Source of the DNA: Posidoniimonas polymericola | GTDB taxonomy: Bacteria > Planctomycetota > Planctomycetia > Pirellulales > Lacipirellulaceae | Length of the DNA: 64,000 nt | Direction of reading: 5' to 3' | NCBI RefSeq assembly: GCF_007859935.1 | Contig: NZ_SJPO01000004.1 | Span: forward strand, 310,001 to 374,000 | Shown: positions 1 through 64,000 of the stretch, piece after piece | Numbering within the stretch: position 1 is the stretch's first letter | How the letters are laid out: each line of letters begins with the position of its first letter | Position numbers and translations under genes: made by a program | The notes under the pieces: model-generated | Told to the model about the DNA's origin: nothing | The model's input: the letters and a program-made list of their open reading frames with translations, nothing else | Database searches by the model: none

Positions 1-1182
<1,182 letters not shown>

Positions 1183-1241
1183 CGACTCAACTTTCTAAAG
1201 TTTTGCTTGTGGTGGTTGAATCTCGCCGTTGCACGAGCAGC

Positions 1242-1853
1242 CTAGCCGGCCAGCTTCTTGGCGATCTTCGCGACGTGCTCGCCCTGGAAGCGGGCGATCG
1301 ACAGCTCGTTCTCCGAAGGCTGCCGCGAGCCGTCGTCCTTGGCCATGGTGGTGGCGCCGTAGGGCGTGCCGCCCGAGATCTCGCCCATCTCCGACAGCCC
1401 CTCGCAGCTGTAGGGCACTCCCACTACCAGCATGCCGTGGTGCAGCAGCGTGGTGTGGAAGCTGGTGATGGTGGTCTCCTGCCCGCCGTGCTGGCTGGCA
1501 GTCGACGCGAACACGCTGCCCGGCTTGCCGACCAGGGCGCCCTTCTTCCATAGCCCGCCGGTCGAGTCGAGGAACGACCGCATCTGCGCCGCCATGTTGC
1601 CAAAGCGGGTCGGCGTGCCAAAGATCACCGCGTCCGCCTCGGCAAGGATGTCGGTGGTCGCCTCGGGCACGTCGGCGAACGCCTGACGGGCCTCCAGCGC
1701 GCCCATCTTCTTCAGCACCTCGTCGGAGAGCGTCTCCGGGACCTGATAGACCGAAACTTCGGCGCCGTCGACGCTCTTGGCCCCCTCGGCGACCGCCTCT
1801 GCCAGTTGGTAGACATGTCCGTAGGTGCTGTAGAAGACGATCGCGATTTTCAT
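1242..1853 (-). CDS. wrbA: NAD(P)H:quinone oxidoreductase WrbA (flavodoxin-like)
   Basis: 203 residues, the usual WrbA length. Two-electron reduction of quinones with FMN protects against oxidative stress. The FMN phosphate-binding loop is near the N-terminus ([15 protein letters not shown]). Further family motifs are [18 protein letters not shown] around residue 80 and [19 protein letters not shown] around 120-140. The C-terminal part with [10 protein letters not shown] is also conserved. The gene is upstream of, and co-directional with, the catalase at 1-1182, a sensible functional pairing. A longer overlapping frame at 1195-1926 on the same strand is out of frame and rejected. Confidence 0.95.
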
Positions 1854-2138
1854 CGTGGAAGAACCTGCTGCCGGGGGTGAACGCTGACGGAAATCTTGCC
1901 GGACGCGTAGTGCGCATCCGAAGCAAGGGTCAGCAGTCCGGTAGCAGGGCGTGTGCCAATCGTGACGAGGCCGTCCGCAAACGATCCAATTGGCGCGTGT
2001 GGGCCCTAAGGAATAGAGGACCCAAGCAATAGAGTGGCCGATGCGGCTAGGTCAGCAGCTGCCCACCGGTCGCCAAACGCCCGCTTCGGGCGTTTTGGAA
2101 CCACGCTGCCACCAAGAGCGAGTGGCGTAGAGAGAAGA

Positions 2139-2375
2139 CTACCAGAGCGAGAACTGGGACGGCTCCGGCGACTCGTCGTTCGCGAGCGCCACTTCTAGCC
2201 GACGAGCAATCTCGGCGCGGATCTGAAGGCGGATCCGCCAGCGGCGCCACGCCCCGGCGTTAACGAGCAGGGGCTCGTACTCCGTCCGAACCGCCGGCTC
2301 GATGACCGCCAGGTGCGTCGCGCAGACCGCGGCGTCGTAGCGGGCAGGGCCGTCGACGACGAAACCGGATTCCAT
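2139..2375 (-). CDS. Small hypothetical protein, 78 aa
   Basis: Function unknown. The start at 2375 (MESGFVVDG) is chosen because a strong Shine-Dalgarno AAGGAGG sits five bases upstream; the open frame extends further up to 2411 but without that support. The protein is soluble, with an Arg-rich middle (WRRWRIRLQIRAEIARRLE) that looks like an amphipathic helix and an acidic tail ending QFSLW. No domain is recognised. Coding status rests on the ribosome-binding site and amphipathic composition. Confidence 0.55.
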   Translation of the reverse strand: MESGFVVDGPARYDAAVCATHLAVIEPAVRTEYEPLLVNAGAWRRWRIRLQIRAEIARRLEVALANDESPEPSQFSLW

Positions 2376-2770
2376 CCCATCCTCCTTCGAGTCGCCTACA
2401 TGGGACAGCAAGCCTGCTGGCCGGCAAGCCCCAGTTCTGCACCGAGTCTAGCACGGGGCCGGAGAGGGAAGCAAGTTTTCTTACAACGCCCCACCCTCGC
2501 GCTGTACATAACATGCTATCGGTATCCGAGGAAATCACTCACTGGCCTTAGAGATTTGCCCGGCGTAACGGCGGCGGGTATGCTGATGCAAACGTCTCCG
2601 ATGATGAGGCGGGTAGTGATCCTCTGGCACTAGGATTCCAACCGCGGAGACCGGCGTATCGTCGGTCGACCTAGGGTTATTCACGCCGCAAGGTCAATAC
2701 TTTCACACCGTCAAGACGGCGAAATCGTAGACGGCAGCAGGCCCAAATCAAGACAACCATTGAGTGACTA
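2376..2770. other. Non-coding stretch, no clear element
   Basis: About 395 bases between the divergent small gene ending at 2375 and the exported protein at 2771. It must hold both promoters, but I see no convincing -35/-10 pair, repeat or RNA structure. Short open frames here lack ribosome-binding sites. Confidence 0.5.
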
Positions 2771-4420
2771 ATGAGCCCCCACCTACCTCGTCCGAACTAC
2801 TTCGCTACTCTCTTTCTGTGTGTCGCGCATCTGGCGACCAGTTCCACCGCAGCTAGCGGACTTCAAACGCTCGATTCCGTAGAGACCATCGCTCTTTCCG
2901 GGCAAGCGGTCCCCGGCTTTGAGGGCAGGACTTTTGAGAACTTTTTCAGCAAAGCCGTCCTGAACAACTACGGCGAGGCCGCGTTTCTCGCGAGACTGGA
3001 GTGCTGCGGGCCGCGCGATGGCGCGTTCACAAATGCAGGAGGCGATCTCAAAACGCTCGCCCTCGTTGACACACCTGCCTTCGCTGTGGGTGGCAACTCA
3101 TTTCGAGAGTTCAGTCATGTGCAGATCGACGATCAGGGGCGCACGTTTATCCGCGGCGTTGGAAATGGCACTCCCCCCAGTTTCGACCTGATTGCCACCG
3201 GCCCTCAATCTGGTGAGCTTACCGCGATTGCGGAGTCGGGAGACTTGGTGGACCCCTCCGAGCCGGGCGTCACCTACCGATCTTTCGACTTTTCTCACTT
3301 GGGAATCGGCGGTCGCCTGGCGGGGCCTGCGGCTACGTGGACGAACGGCAGCACCTCGCCGCCCGGTGAAGTGCTGTTCGTATCAGACGGCGGGCCGGCG
3401 GCGCCGCTCCTGCGTGCGGGCGATCAGCCGAGCTTCACCGCTCCAGGCGAGGTGTATGCCACAACCGATACCTCGGCATTCGAGCGACCAGTTGTCAATG
3501 CAGCCGGCGCGATTGCAGTTCGCGTCACGACAATCAATCCACTGGAGATCTTTGAGTCCGTTCGACACATCATCAGGATCGATTCTCAGCAGGGAGTCGA
3601 ACGGATTGTGACAGAAAGCTTCGGCTCCGACCCCGCCCTCGGATCGCTATTCGCACTCACTTTCCCGGTCATCAACGACAACGGTGACATCGGTTTCGGA
3701 GCAATCGTCGACGGCATTGGCAACTCGTTGTGGTTGAGCAGGCCCGGCGACAATCCAAGCCTGTTGGTAAGAGAAGGCGACGAGCCGCCGACAATTCCCG
3801 GCGGCCGATTCTTAGCCATTCTCACTAGTGATTCTGCCGAGTCGCCCCTCGGCATTGCGGGCGACGGAAGTCTCGCCTTCGAGGCGGTTGTCATTGGCCC
3901 AGAGTTTGGGAACAACGACAGCGATTCACTTTGGCTCGCGACTCCGGACGGCCCCAAGCCGATCGCGATCGAAGGCCGAATCGCTCCCGGTGTGAACGGT
4001 GTGTTCGCTAGCGAGAGCAGCACCATCGGCGACTTGATTGGTAATAGCAGCGTCAACGAGCGGAACCAATTGGCGTTTACTGCTCAGTACGTGCAATCCA
4101 CTGGAAGGCTACGGACCGGTCTATTCGCCACCGACTTTGGGGGCGATCTCCACAAGGTGGCGGCTCCTGGAGACCTGCTCGAAATGGAACCCGGAATCCT
4201 GCGAGAAATCGAGTTCGTCGAGTTCCGAGGAGATATCGAACACGGGGCGCTTGGAAGCGGATTGAACGACAGTGGACAGATCTTGTTCTCGGCGAGGTTT
4301 ACGGATGGAACTGCGGGAGTCTTCTTGTCGCGGATCGTTGCCGTGCCCGAGCCGCTTGCGTTCTCTCTCGCCTCGTTGGCGTGCGTCTGCGTCTTTGGGC
4401 CGCGAACGCGCCGGTCGTGA
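2771..4420 (+). CDS. Exported protein with PEP-CTERM-like tail (choice-of-anchor/DUF7453-like)
   Basis: 549 residues. The N-terminus has a signal peptide with a hydrophobic stretch (YFATLFLCVAHLATSS). The body is built of repeated short beta units with recurring phrases such as LNNYGEAAFLARL, INDNGDIGFGAIV, VNERNQLAFTA and LNDSGQILFSARF. This is the pattern of planctomycete/myxobacterial proteins annotated as DUF7453 or choice-of-anchor families, probably a beta-propeller-like fold. The C-terminus reads VPEP, then a hydrophobic helix, then Arg residues (RTRRS), which is a PEP-CTERM-like sorting signal. Function is unknown; likely cell-surface or periplasmic. The family name is recalled from pattern, not searched. 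Confidence 0.85.
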   Translation: MSPHLPRPNYFATLFLCVAHLATSSTAASGLQTLDSVETIALSGQAVPGFEGRTFENFFSKAVLNNYGEAAFLARLECCGPRDGAFTNAGGDLKTLALVDTPAFAVGGNSFREFSHVQIDDQGRTFIRGVGNGTPPSFDLIATGPQSGELTAIAESGDLVDPSEPGVTYRSFDFSHLGIGGRLAGPAATWTNGSTSPPGEVLFVSDGGPAAPLLRAGDQPSFTAPGEVYATTDTSAFERPVVNAAGAIAVRVTTINPLEIFESVRHIIRIDSQQGVERIVTESFGSDPALGSLFALTFPVINDNGDIGFGAIVDGIGNSLWLSRPGDNPSLLVREGDEPPTIPGGRFLAILTSDSAESPLGIAGDGSLAFEAVVIGPEFGNNDSDSLWLATPDGPKPIAIEGRIAPGVNGVFASESSTIGDLIGNSSVNERNQLAFTAQYVQSTGRLRTGLFATDFGGDLHKVAAPGDLLEMEPGILREIEFVEFRGDIEHGALGSGLNDSGQILFSARFTDGTAGVFLSRIVAVPEPLAFSLASLACVCVFGPRTRRS

Positions 4421-4530
4421 ATGGCTTTGCGAAGTCGTGCCCGAAAACGCGCAGCCTTGCCGCCAACAGACGCGGCTAGCGCCGCCCGATGCGGGCGGAG
4501 AGTGACACGAGGGCAGAAGCGCCCCGCACC

Positions 4531-5499
4531 TTATCGCTCGCCCGCGGCCCTCTGCTGTCGGTCGAGCAGCGCGTGGCCGATCCCCTTGTCGGGGGCACGC
4601 TGAACGAAGACCACGGTCGCCTGCTGGCGGTCGGCCTCGCGGAGGAACTCGTAGAACCCGGCCGCGTAATCGTCGAGCGAGTTGAAGACCTCACTCAGCA
4701 CCACCGACGGTTGATCCTCGATGGGGAGCAGCCCGCAGTATGCCACGCGGGCGCCTTCCTGGCTCGCTAACGCGCTGGGCCTATCGACTAAGCGGACAGT
4801 CGCGCGCGGCTGGTAGTGCGGGTGCAGGGTGCCGGGCGAGCGGACGTCGGTATCAGCGTGGCGGTCGGCGTCCTCGTTGACCTCCCGGGCGTCGGGCAGG
4901 ACGCGTCGGATCTGCTCGATCGTGACCGCTCCAGCTCGGAGCACCGTAGCGACAGGCCCCGTGCAGTCCACCACCGTGGACTCCACCCCCAAAGACGGCC
5001 CATCCTGCTGGAAGACGGCGTCGATCCTTCCGTCGAGGTCCTCGAGCACCGACCGCCAGCGGGTTCCGCTGGGTCGCCCCGAGCGGTTGGCGGACGGGGC
5101 GGCAACCGGCCTGCCCGCCAGGCGCAGGATCTCGGCGGCGATGGGGTGGTTGGGCGCCCGGATGCCGACCGTGCCGAGCCCAGCGGTCACCAGGTCCGAC
5201 ACCTCCGCGCGTTTCGGCAGCAGCACCGTCAGCGGACCCGGCGCGAACGCGGACAGCAGCACCTCGGCGGTCGGCGTCAGGGTTGCGGCCGCGTCCGACC
5301 AGCGGCCGGCGTCGGCGATGTGGACGATCAGCGGGTTGTCGCTCGGTCGGCCCTTGGCCTGGAACAGCTTGCGCACCGCCTGGTCGTTGGTGGCGTCGAC
5401 CCCGAGGCCGAAGACGGTCTCGGTCGGAAAGGCGACGACGCCCCCGGCTCGGATAATCTCGGCCGCCTCGCGGGGTGATTGGATGAGGGCAGTGCCCAC
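4531..5499 (-). CDS. tsaC: L-threonylcarbamoyladenylate synthase (TsaC/Sua5, long form)
   Basis: 322 residues. It makes threonylcarbamoyl-AMP from threonine, bicarbonate and ATP, the first step of t6A37 modification of ANN-decoding tRNAs. The YrdC domain covers about residues 8-200, with AFPTETVFGLGVDA, the FQAKGRPSDNPL motif and PVAAPSANRSGRPSGT. A further Sua5-type C-terminal domain follows (about 215-322), reached through a linker with SPGTLHPHY, the conserved link of the two-domain Sua5 form. The gene lies 66 bp downstream of lutC in the same direction and may be read from the same transcript, but its function is unrelated. Confidence 0.93.
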   Translation of the reverse strand: MGTALIQSPREAAEIIRAGGVVAFPTETVFGLGVDATNDQAVRKLFQAKGRPSDNPLIVHIADAGRWSDAAATLTPTAEVLLSAFAPGPLTVLLPKRAEVSDLVTAGLGTVGIRAPNHPIAAEILRLAGRPVAAPSANRSGRPSGTRWRSVLEDLDGRIDAVFQQDGPSLGVESTVVDCTGPVATVLRAGAVTIEQIRRVLPDAREVNEDADRHADTDVRSPGTLHPHYQPRATVRLVDRPSALASQEGARVAYCGLLPIEDQPSVVLSEVFNSLDDYAAGFYEFLREADRQQATVVFVQRAPDKGIGHALLDRQQRAAGER

Positions 5500-5565
5500 G
5501 GCTGTGCTCCGACAGACAAAGAACTAGCAGCGAAGGCGCCGCAGAGAACGCACGCCCCCAAGCAC

Positions 5566-6237
5566 TTACCCAACCAAGATGACCGTGAGTTTCTTCGGCC
5601 CGTGGGCGCCGAGGACGAGGATCCGCTCGATGTCGCCGGTGCGGCTGGGGCCGGAGATGATCGTCATGAAGCTCGGCCAGGCGGCGGCGTACCGTTGCCG
5701 CAGCAGTTCGTAGGCCGACGGGAGGTCGGGCAGCAGTTGGTCGCGACGAGCGATCGCTACGTGGTGCGGCGGCAGCACCGACAGCGCGCGGCCGCCGGCC
5801 GAAGCAGTCGTCAGCACCACGCTGCCGGTCTGGGCAACCAGCGCATCGCACGCGGTGATGCCGGCGTCGCACTTCTCGAGCTCGGCGGGGTCGTAGCCGC
5901 CGTCGGTCGAGAGCTGAGAGACCGTGAGCTGGCCGGTACACGCCTGCACGAGCGGGTCGGTGTGCACGCCGACGCTCGTCCAGCCTTCCTCGGCGGCGAT
6001 GCGGGCCAGCTCGCCGGCCGCCTGCGACTCGTCGGCGACTGTGATGAAGCTGGTCTTGAGTTTGTCGCTCCACTCGGCGAACAGCGCGACGCGGTCATCG
6101 TGCGTGTCGCCGCCGGCCGGGAGCCACGCGCGTGGCTCGGAGGTTGCGGGCGCCGAGGTGCTGCGGACGTGCGGGTCGGTGGGGCGTCGGAGCGCCTCGC
6201 GGACGCGGCCGAGGATGGCCTCGCGGTGGTCGCTCAT
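5566..6237 (-). CDS. lutC: LutC-type L-lactate utilisation protein (LUD domain)
   Basis: 223 residues. Third component of the LutABC complex that oxidises L-lactate to pyruvate (established for Bacillus). The start ATG at 6237 overlaps the lutB stop in an ATGA, so the two are translationally coupled; a longer frame upstream is out of phase with lutB and rejected. The N-terminal helix has ILGRVREALRR. The LUD core includes the CDALVAQTGSVVLTTASAGGRALSVLPPHHVAIA stretch, shown here only as a family landmark. A Pro/Ala-rich linker occurs around residues 25-45. Confidence 0.92.
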   Translation of the reverse strand: MSDHREAILGRVREALRRPTDPHVRSTSAPATSEPRAWLPAGGDTHDDRVALFAEWSDKLKTSFITVADESQAAGELARIAAEEGWTSVGVHTDPLVQACTGQLTVSQLSTDGGYDPAELEKCDAGITACDALVAQTGSVVLTTASAGGRALSVLPPHHVAIARRDQLLPDLPSAYELLRQRYAAAWPSFMTIISGPSRTGDIERILVLGAHGPKKLTVILVG

Positions 6238-7631
6238 CGCCGACGCTCCTTCCACTGCTCCTTGAAGGTCTTCGCTGCCGGGTCGGGGAAGTCGCGGGTC
6301 GCCCGCCATTTGTAGAGCGGGTCGAGCTTGGTCCCCTGGATCGGCCGGGAGAGCACGTGGCCGATCCGGCCGAGCTTGCCGCCCAGCCCGTACAGCCACG
6401 GCCGCCGCATCACGAAGCTGAAGATGCGCATCTGCAGCGACTCGAGCACCCCGCCCTGCTTCTGCGCCGAGTTGCGGCGGTTGCGGAGCAGGTGGTGGTG
6501 CAGGTCGATCTGGACGGGGCAGGTCTCGGTGCAGGCGCCGCACAGTGACGACGAGTCCGACAGGTGCTTCCAGCTCGACAGCCCGCGGAGGTGTGGCGTG
6601 ATCACCGAGCCGATCGGGCCCTGGTAGGTCGTGCCGTAGGTATGACCGCCGACGTTCTTGAAGATCGGGCAGACATTCAGGCACGCGCCGCAGCGGATGC
6701 ACCGCAGCGCGTCGCGCTGCTCCTGGTCGGCCAAGAGCCGCGTGCGGTGGTTGTCCAGCAGCACGACGTGCATCTCTTCGGGCCCGTCGACCTCGCCCGC
6801 CTGGCGGGGGCCGCCGAGCTGCGAGTTGTAGCCGGTGAGGTGCTGCCCGGTGCCGGCGGTCGCCAGCAGCGGCAGCAAGAGCGCCAGGTCGTCGAGCTTG
6901 GGGATCACCTTCTCGATGCCCATCACGGCGATGTGCACCTTCGGCATCGCCGTGGTGAGCCGGGCGTTGCCCTCGTTCTCGGTGATCGAGATCATGCCGG
7001 TCTCGGCGACGCCGAAGTTCGCGCCGCTGATACCGACGTCGGCGTCGAGGTACTTCTGGCGGAGCACCTCGCGGGCGATCATCGTGAGCTGCTCGGGGTC
7101 GTCGGTGTCGGCCGACTTGAGCTTTTCCTTGAACAGCTTGTTGATGGCTCCCCGCTTGAGGTGCATCGCGGGGAAGACAAAGTGGTAGGGCGCCTCGCCG
7201 CGGAGCTGCACGATGAACTCGCCGAGGTCCGACTCGACGACCTCGAAGCCCTCGTTCTCGAGCAGCTCGTTGAGGTGGATCTCCTCGGTCGTCATGCACT
7301 TGCTCTTGACGATCGACTTCGCGCCGTGGGCGTGGATCACGCCGAGGATCGCCTTCCGGGCGTCGTCGCCGTTGCGGCACCAGTGGACCTTGACGCCGCG
7401 GGCCTCGAGGTTGTCGGCGAACTGCGGCAGCAGCTTGTCGAGGTTCTCGATGGCGTTCCACTTGATCTCGGCGGCCGCGGCGCGGGCCGAGGTGTAGTCT
7501 TGGAAGCGTCCCTGCGTGCCGCGGCGCGTCGTGACGTAGCCCGACAGCGAGCTGCGGAGGAACTGCCGCTGGTCGCCGTCGCCGGCGACCTGGGCCGCGT
7601 CGTGCTGAAATTGTTCGAGGGGCGTGCTCAT
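6234..7631 (-). CDS. lutB: LutB-type iron-sulfur protein for L-lactate oxidation
   Basis: 465 residues, the usual LutB size. A LUD domain (about 60-300) is followed by two ferredoxin-type clusters, CIRCGACLNVCP and CGACTETCP, in the C-terminal third. The C-terminal tail has family-typical FSFVMRRPWLYG. The ATG at 7631 (MSTPLEQF) is preferred because it overlaps the lutA TGA in ATGA; the frame stays open upstream to 7676 but this would overlap lutA by more. With LutA and LutC it forms the cytoplasmic lactate oxidation complex. Confidence 0.94.
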   Translation of the reverse strand: MSTPLEQFQHDAAQVAGDGDQRQFLRSSLSGYVTTRRGTQGRFQDYTSARAAAAEIKWNAIENLDKLLPQFADNLEARGVKVHWCRNGDDARKAILGVIHAHGAKSIVKSKCMTTEEIHLNELLENEGFEVVESDLGEFIVQLRGEAPYHFVFPAMHLKRGAINKLFKEKLKSADTDDPEQLTMIAREVLRQKYLDADVGISGANFGVAETGMISITENEGNARLTTAMPKVHIAVMGIEKVIPKLDDLALLLPLLATAGTGQHLTGYNSQLGGPRQAGEVDGPEEMHVVLLDNHRTRLLADQEQRDALRCIRCGACLNVCPIFKNVGGHTYGTTYQGPIGSVITPHLRGLSSWKHLSDSSSLCGACTETCPVQIDLHHHLLRNRRNSAQKQGGVLESLQMRIFSFVMRRPWLYGLGGKLGRIGHVLSRPIQGTKLDPLYKWRATRDFPDPAAKTFKEQWKERRR

Positions 7632-8359
7632 TGTCCGGCCAGCACCTCCGCTAAGTGGAGACATTTGGGCAGGCACTTGGCCTGCAGCTTCTCCTGGCGT
7701 GACAGGTAGCCCGAGATCTGCAACAGGCAGCTCGGGTCGTTGGAGATGACGTACTGGGCTTCGGTCTCGTCGATCGAGAGCGACTTGACCTCGGCCATAG
7801 CGGTGGAGATCTGCGGAAACTTGACCGCGAAGGTGCCGCCGAATCCACAGCAGGTCTCGGCCTCGGCCATCTCGATCAGCTCGAGCCCTTGGACGTTCGC
7901 CAGCAGCTTGCGGGGGGCGTCCTTGATGCCGAGCTCACGCAGCCCGTGGCAACCGTCGTGGAAAGTGGCGCGGCCAGAGAGCGACGCGCCGACGTCGGTC
8001 ACGCCGAGCTTGTCGACCAACAGCTCGCTGAACTCGTAGGTCCGCTCGGCGACCGCCGCGGCCTGCTGGGCGAGGTCGGTCCCCTCGAACAGGTCGCGGT
8101 AGAACACGCGGACCATCGTCGCGCAGGAGCCCGACGGCACGCCGATCAGCTCGGCGTCGGCGAAAGTCTTGAGGAAGTGCTTGGCGACCTCACGGGCGTC
8201 GTCCTGGAAGCCGCAGTTGAACGCGGGCTGCCCGCAGCAGGTCTGCCCCGGCGGGTAGTCGACCTCGTGGCCGACCCGTTCGAGCACGCCGGCCATCGCC
8301 AGCCCAATCTGCGGGTAGAGCTGGTCCACGTAACAGGGAATAAAGAGCGATACCTTCAC
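7628..8359 (-). CDS. lutA: LutA-type protein with two CCG domains
   Basis: 243 residues. Two cysteine-rich CCG domains: one with TCCGQPAFNCGF near residue 40 and one with TCCGFGGTFAVKFP near 180; both resemble heterodisulfide-reductase/glycolate-oxidase iron-sulfur subunits. The start is GTG at 8359, overlapping the stop of the upstream DeoR-type regulator (GTGA). The 3' end overlaps lutB (ATGA). The tight overlaps put regulator and lutABC in one operon. Confidence 0.94.
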   Translation of the reverse strand: MKVSLFIPCYVDQLYPQIGLAMAGVLERVGHEVDYPPGQTCCGQPAFNCGFQDDAREVAKHFLKTFADAELIGVPSGSCATMVRVFYRDLFEGTDLAQQAAAVAERTYEFSELLVDKLGVTDVGASLSGRATFHDGCHGLRELGIKDAPRKLLANVQGLELIEMAEAETCCGFGGTFAVKFPQISTAMAEVKSLSIDETEAQYVISNDPSCLLQISGYLSRQEKLQAKCLPKCLHLAEVLAGQ

Positions 8360-9249
8360 ACGCCCGCCTTGGTCACTTTGCCCGCCGCTTTGGTGGGATC
8401 CGACTTAGTAGATTTGCCGCCGGCCGACCTGCCACCGGACGGCTGCTGGGCCGTGGCCGGGCTGGCGATCAGCGTCTCGACTCCCGCCGCGCCGAGCGGC
8501 TGGAGGAAATCGGCGTTGGTTTGGTCGTCGGTAATCAACACGCCGACATCCGCCAGCATACCGAAAAACGATACCGAGCGCACGCCAAATTTACTGTGGT
8601 CTGCGCACAGGATCGACACGTCTGACAGGTCGAGCAGCCACCGCTTGAGCGATGCGTGGGCGACGCTCGCCTCGCTCATGCCGCGCCGCGGGTCGATCGC
8701 CTTGCACGACAGGAACGCCTTGTCGAACGCGAACTGCCGCAGCGTCCCCTCGGCGATCGGCCCCAGCATGCCGACCAGCGAGTCGTCGAGTTCGCCGCCG
8801 GTCAGGGTGGCGTGGATGTGCGTGCGGCCGGCCAGCAGCTGGGCAGCCTCGACCGAGTTGGTCACCACGGTCAGCGGCATGTCTGGCAGCGCGGCGGCCA
8901 GCTCAAGCACGGTGCTCGACGCGTCGAGGGCGATGGTGTCGCCCTCCCGGACCAACTCGACCGCGCGGAGGGCAATGGCCCGCTTCTGGGCAGCGTTAGT
9001 GGTCCGCCGGACCGAGATCGGCGGGTCCTGCCGGTCGTCCCGCAGTCGGAGCGCCCCACCGTGGGTGCGGACTAGCAGGCCGGCCTCGCCGAGCCGCTCA
9101 AGGTCGCGGCGGATCGTTTCCTCGGCGACCGAGAACCGCTGAGCGAGCAGGGCGACCCGCACCGCACCCTCTTGGTCCAAGAGGGCGAGGATCTGGTCGT
9201 GCCGCTCCTGGGGGAGAGGCGCCGCCTGCGGGAGGGCGTCCTGAGCCAT
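8356..9249 (-). CDS. DeoR-family transcriptional regulator of the rhamnose/lactate locus
   Basis: 297 residues from the ATG at 9249 (MAQDALP); the frame is open to 9342 but that would cover the divergent promoter. The N-terminal winged helix is typical DeoR: HDQILALLDQEGAVRV, then FSVAEETIRRDLERL and LVRTHGGAL. The C-terminal DeoRC sugar-phosphate sensing domain has LDASSTVLELA, VVTNSVEAA and LTGGEL. A Lys/Ser/Ala-rich tail of about 30 residues follows. The gene overlaps lutA by four bases and is divergent from the rhamnose genes. It is therefore the likely regulator of both arms, probably sensing a sugar phosphate such as rhamnulose-1-phosphate (inference). Confidence 0.9.
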   Translation of the reverse strand: MAQDALPQAAPLPQERHDQILALLDQEGAVRVALLAQRFSVAEETIRRDLERLGEAGLLVRTHGGALRLRDDRQDPPISVRRTTNAAQKRAIALRAVELVREGDTIALDASSTVLELAAALPDMPLTVVTNSVEAAQLLAGRTHIHATLTGGELDDSLVGMLGPIAEGTLRQFAFDKAFLSCKAIDPRRGMSEASVAHASLKRWLLDLSDVSILCADHSKFGVRSVSFFGMLADVGVLITDDQTNADFLQPLGAAGVETLIASPATAQQPSGGRSAGGKSTKSDPTKAAGKVTKAGV

Positions 9250-9313
9250 GAATTGATGTCCGAGGTTGCGTGTTTTTTTGTGGTATTGACTGGACGACGG
9301 CTTGACCGGCCCC

Positions 9314-9342
9314 ATTCTATGTGTGAACATGTGGCCTTTCAA
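9314..9342 (-). promoter_or_regulatory. Sigma-70-like promoter for the regulator-lutABC operon
   Basis: On the minus strand, TTGAAA (9342-9337) and TAGAAT (9319-9314) are separated by exactly 17 bases; each matches five of six consensus positions. Transcription would begin near 9307, about 58 bases before the ATG at 9249. Confidence 0.6.
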
Positions 9343-9375
9343 TCCCCAACTGGGCCCAAACAGTCACTTTCCCAC

Positions 9376-9378
<3 letters not shown>
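9328..9378. promoter_or_regulatory. Candidate operator: CATGTGG / CCACATG inverted repeat in the divergent intergenic region
   Basis: CATGTGG at 9328-9334 lies inside the spacer of the minus-strand promoter. Its reverse complement CCACATG at 9372-9378 overlaps the ATG of the rhamnose aldolase gene. A DeoR-type regulator bound at both could control both directions. For the plus strand I see only a weak TTGACC (9302-9307) with GAACAT 17 bases later. This is a pattern observation only; seven-base arms could arise by chance. Confidence 0.3.
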
Positions 9379-11583
<2,205 letters not shown>

Positions 11584-11705
11584 CCCATTGACTCGGCCGC
11601 GACTGGGCTGAGTTTGACGACGCGCCGGCGCGGTCCAGGTCTAGACTTGCGGCCGGCGACGACTCAGAATAGCAGCTCTCTTCTCGCAACGAACCTGGAT
11701 CGTCT

Positions 11706-13208
11706 ATGCAGTCCGCACACCTGGCAATCGACCTCGGCGCGAGCTCTGGCCGTGCGATGCTCGGCTTGCTCGACGGCGACCCGTTGCGGCTCGAGCTAGA
11801 AGAGGTGCACCGCTTCGAGCACCACGCCTGCTCGGTCCCGACCGGCATCGTGTGGAACCTTACCGGCATCTGGCGTCAGATCCTGCACGGCCTGTCGGTC
11901 GGCGCCGCGCGGTGCAAGGAGCGCGGCCTCGAGCTCACAAGCATCGGCGTCGACTGCTGGGGCGTTGACTTTGTGCTGGTTGGCGCCGGCGGCGACGTGC
12001 TCGGCCTGCCCCACTGCTACCGCGACGCCCGCAACGAACCGGCCAGCGACCGCGTGGTTGAAAGGCTGGGCGGCAACGAGGCGCTCTACGCCCGCACCGG
12101 CATCCAGCGGATGCCGTTCAACACGGTGTTCCAGCTCGAGGCGATCCGCGCCGCCGAGCCCGCGCAGCTCGACGCCGCCCGCCGGCTGCTGTTCCTTCCC
12201 GACCTGTTCCACTACTGGCTGTCGGGCGAGCAGGCGACCGAACGCACCATCGCCTCGACCGGGTCGCTGCTCGACATCCAATCGGGCGAGTGGGACCTTG
12301 GGCTGATGGAGTTGCTCGGACTGCCGAAGGAGATCCTCGGCCCGATCGTTGATCCGGGCGCGCAGGTAGGGTTGCTCCGTGACACGCTCGCCGACGAGAC
12401 CGGCGCGCCGCGCGGCCTGAAGGTCATCGCCCCCGCCTCGCACGACACGGCGTCGGCGATCGCCGCGGCGCCGGTCACCGACAACAGCGTGCCGTGGGCT
12501 TACCTGTCGAGCGGCACGTGGTCGCTGCTCGGCGCCGAGCTGCCGACGCCCTACTACAGCGAGGCGGCCTGCCACGCGCCGTTCACCAACGAGCGCGGCG
12601 TCGACAGCACGATCCGCTTCCTCAAGAACATCGCCGGGCTGTGGCTGATCCAAGAGCTGCGTCGCGAGTACGCCGACGCCGGCAGCGCGCACAGCTTCGC
12701 CGAGCTGGTCGACCAAGCCGAAGGCGTCGAGCCGTTCCGCACGCTGGTCGACCCGAACCACGCGAGCCTCGCCGCGCCGGGCGCCATGACGCCGCGGGTC
12801 GCCGAGCTGGCGGCCGCCGCCGGGCAACCAATCCCCGAGACGCCCGGCCAGTTCGTCCGGTGCTGCCTGGAGAGCCTGGCCCTCTGCTACGCCCAGACCG
12901 CCGGCAGGCTGGCGCAGTTCACCGGCCGGCCGGCCGAGCGGCTGCACGTCGTCGGCGGAGGCACCCAGAACAAGCTGCTCAACGGACTGACGGCCGGTGC
13001 GATGAACTGCGAGGTGCTGACCGGCCCGACCGAGGCGACCGCCATCGGCAACGCGCTGGTGCAGGCCATGGGCTGCGGCGTAATCGCGAATCTGACCGAG
13101 CTGCGGCAGGTGGTGGCCCGCTCGACGCCGGTCGACCGCGCCGAACCGGTTGGCGCCGCCGACCAGTGGCAGGCGGCCCGCGAACGCTTTGAAACACTGA
13201 GTCCATGA
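11706..13208 (+). CDS. rhaB: Rhamnulokinase
   Basis: 500 residues, FGGY family. Phosphorylates L-rhamnulose at C1 with ATP. The N-terminal phosphate loop is AIDLGASSGRAMLG, GVDCWGVDF follows near residue 80, and the DLFHYWLSG segment is near 160. The catalytic-base region is SHDTASA near 245, and a C-terminal ATP-binding VVGGGTQNKLLN comes near 415. Length is close to the enteric enzyme. 122 bases separate it from the aldolase gene and 98 from the isomerase; I see no terminator between them. Confidence 0.96.
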   Translation: MQSAHLAIDLGASSGRAMLGLLDGDPLRLELEEVHRFEHHACSVPTGIVWNLTGIWRQILHGLSVGAARCKERGLELTSIGVDCWGVDFVLVGAGGDVLGLPHCYRDARNEPASDRVVERLGGNEALYARTGIQRMPFNTVFQLEAIRAAEPAQLDAARRLLFLPDLFHYWLSGEQATERTIASTGSLLDIQSGEWDLGLMELLGLPKEILGPIVDPGAQVGLLRDTLADETGAPRGLKVIAPASHDTASAIAAAPVTDNSVPWAYLSSGTWSLLGAELPTPYYSEAACHAPFTNERGVDSTIRFLKNIAGLWLIQELRREYADAGSAHSFAELVDQAEGVEPFRTLVDPNHASLAAPGAMTPRVAELAAAAGQPIPETPGQFVRCCLESLALCYAQTAGRLAQFTGRPAERLHVVGGGTQNKLLNGLTAGAMNCEVLTGPTEATAIGNALVQAMGCGVIANLTELRQVVARSTPVDRAEPVGAADQWQAARERFETLSP

Positions 13209-13306
13209 CGATGCGACAGTTCGGTCCTCCGGCTGGCGCCGGGGGCTAGGTTCAGCACTCTGAGCTCTCGTTCCAGTAACTTTCACTTCAGCAGCAGACT
13301 ACGACC

Positions 13307-14563
13307 GTGTCGAACCTCGAGCAGCGTTATTCCCTGGCCAAGGAGCAGTTCGCCGAGTGGGGCGTCGAAGCCGACGCCGCCCTGGCTAAGCTCTCGCAAG
13401 TGGCGATCTCGATGCACTGCTGGCAGGGGGACGACGTCACCGGCTTCGAGGGCGCCGACGAGCTCGGCGGCGGCCTGGCCGTGACCGGATCGTACCCCGG
13501 CAAGGCCCGCACGCCGGACGAGCTGCGGGCGGACCTCGACCAGGCGTACTCGCTGATCCCCGGCGACCACCGCCTGAACCTGCACGCCTGCTACGCCGAG
13601 ACCGGCGACGCGAAGGTCGAGCGGGACGGGCTGAAGCCCGAGCACTTCGCCGCCTGGATCGACTGGGCTAAGGCAAACAACCACGGGCTCGACTTCAACC
13701 CAACCTACTTCTCGCACCCCAATGCCGACGACGGCTTTACCCTCTCGCACCCCGACGAGGGGATCCGCCGCTTCTGGGTCGACCACGGGATCGCGTGCCG
13801 GGAGATTGGCGCCGCGATGGGCGCGGCGCTCGGCTCGGTCTGCGTCAACAACATCTGGATCCCGGACGGCTACAAGGACCTGCCGATCGACCGCCGCGGC
13901 CCCCGCGAGCGGCTCGCCGGCTCGCTCGACGCGATCCTCGCCAAGACGTTCGACAAGTCGCACCTGCTCGACGCGGTCGAGTCGAAGTTGTTCGGCATCG
14001 GCTCGGAGAGCTACGTCGTTGGCTCGCACGAGTTCTACCTCGGCTACGCATTGAAGAACGGTACGGTGCTGTGCCTGGACGCGGGGCACTTCCACCCGAC
14101 CGAGCTCTTGGCCGACAAGCTGAGCTCGGTGTTCCAGTACCTCGACCGCGTGCTGCTGCACGTCAGCCGCGGCGTCCGCTGGGACAGCGACCACGTGGTG
14201 CTGCTGACCGACGAGCTCAACGCCCTGGCCCAGGAGCTGGTCCGCGGCGACTACCTCGGCCGCACGCACATCGGCCTCGACTTCTTCGACGCTAGCATCA
14301 ACCGCGTCGCGGCCTGGGTGATCGGCACCCGCGCGACGCTCAAGTCGCTGCTGCGGGCGATGCTCGAGCCGATCGACCGGCTGATGGTCGCCGAGCGGGA
14401 GGGCGACTTCACCACCCGCCTCGCCCTGCTCGAAGAGGCGAAGCAGATGCCGTGGGGCGCGGTGTGGGACTACTACTGCGAGCAGAACAACACGCCATCA
14501 AGCGACTCGTGGCTGGCCGAAGTCAAGCGCTACGAGACCGACGTGCTGGCCAAAAGAAACTAA
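13307..14563 (+). CDS. rhaA: L-rhamnose isomerase
   Basis: 418 residues, the normal length. Interconverts L-rhamnose and L-rhamnulose using two divalent metals in a TIM barrel. The N-terminal [16 protein letters not shown] and LNLHACYAE are diagnostic of RhaA. Metal-site region [12 protein letters not shown] and the C-terminal [13 protein letters not shown] and [12 protein letters not shown] are also family hallmarks. Third gene of the rhamnose operon. Confidence 0.97.
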
Positions 14564-14678
14564 ACTACTGGTTGTTGTTGGAGGGAACACAAATAAGCGC
14601 TGATGACCGGCTCTGCCAATTGCTTGACCAACACAACATCCAACTTCTCCTCTTCACCTCCTATTCTGATCCCAACGC

Positions 14679-16115
14679 ATGAGCGAATCCGAATCCACCG
14701 GCGGCGAGTTTGAGCGCGAACCCGCGCCCAAGAGCTCGCTGCTCGGCTTCAAAAGCTTCATCGGCATGTACGCCGGCGAGCACTGTGCGGGCACCGAGCT
14801 GATGCTCGGCCCGCTGTTTGTGGCGGCCGGCGTCACCGCCTGGGACCTGATCATGGGCCTGTTGATCGGCAACGCCCTAGCGGTGCTGAGCTGGATGGTG
14901 CTGTGCGCCCCGATCGCGACCCGCGCCCGGCTGACGCTGTACTACCAGCTGGAGAAGATCTGCGGCCGCGGCTTGGTGACGCTGTACAACATCGCGAACG
15001 GGGTGGCGTTCTGCTTCCTGGCCGGGTCGATGATCACGGTCTCCGCGACGGCGCTCGGCGTGTGGTTCAAGTTCCCGATGCCCGGCCTCTCGGACACCTA
15101 CCCCAACTCCGTGGGCTGGGTGGTCGCCGTAGCGGCGCTCGGCGTGGTGGTCAGCTTTGTGGCGGCCGCCGGGTACAGCATGGTCGCCCGCTTCGCGAAC
15201 ATCGCCGCGCCGTGGATGGTGTTGGTGTTCCTGGCTTTCGGCTTCATCGGCCTGCGTGAGTTCATGAACGAGACCGGCGCCGAGGTCAACTCGCTGGCGT
15301 CCTTCTGGGAGCTCGCGCAGAACGACATCTGGAAGGGGGGCGAGCCGCTCGGCGGCCAATCCAAGTTCACCTTCTGGCACGTCATGTTCTTCGCCTGGTT
15401 CTGCAACATGGCGATGCACATCGGCATGAGCGACCTGTCCGTGTTCCGCTTCGCCAAGAAGTCTTGGTACGGCCTGGCCACGGCGTCGGGCATGTACGTC
15501 GGGCACTTCATGGCCTGGATCAGCGCCTCGATCCTCTACGCGCTACAGCTGCACCGCACGCCGGAGAACACCGACGTGCTGCCCGGACCGCTGGCCGACA
15601 ACGCCGCCGGCATCGCTGGCCTGATCTGCGTGATCATCGCCGGCTGGACCACCGCCAACCCGACCATCTACCGCGCCGGTCTGGCGTTCCAGTCGATCAT
15701 CCCCGGCGCGTCGCGGTTCTGGGTCACGCTGTTCACCGGACTGTTGGTCACGATTGTCGGCATGTTCCCGGGCGTCGCGATGGGACTGTTAGGATTCGTG
15801 GCGATCTACGGGCTGATCCTGATGCCGATGGGCGCCGTGATCTTCTGCGACTTCTGGCTGCTGCCGAAGCTCGGCCTGCGGTCGTACTACGCCGAGCACG
15901 CCCGGCTGCCGATCAACTGGGCCGCCGCGGTGGCCTGGCTCGGCACGCTGGCGATCTGCGTCGGGCTGGTGAAGGGCTTCCCCGACGTGATGATCGGCGA
16001 CGTGCGCGTGTTTGAGATCTACTTTGTGGCCCTGCCGGGCTGGTTTATCGCGTCGGCCCTCTACGTCGGGCTCAGCCAGGTCCTGCAGTCATCGAACCCC
16101 GCGGAGGCGGCATGA
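14679..16115 (+). CDS. Purine/cytosine permease-like transporter, candidate rhamnose importer
   Basis: 478 residues with about twelve hydrophobic segments. It resembles the NCS1/cytosine-purine permease fold, for example FIGMYAGEHCAGTELMLGP in the first helix region, AIATRARLTLYYQLEK-like loop and the long central helices. The substrate is not readable from sequence. Its position directly after the rhamnose genes suggests L-rhamnose, or a related deoxysugar, as substrate (inference). The TGA stop overlaps the start of the next small gene in ATGA, tying the two together. The N-terminal 25 residues are charged and cytoplasmic. Confidence 0.82.
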   Translation: MSESESTGGEFEREPAPKSSLLGFKSFIGMYAGEHCAGTELMLGPLFVAAGVTAWDLIMGLLIGNALAVLSWMVLCAPIATRARLTLYYQLEKICGRGLVTLYNIANGVAFCFLAGSMITVSATALGVWFKFPMPGLSDTYPNSVGWVVAVAALGVVVSFVAAAGYSMVARFANIAAPWMVLVFLAFGFIGLREFMNETGAEVNSLASFWELAQNDIWKGGEPLGGQSKFTFWHVMFFAWFCNMAMHIGMSDLSVFRFAKKSWYGLATASGMYVGHFMAWISASILYALQLHRTPENTDVLPGPLADNAAGIAGLICVIIAGWTTANPTIYRAGLAFQSIIPGASRFWVTLFTGLLVTIVGMFPGVAMGLLGFVAIYGLILMPMGAVIFCDFWLLPKLGLRSYYAEHARLPINWAAAVAWLGTLAICVGLVKGFPDVMIGDVRVFEIYFVALPGWFIASALYVGLSQVLQSSNPAEAA

Positions 16116-16324
16116 ACACCATCGCCCGAGTTGTGAGCCTAGTAGCGTTGGTCGGCACGATCGCCCCCGCGGCGATGTACCTCGCCGGCTCGATCGACCT
16201 CGACGCCACCAAGCTGTGGATGCTGGTGTTCACGGTGGTGTGGTTTGTTTCCGCGCCGCTCGCCGATCGCCAGACCAAGCTCGAGCAGATCGTCGAGGAC
16301 GCCGGCGAGCAGCCCGTGCTGTAG
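16112..16324 (+). CDS. Small two-helix membrane protein coupled to the permease
   Basis: 70 residues. Two predicted membrane helices (about 7-27 and 36-53) are followed by an acidic cytoplasmic tail (KLEQIVEDAGEQ). The ATG overlaps the permease stop codon, implying translational coupling and equal dosage. Small two-helix partners are known for several symporter families, so an accessory transporter subunit is the natural guess; no family is recognised. It is the last gene of the operon; the next gene is convergent. Confidence 0.75.
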   Translation: MNTIARVVSLVALVGTIAPAAMYLAGSIDLDATKLWMLVFTVVWFVSAPLADRQTKLEQIVEDAGEQPVL

Positions 16325-16401
16325 CACGCAAGGCATTAAGCGCCGCAGCTCTGCTGCGAACAAACGCGGCGGAGCCGCGACGCTTCATGAACCTGGTGTG
16401 G

Positions 16402-17376
16402 CTACGCCCCCCAGAGCGTGCTCGGGTACTCACCTCCCTCGACCAGCTTGGCGATCCGCTCCTGGGCAATCGGCAGGTCCTCTTGGTAGGTCATGCCGCA
16501 CCACAGCTCGTCGGTCTCGAACACGCGGACCGACATCAGGTGGTCGTCCATCATCTGGCGGGTGACGGTCGGGATCTCGTACTCTTGGGTCTCGCCGCGG
16601 GGGCTATCGAGGAACGCGTGGAAGCGTTCCTCTAGCTCGCCAAACACGGCTGCCGGGTAGCCCCACAGGTTCATCGACACGATCGCGTCGCCAGAGAGGG
16701 TCACCGCCTGCCCTTCGAGGGCCTCCATGACTGCGTCGTCGCCGGCGCGGGCGATGCTGTGCCGCTCGACGATGGTGGCCAGTGTGCCGTCGGGGTTCAC
16801 CTCACACACGCCGCGGCTCACCGTGCCGTGGTCCGACAGCGTGTTGCGGAGCTGGTAGCCGATCATCGCGCCGGTCATCGGTTGCGTATTACTCACGCCG
16901 GTCAGGAAGCCGCCCATCTTGGCCAGCGCAGTCGGGCCGTAGAAGTCGTCGGCGTTGATCACCGCGAATGGGCGGTCGATCAGGTCCTTGGCGCACAGCA
17001 CCGCGTGGCCGGTGCCCCACGGCTTGGGGCGGTCGACCGGCAAGTGGCGTTCGGGGACCGAGCTCTCTAGCTCCTGATAGGCGAAGTCGATCGGCGCGGC
17101 TGCGGAAGCCCGGTCAACAAACTTGTCGCGGAACTGCTGCTCAAACTCGCGGCGGACGACTAGAACAACCTTGCCGAAGCCGCCGGCCAGGGCGTCGTGG
17201 ATGGAGTACTCCATGATCGCCTCGCCGCCGGGGCCGACCGGCGCCAGCTGCTTCAGGCCGCCGTACCGCCGCGCGGCGCCGGCCGCCATGATCAACAAAA
17301 CCGGTCCGTCTGGGTTGCTCGCCACGCTGCCGCTCCGCTGCTTGATAGGTTTCTCGTACGGTGAACGAGCCCACAT
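16402..17376 (-). CDS. Nucleotidyltransferase (NDP-sugar pyrophosphorylase-like)
   Basis: 324 residues from the first ATG; about 25 N-terminal residues precede the conserved start of the fold. The nucleotide-binding loop is LLIMAAGAARRYGGLKQ, with the signature Gly-rich turn and Lys. Metal-binding INADDFYG is near residue 140, and TGHAVLCAKDL precedes it. The C-terminal YEIPTVTRQMMDD resembles UTP- or dTTP-sugar-1-phosphate transferases. Substrate unknown. The convergent rhamnose operon lies downstream; no pathway link is evident. Confidence 0.85.
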   Translation of the reverse strand: MWARSPYEKPIKQRSGSVASNPDGPVLLIMAAGAARRYGGLKQLAPVGPGGEAIMEYSIHDALAGGFGKVVLVVRREFEQQFRDKFVDRASAAAPIDFAYQELESSVPERHLPVDRPKPWGTGHAVLCAKDLIDRPFAVINADDFYGPTALAKMGGFLTGVSNTQPMTGAMIGYQLRNTLSDHGTVSRGVCEVNPDGTLATIVERHSIARAGDDAVMEALEGQAVTLSGDAIVSMNLWGYPAAVFGELEERFHAFLDSPRGETQEYEIPTVTRQMMDDHLMSVRVFETDELWCGMTYQEDLPIAQERIAKLVEGGEYPSTLWGA

Positions 17377-17478
17377 TCTCGCCGCCCTGGCCGCAGCGCC
17401 AAGAGCAGCCAGCTTGCGGCCCCCGCCCGAATCAACGAAGATCGAAGCTTACCTCACTCCCCTGCTCCCCCTTCCTGC

Positions 17479-18306
17479 ATGCTGGCCCGCGCAACAACCT
17501 GGTGGACGATCCTGCGGATCTGCCTAGAGGAGCGCCTGGTCTACCGGGGCGATTTCATCCTCGGCACGCTGATGCGGTTCCTGCCGATCGTCACGCAGAT
17601 CTTCCTGTGGACCGCCGTGTTCGCCTCGGCTTCGAGCGGCCGGATCCAGGGCTACTCGCGTGAGGACGTCATCGCCTACTACCTGCTGACCATGGTCGGC
17701 AGGGCGTTCAGCAGCATGCCGGGCCTCGCGTCGGGCATCGCCCGTCAGATCCGCGAGGGCGAGATCAAGAAGTTCATGATCCAGCCGATCGACCTGCTGT
17801 CGTTCCTGCTGCTGGCGCGGATCGCCCACAAGCTGGTGTACTACATCGTGGCGACCGGGCCGTTTGCGCTGGTGTTCTTCCTCTGCGGCGACTACTTCCC
17901 CCCCTGGCCCGAGGCGACGCAGATCCTGGCGTTCGTGGCTTCGCTGCTCATGGGCTTCCTGCTGGGGTTCTTCCTCGAGGCGACCATCGGCATGCTCGGC
18001 TTCTGGTTCCTGGAGGTCAGCTCGCTGCTGTTTGTCTACATGCTGTTCAACTTCTTCTTCTCCGGGCACATGTTCCCGCTCGACTTTCTCTACGGCTTCC
18101 TTCCCGACTGGCTCGCCAACCTAGTGATGATCCAGCCGCTGCAGTTCCTCGCCTACTTCCCGGCCGCGGTGTGGCTCGGCAAGGTGCAGGGCTGGGAGCT
18201 GCTCCAGGGCCTGGCGCTGCAGGCGGGCTGGATGGTGTTCTTCATGTTCGCCGCCCGCTGGGCGATGAACGCCGGCTACCGCCGGTACAGCGGGTACGGA
18301 GGGTAG
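17479..18306 (+). CDS. ABC-2 type transport permease (first of a pair)
   Basis: 275 residues with six hydrophobic helices. IREGEIKKFMIQPID is the cytoplasmic loop typical of ABC2_membrane_6-type permeases. It pairs with the next permease gene, and together they would form a heterodimeric channel. No ATPase is encoded next to them in this window. Substrate unknown; lipid, polysaccharide or antibiotic export are all possible. Confidence 0.88.
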   Translation: MLARATTWWTILRICLEERLVYRGDFILGTLMRFLPIVTQIFLWTAVFASASSGRIQGYSREDVIAYYLLTMVGRAFSSMPGLASGIARQIREGEIKKFMIQPIDLLSFLLLARIAHKLVYYIVATGPFALVFFLCGDYFPPWPEATQILAFVASLLMGFLLGFFLEATIGMLGFWFLEVSSLLFVYMLFNFFFSGHMFPLDFLYGFLPDWLANLVMIQPLQFLAYFPAAVWLGKVQGWELLQGLALQAGWMVFFMFAARWAMNAGYRRYSGYGG

Positions 18307-18315
18307 GTGAATGCC

Positions 18316-18499
18316 GATTGCAGATTGCGGATTGCGGATTGGGGACCGCAGCTGGGGTGGCACTGCTGGCTCGCCCAGCAGTGCGAACCCGGTACCAGGC
18401 GCGCACTGCTGCACGTGCCAGCAGTGGCGCCCGTACCGCGTTGCAGGAGGCCATCGATGAACCCCCAATCCGAAATCCGCACTCCGCAATCCCCAATCC
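18316..18499. repeat. Inverted intergenic repeat (GATTGCGGATTG arms around a GGCACTGCTGG hairpin)
   Basis: The left arm 18316-18344 is a run of GATTGCAG/GATTGCGG units. The right arm 18462-18499 carries the reverse complement (AATCCGCA and CAATCCCCAATCC units) and lies inside the start of the second permease gene. Between them are GGCACTGCTGGC and GCCAGCAGTG hairpin pieces (about 18357-18430). It resembles dispersed palindromic elements between planctomycete genes; copy number elsewhere is unknown to me. Confidence 0.6.
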
Positions 18500-19329
18500 T
18501 CCTCTACCCCCGCCTGCTCTGGACCTTCGCCCGCAACAGCCTGATCCGGGACATGACGTTCCGGTCGAACTTCCTGATCGAGATGGTCAGCAGCATGACC
18601 TGGATGGTCATGAACTTGGGCTTCTACGCACTGGTGTACGGTCTGCTCGGCGAAAACTCCTCGGGCCAAGCCACGATTGAGGGCTGGACCAAGTACGAGT
18701 TCTTCGTGTTCATCGCCACGACGATGTTCGTCAACAGCCTGGTGCAGGCGTTCTTCATGCCCAACGCCCAGGAGCTGAGCGAGCTGGTCCGCACCGGCGG
18801 GCTCGACTTCGTGCTGCTCAAGCCGGTCGACGCGCAGTTTATGCTGTCGCTGCGGCGGATCAGCTGGTCGTCGCTGGGCAACTTTTTCGTGGCGCTGCTG
18901 CTGCTCGGCTACTCGCTGTCGCGGCTCGAGGGCCGGCCCGATTCCTGGCTGGCCGCCCTGCTCTACCCGGCGTATGTCGTGGCGGGCGTGCTGATCCTGT
19001 ACAGCATCATGATGACCCTGGCGGCGACCAGCATCTGGCTGGGCCGCAACCAGTCGCTGTACGACTTCTGGTTCTACATCACCAACTTCTCCCGCTACCC
19101 GATGGAAATCTACCAGGGCCGCTTCGGCGACCCCATCCGCACGGTGTTCACCTTCGTGGTGCCAATCCTGATCGTCATCAACGTCCCGGCCCGGATGATG
19201 GCCAAGCCGCTGACGCCCGAGTACGCCCAATTGGCCGTGTACGGCGCGGTGGTGACCGTCGCCGCCCTCTGGTTTAGCCGCTGGGTTTTCCAGCGGGCGC
19301 TGGCGAGTTATCGGAGCGCGAGTAGCTAG
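18457..19329 (+). CDS. ABC-2 type transport permease (second of a pair)
   Basis: 290 residues, six hydrophobic segments. The start ATG at 18457 is fixed by AGGAGG six bases upstream; the frame is open back to 18307 but those codons are repeat sequence. The loop LVRTGGLDFVLLKPVDAQF matches the partner's IKKFMIQPID loop, so the two are paralogous half-channels. The first roughly 14 residues (MNPQSEIRTPQS) are encoded by the right arm of the neighbouring inverted repeat and are probably not conserved. Confidence 0.87.
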   Translation: MNPQSEIRTPQSPILLYPRLLWTFARNSLIRDMTFRSNFLIEMVSSMTWMVMNLGFYALVYGLLGENSSGQATIEGWTKYEFFVFIATTMFVNSLVQAFFMPNAQELSELVRTGGLDFVLLKPVDAQFMLSLRRISWSSLGNFFVALLLLGYSLSRLEGRPDSWLAALLYPAYVVAGVLILYSIMMTLAATSIWLGRNQSLYDFWFYITNFSRYPMEIYQGRFGDPIRTVFTFVVPILIVINVPARMMAKPLTPEYAQLAVYGAVVTVAALWFSRWVFQRALASYRSASS

Positions 19330-19362
19330 GGCGTTGGGATCGTCATCGCAGGAGTGATAGGC

Positions 19363-19776
19363 ATGAAGCCCGGAGCACCAAAACTGGCTCTCGCAATCGG
19401 CGTTGCACTTGCCTGCGGGTGCTCCGTGATCCTGCCCTATGTCACCACGACGATTCCCCCTACCGAGGCGACGCGTGGGGAGATGCACAACATCTGCCAC
19501 GCGCTAGACGCCTACTACGCAAAGCACTCGTCGCTCCCCGAAGCGCTCTCGACGCTGCCGCCGGTCGAAAACCGCATCTTTCGAATCGAGGACTCTTGGG
19601 ACCGCCCATTCGAATACAAAGTTGAAGCGGGCAACTACGCTCAGATCACTTCGCTTGGTAAGGACGGCCTGCCAGGTGGTTCTGGCGAAGACTCTGATTT
19701 GGTCGTTCGCTACCTTCCCGGAGTCAGTGGTCGTTTTGACTGGATTAAGGCTCCAGATAGGCACGTGGACTTCTAA
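19363..19776 (+). CDS. Small exported protein with GspG-like C-terminal domain
   Basis: 137 residues from ATG 19363, with AGGAG eight bases upstream. A hydrophobic N-terminus ends in ACGCS, possibly a lipoprotein cysteine, although the lipobox is not canonical. The remainder resembles the globular part of type II secretion major pseudopilin: ICHALDAYYAKHSSLPEAL, then DSWDRPFEYK and ITSLGKDGLPGG. The methylated pilin N-terminus is absent, so it is not an assembling pseudopilin of the usual type. Role unknown. Confidence 0.72.
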   Translation: MKPGAPKLALAIGVALACGCSVILPYVTTTIPPTEATRGEMHNICHALDAYYAKHSSLPEALSTLPPVENRIFRIEDSWDRPFEYKVEAGNYAQITSLGKDGLPGGSGEDSDLVVRYLPGVSGRFDWIKAPDRHVDF

Positions 19777-20283
19777 AAAATCAAGAAATGTAAGTAGCAC
19801 CGCTCCCGCGAGCCCCGTCGTCGTCGCCTTCGCATCGGCCGTCACTCCCCGGCAGCGGTCGATGCGAAGGCGATGGCGTCGGGGCGCTCCCCCGTTGTTG
19901 ATGTCGAGCCGAGGTTGGGCGATTTCTGTTCTCGTTTTGTCCAAAATATCGAGCGAAGGGGACAAAACCGCCGGGCGTCATTTCCCCCCGGGCTCGTTCC
20001 ACCCTGCCATTGCAGCCGCTATCTCAATCGACCGGCGGTCGCCCCGCCAGGTTTTGTCCGTCGCTGGTCGCTAGTCGGCCTCAACAGGGACAAAACGCAG
20101 CTGCCGCAGCCAGGCCCCCGACCGCGCAGCAGCGAACCGCCGCCAGCAGGTCTTGCTCTCGTAATCCCCGGACGCAATCGTTGGAGCAACCACTATTGGA
20201 CCGCGCCGGGTGGCTCATTTCCACAACAACATCGCGGCCAAAGGCCGCGCTGCACGGTGCGATTCCACGCTACGCGGCGACCC
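19777..20283. other. Non-coding stretch with repeat motifs
   Basis: About 507 bases between the GspG-like gene and the next minus-strand gene. Open frames here have no ribosome-binding site or recognisable protein. The notable content is the GGACAAAAC motif cluster at 19934-20096, and a hairpin-like GGCCAAAGGCC near 20238. CATCGGCCG and CGATGCGAAGGCGATGG segments around 19835-19880 also look self-complementary. Confidence 0.6.
19934..20096. repeat. Two inverted pairs of GTTTTGTCC / GGACAAAAC
   Basis: GTTTTGTCC occurs at 19934-19942 and 20051-20059; its reverse complement GGACAAAAC occurs at 19960-19968 and 20088-20096. The pairs are separated by 17 and 28 bases. A fifth copy of GTTTTGTCC lies at 34295-34303, in another intergenic stretch. 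Possibly a mobile palindromic repeat or a protein-binding site. Confidence 0.6.
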
Positions 20284-20946
20284 CTACAACTCGTCGCCAG
20301 TGGGCAATCGGAAGGAGCTAGAGAAGACCGAGTCTTTGTGGAGCAGTGTGCCCTTGCCGACGTCGCCGTTCCAGATCTCGTAGTCGACCAGCACCCGCAC
20401 CGGCGGTCCTAGCAGCTCTGGGTGATGGCCGCCGCCGAAGTCGTAGCCGCCGGATGCGTGCTTGAACTCCTGCGTCAGCTTGCGTTGTCCTCCCAGGACA
20501 AAGACCGCCTTCTCCCCATCGGGCTGCAGCCAGTAGCTGTACTTGAGATGTAGTCCCTCCGCCGCGTCAGGGTAGGAGCCGGTCAGCAGGATCTTCAGCA
20601 AGCCGCCTTCGATCTGGTAGCCGACCTCGACGCCGCCGCTCTCCCACGAGCGGTCGATCGGCTGGTCGTAGACGACCGGCGTCTTCGCCGATCGTCGCGG
20701 CGCCAGCGCGCCGTAGCACGTCAGCCCCCACACTGCGGTAAACGCGAGCAGCGTTCCTAGCGAGAACCCCCTGGGCTTGGTCCCCTCCGAACGGTCGATG
20801 GGGTGGTCGCGGAGTGTAGACAGTGGCGGCGCTACCCGGGCGGTCCCACAAGCAGGGCACGCGACCTCGGACCCGCACTCGCCTGCCGAGAATGGAATCG
20901 CGGCGCCGCAAACGCAGTGCAAGAAGTTTCGCGTAGAATCGCCCAT
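20284..20946 (-). CDS. Hypothetical membrane protein with N-terminal zinc ribbon
   Basis: 220 residues. The N-terminus carries four cysteines in CVCGAAIP and CPACGTARV, a zinc-ribbon pattern common in planctomycete proteins. One membrane helix follows at about 62-80 (LGTLLAFTAVWGLTCYGAL). The rest is a predicted beta-rich extracytoplasmic domain with no recognised family. The divergent neighbour at 20995 is an alpha/beta hydrolase; no functional link is evident. Confidence 0.75.
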   Translation of the reverse strand: MGDSTRNFLHCVCGAAIPFSAGECGSEVACPACGTARVAPPLSTLRDHPIDRSEGTKPRGFSLGTLLAFTAVWGLTCYGALAPRRSAKTPVVYDQPIDRSWESGGVEVGYQIEGGLLKILLTGSYPDAAEGLHLKYSYWLQPDGEKAVFVLGGQRKLTQEFKHASGGYDFGGGHHPELLGPPVRVLVDYEIWNGDVGKGTLLHKDSVFSSSFRLPTGDEL

Positions 20947-20994
20947 ACGGCTTATGATACACGACTCCCGAGCTCAACGAACTCGCTCTCAGCA

Positions 20995-21699
20995 ATGCCG
21001 CTCCCCCACCTCCACCTGCTGCCTGGACTGCACGGCACGCCCGAGCTGTACGCGCCGTTCGTTCTTGCGCTAGGCGACCACCCTTCGTCGACCACCCACT
21101 ACCCCGACGACCCCAACGCGACCGCCGAAGACATCCTGGCGACCATCGCCCAGACGACGCCGACCGACCGTCCTTACGTGCTGCTGGCCGAGTCGTTCTC
21201 GGGGCCGTTCGCCGCGCGGTTCGCGGCCGCGCCGCCAGAGAACTTGGTCGGGCTGGTGCTGGTCAACACGTTCCTGCGGCTGCCACTCGCGCCGCTGACC
21301 TCGGGCGTCGCGCAGCTGCGGCTGCGGATGCCGTGGGCCATGTCGCGGCTGCTGCTGATCGACCGCTCCGCGAGCAGCGAGCTGCGGTCGCTCACCAAGC
21401 GGATCGTGCTGGCGATCTCGCCCGAACTGGTGGCCGCGCGGTTCCGCCTGCTAAGCAAAACGGACTCGCGAGAAAGCTCTGCGCAAATTCGATTGCCGAC
21501 TCTCGCTCTTCACGGGAGGGGCGACTGGTTTGTCCTCCCCTACAACTCGGTCGGCATCGAGCGGACCATCCCAACCGCTGGCCGGAAATCGCTGCCGGGC
21601 CCTCATTTACTAGTCCAAACGCACCCCGAGCGGTCGTTGCAGGCAATCGCCAACTGGTGGGAATCAGCGGCGGCTGTCCCCGCTGAGGCCGCGCATTAG
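20995..21699 (+). CDS. Alpha/beta hydrolase family protein
   Basis: 234 residues. The N-terminus has HLLPGLHGTPELYAPF, an oxyanion-loop type motif. AESFSGPFAARF is the nucleophile elbow (Ser in G/S-x-S-x-G), and VLVNTFLRLP follows. A late ALHGRGDWFVLP supplies the catalytic Asp and SLPGPHLLVQTHP the His. Substrate unknown. The start at 20995 (MPLPHLHLL) is preferred over upstream codons that cross the divergent gene. Confidence 0.82.
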   Translation: MPLPHLHLLPGLHGTPELYAPFVLALGDHPSSTTHYPDDPNATAEDILATIAQTTPTDRPYVLLAESFSGPFAARFAAAPPENLVGLVLVNTFLRLPLAPLTSGVAQLRLRMPWAMSRLLLIDRSASSELRSLTKRIVLAISPELVAARFRLLSKTDSRESSAQIRLPTLALHGRGDWFVLPYNSVGIERTIPTAGRKSLPGPHLLVQTHPERSLQAIANWWESAAAVPAEAAH

Positions 21700-21892
21700 T
21701 GGCTCATTATTCGGCTTTGCGAGGCCCTTTGCGGCCCACCCCACCCCGGCCTTGCCCTGCCGCCTACTTGGAGAGTTCTGCTGGTCGCATAGACTACGGG
21801 CACGTGGTTTCTGACTAGACTGAGTGGGAGGCCCCCGCTCGGCAATCCGCAGACACCTTACAACTCAGGCCTGGCCCCAGGAGTTTGATTCC

Positions 21893-23008
21893 ATGCGACT
21901 ATCGATGGCTAGAACACTGCCTCTGCTCGGCGTTTGCGTCCTCTCGTTGGGGCTTACCCAGCCGACCCTCGGCCAAAGCCTCGTTCTGCAGTGGGCGTTC
22001 GACGAGGAATCGGGCGACGCCCTCGACACCGGCGCCGTGAGCCCAACTGCCAATGGGACCTTGGGGAGCGGCGCCGTCCGCTCGACCGACACCCCCGGCG
22101 GGGGCCCTGGTGGCTCGATCGACCTCAGCGCTACGGGGTCCGACAGCAACGTTCTCGGCGGCGACCCCCTGAAGGTGAACTCGCTCGAGAAATTTACCCT
22201 GTCGACCTGGATCAAGATGACCGGCGACAACAGCCTCGACCAGGGCGGCAGCAACAACGTGCGGCTGATGTCGCGGCAAGCGGGCAACAGCTTCTTTGAT
22301 GGTTTTACTTGGAACCTCAACCCGCCCAACGATGGTGAGGCCACCACCTCCTCGCCGGACGATTTCCGGATGGGCATGTTCATCGGCGGCCAGAACGACT
22401 TCGGATTCGCGTTCGCCGACGCCGACGTCGAGGGCCAGGGTGGCGAGTGGACCTTCCTGGCGGTGAGCTACGACGGCACGAGCGCCGAGAACAACATGAA
22501 GTTCTTCTGGGGCGGCGAGGACACCCCGGTCACGCAACTCGGCAGCACACTCACGACCTCGAACGACCCAGGCGGCCTGTTCAACGAAACCCCCGCCGAC
22601 TTCGCCATCGGCTACACGACCGCGGCCCCGACGGCCGATGTCTCGATCGCCGGCCTGCAGGACGACGTCCGCGTCTACGACGACCTGCTCGACCTCGCGG
22701 CGCTCGACGCGGTGCGTCTAGAGAACCTGCCGTCCGTCAGCGTCCTGCTGGGCGACTTCAACAGCGACACGGTTGTCGACGCGGCCGACTACACCCTGTG
22801 GCGCGACAACGACGGCGCCGACGAGTCGGTGCTCAACGGCGCCGGCGACGGCTCTGGGACGGTCGACCTCGGCGACTACACCGCCTGGGCCGCCAACTAC
22901 GGCGCGGGCCAGGTGGCGCTCTCGAGTGCGTCGGTCCCCGAGGCGACCACGCTGTCGCTCGCGTGCCTGACGCTGGCCGGCGTTGGTGGCATGCGTCGTC
23001 GCGCGTAG
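21893..23008 (+). CDS. Exported LamG-like protein with dockerin and PEP-CTERM-like tail
   Basis: 371 residues. ATG at 21893 has AGGAG nine bases upstream and gives a signal peptide (TLPLLGVCVLSLGLTQP). Residues about 30-280 form a LamG/concanavalin-A-like jelly roll (LQWAFDEESGDALD, FTLSTWIKM, GLQDDVRVYDDLL). A planctomycete type I dockerin-like repeat follows: GDFNSDTVVDAADYTLWRDN and GDGSGTVDLGDYTAWAANYG. The tail has VPEATTLSLACLTLAG plus MRRRA, a PEP-CTERM-like sorting end. Likely a surface carbohydrate-binding or structural protein. Confidence 0.88.
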   Translation: MRLSMARTLPLLGVCVLSLGLTQPTLGQSLVLQWAFDEESGDALDTGAVSPTANGTLGSGAVRSTDTPGGGPGGSIDLSATGSDSNVLGGDPLKVNSLEKFTLSTWIKMTGDNSLDQGGSNNVRLMSRQAGNSFFDGFTWNLNPPNDGEATTSSPDDFRMGMFIGGQNDFGFAFADADVEGQGGEWTFLAVSYDGTSAENNMKFFWGGEDTPVTQLGSTLTTSNDPGGLFNETPADFAIGYTTAAPTADVSIAGLQDDVRVYDDLLDLAALDAVRLENLPSVSVLLGDFNSDTVVDAADYTLWRDNDGADESVLNGAGDGSGTVDLGDYTAWAANYGAGQVALSSASVPEATTLSLACLTLAGVGGMRRRA

Positions 23009-23037
23009 GGTCGCGCGGCGTCTCGCAGCAGAATTCA

Positions 23038-23081
23038 CGAGCCCCGCCGGCCAGTCAGATCGGTGGGGCTCGTTTCGTTCA
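23038..23081 (+). terminator. Candidate rho-independent terminator after the LamG-dockerin gene
   Basis: CGAGCCCC (23038-23045) pairs with GGGGCTCG (23065-23072) and the stem extends by three more pairs. TTTCGTTC follows. The hairpin begins 29 bases after the stop; the T tract is short, so confidence is moderate. Confidence 0.55.
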
Positions 23082-23083
23082 CC

Positions 23084-24199
23084 CTACCCGTTTGGCGGCG
23101 GCGAGATTGCCCGCCGCACCGCGTCGGGGGTCAACGCCTCGGCGGTGTGGCCGTTCACGCCCCGCACGGTCTTGGCCTGCAGCAGGGCGTTGTAGATCGC
23201 CTCCTGGGTGGCGTCGGCGGCAGCCTCGAACAGGGGCGTCAGCCGGGCCTCGTCGATCACGACAACGGCGCGGGTCACGGCGTCACCCTCGTAGGGGATG
23301 CGGTTGGTTTCGGCGGTAGAGAAGGCGATCACGTAGTCGCCGCTGCCGTGGGAGAAGTTGGCGCCGGTCCGCGCCATCCCAACCAGCGCGCGGCGGGCCA
23401 CACGCTTGAGCTGCCGCGCCGAGAGCGGCGCGTCGGTGGCGACCACGATCATGCACGACCCGTACTCGACCGGCGGCCCCCCGGTGTTGGCCTGCGTCCT
23501 CGGCGGGTCGATCACGGCGCCCCCGATCGTTAGCCGGCCGCCGTAATTGGTCTGCACCAGCACGCCTAGGGTGAACCCGCCTGCCTCGTTGGGCAGCACA
23601 CGCGACGAGGTTCCGACGCCGCCTTTGAAGCCCATGGTCGTGGTGCCGACGCCCGCCCCCACGGCGCCCTCCTCCACCGGGCCGCCGTACGCGTCATCGA
23701 GAGCCGCGCGGAAGTGTTTCTGAGTGAGCGGTCGCGTGCGGATGTCGTTGAGCCAGCCGTCGTTGGTCTCGCCGACGACCGGGTTCACCGAACGGACCGA
23801 CTCGTTGCCCGGCGCCGCGAGAGTCCGATCGACCAGCGTGGCGGCGGCCTCCCACACGTTCAGCGTGTTGGTCAGCAGGATCGGGGTCTCGAGCTGTCCG
23901 AGCTCGTCTACCTGAGTGGAGCCAACGAGCTTGCCAAAGCCGTTCCCGACCGCGATGGCGGCCGGCGGCTTGCGCCGGAACACGTCGCCTTGGTGCGGCA
24001 CGATGGCCGTGGCCCCGGTGCGGATGCTGTCGCCTTCAATCAGCGTAGAGTGCCCGACGGTCACCCCGGCGACGTCGGTGATGGCGTTGTGCCTGCCGGG
24101 CGGGTAGTCGCCGGGCGCGATACCCAGCTCCCGGCAGCGGGCCCGCGGTTCGGCGTTGGCAGGAATGACGAGTAACAGGAAAAACAACAACGCTCGCAT
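23084..24199 (-). CDS. P1 family peptidase (DmpA/S58 aminopeptidase-like), exported
   Basis: 371 residues from the ATG at 24199 (MRALLFFLLLVIPANAE, a signal peptide). The frame is open to 24244 but the upstream codons add nothing. Family landmarks are HNAITDVAGVTVGH, NPVVGETNDGWLND, and GFKGGVGTSSRVLP, the last containing the Gly-Thr/Ser region where DmpA enzymes self-cleave to expose the Ntn-type nucleophile. A late ARTGANFSHGSGDYVIAFS is also typical. Cleaves N-terminal residues of peptides or amides; natural substrate unknown. Confidence 0.92.
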   Translation of the reverse strand: MRALLFFLLLVIPANAEPRARCRELGIAPGDYPPGRHNAITDVAGVTVGHSTLIEGDSIRTGATAIVPHQGDVFRRKPPAAIAVGNGFGKLVGSTQVDELGQLETPILLTNTLNVWEAAATLVDRTLAAPGNESVRSVNPVVGETNDGWLNDIRTRPLTQKHFRAALDDAYGGPVEEGAVGAGVGTTTMGFKGGVGTSSRVLPNEAGGFTLGVLVQTNYGGRLTIGGAVIDPPRTQANTGGPPVEYGSCMIVVATDAPLSARQLKRVARRALVGMARTGANFSHGSGDYVIAFSTAETNRIPYEGDAVTRAVVVIDEARLTPLFEAAADATQEAIYNALLQAKTVRGVNGHTAEALTPDAVRRAISPPPNG

Positions 24200-24268
24200 G
24201 GCAGATCGCCCTTTGGTGTATTTCGTTGCACTCCGACGGATCACTAAATCCAGCCAACGCTGCCGCGA

Positions 24269-24613
24269 TTACTGTCGGCGGAACATGAAGTAGGCCGCGC
24301 CCGCAATGCAGAGCGACGCCCACAGGTAGTCGAGTGTGAGCCGCTGCCTCAGATAGAACACCGAAAACGGCACAAACACCGATAGCGCGATCACCTCCTG
24401 CAGCACCTTCAGCTTGCCGACGTCCATCACCGTGTAGCCGATCCGGTTCGCCGGCACCTGCAGCAGGTACTCGAACAGCGCCACGCCCCAACTTGCCAGC
24501 GCGACCAGCATCCACGGCTTGCCGGTCATCCCACGGAGGTGCCCGTACCAGGCGAAGGTCATGAAGATGTTGCTGCAGATCAGCAGCAATATGGTTGCGA
24601 CGTGCGGGGGCAT
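24269..24613 (-). CDS. DUF486 (DMT-like) membrane protein
   Basis: 114 residues, the normal family size, from ATG at 24613 (MPPHVATILLLICSN). Four membrane helices. Conserved pieces include FMTFAWYGHL, LVALASWGVALFEYLLQVPANRIGY and LKVLQEVIAL. Related to the drug/metabolite transporter fold; function unknown. A longer upstream frame to 24904 is rejected because it runs over the neighbouring yjbQ gene. Confidence 0.9.
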   Translation of the reverse strand: MPPHVATILLLICSNIFMTFAWYGHLRGMTGKPWMLVALASWGVALFEYLLQVPANRIGYTVMDVGKLKVLQEVIALSVFVPFSVFYLRQRLTLDYLWASLCIAGAAYFMFRRQ

Positions 24614-24729
24614 GACGGAGCCTGGCGGTGAGGGAGTCGAACGCCGCCGTTCTAGCCCGCCGACGACCGCTTGGCTACGCCCCTCCCGAGGCCGATCGAG
24701 CAGACCAAGGGTTGGTCGCGGGCCGGCCG

Positions 24730-25146
24730 CTACTCGCCCATCACCGTCACGACGATGTGCCGGCGGCGCGGCTTCACGTCGCACTCCAGGTGGACGATCT
24801 GCTGCCAGGTCCCCAGCATCGGCGCGCCCTTGGTGACCGGGAACGAGAAGCTGTGCCCCATCCAGGTCGCCTGCAGGTGCGAGTGGGCGTTGCCGTCGTG
24901 CCACGCCTGCTCGTGACCGTAGTCGCGTCCCGGCGGGATCAGCCGGTTAAGCACCTCGGGCAGGTCGCGGGCCAGGCCGGGCTCGAACTCGATCGCGGCG
25001 ATCACGCCGGTGCTGCCGACATTAAACACCTGGGCCATCCCGGTCGTGACGCCCGACGCGGCGACGATGCCGGCGACCTGCTCGGTGAGGTCGCGCATGT
25101 CGCCGTGGCCGTTGGTCTCGATGGTGAATTCTTGCTGGTGGACCAT
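24730..25146 (-). CDS. YjbQ/UPF0047 family protein
   Basis: 138 residues, the normal length. Conserved GMAQVFNVGSTGVIAAIEFEPG, YGHEQAWHDGNAHSHLQATWMG and GTWQQIVHLECD, including the His/Asp cluster of the putative active site. E. coli YjbQ has weak thiamine-phosphate synthase activity; the physiological role is not settled. Single gene between the DUF486 protein and ispH on the same strand. Confidence 0.93.
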   Translation of the reverse strand: MVHQQEFTIETNGHGDMRDLTEQVAGIVAASGVTTGMAQVFNVGSTGVIAAIEFEPGLARDLPEVLNRLIPPGRDYGHEQAWHDGNAHSHLQATWMGHSFSFPVTKGAPMLGTWQQIVHLECDVKPRRRHIVVTVMGE

Positions 25147-25153
25147 AAGTAAT

Positions 25154-25313
25154 CCCCTCCCCCTCAGGGGGAGGGTTAGGGTGGGGGTGAAGTCGGTACA
25201 AGGGTGGCCGGCTTGAGCCCGCCGTTATGCGCCGGACAACGATAGGTTTGAAGGCTGACCTAGTATCCGGGGCGCCCCCACCCCGGCCCTCCCCCGAAGG
25301 AGGAGGGAGTTTT
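25154..25313. repeat. Inverted C/G-rich repeat between yjbQ and ispH
   Basis: CCCTCCCCCT and AGGGGGAGGG form a hairpin at about 25155-25175, followed by GTGGGGGTG. At 25271-25310 the reverse-complement series CCCCCACCCC and CCCTCCCCC-GAAGGAGGAGGG appears. The whole can fold as a long imperfect stem and resembles widespread bacterial intergenic repeats. Confidence 0.5.
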
Positions 25314-26279
25314 CTACGACCTGGTCAGCACGCTGGTGACCTCGGTCTCGGCGGCGTGGCCGCGGAGTTCTCTGGGCAGCGGGAACGACACGCTCTCGGT
25401 GCGGATCACCTGCGGCTCGACCGTGGCGTTGTAGCGGTCACGCAGCAGGTCCAGGCACTCATTGACAACCGTTTCTGGCGCGCTGGCGCCGGCGGTCACC
25501 AGCACGGTCTCGACGCCCTCGAGCCAGGCGGGGTCGATGTCGCCGGCGCCGTCGATCAGGTGGGCGGGCGTGCCGCACTCGGTCGAGAGCTCGGCCAGCC
25601 GCGCGCTGTTGCTGCTGTTCTGGCTACCGAGCACCAGCGTCAGGTCGGCCTGCGTGGCGAGCTTGGCGACCGCCTCCTGCCGGTTGCTGGTGGCGTAGCA
25701 GATGTCAGACTTGGGCGGCGCGGCGATGTGCGGGAAGCGTTGCTTCAGCCGGTCGATGATGCGGTTGGCGTCGTCGACGCTGAGCGTGGTCTGCGTGAGG
25801 TACGCGACCTTCTTTTCGTCGGCGACCTTGAGCCGGTCCACGTCCTCGGGGCTCTCGACTAGCAGGGTCGCCTCGGGCGCCTCGCCCATGGTGCCGATCA
25901 CCTCGTCGTGCCCCTCGTGTCCGATCAGCAGGATGGTGTAGCCCGCCTTGGCGTACTTGATCGCCTCGAGGTGGACCTTGGTGACCAGCGGGCAGGTGGC
26001 GTCGATGGCGGTCAGGTTCCGCCGCCGGGCCGCCTCGCGAATAAGCGGCGAGACCCCATGCGCCGAAAACAGCAGCGTGGAACCCTCCGGTGCGTCTTCG
26101 ATGTCGTCGAGGAACGTGACGCCGCGGTCCTTGAAGTGCGAGACCACATACCGGTTGTGGACGATCTCGTGGTAGACGTAGATCGGCGCCCCGAACGACG
26201 CCAGGGCGAGCTCCAGCGACTCGATCGCCATGTTCACGCCCGCGCAGAACCCGCGTGGGCTGGCCAACAATACCTTCAT
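25314..26279 (-). CDS. ispH: 4-hydroxy-3-methylbut-2-enyl diphosphate reductase
   Basis: 321 residues. Last enzyme of the MEP isoprenoid pathway, yielding IPP and DMAPP. The three cluster-binding cysteines are in PRGFCAGV, IDATCPLV and SDICYATSNRQ. Active-site HEIVHNRYV and FSAHGVSP are present, as is LVLGSQNSSNS. ATG at 26279 (MKVLLASPRG) matches the usual start; the upstream open frame to 26459 is non-conserved and crosses repeat sequence. Confidence 0.97.
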   Translation of the reverse strand: MKVLLASPRGFCAGVNMAIESLELALASFGAPIYVYHEIVHNRYVVSHFKDRGVTFLDDIEDAPEGSTLLFSAHGVSPLIREAARRRNLTAIDATCPLVTKVHLEAIKYAKAGYTILLIGHEGHDEVIGTMGEAPEATLLVESPEDVDRLKVADEKKVAYLTQTTLSVDDANRIIDRLKQRFPHIAAPPKSDICYATSNRQEAVAKLATQADLTLVLGSQNSSNSARLAELSTECGTPAHLIDGAGDIDPAWLEGVETVLVTAGASAPETVVNECLDLLRDRYNATVEPQVIRTESVSFPLPRELRGHAAETEVTSVLTRS

Positions 26280-26390
26280 ACGCCTGTCTGGCTCCGCAGC
26301 ACGATTTGCGACATTCGGGTCGCGACATTGGGGACTTGGTAGTCCCCATTGTAGGCGTGCGGATCGGGCGGAGAAACCGGCCGCGGCCTG

Positions 26391-26463
26391 GGTGGCACGC
26401 CCTGAAAGGGCGTGGTGAACCCGGCACCGACGCAACCACGCCCTGACAGGGCGTGCCACCCCA
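26391..26463. repeat. Palindromic element: GGTGGCACGCCCTG ... CAGGGCGTGCCACC
   Basis: The left arm 26391-26416 (GGGTGGCACGCCCTGAAAGG and GCGTGGT) is mirrored by the right arm 26436-26463. Each arm itself contains a small hairpin (CGCCCTGA-AGGGCG). It lies upstream of ispH and downstream of the small gene at 26485, so could also act in transcript ending. Confidence 0.65.
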
Positions 26464-26484
26464 ATGGCCCACGGAAAAAGCGAC

Positions 26485-26670
26485 TCAGCGGCCCCAGCGA
26501 CTCAGTGGCTCGGGCGCCGGGAAGCGGCGTTCGAACTCTTCGAGCTGATCGGAGAGGCTTTTGGCGAAATCGCTGTACGAATCGAGCGGCAGCAGGATGG
26601 GCTGGAACCACTCCTGCTCGAGGTCGATGAGTAACTGTTCCTGCTTCTCGGGGAGGGGCTGGGCGGTCAT
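26485..26670 (-). CDS. Small hypothetical protein, 61 aa
   Basis: A short soluble protein rich in Gln, Glu, Leu and Pro: EKQEQLLIDLEQEWFQPILL and SLSDQLEEFERRFPAP. Helical by composition. The ATG is preceded by AAAGAGGA six bases upstream, a fair ribosome-binding site. No family recognised. Confidence 0.55.
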   Translation of the reverse strand: MTAQPLPEKQEQLLIDLEQEWFQPILLPLDSYSDFAKSLSDQLEEFERRFPAPEPLSRWGR

Positions 26671-26955
26671 GGCGTCCTCTTTCTGCGGTTCCGAGACCCA
26701 GCACGGCCCAGTCGTGATGAAGGCGGGCGGGGCGACGACTGACGGGGCAGCCGGCTGGGTCTAATTCTTGTACGCAGGACAGGCGCCAGTGTTGCCAGGT
26801 TCGGGGCGGATTTCGCCACGAATCCGAGCCCCTCAAAGAAAAACCCGCACGAAGCCTAACGGCCGGCAAGAACGGACCGCGGCCGACGAATACACAGGTT
26901 CGCGCCGGCTTAGAAAGCGGCCTACCGCCATGCGATGAGGCGCCGACGCCACACG

Positions 26956-28122
26956 CTACCGCTGCGCGTCGGCCGGCGCGGGACCATTCGGCTGCCCGTC
27001 GGAACGCCCCCCAGGCCGCCGCCCGTTCATCTGGGTGCGTCGTTGCAGCTGCTGGACGGTGCGGCCAAGCTCGTCGGCGTCGAGCTGACCGTTGCCGTTG
27101 GCGTCGAGCCGGTCGAACCGCCGCTCGAGGACGCCGGCGGCCTCTTCCCGAGAGATCATGCGGTCGTTGTTCGCGTCGAGCTGACGGAGCATCCGCTGCA
27201 TCGCGCCGCCCCCCTCGGCCTGCATCCTGCCCCGCTCGCGCCGCATCGCGTCGGGGTCTTCATTGCCGGGGCGGTCGTTCAGCCGCGGCGAATCGCCTTC
27301 GGCCATCCCTGCGAACCGCGCCGCCCGCTGCGCCTGCCGCTGAAACTCCTCGAGGGTGACGTCGCCGCTGCGGTCGCGGTCGGCAGCGCGGAGCAGCCGC
27401 TCGACCCGATCGCGGGCCTGCTCGGGGACCTCGTCCAGGGCTACCCGCCCGTCGCGGTTGGCGTCGAGTTGCTTGAACATTTCTTGTGTGCGGCGTGGGC
27501 TGGCCAGCGCCTCGCGGGGGTTGGGCTGGCTGCTGAACCGCTTGGCGGCGGCGCCCTGCTCGGCGTCGAGGCGGCGGAGCTGCCGCTCGACGTCCCAGCC
27601 TTCTTGGCGGGCTATCCGCACCGCTGTCTGCGACGCCCGGCGGCCCCCCTGCACCAGCTCGCGGTAGGCGATCTGACCGTTCTGGTCGCCGTCGGCGGCG
27701 CGGGCCAGCTGGTCGAACGCCTCGCGCAGCTCGGCGGGCGCCTCGTCGCGGGTGAGCATCGCGTCGCGGTCGGTGTCGAGCTTCAGCAGCAAGAGCCGCA
27801 GCGCGTCGGTCGCCGGGGTCGAGTCGGCCGGCTCGTCGACAATCGGCTTGGGGGGCGTCGACGGCGTCAGCCCCGCGGCGAACTCGGCAGCAGTCAGCCT
27901 GCCATCGCCGTTTTGGTCGGCCTTGCGGAGCAGCCGCTCGAACAGCCGCTGGTGCTCGCTGGCCACCTCGGCCGGGTCGAGCAGCTGGTCGCCGTTGGCG
28001 TCGAGCCGGGCAAACAAGTCGTCGGCGGCCTCGCCCGCTCTTGCCTGCGACGGCGCAAGCGACAATGCCAGAACGAGCCCCACCCAGAGCGGACCAACCT
28101 CCACCAGTTTCGAGCGGCTCAT
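26956..28122 (-). CDS. Exported protein with eight EF-hand motifs
   Basis: 388 residues. A signal peptide (LWVGLVLALSLAPSQARA) is followed by eight EF-hand-like calcium loops along the chain, for example LDANGDQLLDPAE, ADQNGDGRLTAAE, LDTDRDAMLTRDE, LDANRDGRVALDE, ADRDRSGDVTLEE, LDANNDRMISREE and LDANGNGQLDADE. One loop (ADGDQNGQIAYRE) is shifted. The C-terminus is Gly/Arg/Pro-rich and low-complexity (GRRPGGRSDGQPNG). Calcium binding outside the cytoplasm is expected; partner unknown. A huge plus-strand open frame covers this region and is a shadow. Confidence 0.88.
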   Translation of the reverse strand: MSRSKLVEVGPLWVGLVLALSLAPSQARAGEAADDLFARLDANGDQLLDPAEVASEHQRLFERLLRKADQNGDGRLTAAEFAAGLTPSTPPKPIVDEPADSTPATDALRLLLLKLDTDRDAMLTRDEAPAELREAFDQLARAADGDQNGQIAYRELVQGGRRASQTAVRIARQEGWDVERQLRRLDAEQGAAAKRFSSQPNPREALASPRRTQEMFKQLDANRDGRVALDEVPEQARDRVERLLRAADRDRSGDVTLEEFQRQAQRAARFAGMAEGDSPRLNDRPGNEDPDAMRRERGRMQAEGGGAMQRMLRQLDANNDRMISREEAAGVLERRFDRLDANGNGQLDADELGRTVQQLQRRTQMNGRRPGGRSDGQPNGPAPADAQR

Positions 28123-28335
28123 ACCAGCACTCCCGACGAGTCGATAAGGAACAACGGGCGGCCCCGCGGACCAGAGCCCCTAGTGTACCTTAACCCCAAG
28201 CGGCGCCCCGGGTTTCGACTGCTAGCGTCCGCGGACCGATCCGCCTTCCGACCGGCCGCCGATTCCCCTACATTCCCCCGGTTTGCCCGCTCTTTCGGAT
28301 CCCTGCCACCGGATCGCTGCACCGGACCGCCCGCC

Positions 28336-29433
28336 ATGGCCGACTTCAAGACGCACGTCACGTTCAGCAGTGTGCTGGGCTGCGGCTACGCGTTCGCCGG
28401 CATGACCGCCGGCATGGGCATGGATACCTCGCTGGTGGCCGGCGGCCTGTGCGGCCTGTCGGGCATGCTGCCGGACGTCGACAGCGACTCGGGCATCCCC
28501 CGCCGCGAGACCATGGGCTTCGCCGCCGCGATCGTGCCGATGCTGCTGGTCAGCCGCTTCCAGCAGTACCAGCTTGAGCACGACCAGATGGTGCTGATCG
28601 CGGCCGGGCTGTACTTCGGGATCCGGTTTGGCCTCTCGAAGTTAATCGGCGAGTTCTCCGTGCACCGCGGCATGTGGCACAGCATTCCGGCGGCGCTGAT
28701 CTTTGCCGGGCTGGCGTTCCTGATCACCGGCTCCAGTGACCTGACCATCAAGTACTTCAAGGCGTTCGCCGTGTTCCTCGGCACAATGAGCCACCTGGTG
28801 CTCGACGAGGTCTACAGCGTCGACACGCGGGGCATCGTCCCCAAGTTCAAGAAGTCGTTCGGCAGCGCGGTGAAATTCTGGGGCAAGAGCCCGTGGGCCA
28901 ACTTCTCGACCTACGCCAAGCTGATTGTGGTCGCGATGTTAGTCTTCGGCGACATGTCGGTGGTGACGCGGCTACGCGAGACCCACCCCGGCCTGGCCGA
29001 CATTGCCGAGGCGACCGGCGAGCGGGTCCGCGGATTTACCGAAGGCGGGGCCGCCCCCCAACCGCCACCGCAGCAACCACAAGCCACGCCGCCCTCGTGG
29101 TGGGGCCAGCCTCAACAGCCAACCCAGCGTCAACAGCCAACCCAGCCTCAGCCCGCCCTGCCCCAGCCAAGCTATCCGCCGCAGGGCGGTCAGCAGCCGG
29201 CCTATCAGCAGCCCAATTACCAGCAACCGGCTTACCAACAACCTAGCTACCCGCAGCAGCAGCCCCCACAGGGATTCGCCCCGATCCAGCAGCCGACCAA
29301 TCCGGGCGGCTTCCGCCCCAACAGTGGCGGCTACGGGAGCGACTACGGGACTGGCTACGGGCAGCCCGCGCCGCAGTACAACTACCCGCCCGCCGCTCAG
29401 CACGCGCAGCCGGGTGGCTGGAACCAACGGTAG
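28336..29433 (+). CDS. YdjM/DUF457-like membrane metal-dependent hydrolase with Pro/Gln/Tyr-rich tail
   Basis: 365 residues. The first about 215 are a multi-helix membrane domain with metal ligands in DFKTHVTFSSVLG, LSGMLPDVDSDSG, HRGMWHSIPAAL and MSHLVLDEVYSVD, matching the LexA-binding YdjM/DUF457 family. The remaining about 145 residues are low-complexity repeats of QQP, YQQPNYQQPAYQ and PQ, disordered and likely cytoplasmic or surface exposed. ATG at 28336 gives MADFKTH; the merged frame from 26935 is rejected. Hydrolase activity is not demonstrated for the family. Confidence 0.87.
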   Translation: MADFKTHVTFSSVLGCGYAFAGMTAGMGMDTSLVAGGLCGLSGMLPDVDSDSGIPRRETMGFAAAIVPMLLVSRFQQYQLEHDQMVLIAAGLYFGIRFGLSKLIGEFSVHRGMWHSIPAALIFAGLAFLITGSSDLTIKYFKAFAVFLGTMSHLVLDEVYSVDTRGIVPKFKKSFGSAVKFWGKSPWANFSTYAKLIVVAMLVFGDMSVVTRLRETHPGLADIAEATGERVRGFTEGGAAPQPPPQQPQATPPSWWGQPQQPTQRQQPTQPQPALPQPSYPPQGGQQPAYQQPNYQQPAYQQPSYPQQQPPQGFAPIQQPTNPGGFRPNSGGYGSDYGTGYGQPAPQYNYPPAAQHAQPGGWNQR

Positions 29434-29513
29434 GCGTGTCCTGCTCGCCCGACTTCGTGGTCCGCGGTAGACTGGGTCGGTCCCAGTCGATCGTCTTGCT
29501 TGTCCGCCACGAC

Positions 29514-30104
29514 ATGAGCATCACTCACGAAGTTGAAGAACTCGCTGCCGACCAGTTCCGCTGCCGAATCTTGGACAGCGGAGCGCCGGTAGATTACGGG
29601 CGGGTGATCGAGTTGTGGCGAACCTCTGCCGCCTTTCGCAGCGATTTCAACCGGGTGCTGGCGGACTCGCCTCTCGACGCGTTCCGTTGGGAGACTCCGC
29701 CAATTACCATCAATACGTTGGGCCGCGAATTCGAGTTTGTGCTCCTGAGCGCCGCTAGCTTCATCGATCGGCCAACTGACTCAGTAAGCTTCGCTGAGTT
29801 CTTCACGACCGACAACGCCAACGAGGGAGTTGTCGCGTTTGCCAATCTCCGCGGTGATTCCACGTTGGTGGTCCCGTCGCCACGAACCCATGAGACCGCC
29901 TACGGCCACCTCGCCTCGTTTGTCCGATCGGCTCCCCCCACGCAATGCGACGCCTTCTGGCGAGTTCTCGGGGCCGAGGTACACCGCGCCCTCGACGCCC
30001 GCCCGCTGTGGGTCAGCACCGCCGGCGGCGGCGTCGCGTGGCTGCACGCCAGGCTCGACCGCCATCCCAAGTACTATCAACACCGTCCCTATCGCGATGC
30101 CTAG
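29514..30104 (+). CDS. DUF6940-like hypothetical protein
   Basis: 196 residues from MSITHEVEEL. Conserved-looking pieces are YGRVIELWRTSAAFRSDFNR, FRWETPPIT, NLRGDSTLVVPSP, YGHLASFVRSAP and the C-terminal WVSTAGGGVAWLHARLDRHPKYY. The latter strongly suggests the DUF6940 family; function unknown. The stop codon lies inside the start of the next gene (8-base overlap). Confidence 0.78.
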   Translation: MSITHEVEELAADQFRCRILDSGAPVDYGRVIELWRTSAAFRSDFNRVLADSPLDAFRWETPPITINTLGREFEFVLLSAASFIDRPTDSVSFAEFFTTDNANEGVVAFANLRGDSTLVVPSPRTHETAYGHLASFVRSAPPTQCDAFWRVLGAEVHRALDARPLWVSTAGGGVAWLHARLDRHPKYYQHRPYRDA

Positions 30105-30561
30105 TCAGCTCTCTTACCTCGACCACCACGATCGACTCGTCGAGCACTTCGCCGCCCAACTCGGCTGGCGGGGGCTGCAGCGTTGCTCTTTCACGCTGAC
30201 GCCAGACATTGCCGGGTCGTTCCCTGTTGGAACCGTCTGCACAAATTGGACGACGACCCACATCAGGTTCAACCTGCAAGTCAATCACCTGTCGACCGAG
30301 CCGGACAACTACCGAGCAGCGGTGGTGGCCGAGTCGCGGCTGATCGGGCACACTTGGCACGAACGCGCCACCTTCACCACGCTCGAACAGGCAGCCGCCG
30401 AGGCCCAGCGGCTGCGCGGGCACTGCGCCCGCCAAAACTTCCGCGACCCCAAGTGGGTCCGCAGGTTCCTCGAGCAGCACCCCGACCGACTCTACCAGCG
30501 GCGCAAGCATTGGCGGGGCTGGAAGGCGCGGGTCAAAGCCCGTTCTAAGCCGCTGCGTTAG
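30097..30561 (+). CDS. Hypothetical protein coupled to the DUF6940-like gene
   Basis: 154 residues, basic C-terminus (RRKHWRGWKARVKARSKPLR). Contains WTTTHIRFNLQVNHL and RLIGHTWHERATFTTLEQAAAE. The ATG at 30097 overlaps the upstream gene by eight bases, so the two are probably translated together. No family recognised. The stop TAG overlaps the stop of the convergent cyclase gene. Confidence 0.72.
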   Translation: MPSQLSYLDHHDRLVEHFAAQLGWRGLQRCSFTLTPDIAGSFPVGTVCTNWTTTHIRFNLQVNHLSTEPDNYRAAVVAESRLIGHTWHERATFTTLEQAAAEAQRLRGHCARQNFRDPKWVRRFLEQHPDRLYQRRKHWRGWKARVKARSKPLR

Positions 30562-32411
30562 CCGGGGCGCGGCGCCGAGGTGGTCTTGAAACGGACCGAG
30601 CCCTGACGCTCGATCGACAGCACGCCGTCCCAGCTGTCGGGCGGGGCGGACGCGTCGCGGAGCAGGTCGCGGAGGAAGCACGAGCACGGGTCGTCGGCCG
30701 GGGCGCCCTGCAGCAGCTCCGACGCGGCGGCCCAGTCGCCCTGCTCGATGGCGGCGACTGCGGCGTCGTACGCCTGCGACTCGTCCGGCGACAACGCATC
30801 CGAAGCATCGAGCGTGTAGACCGCCACGGCCGATTCGACCCCCGGCGGGCGGAAGCGGCCGATGCGCCGCAATGCGGCCCCCTCCGGCTGGGACCCGTCG
30901 AGCCGCTGCCGGACCGCGTCGGCGGTCGCCTGGTCGAGCAGGATCGGCACGCCGACCTGCTTGGTGAGGTCCTGCAGCCGTGAGGCGAGGTTCACCACCG
31001 GGCCGAACACGCCGACCTTGATCTGCTCCATGGCGCCGATGCGGCCGGCGATCGCTTCGCCGTGGCCCACGCCGATACCGACGCGGAAACCGTGCAGCGG
31101 GCTCGACGCGTCGCGCTGCGCGTCGGCGAACGCGCGGTGGATGGCGATCGCCGTTCGGCAAGCCAACAGCGGGCCGTCGGGGTTGTCGTCGGGCCAGCCC
31201 CAGAACCCCAGCGCCGCGTCGCCCTGGAAGTCGGCGATCACCCCCTCGTACTTGAGGATGCCGCGGGTCATGGCCGACAGGGCGTGGCTCACCTGGTCGA
31301 GCAGGGCGCGCAGGTCGGCGGCGGCCTCGACCTTGCGGCTGAAGCCCCGGACGTCGCAGAACAGCACGCTGACCGGCCCGCTGCGGGGCTCGAGCGCGTC
31401 GGCCAGCGAGCGGTCGGCGAGCCGCTCGATCACCGCCGGCGAGAAGAACTGCCGCATCTGTTGGTGCTGCTGCTCCAGCGAGCGGACCTGCCGCACGGAG
31501 CCGAGGAACCGCGCCACCAGCTCCGCGGTCCGCAGCTCGCCGATCAGGTCCTGCGGCGAGTCGACCTCCCGCAGCCCGGCGAACCGCCGCTGCCCCGTGA
31601 CGTACAGGCACCACCACTCGCCCGGCCCAACCGGGATCGGCGTGCAGAACGCCCAGTCGAGGTCGTTGTTGATGGTGAAGTTTTCGTCGACCTGGCTGTC
31701 CTCGGCCCACAAGTGCACGACGCTCTGCTGACGCTTCCTGGCGGCGGCGATCAGCCGGCGGCTGGGGCGGAACCGCCTGACGGCCGCGTCGCGGCAGTCC
31801 CACCGCATGAGGGTTGCGTCGGCGGTCGGGGCGGAGCCTTCGCGATCGGGCCCATCGCGGCCGGCCCTTCCGCGGTCGGTCGGCCGGTCGTCGAACTGCA
31901 TCACGGCCGACGCCGACGCGCCGCGGATCGTGTCGAGCAGCAGGTCGACCACCTGCTCGGCCAGGTGCGCGTCGTCGCGGCTCTGGGCGATCAGCTCGGG
32001 CATTTTACAGAGCGCGTGCAGGCAGCTCGCCGGGTTGCTGAACCGCTCGGAGGTGAGCAGGTCGTCGCCCAGCACGTGCTCAGCCACCAGGGGGTCGCCG
32101 TCGTCGGTCTGGTCGGCGGCCTCAAAGTAGAACGTGGTGTCGCCGATGGCAAACTTGTCGCCCGGCTCGATCCAGAACCGGCTGCTGGGGATCCCCTGGT
32201 AGAACACCGGGTTCCGCGCGGTCGGCAGCACGGCGACCTCCAGCCGCCCCTCGTGCAGTCGCAGCGTGGCGTGCTCGCGCGAGATCAACCGGTCCCACGG
32301 CACGGCGTAGCCCGATCGCGGGGCGCGGCCGAGCGTCAGCTCCTCGCCCTCGCCGAGCGCAAAGCGGTCCTGCTGGTTCGAGCCGCCGCCGATCGCCAGG
32401 AGTTCTGCCAT
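30558..32411 (-). CDS. FHA-domain adenylate/guanylate cyclase
   Basis: 617 residues. An N-terminal FHA domain (about 25-105) has ELTLGRAPRSGY and ISREHATL. A GAF-like middle follows (about 130-330), then a class III nucleotide cyclase catalytic domain. Metal-binding Asp353 is in FCDVRGFS and Asp398 in FQGDAALGFWG; the late GPVVNLASRLQ carries the transition-state Asn and Arg. All residues expected for activity appear present. A C-terminal tail with TPR-like helices ends the protein. It probably makes cAMP in response to a phosphothreonine partner; nucleotide choice is unknown. Confidence 0.9.
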   Translation of the reverse strand: MAELLAIGGGSNQQDRFALGEGEELTLGRAPRSGYAVPWDRLISREHATLRLHEGRLEVAVLPTARNPVFYQGIPSSRFWIEPGDKFAIGDTTFYFEAADQTDDGDPLVAEHVLGDDLLTSERFSNPASCLHALCKMPELIAQSRDDAHLAEQVVDLLLDTIRGASASAVMQFDDRPTDRGRAGRDGPDREGSAPTADATLMRWDCRDAAVRRFRPSRRLIAAARKRQQSVVHLWAEDSQVDENFTINNDLDWAFCTPIPVGPGEWWCLYVTGQRRFAGLREVDSPQDLIGELRTAELVARFLGSVRQVRSLEQQHQQMRQFFSPAVIERLADRSLADALEPRSGPVSVLFCDVRGFSRKVEAAADLRALLDQVSHALSAMTRGILKYEGVIADFQGDAALGFWGWPDDNPDGPLLACRTAIAIHRAFADAQRDASSPLHGFRVGIGVGHGEAIAGRIGAMEQIKVGVFGPVVNLASRLQDLTKQVGVPILLDQATADAVRQRLDGSQPEGAALRRIGRFRPPGVESAVAVYTLDASDALSPDESQAYDAAVAAIEQGDWAAASELLQGAPADDPCSCFLRDLLRDASAPPDSWDGVLSIERQGSVRFKTTSAPRPG

Positions 32412-32502
32412 AGTTGTTAGCGGACGCGTTCTACGAGAATCAAGGGAGCCATTCTACCACCGTTTGCAAAAGGCAGAATCGTATCGTTCACCAACGCCGA
32501 CG

Positions 32503-32599
32503 ATGGCCACCAAAAGGCACCATAAGGCTCGAAAGCTCGCGGACAAGCCGGGGTCTGTGGGCTCTCCTCTTGTGTCGTTTCGTGCCTTTTCGTGGCCAT
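32503..32599. repeat. Inverted repeat ATGGCCACCAAAAGGCAC / GTGCCTTTTCGTGGCCAT
   Basis: Arms at 32503-32520 and 32582-32599 pair with one mismatch over 18 bases, separated by about 60 bases. It sits between the divergent-facing ends of dtd and the cyclase. It resembles dispersed intergenic palindromes of planctomycetes. Confidence 0.65.
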
Positions 32600-32629
32600 T
32601 CAAAAACCTATCCCAGCGACTGCCTGCCG

Positions 32630-33070
32630 CTACGGGGAATCAACAATCAGTGTCACTGGGCCGTCGTTCGTCAGGGTGACCTCCATGTGCGTGCGGAACC
32701 GGCCCGTGCCGACCGTCACGCCCCGCTCGCGGACCGCGGCGACAAAGTCGTCGTAGAGCCGCTCGGCCAGCTCCGGCGGCGCGGCGTCGATGAAGCTCGG
32801 CCGGCGGCCCTTCTTGCAGTCGCCCAAGAGCGTGAACTGGCTCACCACCAGCATCTGCCCGCCGACGTCCTGCAGCGAGCGGTTCATCTTGCCGTCGTCG
32901 TCCTCGAAGACCCGCAGCCCAACCAGCTTGTCGGCCATCCAGCGGACCGCCGCCGCGTCGTCCTGATGGCCGACGCCCAGCAGCACCATCAGGCCTGCGC
33001 CGATCTGGCCGACGGTCTCGCCGCTGACCACGACCGCCGCCGAGCTCACGCGTTGCACCACTGCTTTCAA
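32630..33070 (-). CDS. dtd: D-aminoacyl-tRNA deacylase
   Basis: 146 residues, typical. Removes D-amino acids (and glycine) from mischarged tRNAs. Catalytic SQFTLLGD and the Gly-cisPro motif NDGPVTL are present. [11 protein letters not shown] is the standard N-terminus. Confidence 0.96.
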
Positions 33071-33173
33071 GTCACAACCGCCTGGTTTGTTGGGTATAGG
33101 GAACCGCCGGCCGGCGGGTTAGCATAGGGGGTTTCTGCCTATCGTAACCGACCCGCCCGCCCCCACGAAACCG

Positions 33174-34142
33174 ATGCCGCCGATTGTCCTGCTCGCGTAC
33201 TACTGCGTGGCGATCCTGGTCGCCTCGGTGCTGGGGGGCATGCTGCCGGGCTGGCTGCGGCTGACGCACCGCTGGATGGAGGTGGCCGTCAGCCTGGTCG
33301 CCGGCGTCATGCTGGGCGTAGCGCTGCTCCACCTGCTGCCGCACGCCCTCGACACGGCCGCCCAAACCGGCAGCGGCCCCAACCGCTTCCTCGGCCCGCT
33401 GCAGTGGGCCCTGGCCGGCTGGCTGGCGATGTTCTTTGTCGAACGCTTCTTCTGCTTCCACCACCACGACCTCCCAGGCGAGGGACACGACTGTCACTCG
33501 CATGATCATGACCACGGGCACTCGCACGACCACAGCCACACGCACGAATCCCCCCACGAGCACCTCGGCCCGCTCGCCTGCGACGAGCACAGCCACGCGC
33601 ACAGCGACCACGCGCACGACCTGTCGTGGGGCGGCGCCGCGTTCGGGCTGACGCTGCACAGCGTGCTGGCCGGCGTGGCGCTGGCGGCCAGTGTGTTCCA
33701 CGAGCAGTCCGACCGCTCGTGGGCCGGGCTCGGCGTGTTCGTCGCGATCCTGCTGCACAAGCCGTTCGACTCGATGACCATCGCGATGCTGATGGCCCGC
33801 GGCAACCGCTCCCGCGGCGCCCAGGCGCTGGCGAACGCCGCGTTCGCGCTGGCGGTGCCCGCCGGCGCGCTGCTGTTCTACCTCGGCGCGGTCGACGGCC
33901 ACGAGGCGGCCAACGCGGCCGCCGCCTCGGCCCTGGCGTTCAGCGCGGGCATGTTCCTCTGCATCTCGATGTCCGACCTGCTGCCGGAACTTCAATTCCA
34001 CCACCACGACCGCTTCAAGCTCTCCGCGGCGCTGCTCTTGGGCCTGGCCGTAGCATGGGCGGCTTGCCGGTTTGAGCAGCACACGCACGCGCCGCCGGCC
34101 ACACCGCCACTCCCTGCCGCCCAACCAGAAGCGGACAGCTGA
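33174..34142 (+). CDS. ZIP family divalent metal transporter with long His-rich loop
   Basis: 322 residues, about eight membrane helices. Metal-binding helix motifs are present in helices IV and V (GLTLHSVLAGVALAAS and LHKPFDSMTIA). The loop between helices III and IV (about residues 100-155) is very rich in His and Asp (HDHDHGHSHDHSHTHE), longer than in E. coli ZupT. Likely zinc or iron uptake or release; direction is not predictable from sequence. Confidence 0.93.
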   Translation: MPPIVLLAYYCVAILVASVLGGMLPGWLRLTHRWMEVAVSLVAGVMLGVALLHLLPHALDTAAQTGSGPNRFLGPLQWALAGWLAMFFVERFFCFHHHDLPGEGHDCHSHDHDHGHSHDHSHTHESPHEHLGPLACDEHSHAHSDHAHDLSWGGAAFGLTLHSVLAGVALAASVFHEQSDRSWAGLGVFVAILLHKPFDSMTIAMLMARGNRSRGAQALANAAFALAVPAGALLFYLGAVDGHEAANAAAASALAFSAGMFLCISMSDLLPELQFHHHDRFKLSAALLLGLAVAWAACRFEQHTHAPPATPPLPAAQPEADS

Positions 34143-34732
34143 GCCACGGGTTCTGTCCGACCCGTTTAGTCCGACCCGTTAAGTCCGAAAAAACGAGCCA
34201 AGGGTACAAAACCCCACGCTCAGCACGGCCCCATCGGCCCTAAGTGCTTTCGCAGTCGCCAGTCACTTCTCCTCGCTCCGAGAACCCCCGCAGGGTTTTG
34301 TCCGGCATGGATCGCCGACCGGACAACTCGCCAACGACCGCCAGCCAAGACCCCAGTGCGCAGCGGCACCCCCGCCGACCACCAGCGAGGGTGGACAGGT
34401 AGGGGTCTCCCCCATTAGACCGCGGGCGGCGCCGACTTGCAGCAACAAACTGCCGCCAAAGCCTCGCAAAGAGTTCGACGGAAAGCCCGCGGCCGCCCGC
34501 TCGGCGACGTCCGATGGTGGGCACCATGCTCCTCGCTTGCACGGGCCTGGGTCGGCGTTCAAGCCATTGCCTCGCAAGCGTGGCAATGGCGCCCGGCCGA
34601 GGAAGCCGCTCTTGGCACGCGAGATTCGTCTTAACGAAAACTTCACAAAACAATGGTCCAATCTTAATGCTCGGTCGCCATCAGCGCCGCAGCACTGATT
34701 CAAGGTTGGAATCTTGTTCGTTTGGGGAACCT
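34143..34732. other. Non-coding stretch with repeat fragments
   Basis: About 590 bases. Near the start, GTCCGACCCGTT repeats in tandem (about 34156-34190). A single GTTTTGTCC is at 34295-34303. A large repeat copy lies at 34519-34611. Open frames in it read through repeats and are not supported as genes. The promoter for the Ppx-like gene must lie near 34620-34730 but I cannot define it. Confidence 0.55.
34519..34611 (+). repeat. Direct repeat copy 1 flanking the Ppx-like gene
   Basis: About 93 bases including GCTCCTCGCTTGC, GCCATTGCCTCGCAAGCG and TGGCAATGGCG. It aligns along its full length with 35847-35940 in the same orientation, at roughly three quarters identity by eye. Contains an internal inverted part (GCCATTGCC / GGCAATGGC). 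Confidence 0.7.
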
Positions 34733-35806
34733 ATGGTTCGATTGTCGCTTGTTGCTCTGCTCATCTGCTGCAGTTCTGCCTACGGTCAACGCTTCGGCGG
34801 AATCGAGATTGGCGCGAAGGGCGTCAAATGGGTGGCGATCGATCTCGAGCTGGGAGACCTCAGGAACCCCGTTACGATCGTCGCTTCCGGGGACGAGAAC
34901 ACCACGCTTTCGGCCCTGGGAGGAGCGTCCTTCCATCCCGGTGCGCTCCGCGCCACCATTCAAACGGTCGGTGACTTTTACCACCACCTTCATGAAGCGC
35001 TCCACGTTCCGGATGACCAGATCTTCATCGTGGTCAGCAGCGGGTTGCCGAAGGCCGAAAACCTGCAGGCATTAAAGGATGGAATCGCAGAGTTCACCAG
35101 GCATGCGGTGGATGTTCTCTCGGTCGAGGAGGAGGTTCGGCTAGGCATCTGCGGGCTCTGCATTCAGGAGCAGGATCGACTTGGCGACGCGCTGGTCATC
35201 GATGTCGGAAGCGGTAACACCAAAGGCGGATACCTGGTTCCGGCCGCTTTCAAGAAACGTGAAGCGATCACCACGTTCGAACTTCCTGGCACGGTCACGT
35301 TGACCACGGCAGTCCAGTCCATCGCCGCGGATCGTCACGTCGATTTTTGCCAAGCGAGTCTCGAGGCGCGTCACAGCGTCCTCGAGCCGTCCATCAGTCA
35401 CCAGTTGCAACGGCATGAGGACCTTGAGTCGCGGCGACTGGTGTACATGAACGGTGGCGTCGTTTGGGCGCTTGCGACGTTTCTGCACCCCGAGATGCTG
35501 GAGTACGCCAACGTGCCGCTTCGTTTAGACGAACTGCACCAGATACGTGAAACACTGAGGAGCGCGAATGGTGAATACCCGCCTGTCGACGCTTCTCTTC
35601 TGAGTGCCGCGGTCACCGAGGAGATTAGCAGAGCCAAGCAAGTGTTCACGCCCGAGAACCTGATGGCTGGGAGCGAGATCCTGTGCGCCCTCGGCGAGAA
35701 CTTGAGCTTCGAAGACCGCGCGGTCTACTTCGTAAGAAACGGAAGGGTTGCGTGGTTGCTGGGCTACGTCTCCGCGAAGGGCCGAGAGTCGCAAGTGATT
35801 CGATAA
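34733..35806 (+). CDS. Exported Ppx/GppA-like (actin-fold ATPase) protein
   Basis: 357 residues. The ATG at 34733 yields a clear signal peptide (LSLVALLICCSSAYGQ). The mature part looks like the sugar kinase/Hsp70/actin superfamily, nearest exopolyphosphatase Ppx/GppA: phosphate-1 motif GGIEIGAKGVKWVAID, a connecting region with VSSGLPKAENL, phosphate-2 motif VIDVGSGNTKGGYL and later MNGGVVWALATFL. An exported member of this usually cytosolic ATP-dependent fold is odd; the signal peptide could alternatively be a membrane anchor. The gene lies between two direct repeat copies. Confidence 0.75.
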   Translation: MVRLSLVALLICCSSAYGQRFGGIEIGAKGVKWVAIDLELGDLRNPVTIVASGDENTTLSALGGASFHPGALRATIQTVGDFYHHLHEALHVPDDQIFIVVSSGLPKAENLQALKDGIAEFTRHAVDVLSVEEEVRLGICGLCIQEQDRLGDALVIDVGSGNTKGGYLVPAAFKKREAITTFELPGTVTLTTAVQSIAADRHVDFCQASLEARHSVLEPSISHQLQRHEDLESRRLVYMNGGVVWALATFLHPEMLEYANVPLRLDELHQIRETLRSANGEYPPVDASLLSAAVTEEISRAKQVFTPENLMAGSEILCALGENLSFEDRAVYFVRNGRVAWLLGYVSAKGRESQVIR

Positions 35807-35846
35807 GAATCATGATGCGGGGGAGACTCCTACTCTGTCTGAAGCC

Positions 35847-35940
35847 GGGCGCCGTGCTCCACGCTTGCGTGGGCATGGGCCCGTGTTCGAGGCATCGCCA
35901 CGCGAGCGTGGCAATGGCGTCCAGCTACCTGGGCCGCCGC
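35847..35940 (+). repeat. Direct repeat copy 2 flanking the Ppx-like gene
   Basis: Counterpart of 34519-34611, with GCTCCACGCTTGCGTGGGC and GCCACGCGAGCGTGGCAATGG. The end overlaps the last codons of the small minus-strand gene at 35925-36149. Between the two copies lies only the Ppx-like gene. Confidence 0.7.
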
Positions 35941-36149
35941 TCTCGCTCCTTGAGCTGCAATGCCGCCTGCTTGGCAATGGCCACGCGGCGAATCCGATCC
36001 GCTCGGCGTTGAAGCCATTTGGGATCATCCGTGCTGGACGGAGATGTCATGCGTGCCTCGTACTCGTCGGCCAACGCGAACAGCTCTTCCGCGGTGAACT
36101 TCCGCATGCCGTACACGCCGTCGAATCGGCCCTGTGAAGGTTTGGCCAT
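35925..36149 (-). CDS. Small hypothetical protein, 74 aa
   Basis: Start chosen at MAKPSQGRFDGVYGM with GAGGGCG upstream. Charged and helical: KFTAEELFALADEYEARM and WLQRRADRIRRVAIAKQAALQL. The final residues (ERERRPR) are encoded in repeat copy 2, so the natural end may have been changed by repeat insertion. No family recognised. Confidence 0.55.
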   Translation of the reverse strand: MAKPSQGRFDGVYGMRKFTAEELFALADEYEARMTSPSSTDDPKWLQRRADRIRRVAIAKQAALQLKERERRPR

Positions 36150-36260
36150 TGCGTCGCCCTCGTCACTGAAAATTGCGGCTTCACCGACGGGAACGCTGCA
36201 CAGCGAAGCGGCGCAGTACCTCGCGTCCGAGTGCATGCATCGGTTGGGCCACTCCTTCTG

Positions 36261-36746
36261 TCACACGAGGTATTTCCATCCTGGCGTATCGCTGTAAGAG
36301 GCACGGAAGTCACCGACAACCCGAGCCAGGAACGAAGCGAAATCCCCGCTGATCTGTGTTAGTAAGCCATCTTCCTGGGACCAGCGCCAGACTCGCCCCG
36401 TGGCATCCATCAGAAAGGCATTGCCTCCCCCGTCTGTCGCTACCGGGATCGCGGGGGCTTCCCCGATTACTGCTGGGAAGTCGCCCCGTCGTAGGCTCTG
36501 TGACAGCTCCTCAACGCCGCCGATCCAGTATCCATTGTGCACGGACATGGCGACTATCGCGTCCACCTCGGAGAAGAATGCCCGCAGGTCATCAGGAAGC
36601 AGCAAGCCGCCGAGAACCTCGAACTCTTGGAGCGCCTGAGCCGTCGATGCAGGCCGAAAGGAGGGTCGTTCTTCCCAAGGGCATTCTTCGTGCGGCCATG
36701 CCTTAGCCAGTTCCCGCAGAGCTTCGATTGATTCAGCAACCGTCAT
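36261..36746 (-). CDS. SMI1/KNR4 (SUKH) family protein
   Basis: 161 residues from ATG at 36746 (MTVAESIEALRELAK). Family features: EFEVLGGLLLPDDLRAFFSEVDAI near the N-terminus, then WIGGVEELSQ and a C-terminal FASFLARVVGDF. SUKH proteins often act as immunity proteins against secreted nuclease toxins, but stand-alone members have other roles. No toxin is adjacent, although an HNH-like protein lies 170 bases upstream. Confidence 0.72.
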   Translation of the reverse strand: MTVAESIEALRELAKAWPHEECPWEERPSFRPASTAQALQEFEVLGGLLLPDDLRAFFSEVDAIVAMSVHNGYWIGGVEELSQSLRRGDFPAVIGEAPAIPVATDGGGNAFLMDATGRVWRWSQEDGLLTQISGDFASFLARVVGDFRASYSDTPGWKYLV

Positions 36747-36916
36747 GTTCGTTTCTCGGTCTGCCCAACTGGGGCCGTCACCGGGACGCCGGAGACACAC
36801 CGTCCGGTTTGTCCGGCAGTACGCCCATGGCGCCCGGTTCGCTCTGCCAGCAAGCTGGTCAGTGCCACCGCGAAGCCGCGCCATCCTGCCGATTTCGGCT
36901 CGCGTAGATCCGTTTG

Positions 36917-37711
36917 TTAGCCCGGTCTGCGGGTGACAGGTTCGTCGACGTTGAATCGGTACTCCTCTGCACCGAGCTTGATCGTCGTTTCGATGCCGCC
37001 TTCGATTAGCATCATAGTAAGATCGTCAGGGATCTGGCAGCCATCAGGTGTTAGTGCAACGTACACATCAAGGCCCCCGTAGAACTGCAAATGCGCAAGG
37101 TAGAGTCCCAACGGATCCGGATCCGTCAACCGAAAGTTGAACACATCAGGGTTGCCACCTACTCGAGGTTTGCCTTCCAGCTCGATTGCCACTTTGTCTC
37201 GGATGAGCCGCTGGAATTCAGCCGGATTTGGTAAACAACTTGGAATGTAACCAAGGATCGTCCGAGATTCGCCGCTAAACTTCCGGCCAAACTGCGCAAA
37301 GTGAACGCCACGAGCGATGCGATCGAAACATCGGAGAAAGCGATCGTAATCAGGTGTTCCCCAGACAACGTCGATGAACTTGTTCGGGCCGAACTCGACA
37401 ACGGACCATCTTTGGTTCTTCATCGCTCGGTCGAGTAGCGAAAACGAACTGCGGTGGATAGCACGGTTGACCTTGGAGAACTTGTGTGAATAGCCGATCG
37501 AATTGTTTCCGATGATTCCTGCAAGACTGACCATGAGGAATTCGTCATCGGACGATTTTCCGCTGTTGTGCTCATCACACGAGGGAACGGTCAGCAGATT
37601 CTGTCGATAGTCTGCACCCACGTCCTTGACCTCTGGAAAGAGGCACTTAGGCGGAACGTGCTCCCGGGACGTCGCTGGCTCGTCGCACATGTAGCAGGTT
37701 GGTCGGGGCAT
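36917..37711 (-). CDS. HNH-endonuclease-like protein with zinc-binding N-terminus
   Basis: 264 residues. The first about 55 carry CYMCDEPATSREHVPPKCLFP and VPSCDEHNSGKSS, the pattern of a treble-clef HNH nuclease (Cys pairs, His, Asn/His). The remaining about 200 residues are unassigned, with beta-rich stretches and FDRIARGVHFAQFGR. Possibly a restriction or defence nuclease or an unknown enzyme. Base composition looks lower in GC than the neighbours, and it shares an accessory patch with a SUKH gene. Confidence 0.72.
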   Translation of the reverse strand: MPRPTCYMCDEPATSREHVPPKCLFPEVKDVGADYRQNLLTVPSCDEHNSGKSSDDEFLMVSLAGIIGNNSIGYSHKFSKVNRAIHRSSFSLLDRAMKNQRWSVVEFGPNKFIDVVWGTPDYDRFLRCFDRIARGVHFAQFGRKFSGESRTILGYIPSCLPNPAEFQRLIRDKVAIELEGKPRVGGNPDVFNFRLTDPDPLGLYLAHLQFYGGLDVYVALTPDGCQIPDDLTMMLIEGGIETTIKLGAEEYRFNVDEPVTRRPG

Positions 37712-37878
37712 CGCGGACTCCGTTTGCGATGTGAGCTAAGAATCATCTGTTGATATGACAACTTCGAAATGACATAGGTTCGTTTCGGGCGAACAAGTAG
37801 TGGGCGGGGTTCGCCTTCTCGCACCCCAACAATACTGATCCCACCTCCCCCGCGTGCCGCCACCACGCGACGCCCCCG

Positions 37879-39675
37879 CTAATCATCATCCGTCTGCAGC
37901 ACCGCGACGAACGCCTTCTGTGGGATGTTCACGCTGCCGAACTGCTTCATCTTGGCCTTGCCCTTCTTCTGCTTCTCTAGCAGCTTCTTCTTCCGCGTGA
38001 CGTCGCCCCCGTAGAGCTTCTCGGTGACGTCCTTGCGGAACGGGGCCACGGTGGTGCGGGCGATGATCTCGCCGCCGATCGCTCCCTGGATCGGGATCTT
38101 GAACTGGTGCCGGGGGATCTCCTTGGCCAGCTTCTCGCAGTAGTGCAGCGCGCGGCTGCGGGCCTTGTCGCGGTGCACCAGGTACGACAGCGTGTCGACC
38201 GGCTCCTTGTTCACCAGGATGTCGACCTTCACGATGTCTGTCTGGCGGTACTCGATCGGCTCGTAGTCGAACGACCCGTAGCCGCGGGTCAGCATCTTGA
38301 GCTTGCCGTAGAAGTCGAACAGCACCTCGCCGAGCGGCATCACGCTGGTCACCTCCAGCCGGTTGGCCGACAGGTAGTCCATGGTCTGCGTGTCGGAGCG
38401 GTGCTCGCGGCACAGCTCCATCACCCCGCCGACGTACGTGTCGGGCGTGATGATCGAGGCCTTGATGTACGGCTCGCTGGCCGACTCGATCGACATCGGG
38501 TCGGGCCAGTAGCTCGGGTTGTCGACCTCCAGCTCCGAGCCGTCCCTGAGCGTCAGCTTGTACTTGACCGACGGCGCGGAGATCACCAGCCCGAGGTCGA
38601 ACTCACGCTCCAGCCGCTCCTGGATCACGTCCAGGTGCAGGAGCCCGAGGAAGCCGCAGCGGAAGCCGAAGCCGAGCGCCGCCGAGCTGTCCTTCTCGAA
38701 GGTCAGCGCGGCGTCGTTGATGGCGAGCTTCTCGAGCGCCTTGGTGAGCTCCTGGTACTCGCCGGTGTCCATCGGGTAGATCGACGAGAACACCACCTGG
38801 CGGGCGGGCTGGTAGCCCGGGATCGGCGCGTCGGCCGGCCGGTCCTTGAGCGTGATGGTGTCGCCGATCTCGATGTCCTGCACGCTCTTCACGCCGGCCA
38901 CGATGTAGCCGACCTCGCCCGCGCTGAGCTGCTTGCGGGGGACCAGCTGGAACTGGTTGTAGCCGACCTCGTCGACCTTGAAGTCGCGGTCGGCGTGCAT
39001 GAAGTGGATGGTGTCGCGGCTCTTGAGGGTCCCCTCCATCACGCGGCACTGCAGGATGACGCCGCGGAACTTGTCGAAGTGGGCGTCGAACACCAGCGCC
39101 TTGAGCGGGGCGTTGGGGTCGCCCTTGGGGGGCGGCAGGTGCTCGACAATGCCGGCCAGCACCTGGTCGATGTTCAGCCCGGTCTTGGCCGAGATCGGGA
39201 TCGCCGCGAACGGGTCGAGGCCTAGCTCGGCGTCGATCGCTTCCTGGGCCCGCTCGATGTCGGCCGAGGGGAGGTCGATCTTGTTGATGATCGGCAGCAG
39301 CTCGAGGTCGTGCTCGAGCGCCATATACAGGTTGGCCACGGTTTGGGCCTCCACGCCCTGCGACGCGTCGACGATGATCAGCGCCCCCTCGCACGCCATC
39401 AGCGACCGCCGCACCTCGTGCGAGAAGTCGACGTGCCCGGGCGTGTCGATCAGGTTCAGCAGGTAGTCCTTGCCGTCGGCCGCCCGGTAGTTGAGCGTGA
39501 TCGTGTTGCTCTTGATCGTGATGCCCCGCTCGCGTTCGATGTCCATCGAGTCGAGCATCTGCTCGTGGAGTTCGCGCTGGGTGACGCCGTCGCAGGTCTG
39601 GATGAGCCGGTCGGCCAGCGTCGACTTGCCGTGGTCGATGTGGGCGATGATGCAGAAGTTGCGGATGTTTTCCAT
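37879..39675 (-). CDS. lepA: Elongation factor 4 (LepA)
   Basis: 598 residues, full length. GTPase back-translocating ribosomes. G1 is AHIDHGKSTLADRL, G3 is DTPGHVDFSHEVRR, G4 is NKIDLPSA. The LepA C-terminal domain ends with GDVTRKKKLLEKQKKGKAKMK, its unique landmark. Divergent from the sulfatase; the 227 bases between them contain no obvious element. Confidence 0.98.
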   Translation of the reverse strand: MENIRNFCIIAHIDHGKSTLADRLIQTCDGVTQRELHEQMLDSMDIERERGITIKSNTITLNYRAADGKDYLLNLIDTPGHVDFSHEVRRSLMACEGALIIVDASQGVEAQTVANLYMALEHDLELLPIINKIDLPSADIERAQEAIDAELGLDPFAAIPISAKTGLNIDQVLAGIVEHLPPPKGDPNAPLKALVFDAHFDKFRGVILQCRVMEGTLKSRDTIHFMHADRDFKVDEVGYNQFQLVPRKQLSAGEVGYIVAGVKSVQDIEIGDTITLKDRPADAPIPGYQPARQVVFSSIYPMDTGEYQELTKALEKLAINDAALTFEKDSSAALGFGFRCGFLGLLHLDVIQERLEREFDLGLVISAPSVKYKLTLRDGSELEVDNPSYWPDPMSIESASEPYIKASIITPDTYVGGVMELCREHRSDTQTMDYLSANRLEVTSVMPLGEVLFDFYGKLKMLTRGYGSFDYEPIEYRQTDIVKVDILVNKEPVDTLSYLVHRDKARSRALHYCEKLAKEIPRHQFKIPIQGAIGGEIIARTTVAPFRKDVTEKLYGGDVTRKKKLLEKQKKGKAKMKQFGSVNIPQKAFVAVLQTDDD

Positions 39676-39902
39676 GGCCTAGTTCTACCAAGAAAACGCC
39701 CCGAGCAGCAGCAGGAGCGCCCGCGGCAGCCCTGCTTGCAGAACCAACCGACGAGAAGTTCTGCCCGCTTATCGGGACGCCGGCGGCGGCTGCGGCGGGG
39801 TCGCGTTACACTAGGTGAGCGGGGCGCCGGTCGTATATTTCGCTCGTATTCTCGAGTGGCGAGTCCCGCCCCTCCGTCGAAGGCTCAGGAAGGCTCAGCT
39901 TC

Positions 39903-41261
39903 ATGCCCGCCCACCGATCCAACTTTGGCGCCCTCGCAGCGGTGTTGCTGCTCGTTTCCTGCTCGGCCGCGGCAGACCAGCGGCCGAACATCGTGCTGAT
40001 CCTCAGCGACGACCAGGCGTGGGGCGACTACGGCTTTATGGGCCACGAAGTTATCCAGACCCCAAACCTCGATCGGCTGGCCGCCAGCGGGATCACGTAC
40101 CCCCGCGGCTACGTCGCAGCCCCGGTCTGCCGGCCCTCGCTGGCGTCGATAGTGACGGGTCACTACCCGTCGCGGCACGGCGTCACGGGCAACGATGTGC
40201 AGGGCGATCACGACCGCGCTGCGCTCGATGCGCCGCTGCGCGGCGAGTTCCACAAGCACCCGAGTTTCATCCGCCTGCTGAGCGACGCCGGCTACCTGAC
40301 GCACCAGTCGGGCAAGTGGTGGGAGGGGTCGCACCAGGACGGCGGCTTCACCGCCGGCATGACCCACGGGGACCCGTCGCGCGGCGGCCGCCACGGCGAC
40401 GCCGGCCTCGTGATCGGGCGGGAGGGGATGCGGCCGGTCACCGACTTCATCGACCACGCCGCCGAGAGCCAGCAGCCGTTCTTTCTGTGGTACGCCCCCT
40501 TCCTGCCCCACGCGCCCCACCGGCCGCCGCAGCGGCTGCTGCAGAAGCACCAACTGCCGGGCCGACCAGCAGACGCAGCGCGGTATTACGCGATGTGCGA
40601 GTGGTTCGATGAGACCTGCGGTCAGCTGCTCGACCACCTGCAACGGAAGCAATTAGCCGACAACACGCTGGTGCTCTATCTCTGCGACAACGGCTGGGCG
40701 CCGGTTAGCGACAACGCCGCCGATCTCAATCAGTCGGCCTGGACGCAGTACGCACTCCGCTCGAAGGGATCCCCCTACGAGAACGGCGTCCGCACGCCGA
40801 TCCTGGTTTCTTGGCCCGGGCACGCCGCGCCGAGACAATCGGACCAACTCGCCCACGCGATCGACCTGTTCCCGACAATCGCCGCCGCGGCCGGCCTCGA
40901 CGCGCCGGCCGGCCTGCCGGGCGTCAACCTGCTGGACGCGCAGGCGGTGCGGGAACGCGAGATCGTGTTCGGCGTGTGCCACGCCACCCACAACATCGAC
41001 CTGCAGGACCCCGACTCGACCCTGCAGTACCTGTGGTGCGTCACCGACCCCTGGAAGTTGATCGTCCGTCGGCACGGCGTCGATTCGACCAAGTACCGCG
41101 CGCTCCACGACTGGGATACCGTGCCGGCCCGGCTCTACAACCTGCGGGTCGACCCGCACGAGCAGCGCGACCTGGCGGCCGAGCGGCCAGAGGTTGTCGA
41201 GCGTCTGCGGCGGTCGATCGACGCGTGGCGAGCGAAGACTCCCGCACCTGCCGTCAACTAG
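39903..41261 (+). CDS. Exported sulfatase-family protein with atypical active-site motif
   Basis: 452 residues. The signal peptide ends LLLVSCSAAA; the Cys20 could be a lipoprotein attachment site. Metal-binding RPNIVLILSDDQAWGDYG and TPNLDRLAASG are sulfatase hallmarks; LPHAPHRPP, a GKWWEGSHQDGG stretch and DLFPTIAAAAG follow. The expected formylglycine motif C-x-P-S-R reads C76-R-P-S-L80, so the Arg is missing. Substrate may be a sulfated algal polysaccharide, as is common for planctomycetes. Confidence 0.88.
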   Translation: MPAHRSNFGALAAVLLLVSCSAAADQRPNIVLILSDDQAWGDYGFMGHEVIQTPNLDRLAASGITYPRGYVAAPVCRPSLASIVTGHYPSRHGVTGNDVQGDHDRAALDAPLRGEFHKHPSFIRLLSDAGYLTHQSGKWWEGSHQDGGFTAGMTHGDPSRGGRHGDAGLVIGREGMRPVTDFIDHAAESQQPFFLWYAPFLPHAPHRPPQRLLQKHQLPGRPADAARYYAMCEWFDETCGQLLDHLQRKQLADNTLVLYLCDNGWAPVSDNAADLNQSAWTQYALRSKGSPYENGVRTPILVSWPGHAAPRQSDQLAHAIDLFPTIAAAAGLDAPAGLPGVNLLDAQAVREREIVFGVCHATHNIDLQDPDSTLQYLWCVTDPWKLIVRRHGVDSTKYRALHDWDTVPARLYNLRVDPHEQRDLAAERPEVVERLRRSIDAWRAKTPAPAVN

Positions 41262-41302
41262 CGTGAGCCCCCAAGCGGTGGCTGTACTCCCTGAGCACGG
41301 CC

Positions 41303-41338
41303 AAAAAAGCAAACTGCCGGCTTTCGCCGGCAGTTTGC
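41303..41338 (-). terminator. Rho-independent terminator for the YheT-type hydrolase gene
   Basis: A perfect 13-base-pair stem (41309-41321 with 41326-41338, loop TTTC) is followed on the minus strand by six T (A run at 41303-41308). It lies 32 bases beyond the stop of the gene at 41370-42428. Confidence 0.85.
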
Positions 41339-41369
41339 TGGTGTGGTCAGGATTGTGCAGGGCGGGCGG

Positions 41370-42428
41370 TCAGGCGTAGACCACCTGCGACTGCGGCTTG
41401 TGCGCGTCGGTCGTCTGGGCGCGGACCCACTCGACCACCCGCCAGTCGATCCAGCGGCGGTCGGGGTCGTCGCCGAAGCGGCCGACGAAGCCGAGGTGCC
41501 CGCCACCCTTGGTGACCACCACCTCGATGGCGTCGCTGAGCTGGAACTCCGAGATCGCGGCGGCCGGGATGACCGGGTCGTCCGCGGCGGCGATAATCTG
41601 GGTCGGCAGCAGGATCTGCGACAACCGCGGCCCGGCGCTGGCGTGGTTGTAGTACGCGTCGACGCTAGCGTAGCCGTGCAGCGGCGCGGTGATCTGCTCG
41701 TCGAGTTGGCGGATGTGCCGCGGCACGCGCGAGGTGTCGACCTCCGGCGGGTCGGGCATGGTCGCCAGGCGGCGTTCGATCTGCTTCCACATCATGCGGG
41801 CGAAGTGCCGCGAGTACGCGCGGCCGGCGCCGCGGCTGAACGACTTGTCGACCGCGTGCAGGTCGACCGGCGGGCAGACCGCCATCACGCTCATCAGGTT
41901 GCCGCACGGCTCGCCGCGGAGGTCGCCGGCCAGGTTCAGGGCGAGCGATCCGCCCAGCGAGTAGCCGATCAGGTGCAGCGGCGAACGCGTGCAGAGCTCG
42001 CCGATGTGCTCCACCACGGCGCGGACGTCGTCCCAGCTGCCGCAGTGGGCGCCGCCGCGGGCGTAGGGCTCGCCGGCGCCGCAGCCGCGGAGGTCCATCC
42101 GGAACGTGCGGACGCCCTCGGCGTTGAGCTTGGCCGCGGCCCGCTCGACGTACGGGCTGGCGTGCGAGCCGCCCAGCCCGTGCACCAGCAGGGCCGAGGG
42201 GTGCACGTCGGTCCAGCCGCGGGGGCAGTCGTCGTGCACCATCAGGCGGTCGCCGTCTTCGAGGTCGACCAACCGGCCTACCGCCTTGTACGGGCCGGCC
42301 TGCCAAGGGAACAACGCCCCGAACAGCGTCTGGGCATTACCTCCCCAGACCAGCGGGTGGGGACGGAACTTTCGCAGGAATCGAGTAGCAGCTACCACGG
42401 AGTCGTCGTACCTCAGGTTGATTGGCAA
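41370..42428 (-). CDS. YheT-type alpha/beta hydrolase
   Basis: 352 residues. Family YheT/ABHD: NAQTLFGALFP near the N-terminus, LLVHGLGGSHASPYV, FRMDLRGCGAGEPY and the nucleophile elbow GYSLGGSLALN. Catalytic Asp is in AADDPVIP and His in GGGHLGFVG. Likely an esterase or lipase with unknown substrate. A strong terminator follows. Confidence 0.93.
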   Translation of the reverse strand: MPINLRYDDSVVAATRFLRKFRPHPLVWGGNAQTLFGALFPWQAGPYKAVGRLVDLEDGDRLMVHDDCPRGWTDVHPSALLVHGLGGSHASPYVERAAAKLNAEGVRTFRMDLRGCGAGEPYARGGAHCGSWDDVRAVVEHIGELCTRSPLHLIGYSLGGSLALNLAGDLRGEPCGNLMSVMAVCPPVDLHAVDKSFSRGAGRAYSRHFARMMWKQIERRLATMPDPPEVDTSRVPRHIRQLDEQITAPLHGYASVDAYYNHASAGPRLSQILLPTQIIAAADDPVIPAAAISEFQLSDAIEVVVTKGGGHLGFVGRFGDDPDRRWIDWRVVEWVRAQTTDAHKPQSQVVYA

Positions 42429-42734
42429 CGCTGGCTGTTGTTAGCCTACGCAATCCACACGCGCTCGCCAAGCTTCCCAAACCTCCTGGGCCCGCTCGAC
42501 ACGGCGTCCGGCGTGCAAACATACCCGCTGCCGGTGCCAGGCGATGACTCAATCCGCCCGCCCGCCACGAGATTCTTGGCTTGCCGCGCCGGACCTAGCT
42601 GACGCAGCGGCTGTGCCTGGCCGGGAGCTTTCGACAGCCAGCGAAGGTTTGCCTGCTAGGCAGGGGGTGTGGTTCCCCGAACCCGCATCAACACTCCCGC
42701 CGGCAATCATTGCCGCGTTAGGTCGTTGCCGCCG
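42429..42734. other. Non-coding stretch, nothing recognised
   Basis: 306 bases upstream of the hydrolase and downstream of the cytochrome fusion gene. No repeat, RNA or supported small gene is seen; it should hold the hydrolase promoter. Confidence 0.5.
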
Positions 42735-44327
42735 TCAGTCCTTGCCATGGTGCTCGACGTGCGGCCAGTACCGTTGGAAGTCGAACTCTGGCGAGTTGTC
42801 CTCGTCGTGGCACAGCAGGCAGTTGTTGACCACCGGGCCCAGGTTCTGACCGTCCTTGTTCCCCTCGTTCTCGACCAGCTCCATGTGCAGCTCTTGGCGG
42901 AGGGCCTCGATCTCGGCGTCGTTGGCGTCGATGTCGCCGTTCTCGGCCGCGACGTGCTTGGCGGCCGGGCCGTGGCAGTTCTCGCAGCCGTTGTCGGTCA
43001 GGTGCGGCGTGGTCTGCAGGCTGGCGTATCCGGAGTTGAACGGCACGTACTGCTGCGGGCTCCAGCCCGTGACGTGGCAGCTCAGGCACTCCGGGTCGAA
43101 ATGCCGCGGCGGGTCGAGGTCGACCAGCGTCTTGGTGGCGTGCGAATGCGGCGTGCTCTCGAACACCTCCATCGCGGCGGTGTGGCAGTCGCCACAAACG
43201 GCCGAGCCGGCAAACTCGTGCCCGGTCGGGTGGGCCACCGCCCGCACGCCAAGGCCCTTGAGGGTCATGGTCTTCAGCTCGTTCTGGTACGCCACGAGCA
43301 TGTCCTGCATCTCCTGGGCATCCTCGAAGCGGTGATCGATCGGCACGCTCTGGTAGCGGAACGGCTTGGCGCCATCCGAGTACAGACCGATCGCCACGGC
43401 GTACATCCCCTTGTGGCCGACCTCTAGCAGGTGGCCGCTGGTCCCCTCGATCTTCCGTGCGTTGATCGCCGGGACGTCGGACCCCAGGCCCGCTACGACC
43501 CAGTCGAAGACCGGGAACTTCTTGGCGAGCTCGGTCGCCTCGGCCGGGTAGTCGTGCACCAGCAGCACGAGCTGATCGCACCCTTCGGCCTGCAGCTTGG
43601 GGACGACTTCCTGGAGCGCCTCCTCCGGATCGACCAGGTCGATGTCCGACAGCTGACCGAGCTTGGCGATCTGCTTCTTGCCGAGCACCGACGTGAAGCC
43701 GATCTTCAGGCCCCCTTTTTCGACCACGCGGTACCGCTGGCTGAAGGAGTCGTCGAAGCCGAACACGCCGACATTGGCGCTGGTCATAGGGTTGTTTTCG
43801 GAGTCGAAGTTGATCAGCACGCCCAACAGGTCCATCTGCAGGTCCTTGACGCCGAACGCCACGCCCTGGTAGTCCATCGCCACCAGCGCTTCGAGGCCGC
43901 GCCGCAGCTTAATCTGCGACTGCTGCCCGAACCGTTTGACCTGCCCGCCGGTGTCCATCGCGATTGGGTTCCAGCCCTCGGCCTCGAGCCCGGTGAGGAA
44001 CGTGTAGCGGCGTTTCAGTCCGCCCTTCTGGTTGGTCAGCCCCGCGCAGCCGCACGGCTCGAGGTACCCGTCCTGCGCGCCGGTAAAGACCAGCGTCGCG
44101 TCGGGCTTCGGCCAGTCGGCGAAGATCCGCCCGTTGGCCTCGATCGGGTCGACCTTGGCGTGCTTGTCGGGGAGACTCGGCTTCTCGCTGTAGACCGCTT
44201 CGGTTGCTTCATCGCCGGAGCTGGCGTCGACAAACACGCCGATCACGAAGCACGACAGCGCCAGCATCGAAAGCAGCATCAGCCCGCGTACGCGGGCACT
44301 CGAATAACTACGACAAATCTCGGGCAT
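42735..44327 (-). CDS. Metallophosphatase-like domain fused to tetrahaem cytochrome c
   Basis: 530 residues. N-terminal membrane/signal segment (about 15-35). Residues about 70-330 resemble a 5'-nucleotidase/UshA metallophosphatase core (EPCGCAGLTNQKGGLKRR, MDTGGQV, VLLVHDYP), although several metal ligands of true enzymes are altered, for example no GNHE motif. Residues about 375-525 hold four haem c sites: CGDCH, CLSCH, CENCH and CLLCH, with extra His residues for axial ligation (HEFAGS, HSHATK, HVEHH). Likely periplasmic electron transfer; such fusions occur in planctomycetes. Confidence 0.87.
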   Translation of the reverse strand: MPEICRSYSSARVRGLMLLSMLALSCFVIGVFVDASSGDEATEAVYSEKPSLPDKHAKVDPIEANGRIFADWPKPDATLVFTGAQDGYLEPCGCAGLTNQKGGLKRRYTFLTGLEAEGWNPIAMDTGGQVKRFGQQSQIKLRRGLEALVAMDYQGVAFGVKDLQMDLLGVLINFDSENNPMTSANVGVFGFDDSFSQRYRVVEKGGLKIGFTSVLGKKQIAKLGQLSDIDLVDPEEALQEVVPKLQAEGCDQLVLLVHDYPAEATELAKKFPVFDWVVAGLGSDVPAINARKIEGTSGHLLEVGHKGMYAVAIGLYSDGAKPFRYQSVPIDHRFEDAQEMQDMLVAYQNELKTMTLKGLGVRAVAHPTGHEFAGSAVCGDCHTAAMEVFESTPHSHATKTLVDLDPPRHFDPECLSCHVTGWSPQQYVPFNSGYASLQTTPHLTDNGCENCHGPAAKHVAAENGDIDANDAEIEALRQELHMELVENEGNKDGQNLGPVVNNCLLCHDEDNSPEFDFQRYWPHVEHHGKD

Positions 44328-44452
44328 CGCCGGCTCCGCGTGGTCGCGTGACGGTTTGTGAAACTAGGCAAGAACGTCTGCCGGGAGGATAGCTGATGTT
44401 GGCGCACCAAGCAAAGCCAACAAGCCGGCACGCGCTACGGTCTGCCGAGGGG

Positions 44453-45619
44453 CTACTTGGTCACGGCGAACCGTACCCGGACCAAGACCTCAGGGGAGTT
44501 GGGGTGGGTCGTCTTCAGCCGGATCACGCCGTCGTCCCCCTGCGGGGTGTTGAGGTGGATCATCGGCCGCGTCCCCTTGGGAATCGATACCGTCAGGTAC
44601 GTGTGGTAGACGTCGTCGCGGCGGCGTTTGGTCTCGCCGATCTCGACCTCGAGCTCCTTGGGGTCGGTCGAGATTACCTCGAAGCGGGTGTCGGCGGCGT
44701 GGGCCCCTTTCACGGACAACAGCATCCGGCTGCTGGCGCCCTCGTCGCTGGGGACCATGCCGAGGTTCAGGACGCCGGCGTCGTCATTCCACTTGCCGCC
44801 GTGCAGCGTGATGTCGCCGACCACGCGGCCGACCACCGGCACCTCGAGTTCGTCGACCTCCCCTTCGGCGACCTCGCGGTTTGGCTTGATCTTGACCCAC
44901 TCCATGATCTGCCCGACCGGCAGCTCGCCGTTGGTGGTGAGCACAATCCGTTGCCCGGCCACGGCGTTGGGGTCCTCGAGCTCCGAGCTGTCGACCGGCT
45001 CGAGCCGCACCTCGAACTTGCCCGCGGCCTCGTCGCGGTCGGGCGCGGCGGCGGTCAGCTCGATCGGCTCGTTGTCGGTTGTGTAGTAAATGACCGAGGA
45101 GGTAGCCGGCTCGCCGGCGCGGATCTCGCCGAAGACGAACGAGGTTGGCGTGAGGGCGGTCGGCTCGATCACGGTCCCCTCGATCGACAGCTCGATCGAC
45201 GGGCGGAGCGGGTCGTTGGTGGTCAGCGGCGCGGTCTGACGGAACGGGCCGGGCAGGCTCTTGGCGACCCACTCGAGTCCGATCTCGGCCTCGCCGCCGG
45301 GCGGCACCAGGTCGACATTCACCTCGAACGCGGTGCACTTGCAGCTCGGGCGGCCAGGGGTTAGCCGCAGCGCGGCCGTGCCCTCGTTGCGGATTCGGAA
45401 CTGGTGCCGCCGCTTGGCGCCCCGCTGCATGACGCCGAACTCGTAGTTCGGTTCAGTCACCACGGCCCTCGGCAGCGACGTGTCGGCGCCCGGCCCGGCG
45501 ATGGCGCCGGACGGGTCGAGGCTCACCTCGACGGGGGGCCGCACGCTGGCGTACCCCACCGCGCTGCCGATCGCGGCGCCCAGAACTCCCCCGACAATCA
45601 CGACATGGATGGCTTTCAT
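44453..45619 (-). CDS. DUF1573 protein, membrane anchored
   Basis: 388 residues. An N-terminal helix (VVIVGGVLGAAIGSAVGYA) anchors the protein, followed by Ig-like DUF1573 repeats. Characteristic pieces are FGVMQRGAKRRHQFRIRNEG, SCKCTAF, GGEAEIGLEW and TTNDPLRPSIELSIEG. Function unknown. It lies 125 bases upstream of the cytochrome fusion and downstream of proS. Confidence 0.9.
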   Translation of the reverse strand: MKAIHVVIVGGVLGAAIGSAVGYASVRPPVEVSLDPSGAIAGPGADTSLPRAVVTEPNYEFGVMQRGAKRRHQFRIRNEGTAALRLTPGRPSCKCTAFEVNVDLVPPGGEAEIGLEWVAKSLPGPFRQTAPLTTNDPLRPSIELSIEGTVIEPTALTPTSFVFGEIRAGEPATSSVIYYTTDNEPIELTAAAPDRDEAAGKFEVRLEPVDSSELEDPNAVAGQRIVLTTNGELPVGQIMEWVKIKPNREVAEGEVDELEVPVVGRVVGDITLHGGKWNDDAGVLNLGMVPSDEGASSRMLLSVKGAHAADTRFEVISTDPKELEVEIGETKRRRDDVYHTYLTVSIPKGTRPMIHLNTPQGDDGVIRLKTTHPNSPEVLVRVRFAVTK

Positions 45620-45688
45620 ACAATCAATTCTAGGATCCCGGTTCCGGGGGCGTCAAACACACGCCGCAGCCCAACGCCCTAGCCGCGG

Positions 45689-47200
45689 CTAGTAGGACCG
45701 TGCGAACACGGCCCGGCGGTCGGTCTCGGCGCCGGAGAACAGGCACTTACCCGGGCCGGCGTCGTCGTCCAGCGGCACGCAGCGGGGCGTGATCTTGAGG
45801 GCCTTGCACCTGGATTCCATCTCGGGGCCGTCGGTGAAGTAGGCGTAGGCGAGCCCCGCCGGCGACTTCTCGGCGAAGAACTTCTCGAACTCCTTGAGGT
45901 CGGAGATCTCGACCGTCGCGTCGTCACGCCGCTTAACGGCGCGGTCGAACAGGCCCTGCTGGATCTCCTCCAGGATCGAGGCCGCCTTGCCGACAAACGC
46001 CTCGGCGCTAATCGGGTCCTTCGGCGGCGGCCCGGACTGGTCACGGCGGGCCGGCTTGAAGCCGCCCTGGGCGATATCGCGGGGGCCGACCTCGATCCGG
46101 ATGGGCACGCCCTTCTTGACCCACTGCCACTTCTTCTCGCCGCCGCGGAGGTCGCGGCTGTCGACCCGCACGCGGATCGGCTCGCGGTCGTACAGCTGGG
46201 CCTCGAGCTGGCTCTTCAGGTTCGAGACATAGTCCATCACCATGTCCCGCTCCTCGTCGTTGCGGAACATCGGCAGGATCACGACGTGCGCCGGCGCCAG
46301 TTTGGGCGGCAGCACCAGCCCGTCGTCGTCGGAGTGGGTCATGATCAGCCCGCCGACCAGCCGCGTGCTGACGCCCCAACTGGTGGTCCAGGCGTGCTGC
46401 CGCTCGCCCTCCTCGTTCTGGAACATGATCTCCTGGGCCTTGGCGAAGTTCTGCCCGAGGAAGTGCGAGGTGCCGGCCTGCAGGGCCTTGCGGTCCTGCA
46501 TCATGGCCTCGATGGAGTAGGTCGCCACGGCGCCGGGGAACCGCTCGCCGGCGGTCTTCTCGCCCTTAATGACCGGCATCGCCATATGCTGCTCGGCGAA
46601 CGCGGCGTAGACGTCCAGCATGAGGCGGGTCTCGTCCTCGGCCTGCTCACGGGTGGCGTGCACCGTGTGGCCCTCCTGCCAGAGGAACTCGGTCGTGCGG
46701 AGGAACTTGCGGGTCCGCAGCTCCCAGCGGACCACGTTGGCCCACTGGTTGATCAGGATCGGCAGGTCGCGGTAGCTCTGCACCCAGCGGGCGAAGGTGG
46801 CGCCGATGATGGTCTCGCTGGTCGGGCGGACGATCAGGGGCTCCTCGAGCTTGCTCTTGGGGTCGGGCATCAACCCGCCCTCGCCGTTGGGCACCAGCTT
46901 GTGGTGGGTCACCACGGCGCACTCCTTGGCGAATCCCTCGACGTGCTCAGCCTCCTTCTCGAGGAAGCTCATCGGGATGAAGAGCGGGAAGTACGCGTTC
47001 TCGTGCCCGGTCGCCTTGAACATGGCGTCCAGCCGCCGCTGGATGTTCTCCCAGATGGCGAAACCCCACGGCTTGATCACCATGCAGCCACGGACATCGG
47101 AGTCCTCGGCCAGGTCGGCGGCGGTGATGACCTGCTGATACCACTCGGGGTAGTTTTCCTCGCGGGTGGGCGAGATGGCGTTTTTCGGGCCCTTGGCCAT
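45689..47200 (-). CDS. proS: Prolyl-tRNA synthetase (archaeal/eukaryote-like short form)
   Basis: 503 residues. Class II motifs are RPTSETIIG and LWQEGHTVH; the C-terminus ends in Tyr (AVFARSY), typical of the archaeal/eukaryotic subtype without the bacterial editing insertion. NYPEWYQQVI and DVRGCMVIKPWG are also subtype markers. Divergent from the exoribonuclease. Confidence 0.97.
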   Translation of the reverse strand: MAKGPKNAISPTREENYPEWYQQVITAADLAEDSDVRGCMVIKPWGFAIWENIQRRLDAMFKATGHENAYFPLFIPMSFLEKEAEHVEGFAKECAVVTHHKLVPNGEGGLMPDPKSKLEEPLIVRPTSETIIGATFARWVQSYRDLPILINQWANVVRWELRTRKFLRTTEFLWQEGHTVHATREQAEDETRLMLDVYAAFAEQHMAMPVIKGEKTAGERFPGAVATYSIEAMMQDRKALQAGTSHFLGQNFAKAQEIMFQNEEGERQHAWTTSWGVSTRLVGGLIMTHSDDDGLVLPPKLAPAHVVILPMFRNDEERDMVMDYVSNLKSQLEAQLYDREPIRVRVDSRDLRGGEKKWQWVKKGVPIRIEVGPRDIAQGGFKPARRDQSGPPPKDPISAEAFVGKAASILEEIQQGLFDRAVKRRDDATVEISDLKEFEKFFAEKSPAGLAYAYFTDGPEMESRCKALKITPRCVPLDDDAGPGKCLFSGAETDRRAVFARSY

Positions 47201-47358
47201 TGCGGTGTGGGGGTAGCGGATTGTGGGTGGGGCAGTATTCGAGCGGTGATTCTACGAGATTCCGCCCCCCTGCGGAATCGCATCCCCCCCGGGCAATGGG
47301 GTCCCAATCTGATACGATGCGCCTTGGCAAACCCGAATCCCGCAAACCCCAATCCGCA

Positions 47359-48333
47359 ATGTCCAACCGTCGTTACGTCTCCCAGCTCGGCCACAACGAA
47401 CAAGTCCAGCAGGTTTTTCTCGCCAGCGACAAGCAGCTGCGGCCCAACCGCAGCGGGAACCTGTACCTGCAGCTAGAGCTGAGCGACCGCTCGGGCAGCA
47501 TCGCCACGCGGATGTGGAACGCCAACGAGAGCGACTACAAGGCCTTCGAGAACGGCGACTACGTGGTAGTCGGCGGCGCGACGCAGTTGTTCCAGGGCAA
47601 CATGCAGCTGATCGCCAACAGCATCCGCAAGGCCCGGCCCGACGAGGTCGACGAGGCCGACTTCCTGACGCTGCAGACCGAGGACATCGACAAGATGGCC
47701 CGGCGGCTGGCCGAGGTCCTCCGCGGGATCACCAACCCGGCGCTCTCGGCGCTGGCCGAGTGCTTCCTCGTCGACGAGGAGTTCATGGGCAAGTTCACCC
47801 GCGCGCCGGCCGGCATGAAGAACCACCACGCCTACCAGGGCGGCCTGCTGGACCACGTGCTGAGCCTGTGCGAGCTCGCGCTGCTGGTGGCGCCACGCTA
47901 CAAGGACCTCGACCAGGACAAGCTGCTGATCGGCGCGTTCCTGCACGACTCGGCCAAGGTCGACGAGCTGGCCTACGAGCGCGACATCTCGTACACGGAC
48001 GAGGGCCAGATGCTGGGCCACATGGTGATGGCCATGAAGATGATCGACGACAAAGTCAAAGAGGCCGAGCGGCTGACCGGCGACCCGATTGACGCCGCCC
48101 TCGTGATGGAGATCAAGCACCTGGTGATCAGCCACCACGGCGAGTACGCGTATGGCAGCGCCAAGCTGCCGATGACCCTCGAGGCGGTCGCCCTCAACCT
48201 GCTCGACAACCTCGACGCCAAGATGGCCAGCTTCAGCCAACTGATCAACGACTGCCCCAACAGCGAGAGCAACTGGACGCAGTACTACCCCAACCTCGAC
48301 CGCAAGCTCTGGAAGGGCGTGCGGGAAGAGTGA
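47359..48333 (+). CDS. YhaM-type 3'-5' exoribonuclease (OB fold plus HD domain)
   Basis: 324 residues. N-terminal OB-fold (about 10-95), then HD-domain phosphohydrolase with LLDHVLSLCELALL, GAFLHDSAKVDELA and ISHHGEYAYGSAK. Resembles Bacillus YhaM. ATG at 47359 gives MSNRRYVSQL; the longer frame from 47200 lacks support and crosses repeat-like AATCC sequence. The gene is followed by RNase R in the same direction. Confidence 0.91.
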   Translation: MSNRRYVSQLGHNEQVQQVFLASDKQLRPNRSGNLYLQLELSDRSGSIATRMWNANESDYKAFENGDYVVVGGATQLFQGNMQLIANSIRKARPDEVDEADFLTLQTEDIDKMARRLAEVLRGITNPALSALAECFLVDEEFMGKFTRAPAGMKNHHAYQGGLLDHVLSLCELALLVAPRYKDLDQDKLLIGAFLHDSAKVDELAYERDISYTDEGQMLGHMVMAMKMIDDKVKEAERLTGDPIDAALVMEIKHLVISHHGEYAYGSAKLPMTLEAVALNLLDNLDAKMASFSQLINDCPNSESNWTQYYPNLDRKLWKGVREE

Positions 48334-48438
48334 CGCGTAGCCGGACGGGCGGCGGGACGTGCGGCGACCACCGCCGCCGCTTCCTGAGCGTTTACCGACG
48401 CCGCGTGGCGCCGTCCCCTCCGCAACCAGAAACACCCT

Positions 48439-50826
48439 ATGCACGACGAACTCCGCGCCGCGATCCTCTCCTACACCAGCAGCCCCGCCTACAAGCCGAT
48501 GAAGCCCCGGCTCATCGGCGAGCGGCTCGGCCTCGAGGGCGACGACCTCGACCTCGTCAAGAAGGTCGTCAAGAAGCTGGTTAAGGAGGGCGAGCTCGAG
48601 TACGGGCCGCGGCACATGGTGCTCCCCTCGAAGGCCGACCACCCGGCCCGCGCAGCCCTCAGCGACGGGTCGCTCAACAAGGAGGCCAAGCCGGCCTCGC
48701 GGGGCAAGTCGTCCAAGCACGTGGTCGGCACGTTCCGCCGCGTCACCTCGGGCGACGGCTTCGTCCGCCCGGAGGGGACCCCCGCCTCGGCCGGCAAGGA
48801 CGCCGACATCTACGTCAACAAACGCGACACCGGCGACGCCGCCAACGGCGACACCGTGCGGATCGAATTGACCGGCAAGGCCGGACACCGCGGCAAGGCC
48901 GAGGGCAAGCTGGTCGACGTCGTGTCGCGGGTGACCAACAAGTTCGTTGGGACCTACCTGGAGCAGGACGGCAACGGCCTCGTGCAGATCGACGGCAAGG
49001 TGTTCGCCGCGCCGATCTACGTCGGCGACCCCGGCGCCAAGGGCGCCCAGCCGGACGACAAGGTCGTGCTAGAGATGGTGCGCTTCCCCTCCCAGCTGCG
49101 CGAGGGCGAGGGGGTCATCACCCAGGTCCTCGGCGCCCGCGGCGCCCCCGGCGTCGACACGCTGAGCGTGATCCACGAGTTCGGGCTGCCGGGCGATTTC
49201 TCCGAGGAGGTGCAGGCCGAGTCCCGCCGCCAGGCCGAGCTGTTCGACGAGTCGATCGGCCCCGACCGCCGCGACCTGACCGGCGAGGTCATCGTCACGA
49301 TCGACCCGCTCACCGCCCGCGACTTCGACGACGCGATCTCGCTCCGCAAGGCCCCCAACGGGCACTGGGAGCTCGGCGTGCACATCGCCGACGTGTCGCA
49401 CTTCGTGCAGGAGAAGACCCCGCTCGACCGCGAGGCGTACGACCGCGCCACCAGCGTCTACCTGCCGGACCAGGTCATCCCGATGCTGCCGGAGATCATC
49501 AGCAACAACCTGGCGAGCCTGCAGCCCGACAAGGTGCGGTACGCGATGACGGCGGTCATCGAGTTCACCGAGGAGGGCGTGCCGATCGGCGCCGAGGTGT
49601 TCAAGAGCGCCATCAAGAGCCGCCGCCGCTTTACCTACGAGGAGGTCGACGAGTACCTGGCTGAGAAGGGGCTGGTGGAGCCCCGCCAGGACGCAAAGCC
49701 CAGCAACACCGGCGTGGTCTCGACGCTGGCGCGCGAGGTCGACACGCTCGTTGCGCAGATGTTCGAGCTGGCGATGATCCTCCGCAAGCGGCGGTTCGAA
49801 CGCGGGGCGCTGGAGCTCAACATGCCGGAGCTCGAGATCGACCTCGACAAGCAGGGCCGCGTCAGCGGGGCCCACCTGGAGGTCAGCACCGAGAGCCACC
49901 AGATCATCGAGGAGTTCATGCTGGCCGCCAACGAGGCGGTCGCCCGTCACCTGGCCGACGCGGGCCTGATCTTCCTGCGGCGGGCGCACGGCGCGCCCGA
50001 CCCCCGCAAGTCGAAGGCCCTGACCGAGTTTGTCCGCAGCCTCGGCTTCACTGTCGACAACCTGCAGGACCGGTTCGAGCTGCAGAAGCTATTGATGTCG
50101 ATCAAGGGGGACCCCCGCGAGCACGCCGTGAACTTCGCCACGCTCCGCTCGATGCAGCGGGCCATCTACAGCCCGGAGGACGAGGGGCACTACGCCCTGG
50201 CGAGCGACTGCTACTGCCACTTCACGTCGCCGATCCGCCGCTACCCGGACCTCACCGTCCATCGGCTGATCAACGAGCTGAACGCCGGCAAGAAGCCCAA
50301 GCAGGAGATCGGGACCTACTTCCAGTGGGGCGACCACTGCTCCGACCGCGAGGGCCGGGCGACCGCCGCCGAGCGTGAGCTCAACAAAGTCAAGCTGCTC
50401 GACTACCTGAAGGACAAGGTCGGCCTCGAGATGCGGGGCGTCGTGACCGGGGTCGAGAGCTTCGGGCTGTTTGTCGCCGGCAAGGAGCTGCCGGCCGAGG
50501 GCCTGGTGCACATCTCCTCGTTGTCGGACGACTACTACAAGTACGACCGGGCCAGCCACTCGATCAACGGCTTCCGCGGAGGCAACAGCTACCGGCTGGG
50601 CGACGAGGTCCAAATCGCCGTGGCGGCGGTCAATGTCGACGCCCGCGAGCTCGACTTCCGCATCCTCGGCAAGGGGCCCCAGGCCAACAAGCCGAAGAAA
50701 CGCGGCCGGGGCGGTCCGCAGAACAAGGGGGGGAGTCCGTCCAAAAAGGGGAAGGGATCCCCATCGGGGCGGCCTCCGCGTGGGAAGTCAGATAAAACCG
50801 GCAAGCAACGCCGGAAGAAACCCTAG
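48439..50826 (+). CDS. rnr: Ribonuclease R
   Basis: 795 residues. 3'-5' exoribonuclease that degrades structured RNA. An N-terminal winged helix, cold-shock domains, the RNB catalytic domain with TIDPLTARDFDDAISL (metal-binding Asp cluster) and a C-terminal S1 domain (VGLEMRGVVTGVESFGLFV). A Lys/Gly-rich tail (KKRGRGGPQNKGG) ends it. The gene is 105 bases downstream of the YhaM-type gene. Confidence 0.97.
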   Translation: MHDELRAAILSYTSSPAYKPMKPRLIGERLGLEGDDLDLVKKVVKKLVKEGELEYGPRHMVLPSKADHPARAALSDGSLNKEAKPASRGKSSKHVVGTFRRVTSGDGFVRPEGTPASAGKDADIYVNKRDTGDAANGDTVRIELTGKAGHRGKAEGKLVDVVSRVTNKFVGTYLEQDGNGLVQIDGKVFAAPIYVGDPGAKGAQPDDKVVLEMVRFPSQLREGEGVITQVLGARGAPGVDTLSVIHEFGLPGDFSEEVQAESRRQAELFDESIGPDRRDLTGEVIVTIDPLTARDFDDAISLRKAPNGHWELGVHIADVSHFVQEKTPLDREAYDRATSVYLPDQVIPMLPEIISNNLASLQPDKVRYAMTAVIEFTEEGVPIGAEVFKSAIKSRRRFTYEEVDEYLAEKGLVEPRQDAKPSNTGVVSTLAREVDTLVAQMFELAMILRKRRFERGALELNMPELEIDLDKQGRVSGAHLEVSTESHQIIEEFMLAANEAVARHLADAGLIFLRRAHGAPDPRKSKALTEFVRSLGFTVDNLQDRFELQKLLMSIKGDPREHAVNFATLRSMQRAIYSPEDEGHYALASDCYCHFTSPIRRYPDLTVHRLINELNAGKKPKQEIGTYFQWGDHCSDREGRATAAERELNKVKLLDYLKDKVGLEMRGVVTGVESFGLFVAGKELPAEGLVHISSLSDDYYKYDRASHSINGFRGGNSYRLGDEVQIAVAAVNVDARELDFRILGKGPQANKPKKRGRGGPQNKGGSPSKKGKGSPSGRPPRGKSDKTGKQRRKKP

Positions 50827-50849
50827 TCGCCAGTCAGCAAAGCTGGCGA
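50827..50849 (+). terminator. Weak hairpin after rnr
   Basis: TCGCCAG (50827-50833) pairs with CTGGCGA (50843-50849) right after the stop. There is no T run, so termination is doubtful. I looked for a glycine riboswitch in 50827-50942 ahead of gcvT and see none. Confidence 0.3.
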
Positions 50850-50942
50850 GACCGCCGGCGCGCCCCTACCTATCTGCTCGACAAGCTCTAGAATACGGCA
50901 AAGCCCTCCCACCCACCTCGGCCCCCCCGATCTGCCCGCCGG

Positions 50943-52082
50943 ATGAGCTCCTCCGAGAACCTCGCCAAGACGCCGCTCTACGACTGGCACGCCGCCCACG
51001 GCGGACGGATGGTCGACTACGCCGGTTGGGCGATGCCTGTCCAGTACGGCTCGATTGTCGGCGAGCACCACGCCACCCGCAACGCGGTCGGGCTGTTCGA
51101 CATCTCACACATGGGCCGGCTGCTGTTCTCGGGCGCCGACGCCGAGGCCTTCCTCGACTCGCTCTCGACCCGCAAGGTCACGGACCTCAAGCCGGGGCAG
51201 ATCCGCTACTCGCTGATCTGCAACGAGCGTGGCGGCGTGCTCGACGACGTGCTGATCTACCGCATCGAGCTGGAGGACGGCGTCCGCTCGGGGTCCGGCC
51301 GGCTGTCAGGCTTCGGCATGGTAGTAAACGCCAGCAACCGCCTGAAGATTGTCGACTGGATCAACAGCCACCTGGTCGGGCAGGACGTCCAGGTCGAGGA
51401 CATCTCGACCGAGTACGCCATGATCGCCCTGCAGGGCCCCAAGGCGATCGAGCTGCTCGAACCGCTCACCCACCACCCGCTCACCTCGCTCCGCTACTAC
51501 ACCGGCGCCGAGACCAAGGTCGACGGCTGCGGGTGCTACCTCAGCCGCACCGGCTACACCGGTGAGGACGGCTGCGAGATTGTCGTCCACGCCGACCTGG
51601 CGGCCCAGCTGTGGGAGAGCCTGCACGCCAAGGCTGCCGAGGCCGACGGCATGGCGGTCGGCCTGGCCGCCCGCAACACGCTGCGGCTCGAGGCCGGCAT
51701 GCCGCTGTACGGGCACGAGCTGTCCGAGGACATCAACCCGATCCAGGCCGGGCTCGGCTTTGCCGTGACCCTCAAGGACCGGCAGTTCATCGGCCGCGAC
51801 GCGTTGGTCGCCGCCACGCAGGACAAGGGCCAGCGGGTGCGCGTCGGCCTGCAGCTCGACGGCCGCCGCGCCCCGCGCGAGGGCTACCCGGTGCTGCAAG
51901 AGAACGAAGTCGTCGGCGAGGTGACCAGCGGCACGTTCTCGCCCACGCTCGACCGGCCGATCGCGATGGCCTACGTCAAACCAACCGCCGCGGCGCCGGG
52001 CGAGCCGGTGGCGGTCGACTTCCGCGGCTCGCAACTGCCGGCCACAATCGCGCCGCCGGTGTTCTACGAACGCGGCAAGTAA
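50943..52082 (+). CDS. gcvT: Aminomethyltransferase (glycine cleavage T-protein)
   Basis: 379 residues. Transfers the methylene group from H-protein-bound aminomethyl to tetrahydrofolate. Landmarks: TPLYDWHAAHGGRMVDYAGWAMP, GLFDISHMGR, RTGYTGEDGCEI and AARNTLRLEAGMPLYGHEL. First gene of gcvT-gcvH-gcvPA. Confidence 0.97.
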   Translation: MSSSENLAKTPLYDWHAAHGGRMVDYAGWAMPVQYGSIVGEHHATRNAVGLFDISHMGRLLFSGADAEAFLDSLSTRKVTDLKPGQIRYSLICNERGGVLDDVLIYRIELEDGVRSGSGRLSGFGMVVNASNRLKIVDWINSHLVGQDVQVEDISTEYAMIALQGPKAIELLEPLTHHPLTSLRYYTGAETKVDGCGCYLSRTGYTGEDGCEIVVHADLAAQLWESLHAKAAEADGMAVGLAARNTLRLEAGMPLYGHELSEDINPIQAGLGFAVTLKDRQFIGRDALVAATQDKGQRVRVGLQLDGRRAPREGYPVLQENEVVGEVTSGTFSPTLDRPIAMAYVKPTAAAPGEPVAVDFRGSQLPATIAPPVFYERGK

Positions 52083-52150
52083 CGCCCCGGCGGGCGCCCC
52101 AACTACAGAACCAACGGCTTTCCTCGGTCCCAATTAAACCCCCTAACGAC

Positions 52151-52537
52151 ATGAACCCAGCAGACCTGCGCTACGCCAAAACACACGAATGGATCTCCGT
52201 CACGGACGGCGTCGCAACCATGGGCATCTCGGCGTTCGCCGTCGAGGCGCTGACCGACCTCGTGTTCATCGAGCTCCCCAAGGTCGGCGCCACGGTCGAG
52301 AAGGAACATTCGTTCTGCGAGATCGAGTCGGTCAAGGCAGTGAGCGACGTCTACGCCCCCGTGTCGGGCGAGGTGATCGAGGTCAACGAGCCGCTGGCCG
52401 ACGCCCTCGAGCGTTTCAGCGACGACCCTTACGGCGAGGGCTGGATCGCCAAGATCAAGATGTCCGACCCGTCGCAGGCCGAACAGCTGATGGACTTCGC
52501 CACCTACCAGAAACAGTGCGAAGAAGAAGCGGGCTAG
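52151..52537 (+). CDS. gcvH: Glycine cleavage H-protein
   Basis: 128 residues. Carries the lipoyl arm on Lys62 in ESVKAVSDVYAP. RYAKTHEWI and GISAFAVEALTDLVFIELP are conserved. ATG at 52151 (MNPADLRY) is preferred over the longer frame that overlaps gcvT. 68 bases follow gcvT. Confidence 0.97.
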   Translation: MNPADLRYAKTHEWISVTDGVATMGISAFAVEALTDLVFIELPKVGATVEKEHSFCEIESVKAVSDVYAPVSGEVIEVNEPLADALERFSDDPYGEGWIAKIKMSDPSQAEQLMDFATYQKQCEEEAG

Positions 52538-52542
52538 CTGAA

Positions 52543-52645
52543 GAGGGGAAAGGCGAATGCCGAAAGGGGATGACCCACGGCAAGTCTAGCCCCGCTCTCG
52601 CCCCCCCTCCCCTTTCCGCTTTCCGCTTTCGCCTTTCCCCTTTCG
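52543..52645. repeat. Inverted repeat of AGGGGAAAGGCG type between gcvH and gcvPA
   Basis: The left arm 52543-52570 (AGGGGAAAGGCGAATGCCGA) is matched by 52609-52645, which holds CTTTCCGCTTTCGCCTTTCC units. It could form a long stem in the mRNA just before the gcvPA start at 52650, and so may affect its translation. Confidence 0.55.
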
Positions 52646-52649
52646 ATCC

Positions 52650-54038
<1,389 letters not shown>

Positions 54039-54210
54039 CGGCACGGCCGCGTCCGGCCGCCTGCAGCCCAGCCTAGACTCCCCACGCCCCGTGGGTCCCT
54101 GCGCCGATTTCTGGTAGATTCTGGGGGCGTGGAGCCGCCCCCCGCGGCTGCTTATCCTGAATCCTTCCGGCGTCCCGCACGCCCGCTCGACCCTCGGCGA
54201 AAGAGACAAC

Positions 54211-56064
54211 GTGGCAAAGAAGAAAATCGACTTCATGTGCACCGCGTTCCGGGACGGCTTCCAGTCGGCCTACGGCGCGCGGGTCCAGACCCCCGACTTC
54301 CTGCCCGCCCTCGAGGCCGCCCGCGACGCCGGGATCAGCTACTTCGAGGCCGGCGGCGGCGCGCGGTTCCAGTCGCTCTACTTCTACTGCCAGGAAGACG
54401 CGTTCGACATGATGGACGCGTTCCGCGAGACCGCGGGGCCCGACGCCAACCTGCAGACCCTCGCCCGCGGCGTCAACGTGGTCGGACTCGAGTCGCAGTC
54501 GTCGGACATCATCAAGCTGCATGCCGAGATGTTCAAGAAGCACGGCATGACCACCATCCGCAACTTCGACGCCCTGAACGACGTCAACAACCTGATCTAC
54601 AGCGGGCAGTGCATCGTCGACGCCGGGCTGAAGCACCAGGTGGTGGTGACGATGATGGAGCTGCCGCCCGGCTGCACCGGCGCGCACGACGCCGCCTTCT
54701 ACGCCAAGACCCTGCAGGACATCCTCGACGCCCAGATCCCGTTCGACGCGGTCTGCTTCAAGGACGCCTCCGGCACGGCGGTCCCCTCGAAGGTCTACGA
54801 GACCATCAAGCAGGCCCGCAAGATGCTGCCGTCCGACGCCTACATCCACTTCCACACGCACGAGACCACCGGCGTCAGCGTGCTGGCGTACCAGGCCGCG
54901 ATCGACGCCGGGGCCGACGCGATCGACCTGTCGCTGGCGCCCTGCTCCGGCGGCACCTGCCAGCCCGACGTCATCGTCATGTGGCACGCCCTCCGCGGCA
55001 CCGACTACACGCTGGACGTCGACATCGAGAAGATCCGCGGGGCCGAGGAGGTCTTCAAGGACTGCATGAAGGACTACTTCCTGCCGCCCGAGGCGATCGC
55101 CGTCGAGCCGCTGATCCCGTGGAGCCCAATGCCGGGCGGCGCGCTAACCGCCAACACCCAGATGCTCCGCGACAACGGCATCATGGACCGCTACCCGGAG
55201 ATGATCAAGGCGATGTCCGACGTCGTCCGCCGCGGCGGCTACGGCACCTCGGTGACGCCGGTCTCGCAGTTCTACTTCCAGCAGGCGTTCAACAACGTGA
55301 TGTTCGGTCCGTGGGAGAAGATCGCCGAACCGTACGGCAAGATGGTGCTCGGCTACTTCGGCAAGACGCCGGTCCCGCCCGACCCGGAGATCGTCGCGCT
55401 CGCCAGCAAGCAGCTGGAGCTCGAGCCGACCACCCGCTCGCCGATCGAGATGAACGACGAGGACCCCACCAAGGGCGTCGCGCCGGCCAGGAAGACCCTC
55501 GAGGACAACAACCTGCCGACCACCGACGAGAACATCTTCATCGTCGCGGCTTGCAAGGACAAAGGCCTGGCGTTCCTGCAGGGCAAGGCCCAGCTCGGGA
55601 TCCGCAAGATCGAACCCGAAACGCCCGCCGCCGCGTCGGCGCCGGCCAGCAGCGAGCTGCACCTCAAGGTCGATGGGAAGGCCCACACGGTGCGTGTCGA
55701 CGGCGGCACGGTGACCGTCAACGGCCGCGCGTACCAGGTCGAGGAGGCCTCGGCCAATGAAGTCTCTGCAGCGGCCGCCGCGTCCGAGCCCGCCCCCGCT
55801 CCGAAGCCCGCGGCGCCCACGCCGCAGCCGGCGGCCGCTCCCGCCGCCAACGCCACGCCGGTGAAGGCCCAGATGCCCGGCGTGGTGCTCAAGACCCTGG
55901 TCAACGTGGGCGACAAGGTGACCCACGGCCAGGCGTTGATGACCCTCGAGGCGATGAAGATGGAAATGCCGGTCCCGTCGCCGTGCGACGGCGTCGTCGC
56001 CGAGATCAACATCACGCAGGGCGAGCACGTCTCGAACGGCCAACAGCTGGCGTCGATCGGCTAG
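54211..56064 (+). CDS. Biotin-dependent carboxylase (pyruvate carboxylase subunit B / oxaloacetate decarboxylase alpha)
   Basis: 617 residues, GTG start at 54211. An HMGL-like carboxyltransferase domain (about 1-300) has CTAFRDGFQSAYGARV, CFKDASGTA (metal/carboxybiotin Lys) and HFHTHETTG. A conserved carboxylase region follows (about 300-470). A Pro/Ala-rich linker (about 515-545) leads to the biotinyl domain with EAMKMEMP, biotin on Lys583. The biotin carboxylase subunit is not in the window. Either a pyruvate carboxylase B or a sodium-pump decarboxylase alpha; no membrane subunits are nearby. Confidence 0.93.
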   Translation: MAKKKIDFMCTAFRDGFQSAYGARVQTPDFLPALEAARDAGISYFEAGGGARFQSLYFYCQEDAFDMMDAFRETAGPDANLQTLARGVNVVGLESQSSDIIKLHAEMFKKHGMTTIRNFDALNDVNNLIYSGQCIVDAGLKHQVVVTMMELPPGCTGAHDAAFYAKTLQDILDAQIPFDAVCFKDASGTAVPSKVYETIKQARKMLPSDAYIHFHTHETTGVSVLAYQAAIDAGADAIDLSLAPCSGGTCQPDVIVMWHALRGTDYTLDVDIEKIRGAEEVFKDCMKDYFLPPEAIAVEPLIPWSPMPGGALTANTQMLRDNGIMDRYPEMIKAMSDVVRRGGYGTSVTPVSQFYFQQAFNNVMFGPWEKIAEPYGKMVLGYFGKTPVPPDPEIVALASKQLELEPTTRSPIEMNDEDPTKGVAPARKTLEDNNLPTTDENIFIVAACKDKGLAFLQGKAQLGIRKIEPETPAAASAPASSELHLKVDGKAHTVRVDGGTVTVNGRAYQVEEASANEVSAAAAASEPAPAPKPAAPTPQPAAAPAANATPVKAQMPGVVLKTLVNVGDKVTHGQALMTLEAMKMEMPVPSPCDGVVAEINITQGEHVSNGQQLASIG

Positions 56065-56093
56065 GCCGACGCGGCTCAGCTAGGGCGCCAATG

Positions 56094-56243
56094 CTACGGC
56101 CCAAACAGCGCGCTCAACAATCCGCAGCCCAGCATAACGCCCCCCGCGGACAGCAGCACGTACAGGATCGCGACCAGGGGCTCTGGCCGACTGTCGGGCA
56201 GTGGCTCCCAGTCGGGGTCGACCTCGTACGGCTCTTTGCTCAC
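56094..56243 (-). CDS. Small single-helix membrane protein, 49 aa
   Basis: The GTG at 56243 (reading SKEPYEVDPDWEPLP after Met) is preceded by a strong purine tract AAAGGGGGGAG, so it is preferred over the ATG at 56291. The hydrophobic helix is LVAILYVLLSAGGVMLGCGLL, ending FGP. No family recognised. Located just downstream of the serpin-Hint gene on the same strand. Confidence 0.6.
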   Translation of the reverse strand: MSKEPYEVDPDWEPLPDSRPEPLVAILYVLLSAGGVMLGCGLLSALFGP

Positions 56244-56287
56244 GCGACTCCCCCCTTTGTTCGGCGGCTGGCGCCGCGCAAGGATGA

Positions 56288-58627
56288 TCATCCAAGCCCA
56301 CGGGCCAAGTCGTCCAGCGACTCGCCGAGCGTTGCGAACGCCTCAAACCTGGGCGACTCTTCCGCCGTGCTGCCCCGCAATGCAAGCGCACTGAGCGGCG
56401 AGCTGACCGGCCGCCCGCGCGACCGGGCCAGCAGCAACAGCAGGTCCGCTTCGGCGGCCGGCTCGGCCACGCGTGACTCCACGGGCGACGACGCCGCCGT
56501 GGCGGCCACGGGCTCGGGCGTCCACAGCCGGAACGGCGCCACGGTCCGCGGTCGCGGGGTTGGCTGCGGCGGGGTGGCGTCGTGGTGGTCGCGCCAGACC
56601 AGGTAGTCGGCGCCGTTGACCCGCCCGTCGCCGTTCGCGTCGGCCGGCAGGTCCGGCCCCACGGCGTTGTAGCTGTAACGCCAGACGAGGTAGTCGTCGC
56701 GGTCGACGTCGCCGTCGGCGTCGAAGTCGCCCCGGCTTGATGGGTTGTCGATGACCACCGGCGTCACTGTGTTGGTCAGCATCGTCGGGTCGTCGATCCG
56801 TCCCATGAACGCGATGGTGTCGGTGACGTTGTCGCGGATCATGAAGTGGAACTGCCGATTGGCGTAGTACCCGGCCTCGTAGTAGTTGTGCGCCCAGACG
56901 CCAAACCCCCAGTCGCTGTCGCCGATGAAGAAGGTGCGGTGGTCGGCGACCCGCAGGTTGTAGACCGCCTCGGTCTTGCCGGTACGCTCGATGTGCGACA
57001 CGACGATCGAGCCGCCGCGGTCGCAGGCCAGCCGATCGCCGGTCTTGATCTGCGCGGCGGCTAGCCACCCCTGCCCTTCAACGAAGAACGGGTGCAGGTC
57101 GGTCGTGCGGATCACCCGGCTCCCCAAGTGGAGCTCGACGATCTCGGCCTCGCCGTGCAAGGCGGCCTCGACCGGCTTCGGCTCGACATCGCCCTCCAGC
57201 AGGTACTCGTCGCGGGCCATAACCTTGTCGCCGACCCGCACCTGCTCGATCGGCTTGGCGCCGTCGGGCGTCAGCACGTGGGTGCCGGCGGCGAAGCAAA
57301 TCCCCAACTCGACCTTGGTAGCCGCGGCCGCGGTGGTACCCTGCTCGGTGATCGACAACTCCGCCTTGTGGAACACGTCGCGGATGCCGATCCCCGGAGG
57401 TCCGAGAAGGGAGAAATCCGCGGCCCCCAGCCGAAAAGCAGTCGGCATGCCCATCCCTTTTAGAACCGTATTGAGCGAGGTCTCGACCTCCAATTCCACG
57501 AGCGGCAGCACAACCTTGTTGTTGCTCGAAGAACGCTCCTCCTCAAACCAATCGCCGAGCGAGGCAAAGAACTGCGATGAGAGGACGTTGGGCGTTTGTG
57601 GATCGATCGGCTTGACAAAGATGGCCGACGCATTCTGGCCGCCCATCGGAATGTCGATGATGTCGAAGCCTTCGATAGAGGTGCGGTAGTAGTTCGGGTG
57701 CCCAAACATCATAGGGATATCGATGACGCTGCCCGCCTCGGTGGTGAACTCCCGATCCATTGTGTATTGGGGATCAAACGGCAGATCCCACGCCGCGTTG
57801 AAGTACGCCGCGCTGATAAGCACGTGCGTTGTTTCTGCGGACAGATTCCGAACGAGGTCGGTAATACGGTCCCGGGTTTGGTCGGCGACCCAATCGTTGA
57901 TCCGATCCTCGGCCGCCGAGGAATTGAAGAAATCAATCTGCTCGACATGCGCGCCGTAGCTTCCTTGCACGAGAGCCTCGTAATCCGCTTTCAGCGGCGG
58001 CCCACTCCACACGGCGTTGGCGATATCGATCTGGTAGTCGAACTTCGGCCCTGTGTCTGGCCACCACCAGGGCTGAGAAGCGTCGATCGGCCATAACGGG
58101 TTTTCAACCAGCGGGGATTGAGGCCACACCTGCGGCCGCGGAGCACTACCATACGTGAACAAGTCCGGATCGATCGACGACGCAGGCCTTAACGGAAACT
58201 GCGGCCACCAACTGGGCGCTGGTCCATCAAATTCCCAAGCCGGGTATTCCGAGAACTCCGGAACCGGCGGCGGATCCTCGCCCGTCCGCTCCGCGAATGA
58301 CGCCAGCAGCTCTTTGAACGACGCGTGGATATCTTCCGCCCCGCCGAAGTGTAGCACCTGCTCCATCTCGGCGGCGGTCTGGCCCGCGGCGCCGGCGTAG
58401 GCCATCGCCAGCGCGGTCGAGATGCTCAGCGGTGAGAAGAACAGGTTGCCCTCCTCTTGCTGCATGTGCTCGTACAGGTCGAACCCGAACTGGTTGATCG
58501 CCGCCGCGGCGTCATTCGCCAGCAGGCAGCGGTCCTCCAGGTGCTCCAGCCGCAGCGAGCGGCTCGCAATCCGCGACGACGACTTCGACGACCAACGTCC
58601 TGACGACTGCGTGCCTGGCGACAGCAT
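56288..58627 (-). CDS. Serpin with a Hint domain inserted in the reactive-centre loop, plus dockerin
   Basis: 779 residues. The ATG at 58627 has AGGGGG five bases upstream; an 895-residue version would run into the upstream gene. Residues 20-37 carry a planctomycete LEPR-XLL-like motif (RLEHLEDRCLLA). The serpin body starts at about 40 (NLFFSPLSISTALAMAYAGA) with a Trp/Pro-rich insertion at about 121-197. The hinge is HKAELSITEQGTTAAAAT (420-437), of inhibitory type. A Hint domain occupies 444-581. The serpin resumes at 582 with NRQFHFMIRDN and IAFMGRIDDP. A dockerin-like repeat is at 632-682, then a low-complexity tail. Each domain is recognised by motif; self-cleavage is inferred. Confidence 0.88.
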   Translation of the reverse strand: MLSPGTQSSGRWSSKSSSRIASRSLRLEHLEDRCLLANDAAAAINQFGFDLYEHMQQEEGNLFFSPLSISTALAMAYAGAAGQTAAEMEQVLHFGGAEDIHASFKELLASFAERTGEDPPPVPEFSEYPAWEFDGPAPSWWPQFPLRPASSIDPDLFTYGSAPRPQVWPQSPLVENPLWPIDASQPWWWPDTGPKFDYQIDIANAVWSGPPLKADYEALVQGSYGAHVEQIDFFNSSAAEDRINDWVADQTRDRITDLVRNLSAETTHVLISAAYFNAAWDLPFDPQYTMDREFTTEAGSVIDIPMMFGHPNYYRTSIEGFDIIDIPMGGQNASAIFVKPIDPQTPNVLSSQFFASLGDWFEEERSSSNNKVVLPLVELEVETSLNTVLKGMGMPTAFRLGAADFSLLGPPGIGIRDVFHKAELSITEQGTTAAAATKVELGICFAAGTHVLTPDGAKPIEQVRVGDKVMARDEYLLEGDVEPKPVEAALHGEAEIVELHLGSRVIRTTDLHPFFVEGQGWLAAAQIKTGDRLACDRGGSIVVSHIERTGKTEAVYNLRVADHRTFFIGDSDWGFGVWAHNYYEAGYYANRQFHFMIRDNVTDTIAFMGRIDDPTMLTNTVTPVVIDNPSSRGDFDADGDVDRDDYLVWRYSYNAVGPDLPADANGDGRVNGADYLVWRDHHDATPPQPTPRPRTVAPFRLWTPEPVAATAASSPVESRVAEPAAEADLLLLLARSRGRPVSSPLSALALRGSTAEESPRFEAFATLGESLDDLARGLG
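56885..57298 (-). other. Intein-like Hint domain within the serpin gene
   Basis: Residues 444-581 of the serpin protein. It begins with Cys444 (block A CFAAGTHVLTPDG), contains the block B TxxH motif at Thr509-His512 (TTDLHPFFVEGQGW), and ends with VYNLRV, HRTFFIG and His580-Asn581. The following residue is Tyr582, not Cys, Ser or Thr. The motifs for N-S acyl shift and Asn cyclisation are present, but the splicing nucleophile is missing. No homing endonuclease is inserted. Closest in style to pretoxin-Hint or bacterial intein-like domains. Confidence 0.88.
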
Positions 58628-58764
58628 ACGAGCCCCCTGCCTTCCGAGTTTCGGTCGATGAGCAGCGTGGGCAGCCCAATCAGCAGCCCGCGAGTCGCGA
58701 GAAGCGACTAGCCGCATCCTACCCATCTGGCTCTGGGGACGCAATGTTTGCCGTTCGGACCGCC

Positions 58765-60399
58765 CTACTTGCGGTCCCAATCGGAGTCGCGGGTCCGCTT
58801 TCCGCAGACGTTCACCTTGATCCCTAGGGCCTGGGCCATGGCGGTCTTGGCGGCCAGCGTGCGGTCGGCATCGGTGGCCGAGTTGCTGTACACGCACTGC
58901 ACGTGGTTGCTCTTGTGCTGCGCCATCAGCTCCTCGCGCGACACGCCGTACAGCACCGCGTGCATAATGGGCCACTGCGGCGTGGTCGAGTTCCAGCGGC
59001 GCTCGGTCTCGTCGCGGGGGAGTTCGATCACTCCGCCGCGGCCGATGTCCATCGCCAGCGCGTCGTCCTCAACGTAGATCCTAGACCAGACGATCTCGCC
59101 CGGTTTCGAGATGCCCCGCAGCGTGCTGCCGCCGTTCGGGAAGTACATGGCGGGCTGGCGGAAGCCCTCGGCGCCGGCCCAGCCGTCGATGAAGTGCGCG
59201 GGGGGCGCCGAGCCGCTGATCTCAAACACCCAGACGTAGTCGTCGGTCGTGCCGGACTGGTCGCGGTCGCCCCAGCGGACGTCGTGCAGCGTGTTCTCGA
59301 CCGGCTGGCCGAGCGCCTGCTGCACGCGGTTGGTCAGCAGGCCGTCGAGGCCGGCGCACTCGTCGACCTCGTTAAAGTGCGTGACCGCCTGGCCGTCGAA
59401 CAGCACCCGCGAGCCGTCGCGGCTGGTGACCGGGGGTCGGTCGGAGTTGTTGAGCGTCCCCTCGACCAGGTCGCTGGCCGGGAGCAGGTCCTTGAGGCCC
59501 TGCTGGTACTGGATGCCGATCAGGTTGCAGCCGAAGTCGTCCGCGATCCGCACCGCGGCGACGTACACCTGGCACTGCTTATGGATCTGCTCGTCGGTGA
59601 GGTCGTCGTCGTGGCTGGGGCCGGTGTGGAACGTCATGCCGCGGTCTTCGTACCACTTGCGGACCGTGTGGGCCTCGTCGTCGGTGACCTGGGTCGACTC
59701 GTAGTAGAGGGCGGACTGGCTGAGCCGCTCCTTGAACACGCCGGTCGGGTGCAGCAGGTGGTCGGGGATGATCGCGTTGAACATGCCCATGCAGCCCTCG
59801 TCGAAAATGCCCATGATCGCCTTCTCGCTCTTGAGTTGCTCGGCGAGCTGGGCGCCGACGCCGCACGCGTCGGCGTCGAGGTCAAGGCTGTCGGCGGGCG
59901 TGACGTGCGAGGTGTCGTGCCCGCAGGCGCCGGTCTCGAGCCACTGCTTCAGGCGGCTGGTGAAATAGTCGTCGGTGAAGTCGTCGCTCCACAGCGTCGA
60001 GTACGCGACGCCCGCCTTGGTGAGCGAGCCGTTGAGGTTCAGCATGCCGACCAGGCCGGGCCAGGTGCCGGACCAGTTGGCGGCGGTCAGGATCGGCCCG
60101 CGGTGGCTGATCAGACCGGCCAGCACGTGGTGGCTGTACTGCCAAACAGCCTCGGCGACGACGAGCGGCGCGTCCGGGTCAATGCCCTTGAAGATCGCCA
60201 TGCCCTCTTTCTGGCTGGCGATGAACCCGTGGCCGTCGTCGCCCGGCTGGTGGGCGCGGACCACCTCGTAGCCGGCGGCCTCGATGGCGCGGGTGAGTGC
60301 GGCCTCCATCTCCTGCTGGGCGGGCCAGCATTTCTGATTCGCAGAAAGACGTTGGTCGCCGCTCGCGACGAGCTGAACCTGCTTGGGGCCGCATTTCAT
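58765..60399 (-). CDS. L-fucose isomerase-like sugar isomerase
   Basis: 544 residues. The overall pattern is of the L-fucose/L-arabinose isomerase family: [36 protein letters not shown] and [13 protein letters not shown]. Late in the chain, [26 protein letters not shown] contributes His residues for metal binding. Substrate uncertain: fucose, arabinose or another aldose. It lies 138 bases upstream of the serpin-Hint gene; a functional tie is not evident. Confidence 0.83.
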
Positions 60400-60482
60400 G
60401 GGAGGAGTACGCCAGGTTGAAGCCGGGGGAAGAGGACCAAACGCTCACAGGTCCGAAGGATACCGCACCCGCCCACAAATGC

Positions 60483-60520
60483 CAACGAGGCCCCGCCCGC
60501 TAGGGGCGAAGGCCTCGTTG
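60483..60520 (-). terminator. Candidate hairpin terminator after the Gfo/Idh/MocA gene
   Basis: CAACGAGGCC (60483-60492) pairs with GGCCTCGTTG (60511-60520), with an additional short inner pairing. Beyond the stem on the minus strand comes GCATTTGTG, a weak T tract. It lies 34 bases past the stop at 60554. Confidence 0.45.
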
Positions 60521-60553
60521 GTGAGAGCACGATAACTTGCAGACAAGCCGGAG

Positions 60554-62014
60554 TCAGACCGCCTCGATGTTGGGGATCTTGAAGCCATCGCGGCCTTCGC
60601 GTTTCCAGATCTGCTGACCCTTGTCGCTGTTGGCGAGGGTCTCGCTGGCGGGGTCGATGTCGAGCCACTTGCCGAGCACCAGCGCGTCGCCGTTGATGTC
60701 GACGTCGTTGGCCCGCAGGTGGGTCGCCATGCGGTCGAACGAGTAGCTGAGCAGCTCGTCGTGGGCGATGCTGCTGGCGATCTCACCCGCCGAGGCGTGC
60801 TCGCCGACGCGGTGCGAGACGTTGCCCGCGTGGCACAGCGCGCTGGAGAGGTGACCCTCGGCGATCTCGGCGTTCAACCGGCTCGGGTCGCCGGCGGCGA
60901 CCGCCGACAGGAAATTGCCGAAGTGGTCGCCGGACCCCTTGAAGTGCTTGACCTGCTTGCCGCTGCGGTCGTAGGCCATGACCTCGCGGTAAGAGGCCGG
61001 CGCGTACACGTGGCCCCCCTCGCACTGCACGAGCACGCCGATCTGTGAGCCGCGGAAGCTGTCCATCGACGCGCCCCAGCGATTCTGGCCTTCCTTCGAG
61101 CGCGGCAGGCCGCGGGTCTCGAAGATCAGCGGCGCCGACTCGTACTGGTGCACAACCGTCTGGGTGTTGGCCGTGTTGCCGGCGTCGTCGTAGCCGAGGC
61201 GTTCGCCGATGCTGAACGTCCGCGGCGCCAGGCTCGACTCGCCGAGGAACCAGCGGGCGATGTCCATCTGGTGGATGCCCTGGTTGCCCATGTCGCCGGC
61301 GCCGGTGTTGTAGTCCCAGTGCCAGTCGTAGTGCAGCTTCGGCCGGTAGAGGTCAACCTTGTCGGCCGGGCCGCACCACAGGTCGTAGTCGATGGTGCTC
61401 GGGATGTTGAGCGGCTGGTCGAGCTTGCCGATCGGCGGGCGGGGCTTGTAGCAGGTGCCCAGCGCGTACTGGATCTTGCCGAGCCCGCCGCCCTGGACCC
61501 ACGCGACCGCCTCCTGCAGGCACTTGCTGGACCGCGACTGCGTGCCGGCCTGCACGATGCGGCCGTGCTTGCGGGCGGCGGCCACCAGTTGGCGGCCTTC
61601 CCACACATTGTTGGAAACCGGCTTCTCGACGTAGACGTCCTTGCCGGCTTGGATCGCGGCGATGGCGATCAGGCTGTGCGTGTGGTTGGGCGTCGCGATC
61701 GACACGGCGTCGATGTCGTCACGCTGGAGCAGCTCGCGGTAGTCGGTGTACTTGTCGAGTTCGCGGCCGTACTTCTCCTTGAAGTCGGCCACGCCGCGGT
61801 CCAGCACCGTCTGATCGACGTCGCAGAGCGCGACCAGGTTGTTGCGGAACCCGCCTATGTGCGACTGCCCACGGCTGCGGAACCCGATGGTCGCCATGCG
61901 GATGTCGGACTTGTCACTCGCGGCACGCGACACGCGCGGCGCGGCGGCGGCGATCCCGGCAGCGGCGGCGGCCGCCAGAAACTCACGGCGGCTACTATTC
62001 GGCAACGACATCAA
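60554..62014 (-). CDS. Tat-exported Gfo/Idh/MocA family oxidoreductase
   Basis: 486 residues. Twin-arginine signal SSRREFLAAAAAAG near residue 10. NAD(P)-binding N-terminal domain with MATIGFRSRGQSHIGGF, ATPNHTHSLIA and the conserved EKPVSNN. C-terminal substrate domain has DMGNQGIHQMDIARWFLGE. Typical of planctomycete sugar oxidoreductases acting outside the cytoplasm; substrate unknown. Confidence 0.92.
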   Translation of the reverse strand: MMSLPNSSRREFLAAAAAAGIAAAAPRVSRAASDKSDIRMATIGFRSRGQSHIGGFRNNLVALCDVDQTVLDRGVADFKEKYGRELDKYTDYRELLQRDDIDAVSIATPNHTHSLIAIAAIQAGKDVYVEKPVSNNVWEGRQLVAAARKHGRIVQAGTQSRSSKCLQEAVAWVQGGGLGKIQYALGTCYKPRPPIGKLDQPLNIPSTIDYDLWCGPADKVDLYRPKLHYDWHWDYNTGAGDMGNQGIHQMDIARWFLGESSLAPRTFSIGERLGYDDAGNTANTQTVVHQYESAPLIFETRGLPRSKEGQNRWGASMDSFRGSQIGVLVQCEGGHVYAPASYREVMAYDRSGKQVKHFKGSGDHFGNFLSAVAAGDPSRLNAEIAEGHLSSALCHAGNVSHRVGEHASAGEIASSIAHDELLSYSFDRMATHLRANDVDINGDALVLGKWLDIDPASETLANSDKGQQIWKREGRDGFKIPNIEAV

Positions 62015-62110
62015 TACGGTCCTCCAGGCGACCAGGGGTTGGGGGGATCTTCGTTGACCTACCCGAGCCCTCAGCCTAGCACACCCGCAAGGCCCAATCC
62101 AGCAGCCCCG

Positions 62111-63502
<1,392 letters not shown>

Positions 63503-63728
63503 GGGTCTCTGGGTCGCGAGGGTCTGCGTAGCAGGGATTGGGGGAATGCCGCCGCGCGTTATGGTCGCCCAGCGGGCCCCCCAATTCAAGAGGGCCGGCA
63601 AGCGCGTCAGCAAGCAGTTCGGCCAAGCCGCCGCGCGGCCCCTGACGACTCGGCGGGGCACGGGTAGAATCTAGTGTCTACCGACCACCACTTACCCCCA
63701 TCCCCCTGCCCCCCCCCACCGATTCAAA

Positions 63729-64000
63729 ATGGACATCCACGCCCTGATCAAGCCGCTGCTGCAGAAGAACGACTCGAAGATCGTCATGTATGTAGGCGAT
63801 GGTCTGGGGGGGCTGCCGCAGCAGCCCGGTGGCAAGACCGAGCTCGAGGCGGCGTCCACGCCGAACCTCGACAAGCTGGCGGCCGAGGGCGTGAGCGGCA
63901 GCAGCATCCCGGTGGCGCCCGGCATCTCGCCCGGCAGCGGCCCGGGGCACCTCGGGCTGTTTGGGTTCGACCCGGTGGAGTACCTGATCGGCCGCGGCGC
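63729..64000 (+). CDS. apgM: 2,3-bisphosphoglycerate-independent phosphoglycerate mutase, archaeal type (partial)
   Basis: The first 90 residues are in the window. [12 protein letters not shown] carries the metal-binding Asp, [11 protein letters not shown] follows and the nucleophile region is [20 protein letters not shown]. The start at 63729 ([11 protein letters not shown]) is clear. The rest of the gene lies beyond the edge. Confidence 0.93.

Follow-up and report, generated by a model that had tools for sequence, protein, structure and literature searches.

A CodB-like permease with a small two-helix partner as a candidate sodium-coupled L-rhamnose importer of bacteria

In the bacterium Posidoniimonas polymericola, a gene for a permease of the nucleobase type lies among the genes of L-rhamnose catabolism and is followed by an open reading frame of only 70 residues, which raises the question of what such a pair transports. 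The first-pass annotation of the window, that is, of the whole stretch of 64,000 nucleotides that was analyzed, described it as a purine-permease-like transporter with a small partner and a likely deoxysugar importer, a role that we retain as a prediction from sequence. Our preferred reading, to which we assign a probability of about 0.7 on the strength of sequence comparison and structure prediction, is that the permease and the 70-residue protein would be the two subunits of a sodium-coupled L-rhamnose importer that adds a new branch to the NCS1 fold. The genes concerned are the following.

7628 to 8359, reverse strand: LutA/LdhH-like cysteine-rich protein (CCG domains), named by Pfam/NCBIfam scan
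8356 to 9342, reverse strand: DeoR-family regulator, divergent; judging by its position, it likely controls the operon
9376 to 11583, forward strand: RhaEW-type bifunctional rhamnulose-1-phosphate aldolase/lactaldehyde dehydrogenase, score 1096.2 against a cut-off of 634 (9376 is the chosen start; the stretch scanned against NCBIfam was 9382 to 11583)
11706 to 13208, forward strand: RhaB-type FGGY rhamnulokinase, NCBIfam score 451.6 bits, below the cut-off of 527.95
13307 to 14563, forward strand: RhaA, L-rhamnose isomerase, GTG start, NCBIfam score 689.8 against a cut-off of 572 bits
14679 to 16115, forward strand: permease of 478 amino acids with NCS1/CodB-like fold, ATG start; proposed large subunit of a sodium-coupled L-rhamnose importer
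16112 to 16324, forward strand: two-helix partner of 70 amino acids, ATG start; proposed small subunit

The divergent DeoR gene and, in this order, the genes for RhaEW, the RhaB-type kinase, RhaA, the permease and the 70-residue protein make up a compact rhamnose operon. The unexpected presence of a nucleobase-type permease in such an operon was thereby confirmed, with both reading frames found at the coordinates listed and with RhaA and RhaEW scoring above their NCBIfam cut-offs. The small frame does start inside the permease stop codon, the two genes sharing the four nucleotides ATGA at 16112 to 16115 (GCATGAACACC). No sigma-70-like promoter was found within the operon on its own strand by a consensus scan, which is weak for this bacterial group. 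RhaEW yields L-lactate, as stated in the available part of a survey of rhamnose utilization (PMC3870299); the LutA/LdhH-like protein likely serves the oxidation of this L-lactate, and its gene, which shares four bases with that of the regulator, probably ties rhamnose use to L-lactate oxidation. Downstream of the pair and convergent with it lies a nucleotidyltransferase-like gene (16402 to 17376, reverse strand) whose NTP_transferase matches are weak; it is also kept beside the permease pair in a genome of the same genus (locus L002).

The L-rhamnose importers known from the accessible part of the same survey belong to the DMT, MFS and ABC families, and genomes with no recognized rhamnose importer are reported there (PMC3870299). 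The genome of P. polymericola contains no match to the RhaT family (PF06379) at the family threshold, and its RhaS-like matches all lie below the cut-off. The permease itself does not match the curated RhaT model. It would thus share its proposed substrate and its place in the operon with RhaT, an L-rhamnose/H+ symporter of the unrelated DMT superfamily, and with RhaY (MFS) and RhaFGHJ (ABC), which are likewise of other protein families. No report of a sugar-transporting NCS1 protein, or of a rhamnose transporter of this kind, was found in the literature searched, which did not extend to TCDB and subscription papers, so that a prior report is possible.

The relationship of the permease to NCS1 proteins was assessed by profile and structure comparison. 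The window permease matched no Pfam or NCBIfam family at an E-value of 1, the NCS1 model PF02133 was absent from the Pfam matches of 70 members of the permease family scanned singly and had no match across the P. polymericola genome, and what Pfam matches the 70 permeases and 64 small proteins had were scattered and attributable to chance. When compared with PDB sequences, neither the window permease nor the 70-row profile had a match at an E-value of 10. Below the NCBIfam cut-offs, CytX was matched by 23 and cytosine permease by 19 of the 70 members (best E-value 1.5e-16), the window permease itself having no NCS1-type match at this level. Whole-length homology to NCS1 was found by hhalign against six NCS1 proteins of the same phylum (probability 95.0, E-value 3.6e-8, 422 columns); against Escherichia coli CodB alone, 135 columns were aligned, through the motif WTT. 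Comparison with three SSF proteins of the same genome gave a probability of only 0.11, and the permease gene is not among the 18 stretches of this genome that match PF00474 (SSF), which argues against SSF homology.

The AlphaFold (AF2) model of the window permease (pLDDT 89.8, pTM 0.89) points the same way. Its best match in the PDB is CodB (7qoa; Foldseek E-value 3.5e-11; Z 33.5, rmsd 3.1, 394 residues aligned), followed by Mhp1 (Z 25.8 to 28.0), and SSS symporters rank below both (Z 23.4 and lower), so that the predicted model shows a LeuT fold nearest to CodB and Mhp1, as expected of an NCS1 protein. Taken together, the profile alignment, the fold match and the sub-cut-off NCBIfam matches make the NCS1 relationship well supported, although the permease family escapes the NCS1 model of Pfam. 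Of the label "purine-permease-like", the NCS1 part therefore stands, and "CodB-like" is the better wording. In the phylogeny proposed as a check, the permease did not group with nucleobase transporters: 40 family rows and 15 NCS1 rows were split with a support of 100/100 on a saturated stem, whose length of 9.34 changes per column keeps the tree from resolving the place of the family within or beside the NCS1 subgroups.

As described in the available part of the CodB study, cytosine is bound by Gln105, Trp108, Phe204 and the main chain of TM6 in a pocket that accommodates a single small ring, sodium is bound by the carbonyls of Gly29, Phe32 and Asn275 and by Thr278 and Thr279, and the two aromatics that sandwich the nucleobase (a TM3 Trp and a TM6 Phe or Trp) are conserved across NCS1 (PMC9379551). 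We compared these sites in an alignment of 40 rows of the permease family and 15 NCS1 rows. At the position of W108, all 15 NCS1 rows have Trp, whereas 39 of the 40 family rows have Leu, and the window permease has no Trp at all in TM3 (residues 84 to 128). At the position of F204, 14 of 15 NCS1 rows have Phe or Trp, whereas 36 of 40 family rows have Ala, with the reservation that the TM6 register is less certain, as hhalign placed TM6 elsewhere. The aromatic sandwich of NCS1 is accordingly missing from the family and, because neither this pair nor the Pfam model was found, we file the permease as related to NCS1 but outside NCS1 proper.

The sodium site tells a different story. Thr occupies the positions of both T278 and T279 in all 40 family rows, and among 108 distinct family proteins the Na2 threonines are kept in 107 (T324) and 108 (T325), as in NCS1 at the residue level. 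In TM1, all 105 rows that have a letter there carry E34, T39 and E40, and 104 of them carry H35, while W240, N243, H247, D252, R257, T325, P328, Y331 and R332 are identical in all 108 proteins; R257 and Y331 are the equivalents of CodB R216 and Y285. In LeuT-fold symporters, such a residue pattern points to sodium coupling and to a polar rather than an aromatic substrate site. The polar site of the permease may be a sugar site. The family thus has in common with CodB and other NCS1 proteins, including Mhp1, the LeuT-type fold, the profile match and the Na2 threonines; unlike them, it lacks the PF02133 match and the aromatic pair and has invariant polar residues in TM1 and TM6, a two-helix partner and a rhamnose gene context.

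In the databases, members of the family are named "nucleoside transporter" or "hypothetical protein", the former being the RefSeq product name of the relatives in Catenovulum adriaticum, Pseudoalteromonas KG3 and Alteromonas sp. 76-1. Read with the fold and profile relationship to CodB, these names could mean that the permease is a typical NCS1 transporter of nucleobases or nucleosides that came to lie in rhamnose operons by chance. With both sandwiching aromatics gone, the family on a separate branch, and rhamnose genes adjoining the permease in lineages that use three different pathways, this explanation is hardly credible.

To trace the gene neighborhoods, the best 80 of at least 572 relatives in named genomes were kept, a sample biased to close relatives, and 78 distinct loci remained after removal of the duplicates L031 and L034. 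These best matches come from Planctomycetota, Kiritimatiellota, Verrucomicrobiota, Lentisphaerae, Bacteroidota (Pontibacter, Cyclobacteriaceae) and Halomonas, and from metagenome bins labeled Acidobacteria, KSB1 and Caldithrix. Over 473 residues, the permease of genome G023, which belongs to the same family of bacteria as P. polymericola, is identical to its counterpart in Bythopirellula polymerisocia Pla144. Marker HMMs were built from neighborhood clusters, each scanned cluster being named by one Pfam or NCBIfam scan, and genes were called with a simple ORF caller that may miss some. Within this sample of the best 80, at least one rhamnose marker lies nearby in 52 of the 78 loci and none in 26; the markers are RhaA (30), the GH78 rhamnosidase (13), RhaM (10), RhaT (10), an RhaI-type isomerase (9) and rhamnonate dehydratase (6). 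When only its loci of at least 12 kb are counted, a marker is present in 39 of 54 and absent from 15. Among 20 further loci of relatives, three of which (L156 to L158) were chosen in the knowledge that RhaA was present, nine have no marker and seven have GH78, a gene that often lies directly downstream of the permease. The link to rhamnose is therefore borne out in distant lineages by marker genes of three non-homologous routes, which share no metabolites other than their starting compound, rhamnose, and their end product, lactaldehyde or lactate.

Since lactate is shared by all routes, the permease might move L-lactate (or lactaldehyde) instead of rhamnose. L-Lactate is the product of RhaEW, the window has a LutA-like gene close to its rhamnose operon, and in some Bacteroidota LutABC genes are found near the permease at L090, L093, L103 and L109, adjoining it at L090, L103 and L109, as does LutC alone at L107; it is because of these neighbors that lactate is kept as a rival. 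It would also account for the ten loci of the sample in which RhaT is already present. Nevertheless, LutA, LutB or LutC markers occur in only 4 to 5 of the 78 loci drawn from the best 80, the six loci of a divergent clade (L146 to L149, L153 and L154) lie beside GH78 with no Lut marker seen, and one relative adjoins genes for a mannitol dehydrogenase and a sugar kinase. Because of the contexts with GH78 only, rhamnose is preferred as the substrate and transport of lactate is considered unlikely.

The same GH78 genes (13 of 78 loci from the best 80 and 7 of the 20 further loci) allow a second alternative, in which the imported substrates are oligosaccharides that contain rhamnose, or a broader range of sugars and polyols, rather than mainly free L-rhamnose. 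RhaT and the permease occur together in ten of these 78 loci (L054, L055, L058, L065, L066, L069, L070, L074, L084 and L089), and in those that were read (L054, L055, L058, L066, L069, L070 and L074) RhaT lies between RhaA and the permease; a second presumed rhamnose importer next to the first would be redundant. In Pseudoalteromonas HL-AS2 (L172, 8956 to 13178), a fused relative with 39% identity adjoins genes for a protein of the mannitol dehydrogenase family and for a carbohydrate kinase, followed by CstA, possibly representing a polyol or uronate branch, and the permease of L139 is followed by an ADH and SDR pair (Pfam), with similar frames in L141. Several sugars or polyols may hence be substrates of the family, and rhamnose need not be that of every member. 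On the other hand, the Halomonas loci combine the permease with RhaM and a cytosolic, non-phosphorylative rhamnose route (rhamnonate dehydratase, lactonase and an aldolase of keto-deoxy-rhamnonate type), rhamnose enzymes directly precede the permease in C. adriaticum (RhaEW-RhaI-permease, with RhaM and DeoR nearby) and in the RhaEW-RhaI-permease operon of Pseudoalteromonas KG3, and the pocket of CodB, the nearest fold, takes a single small ring. Import mainly of oligosaccharides or of a wider set is thus rather doubtful, and free L-rhamnose remains our preferred substrate.

Permease relatives were also found in 10 records of a plasmid collection. In Alteromonas sp. 76-1 the relative is located on the ulvan-degradation plasmid with RhaEW some genes away; the paper on this plasmid, in its available part, mentions transporters, none of which is named as a nucleoside transporter or permease (PMC6431674). 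Among 149 genomes of the phylum, a small sample, RhaA is present in 14 (once each), the permease in seven and both in four, leaving 10 of the 14 RhaA genomes without the permease. In bins labeled KSB1 and Acidobacteria, the permease lies beside genes for an aldehyde ferredoxin oxidoreductase and a class II aldolase (L096, 4203 to 7659, with homologues in L100), perhaps another rhamnose-type route.

The co-occurrence of the small gene, the other check proposed, was examined with a profile grown from the 70-residue protein of the window and searched over 108 distinct loci. A separate partner gene lies just downstream of the permease in 94 of them, starting between −20 and +70 bases from the permease stop in 93 cases and with a four-base overlap in 27. 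In nine further loci, the profile detected the partner as a C-terminal fusion to the permease, and L006 is an additional fusion, seen directly and by genome search in one open frame. The partner is hence separate (94) or clearly fused (10) in 104 of 107 testable loci (L071, which ends at a contig end, was left out), or in 105 if L019 is counted, whose permease carries a tail of 98 amino acids with no match to the profile. Where the downstream sequence is long enough to tell, the small partner is absent from L087 and L101 alone. At L087, the permease stop is followed after 182 bases by the start of a frame of 104 amino acids, taken as RhaM.

Nothing else in the 108 loci matched the small-partner profile. 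Over 59 whole genomes it matched 31 places in 21 genomes, all 31 within about 140 bases of a permease by coordinate comparison, and none in the 37 genomes without a permease; the sole permease genome without a match is G009, in which the permease was found in two pieces. Four marine proteobacterial relatives of about 570 amino acids carry a C-terminal extension that matches the profile weakly (best domain i-E-value 2e-5, one near chance). Mapped on a 107-row tree, separate and fused partners require eight changes of state, at least five of them forced by well-supported branches. That fusion has recurred at the same end of the permease speaks strongly for a fixed 1:1 complex, and the fixed small partner claimed by the first-pass annotation is upheld as a matter of linkage. 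That the small protein is an independent membrane protein kept by translational coupling, as the two permeases without it might suggest, is very unlikely in view of these fusions and of its never being found away from a permease in the 59 genomes.

The two-helix nature ascribed to the 70-residue protein is supported by the predicted model of the natural fusion L070, with two confident helices at 476 to 501 and 507 to 529, and not by a model of the small protein itself; a joint alignment of permeases and small proteins misplaced the latter and was not used for folding. This fused hairpin (476 to 529) has no counterpart in the PDB matches listed, whose ranges end near 470 to 485, which has no bearing on novelty. 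The mean numbers of Lys and Arg in the small partners are 1.31 at the N-terminal end, 0.39 in the loop and 1.77 at the C-terminal end, suggesting that both ends of the hairpin are inside. This agrees with the cytoplasmic C-terminus expected of a 12-helix LeuT-fold permease. Small helical partners occur in SSS symporters (DUF3311, DUF4212, DUF485 and YhdT-type proteins) and in SGLT2-MAP17. These systems resemble the permease pair in joining a LeuT-fold symporter to a small helical protein, but the permease is not an SSF protein and the 70-residue family has no convincing match to their small-partner families: one of 64 small proteins matched DUF3311 at an E-value of 0.078, short proteins carrying little signal.

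In the mechanism that we propose, the two proteins would form one membrane complex that brings L-rhamnose, and perhaps related 6-deoxyhexoses, into the cell by sodium symport to feed the cytoplasmic RhaA, RhaB and RhaEW; substrate, ion and direction are what we infer. The large subunit would adopt the NCS1 version of the LeuT fold and bind sodium at Na2, formed by the G33 region of TM1 and by T324 and T325 of TM8. The sugar would occupy the place of the nucleobase in CodB, where the two stacking aromatics are gone, its hydroxyls probably being held by E34, H35, T39 and E40 at the TM1 break and by N243 and H247 of TM6. The small subunit, a helix hairpin with both ends cytoplasmic, might pack as the predicted TM13 and TM14 and could act in assembly, stability or gating. 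Points against this importer are the co-occurrence of RhaT, the marker-free loci, the HL-AS2 context, the Lut neighbors, the missing partners of L087 and L101, and the 10 of 14 RhaA genomes without the permease. Even so, the earlier idea of an NCS1-fold permease that is linked to rhamnose and nearly always has its partner stands up better than expected and is partly supported.

A broader claim, to which we give slightly better than even odds from alignments and models, is that the family represents a sugar branch of the nucleobase-symporter fold in several phyla, an obligatory large-plus-small sodium symporter in which a polar sugar site would have replaced the aromatic base sandwich. The permease, widespread and wrongly or never named, is probably a sodium-driven sugar importer of two parts. 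If true, this would fill the rhamnose-importer gap in Planctomycetota, Verrucomicrobiota, Bacteroidota and ulvan-degrading marine bacteria, which dismantle rhamnose-rich algal and plant polymers, and would show a route from a nucleobase pocket to a sugar pocket. It would also offer a small model for the dependence of some LeuT-fold symporters on a very small helical protein, and renaming the "nucleoside transporter" and "hypothetical protein" entries would touch many genomes. The family includes a permease of 799 amino acids at L022 (genome G051; 1174 to 3573, reverse strand), with an insert of about 200 residues in the loop preceding TM6 and a fused C-terminal hairpin.
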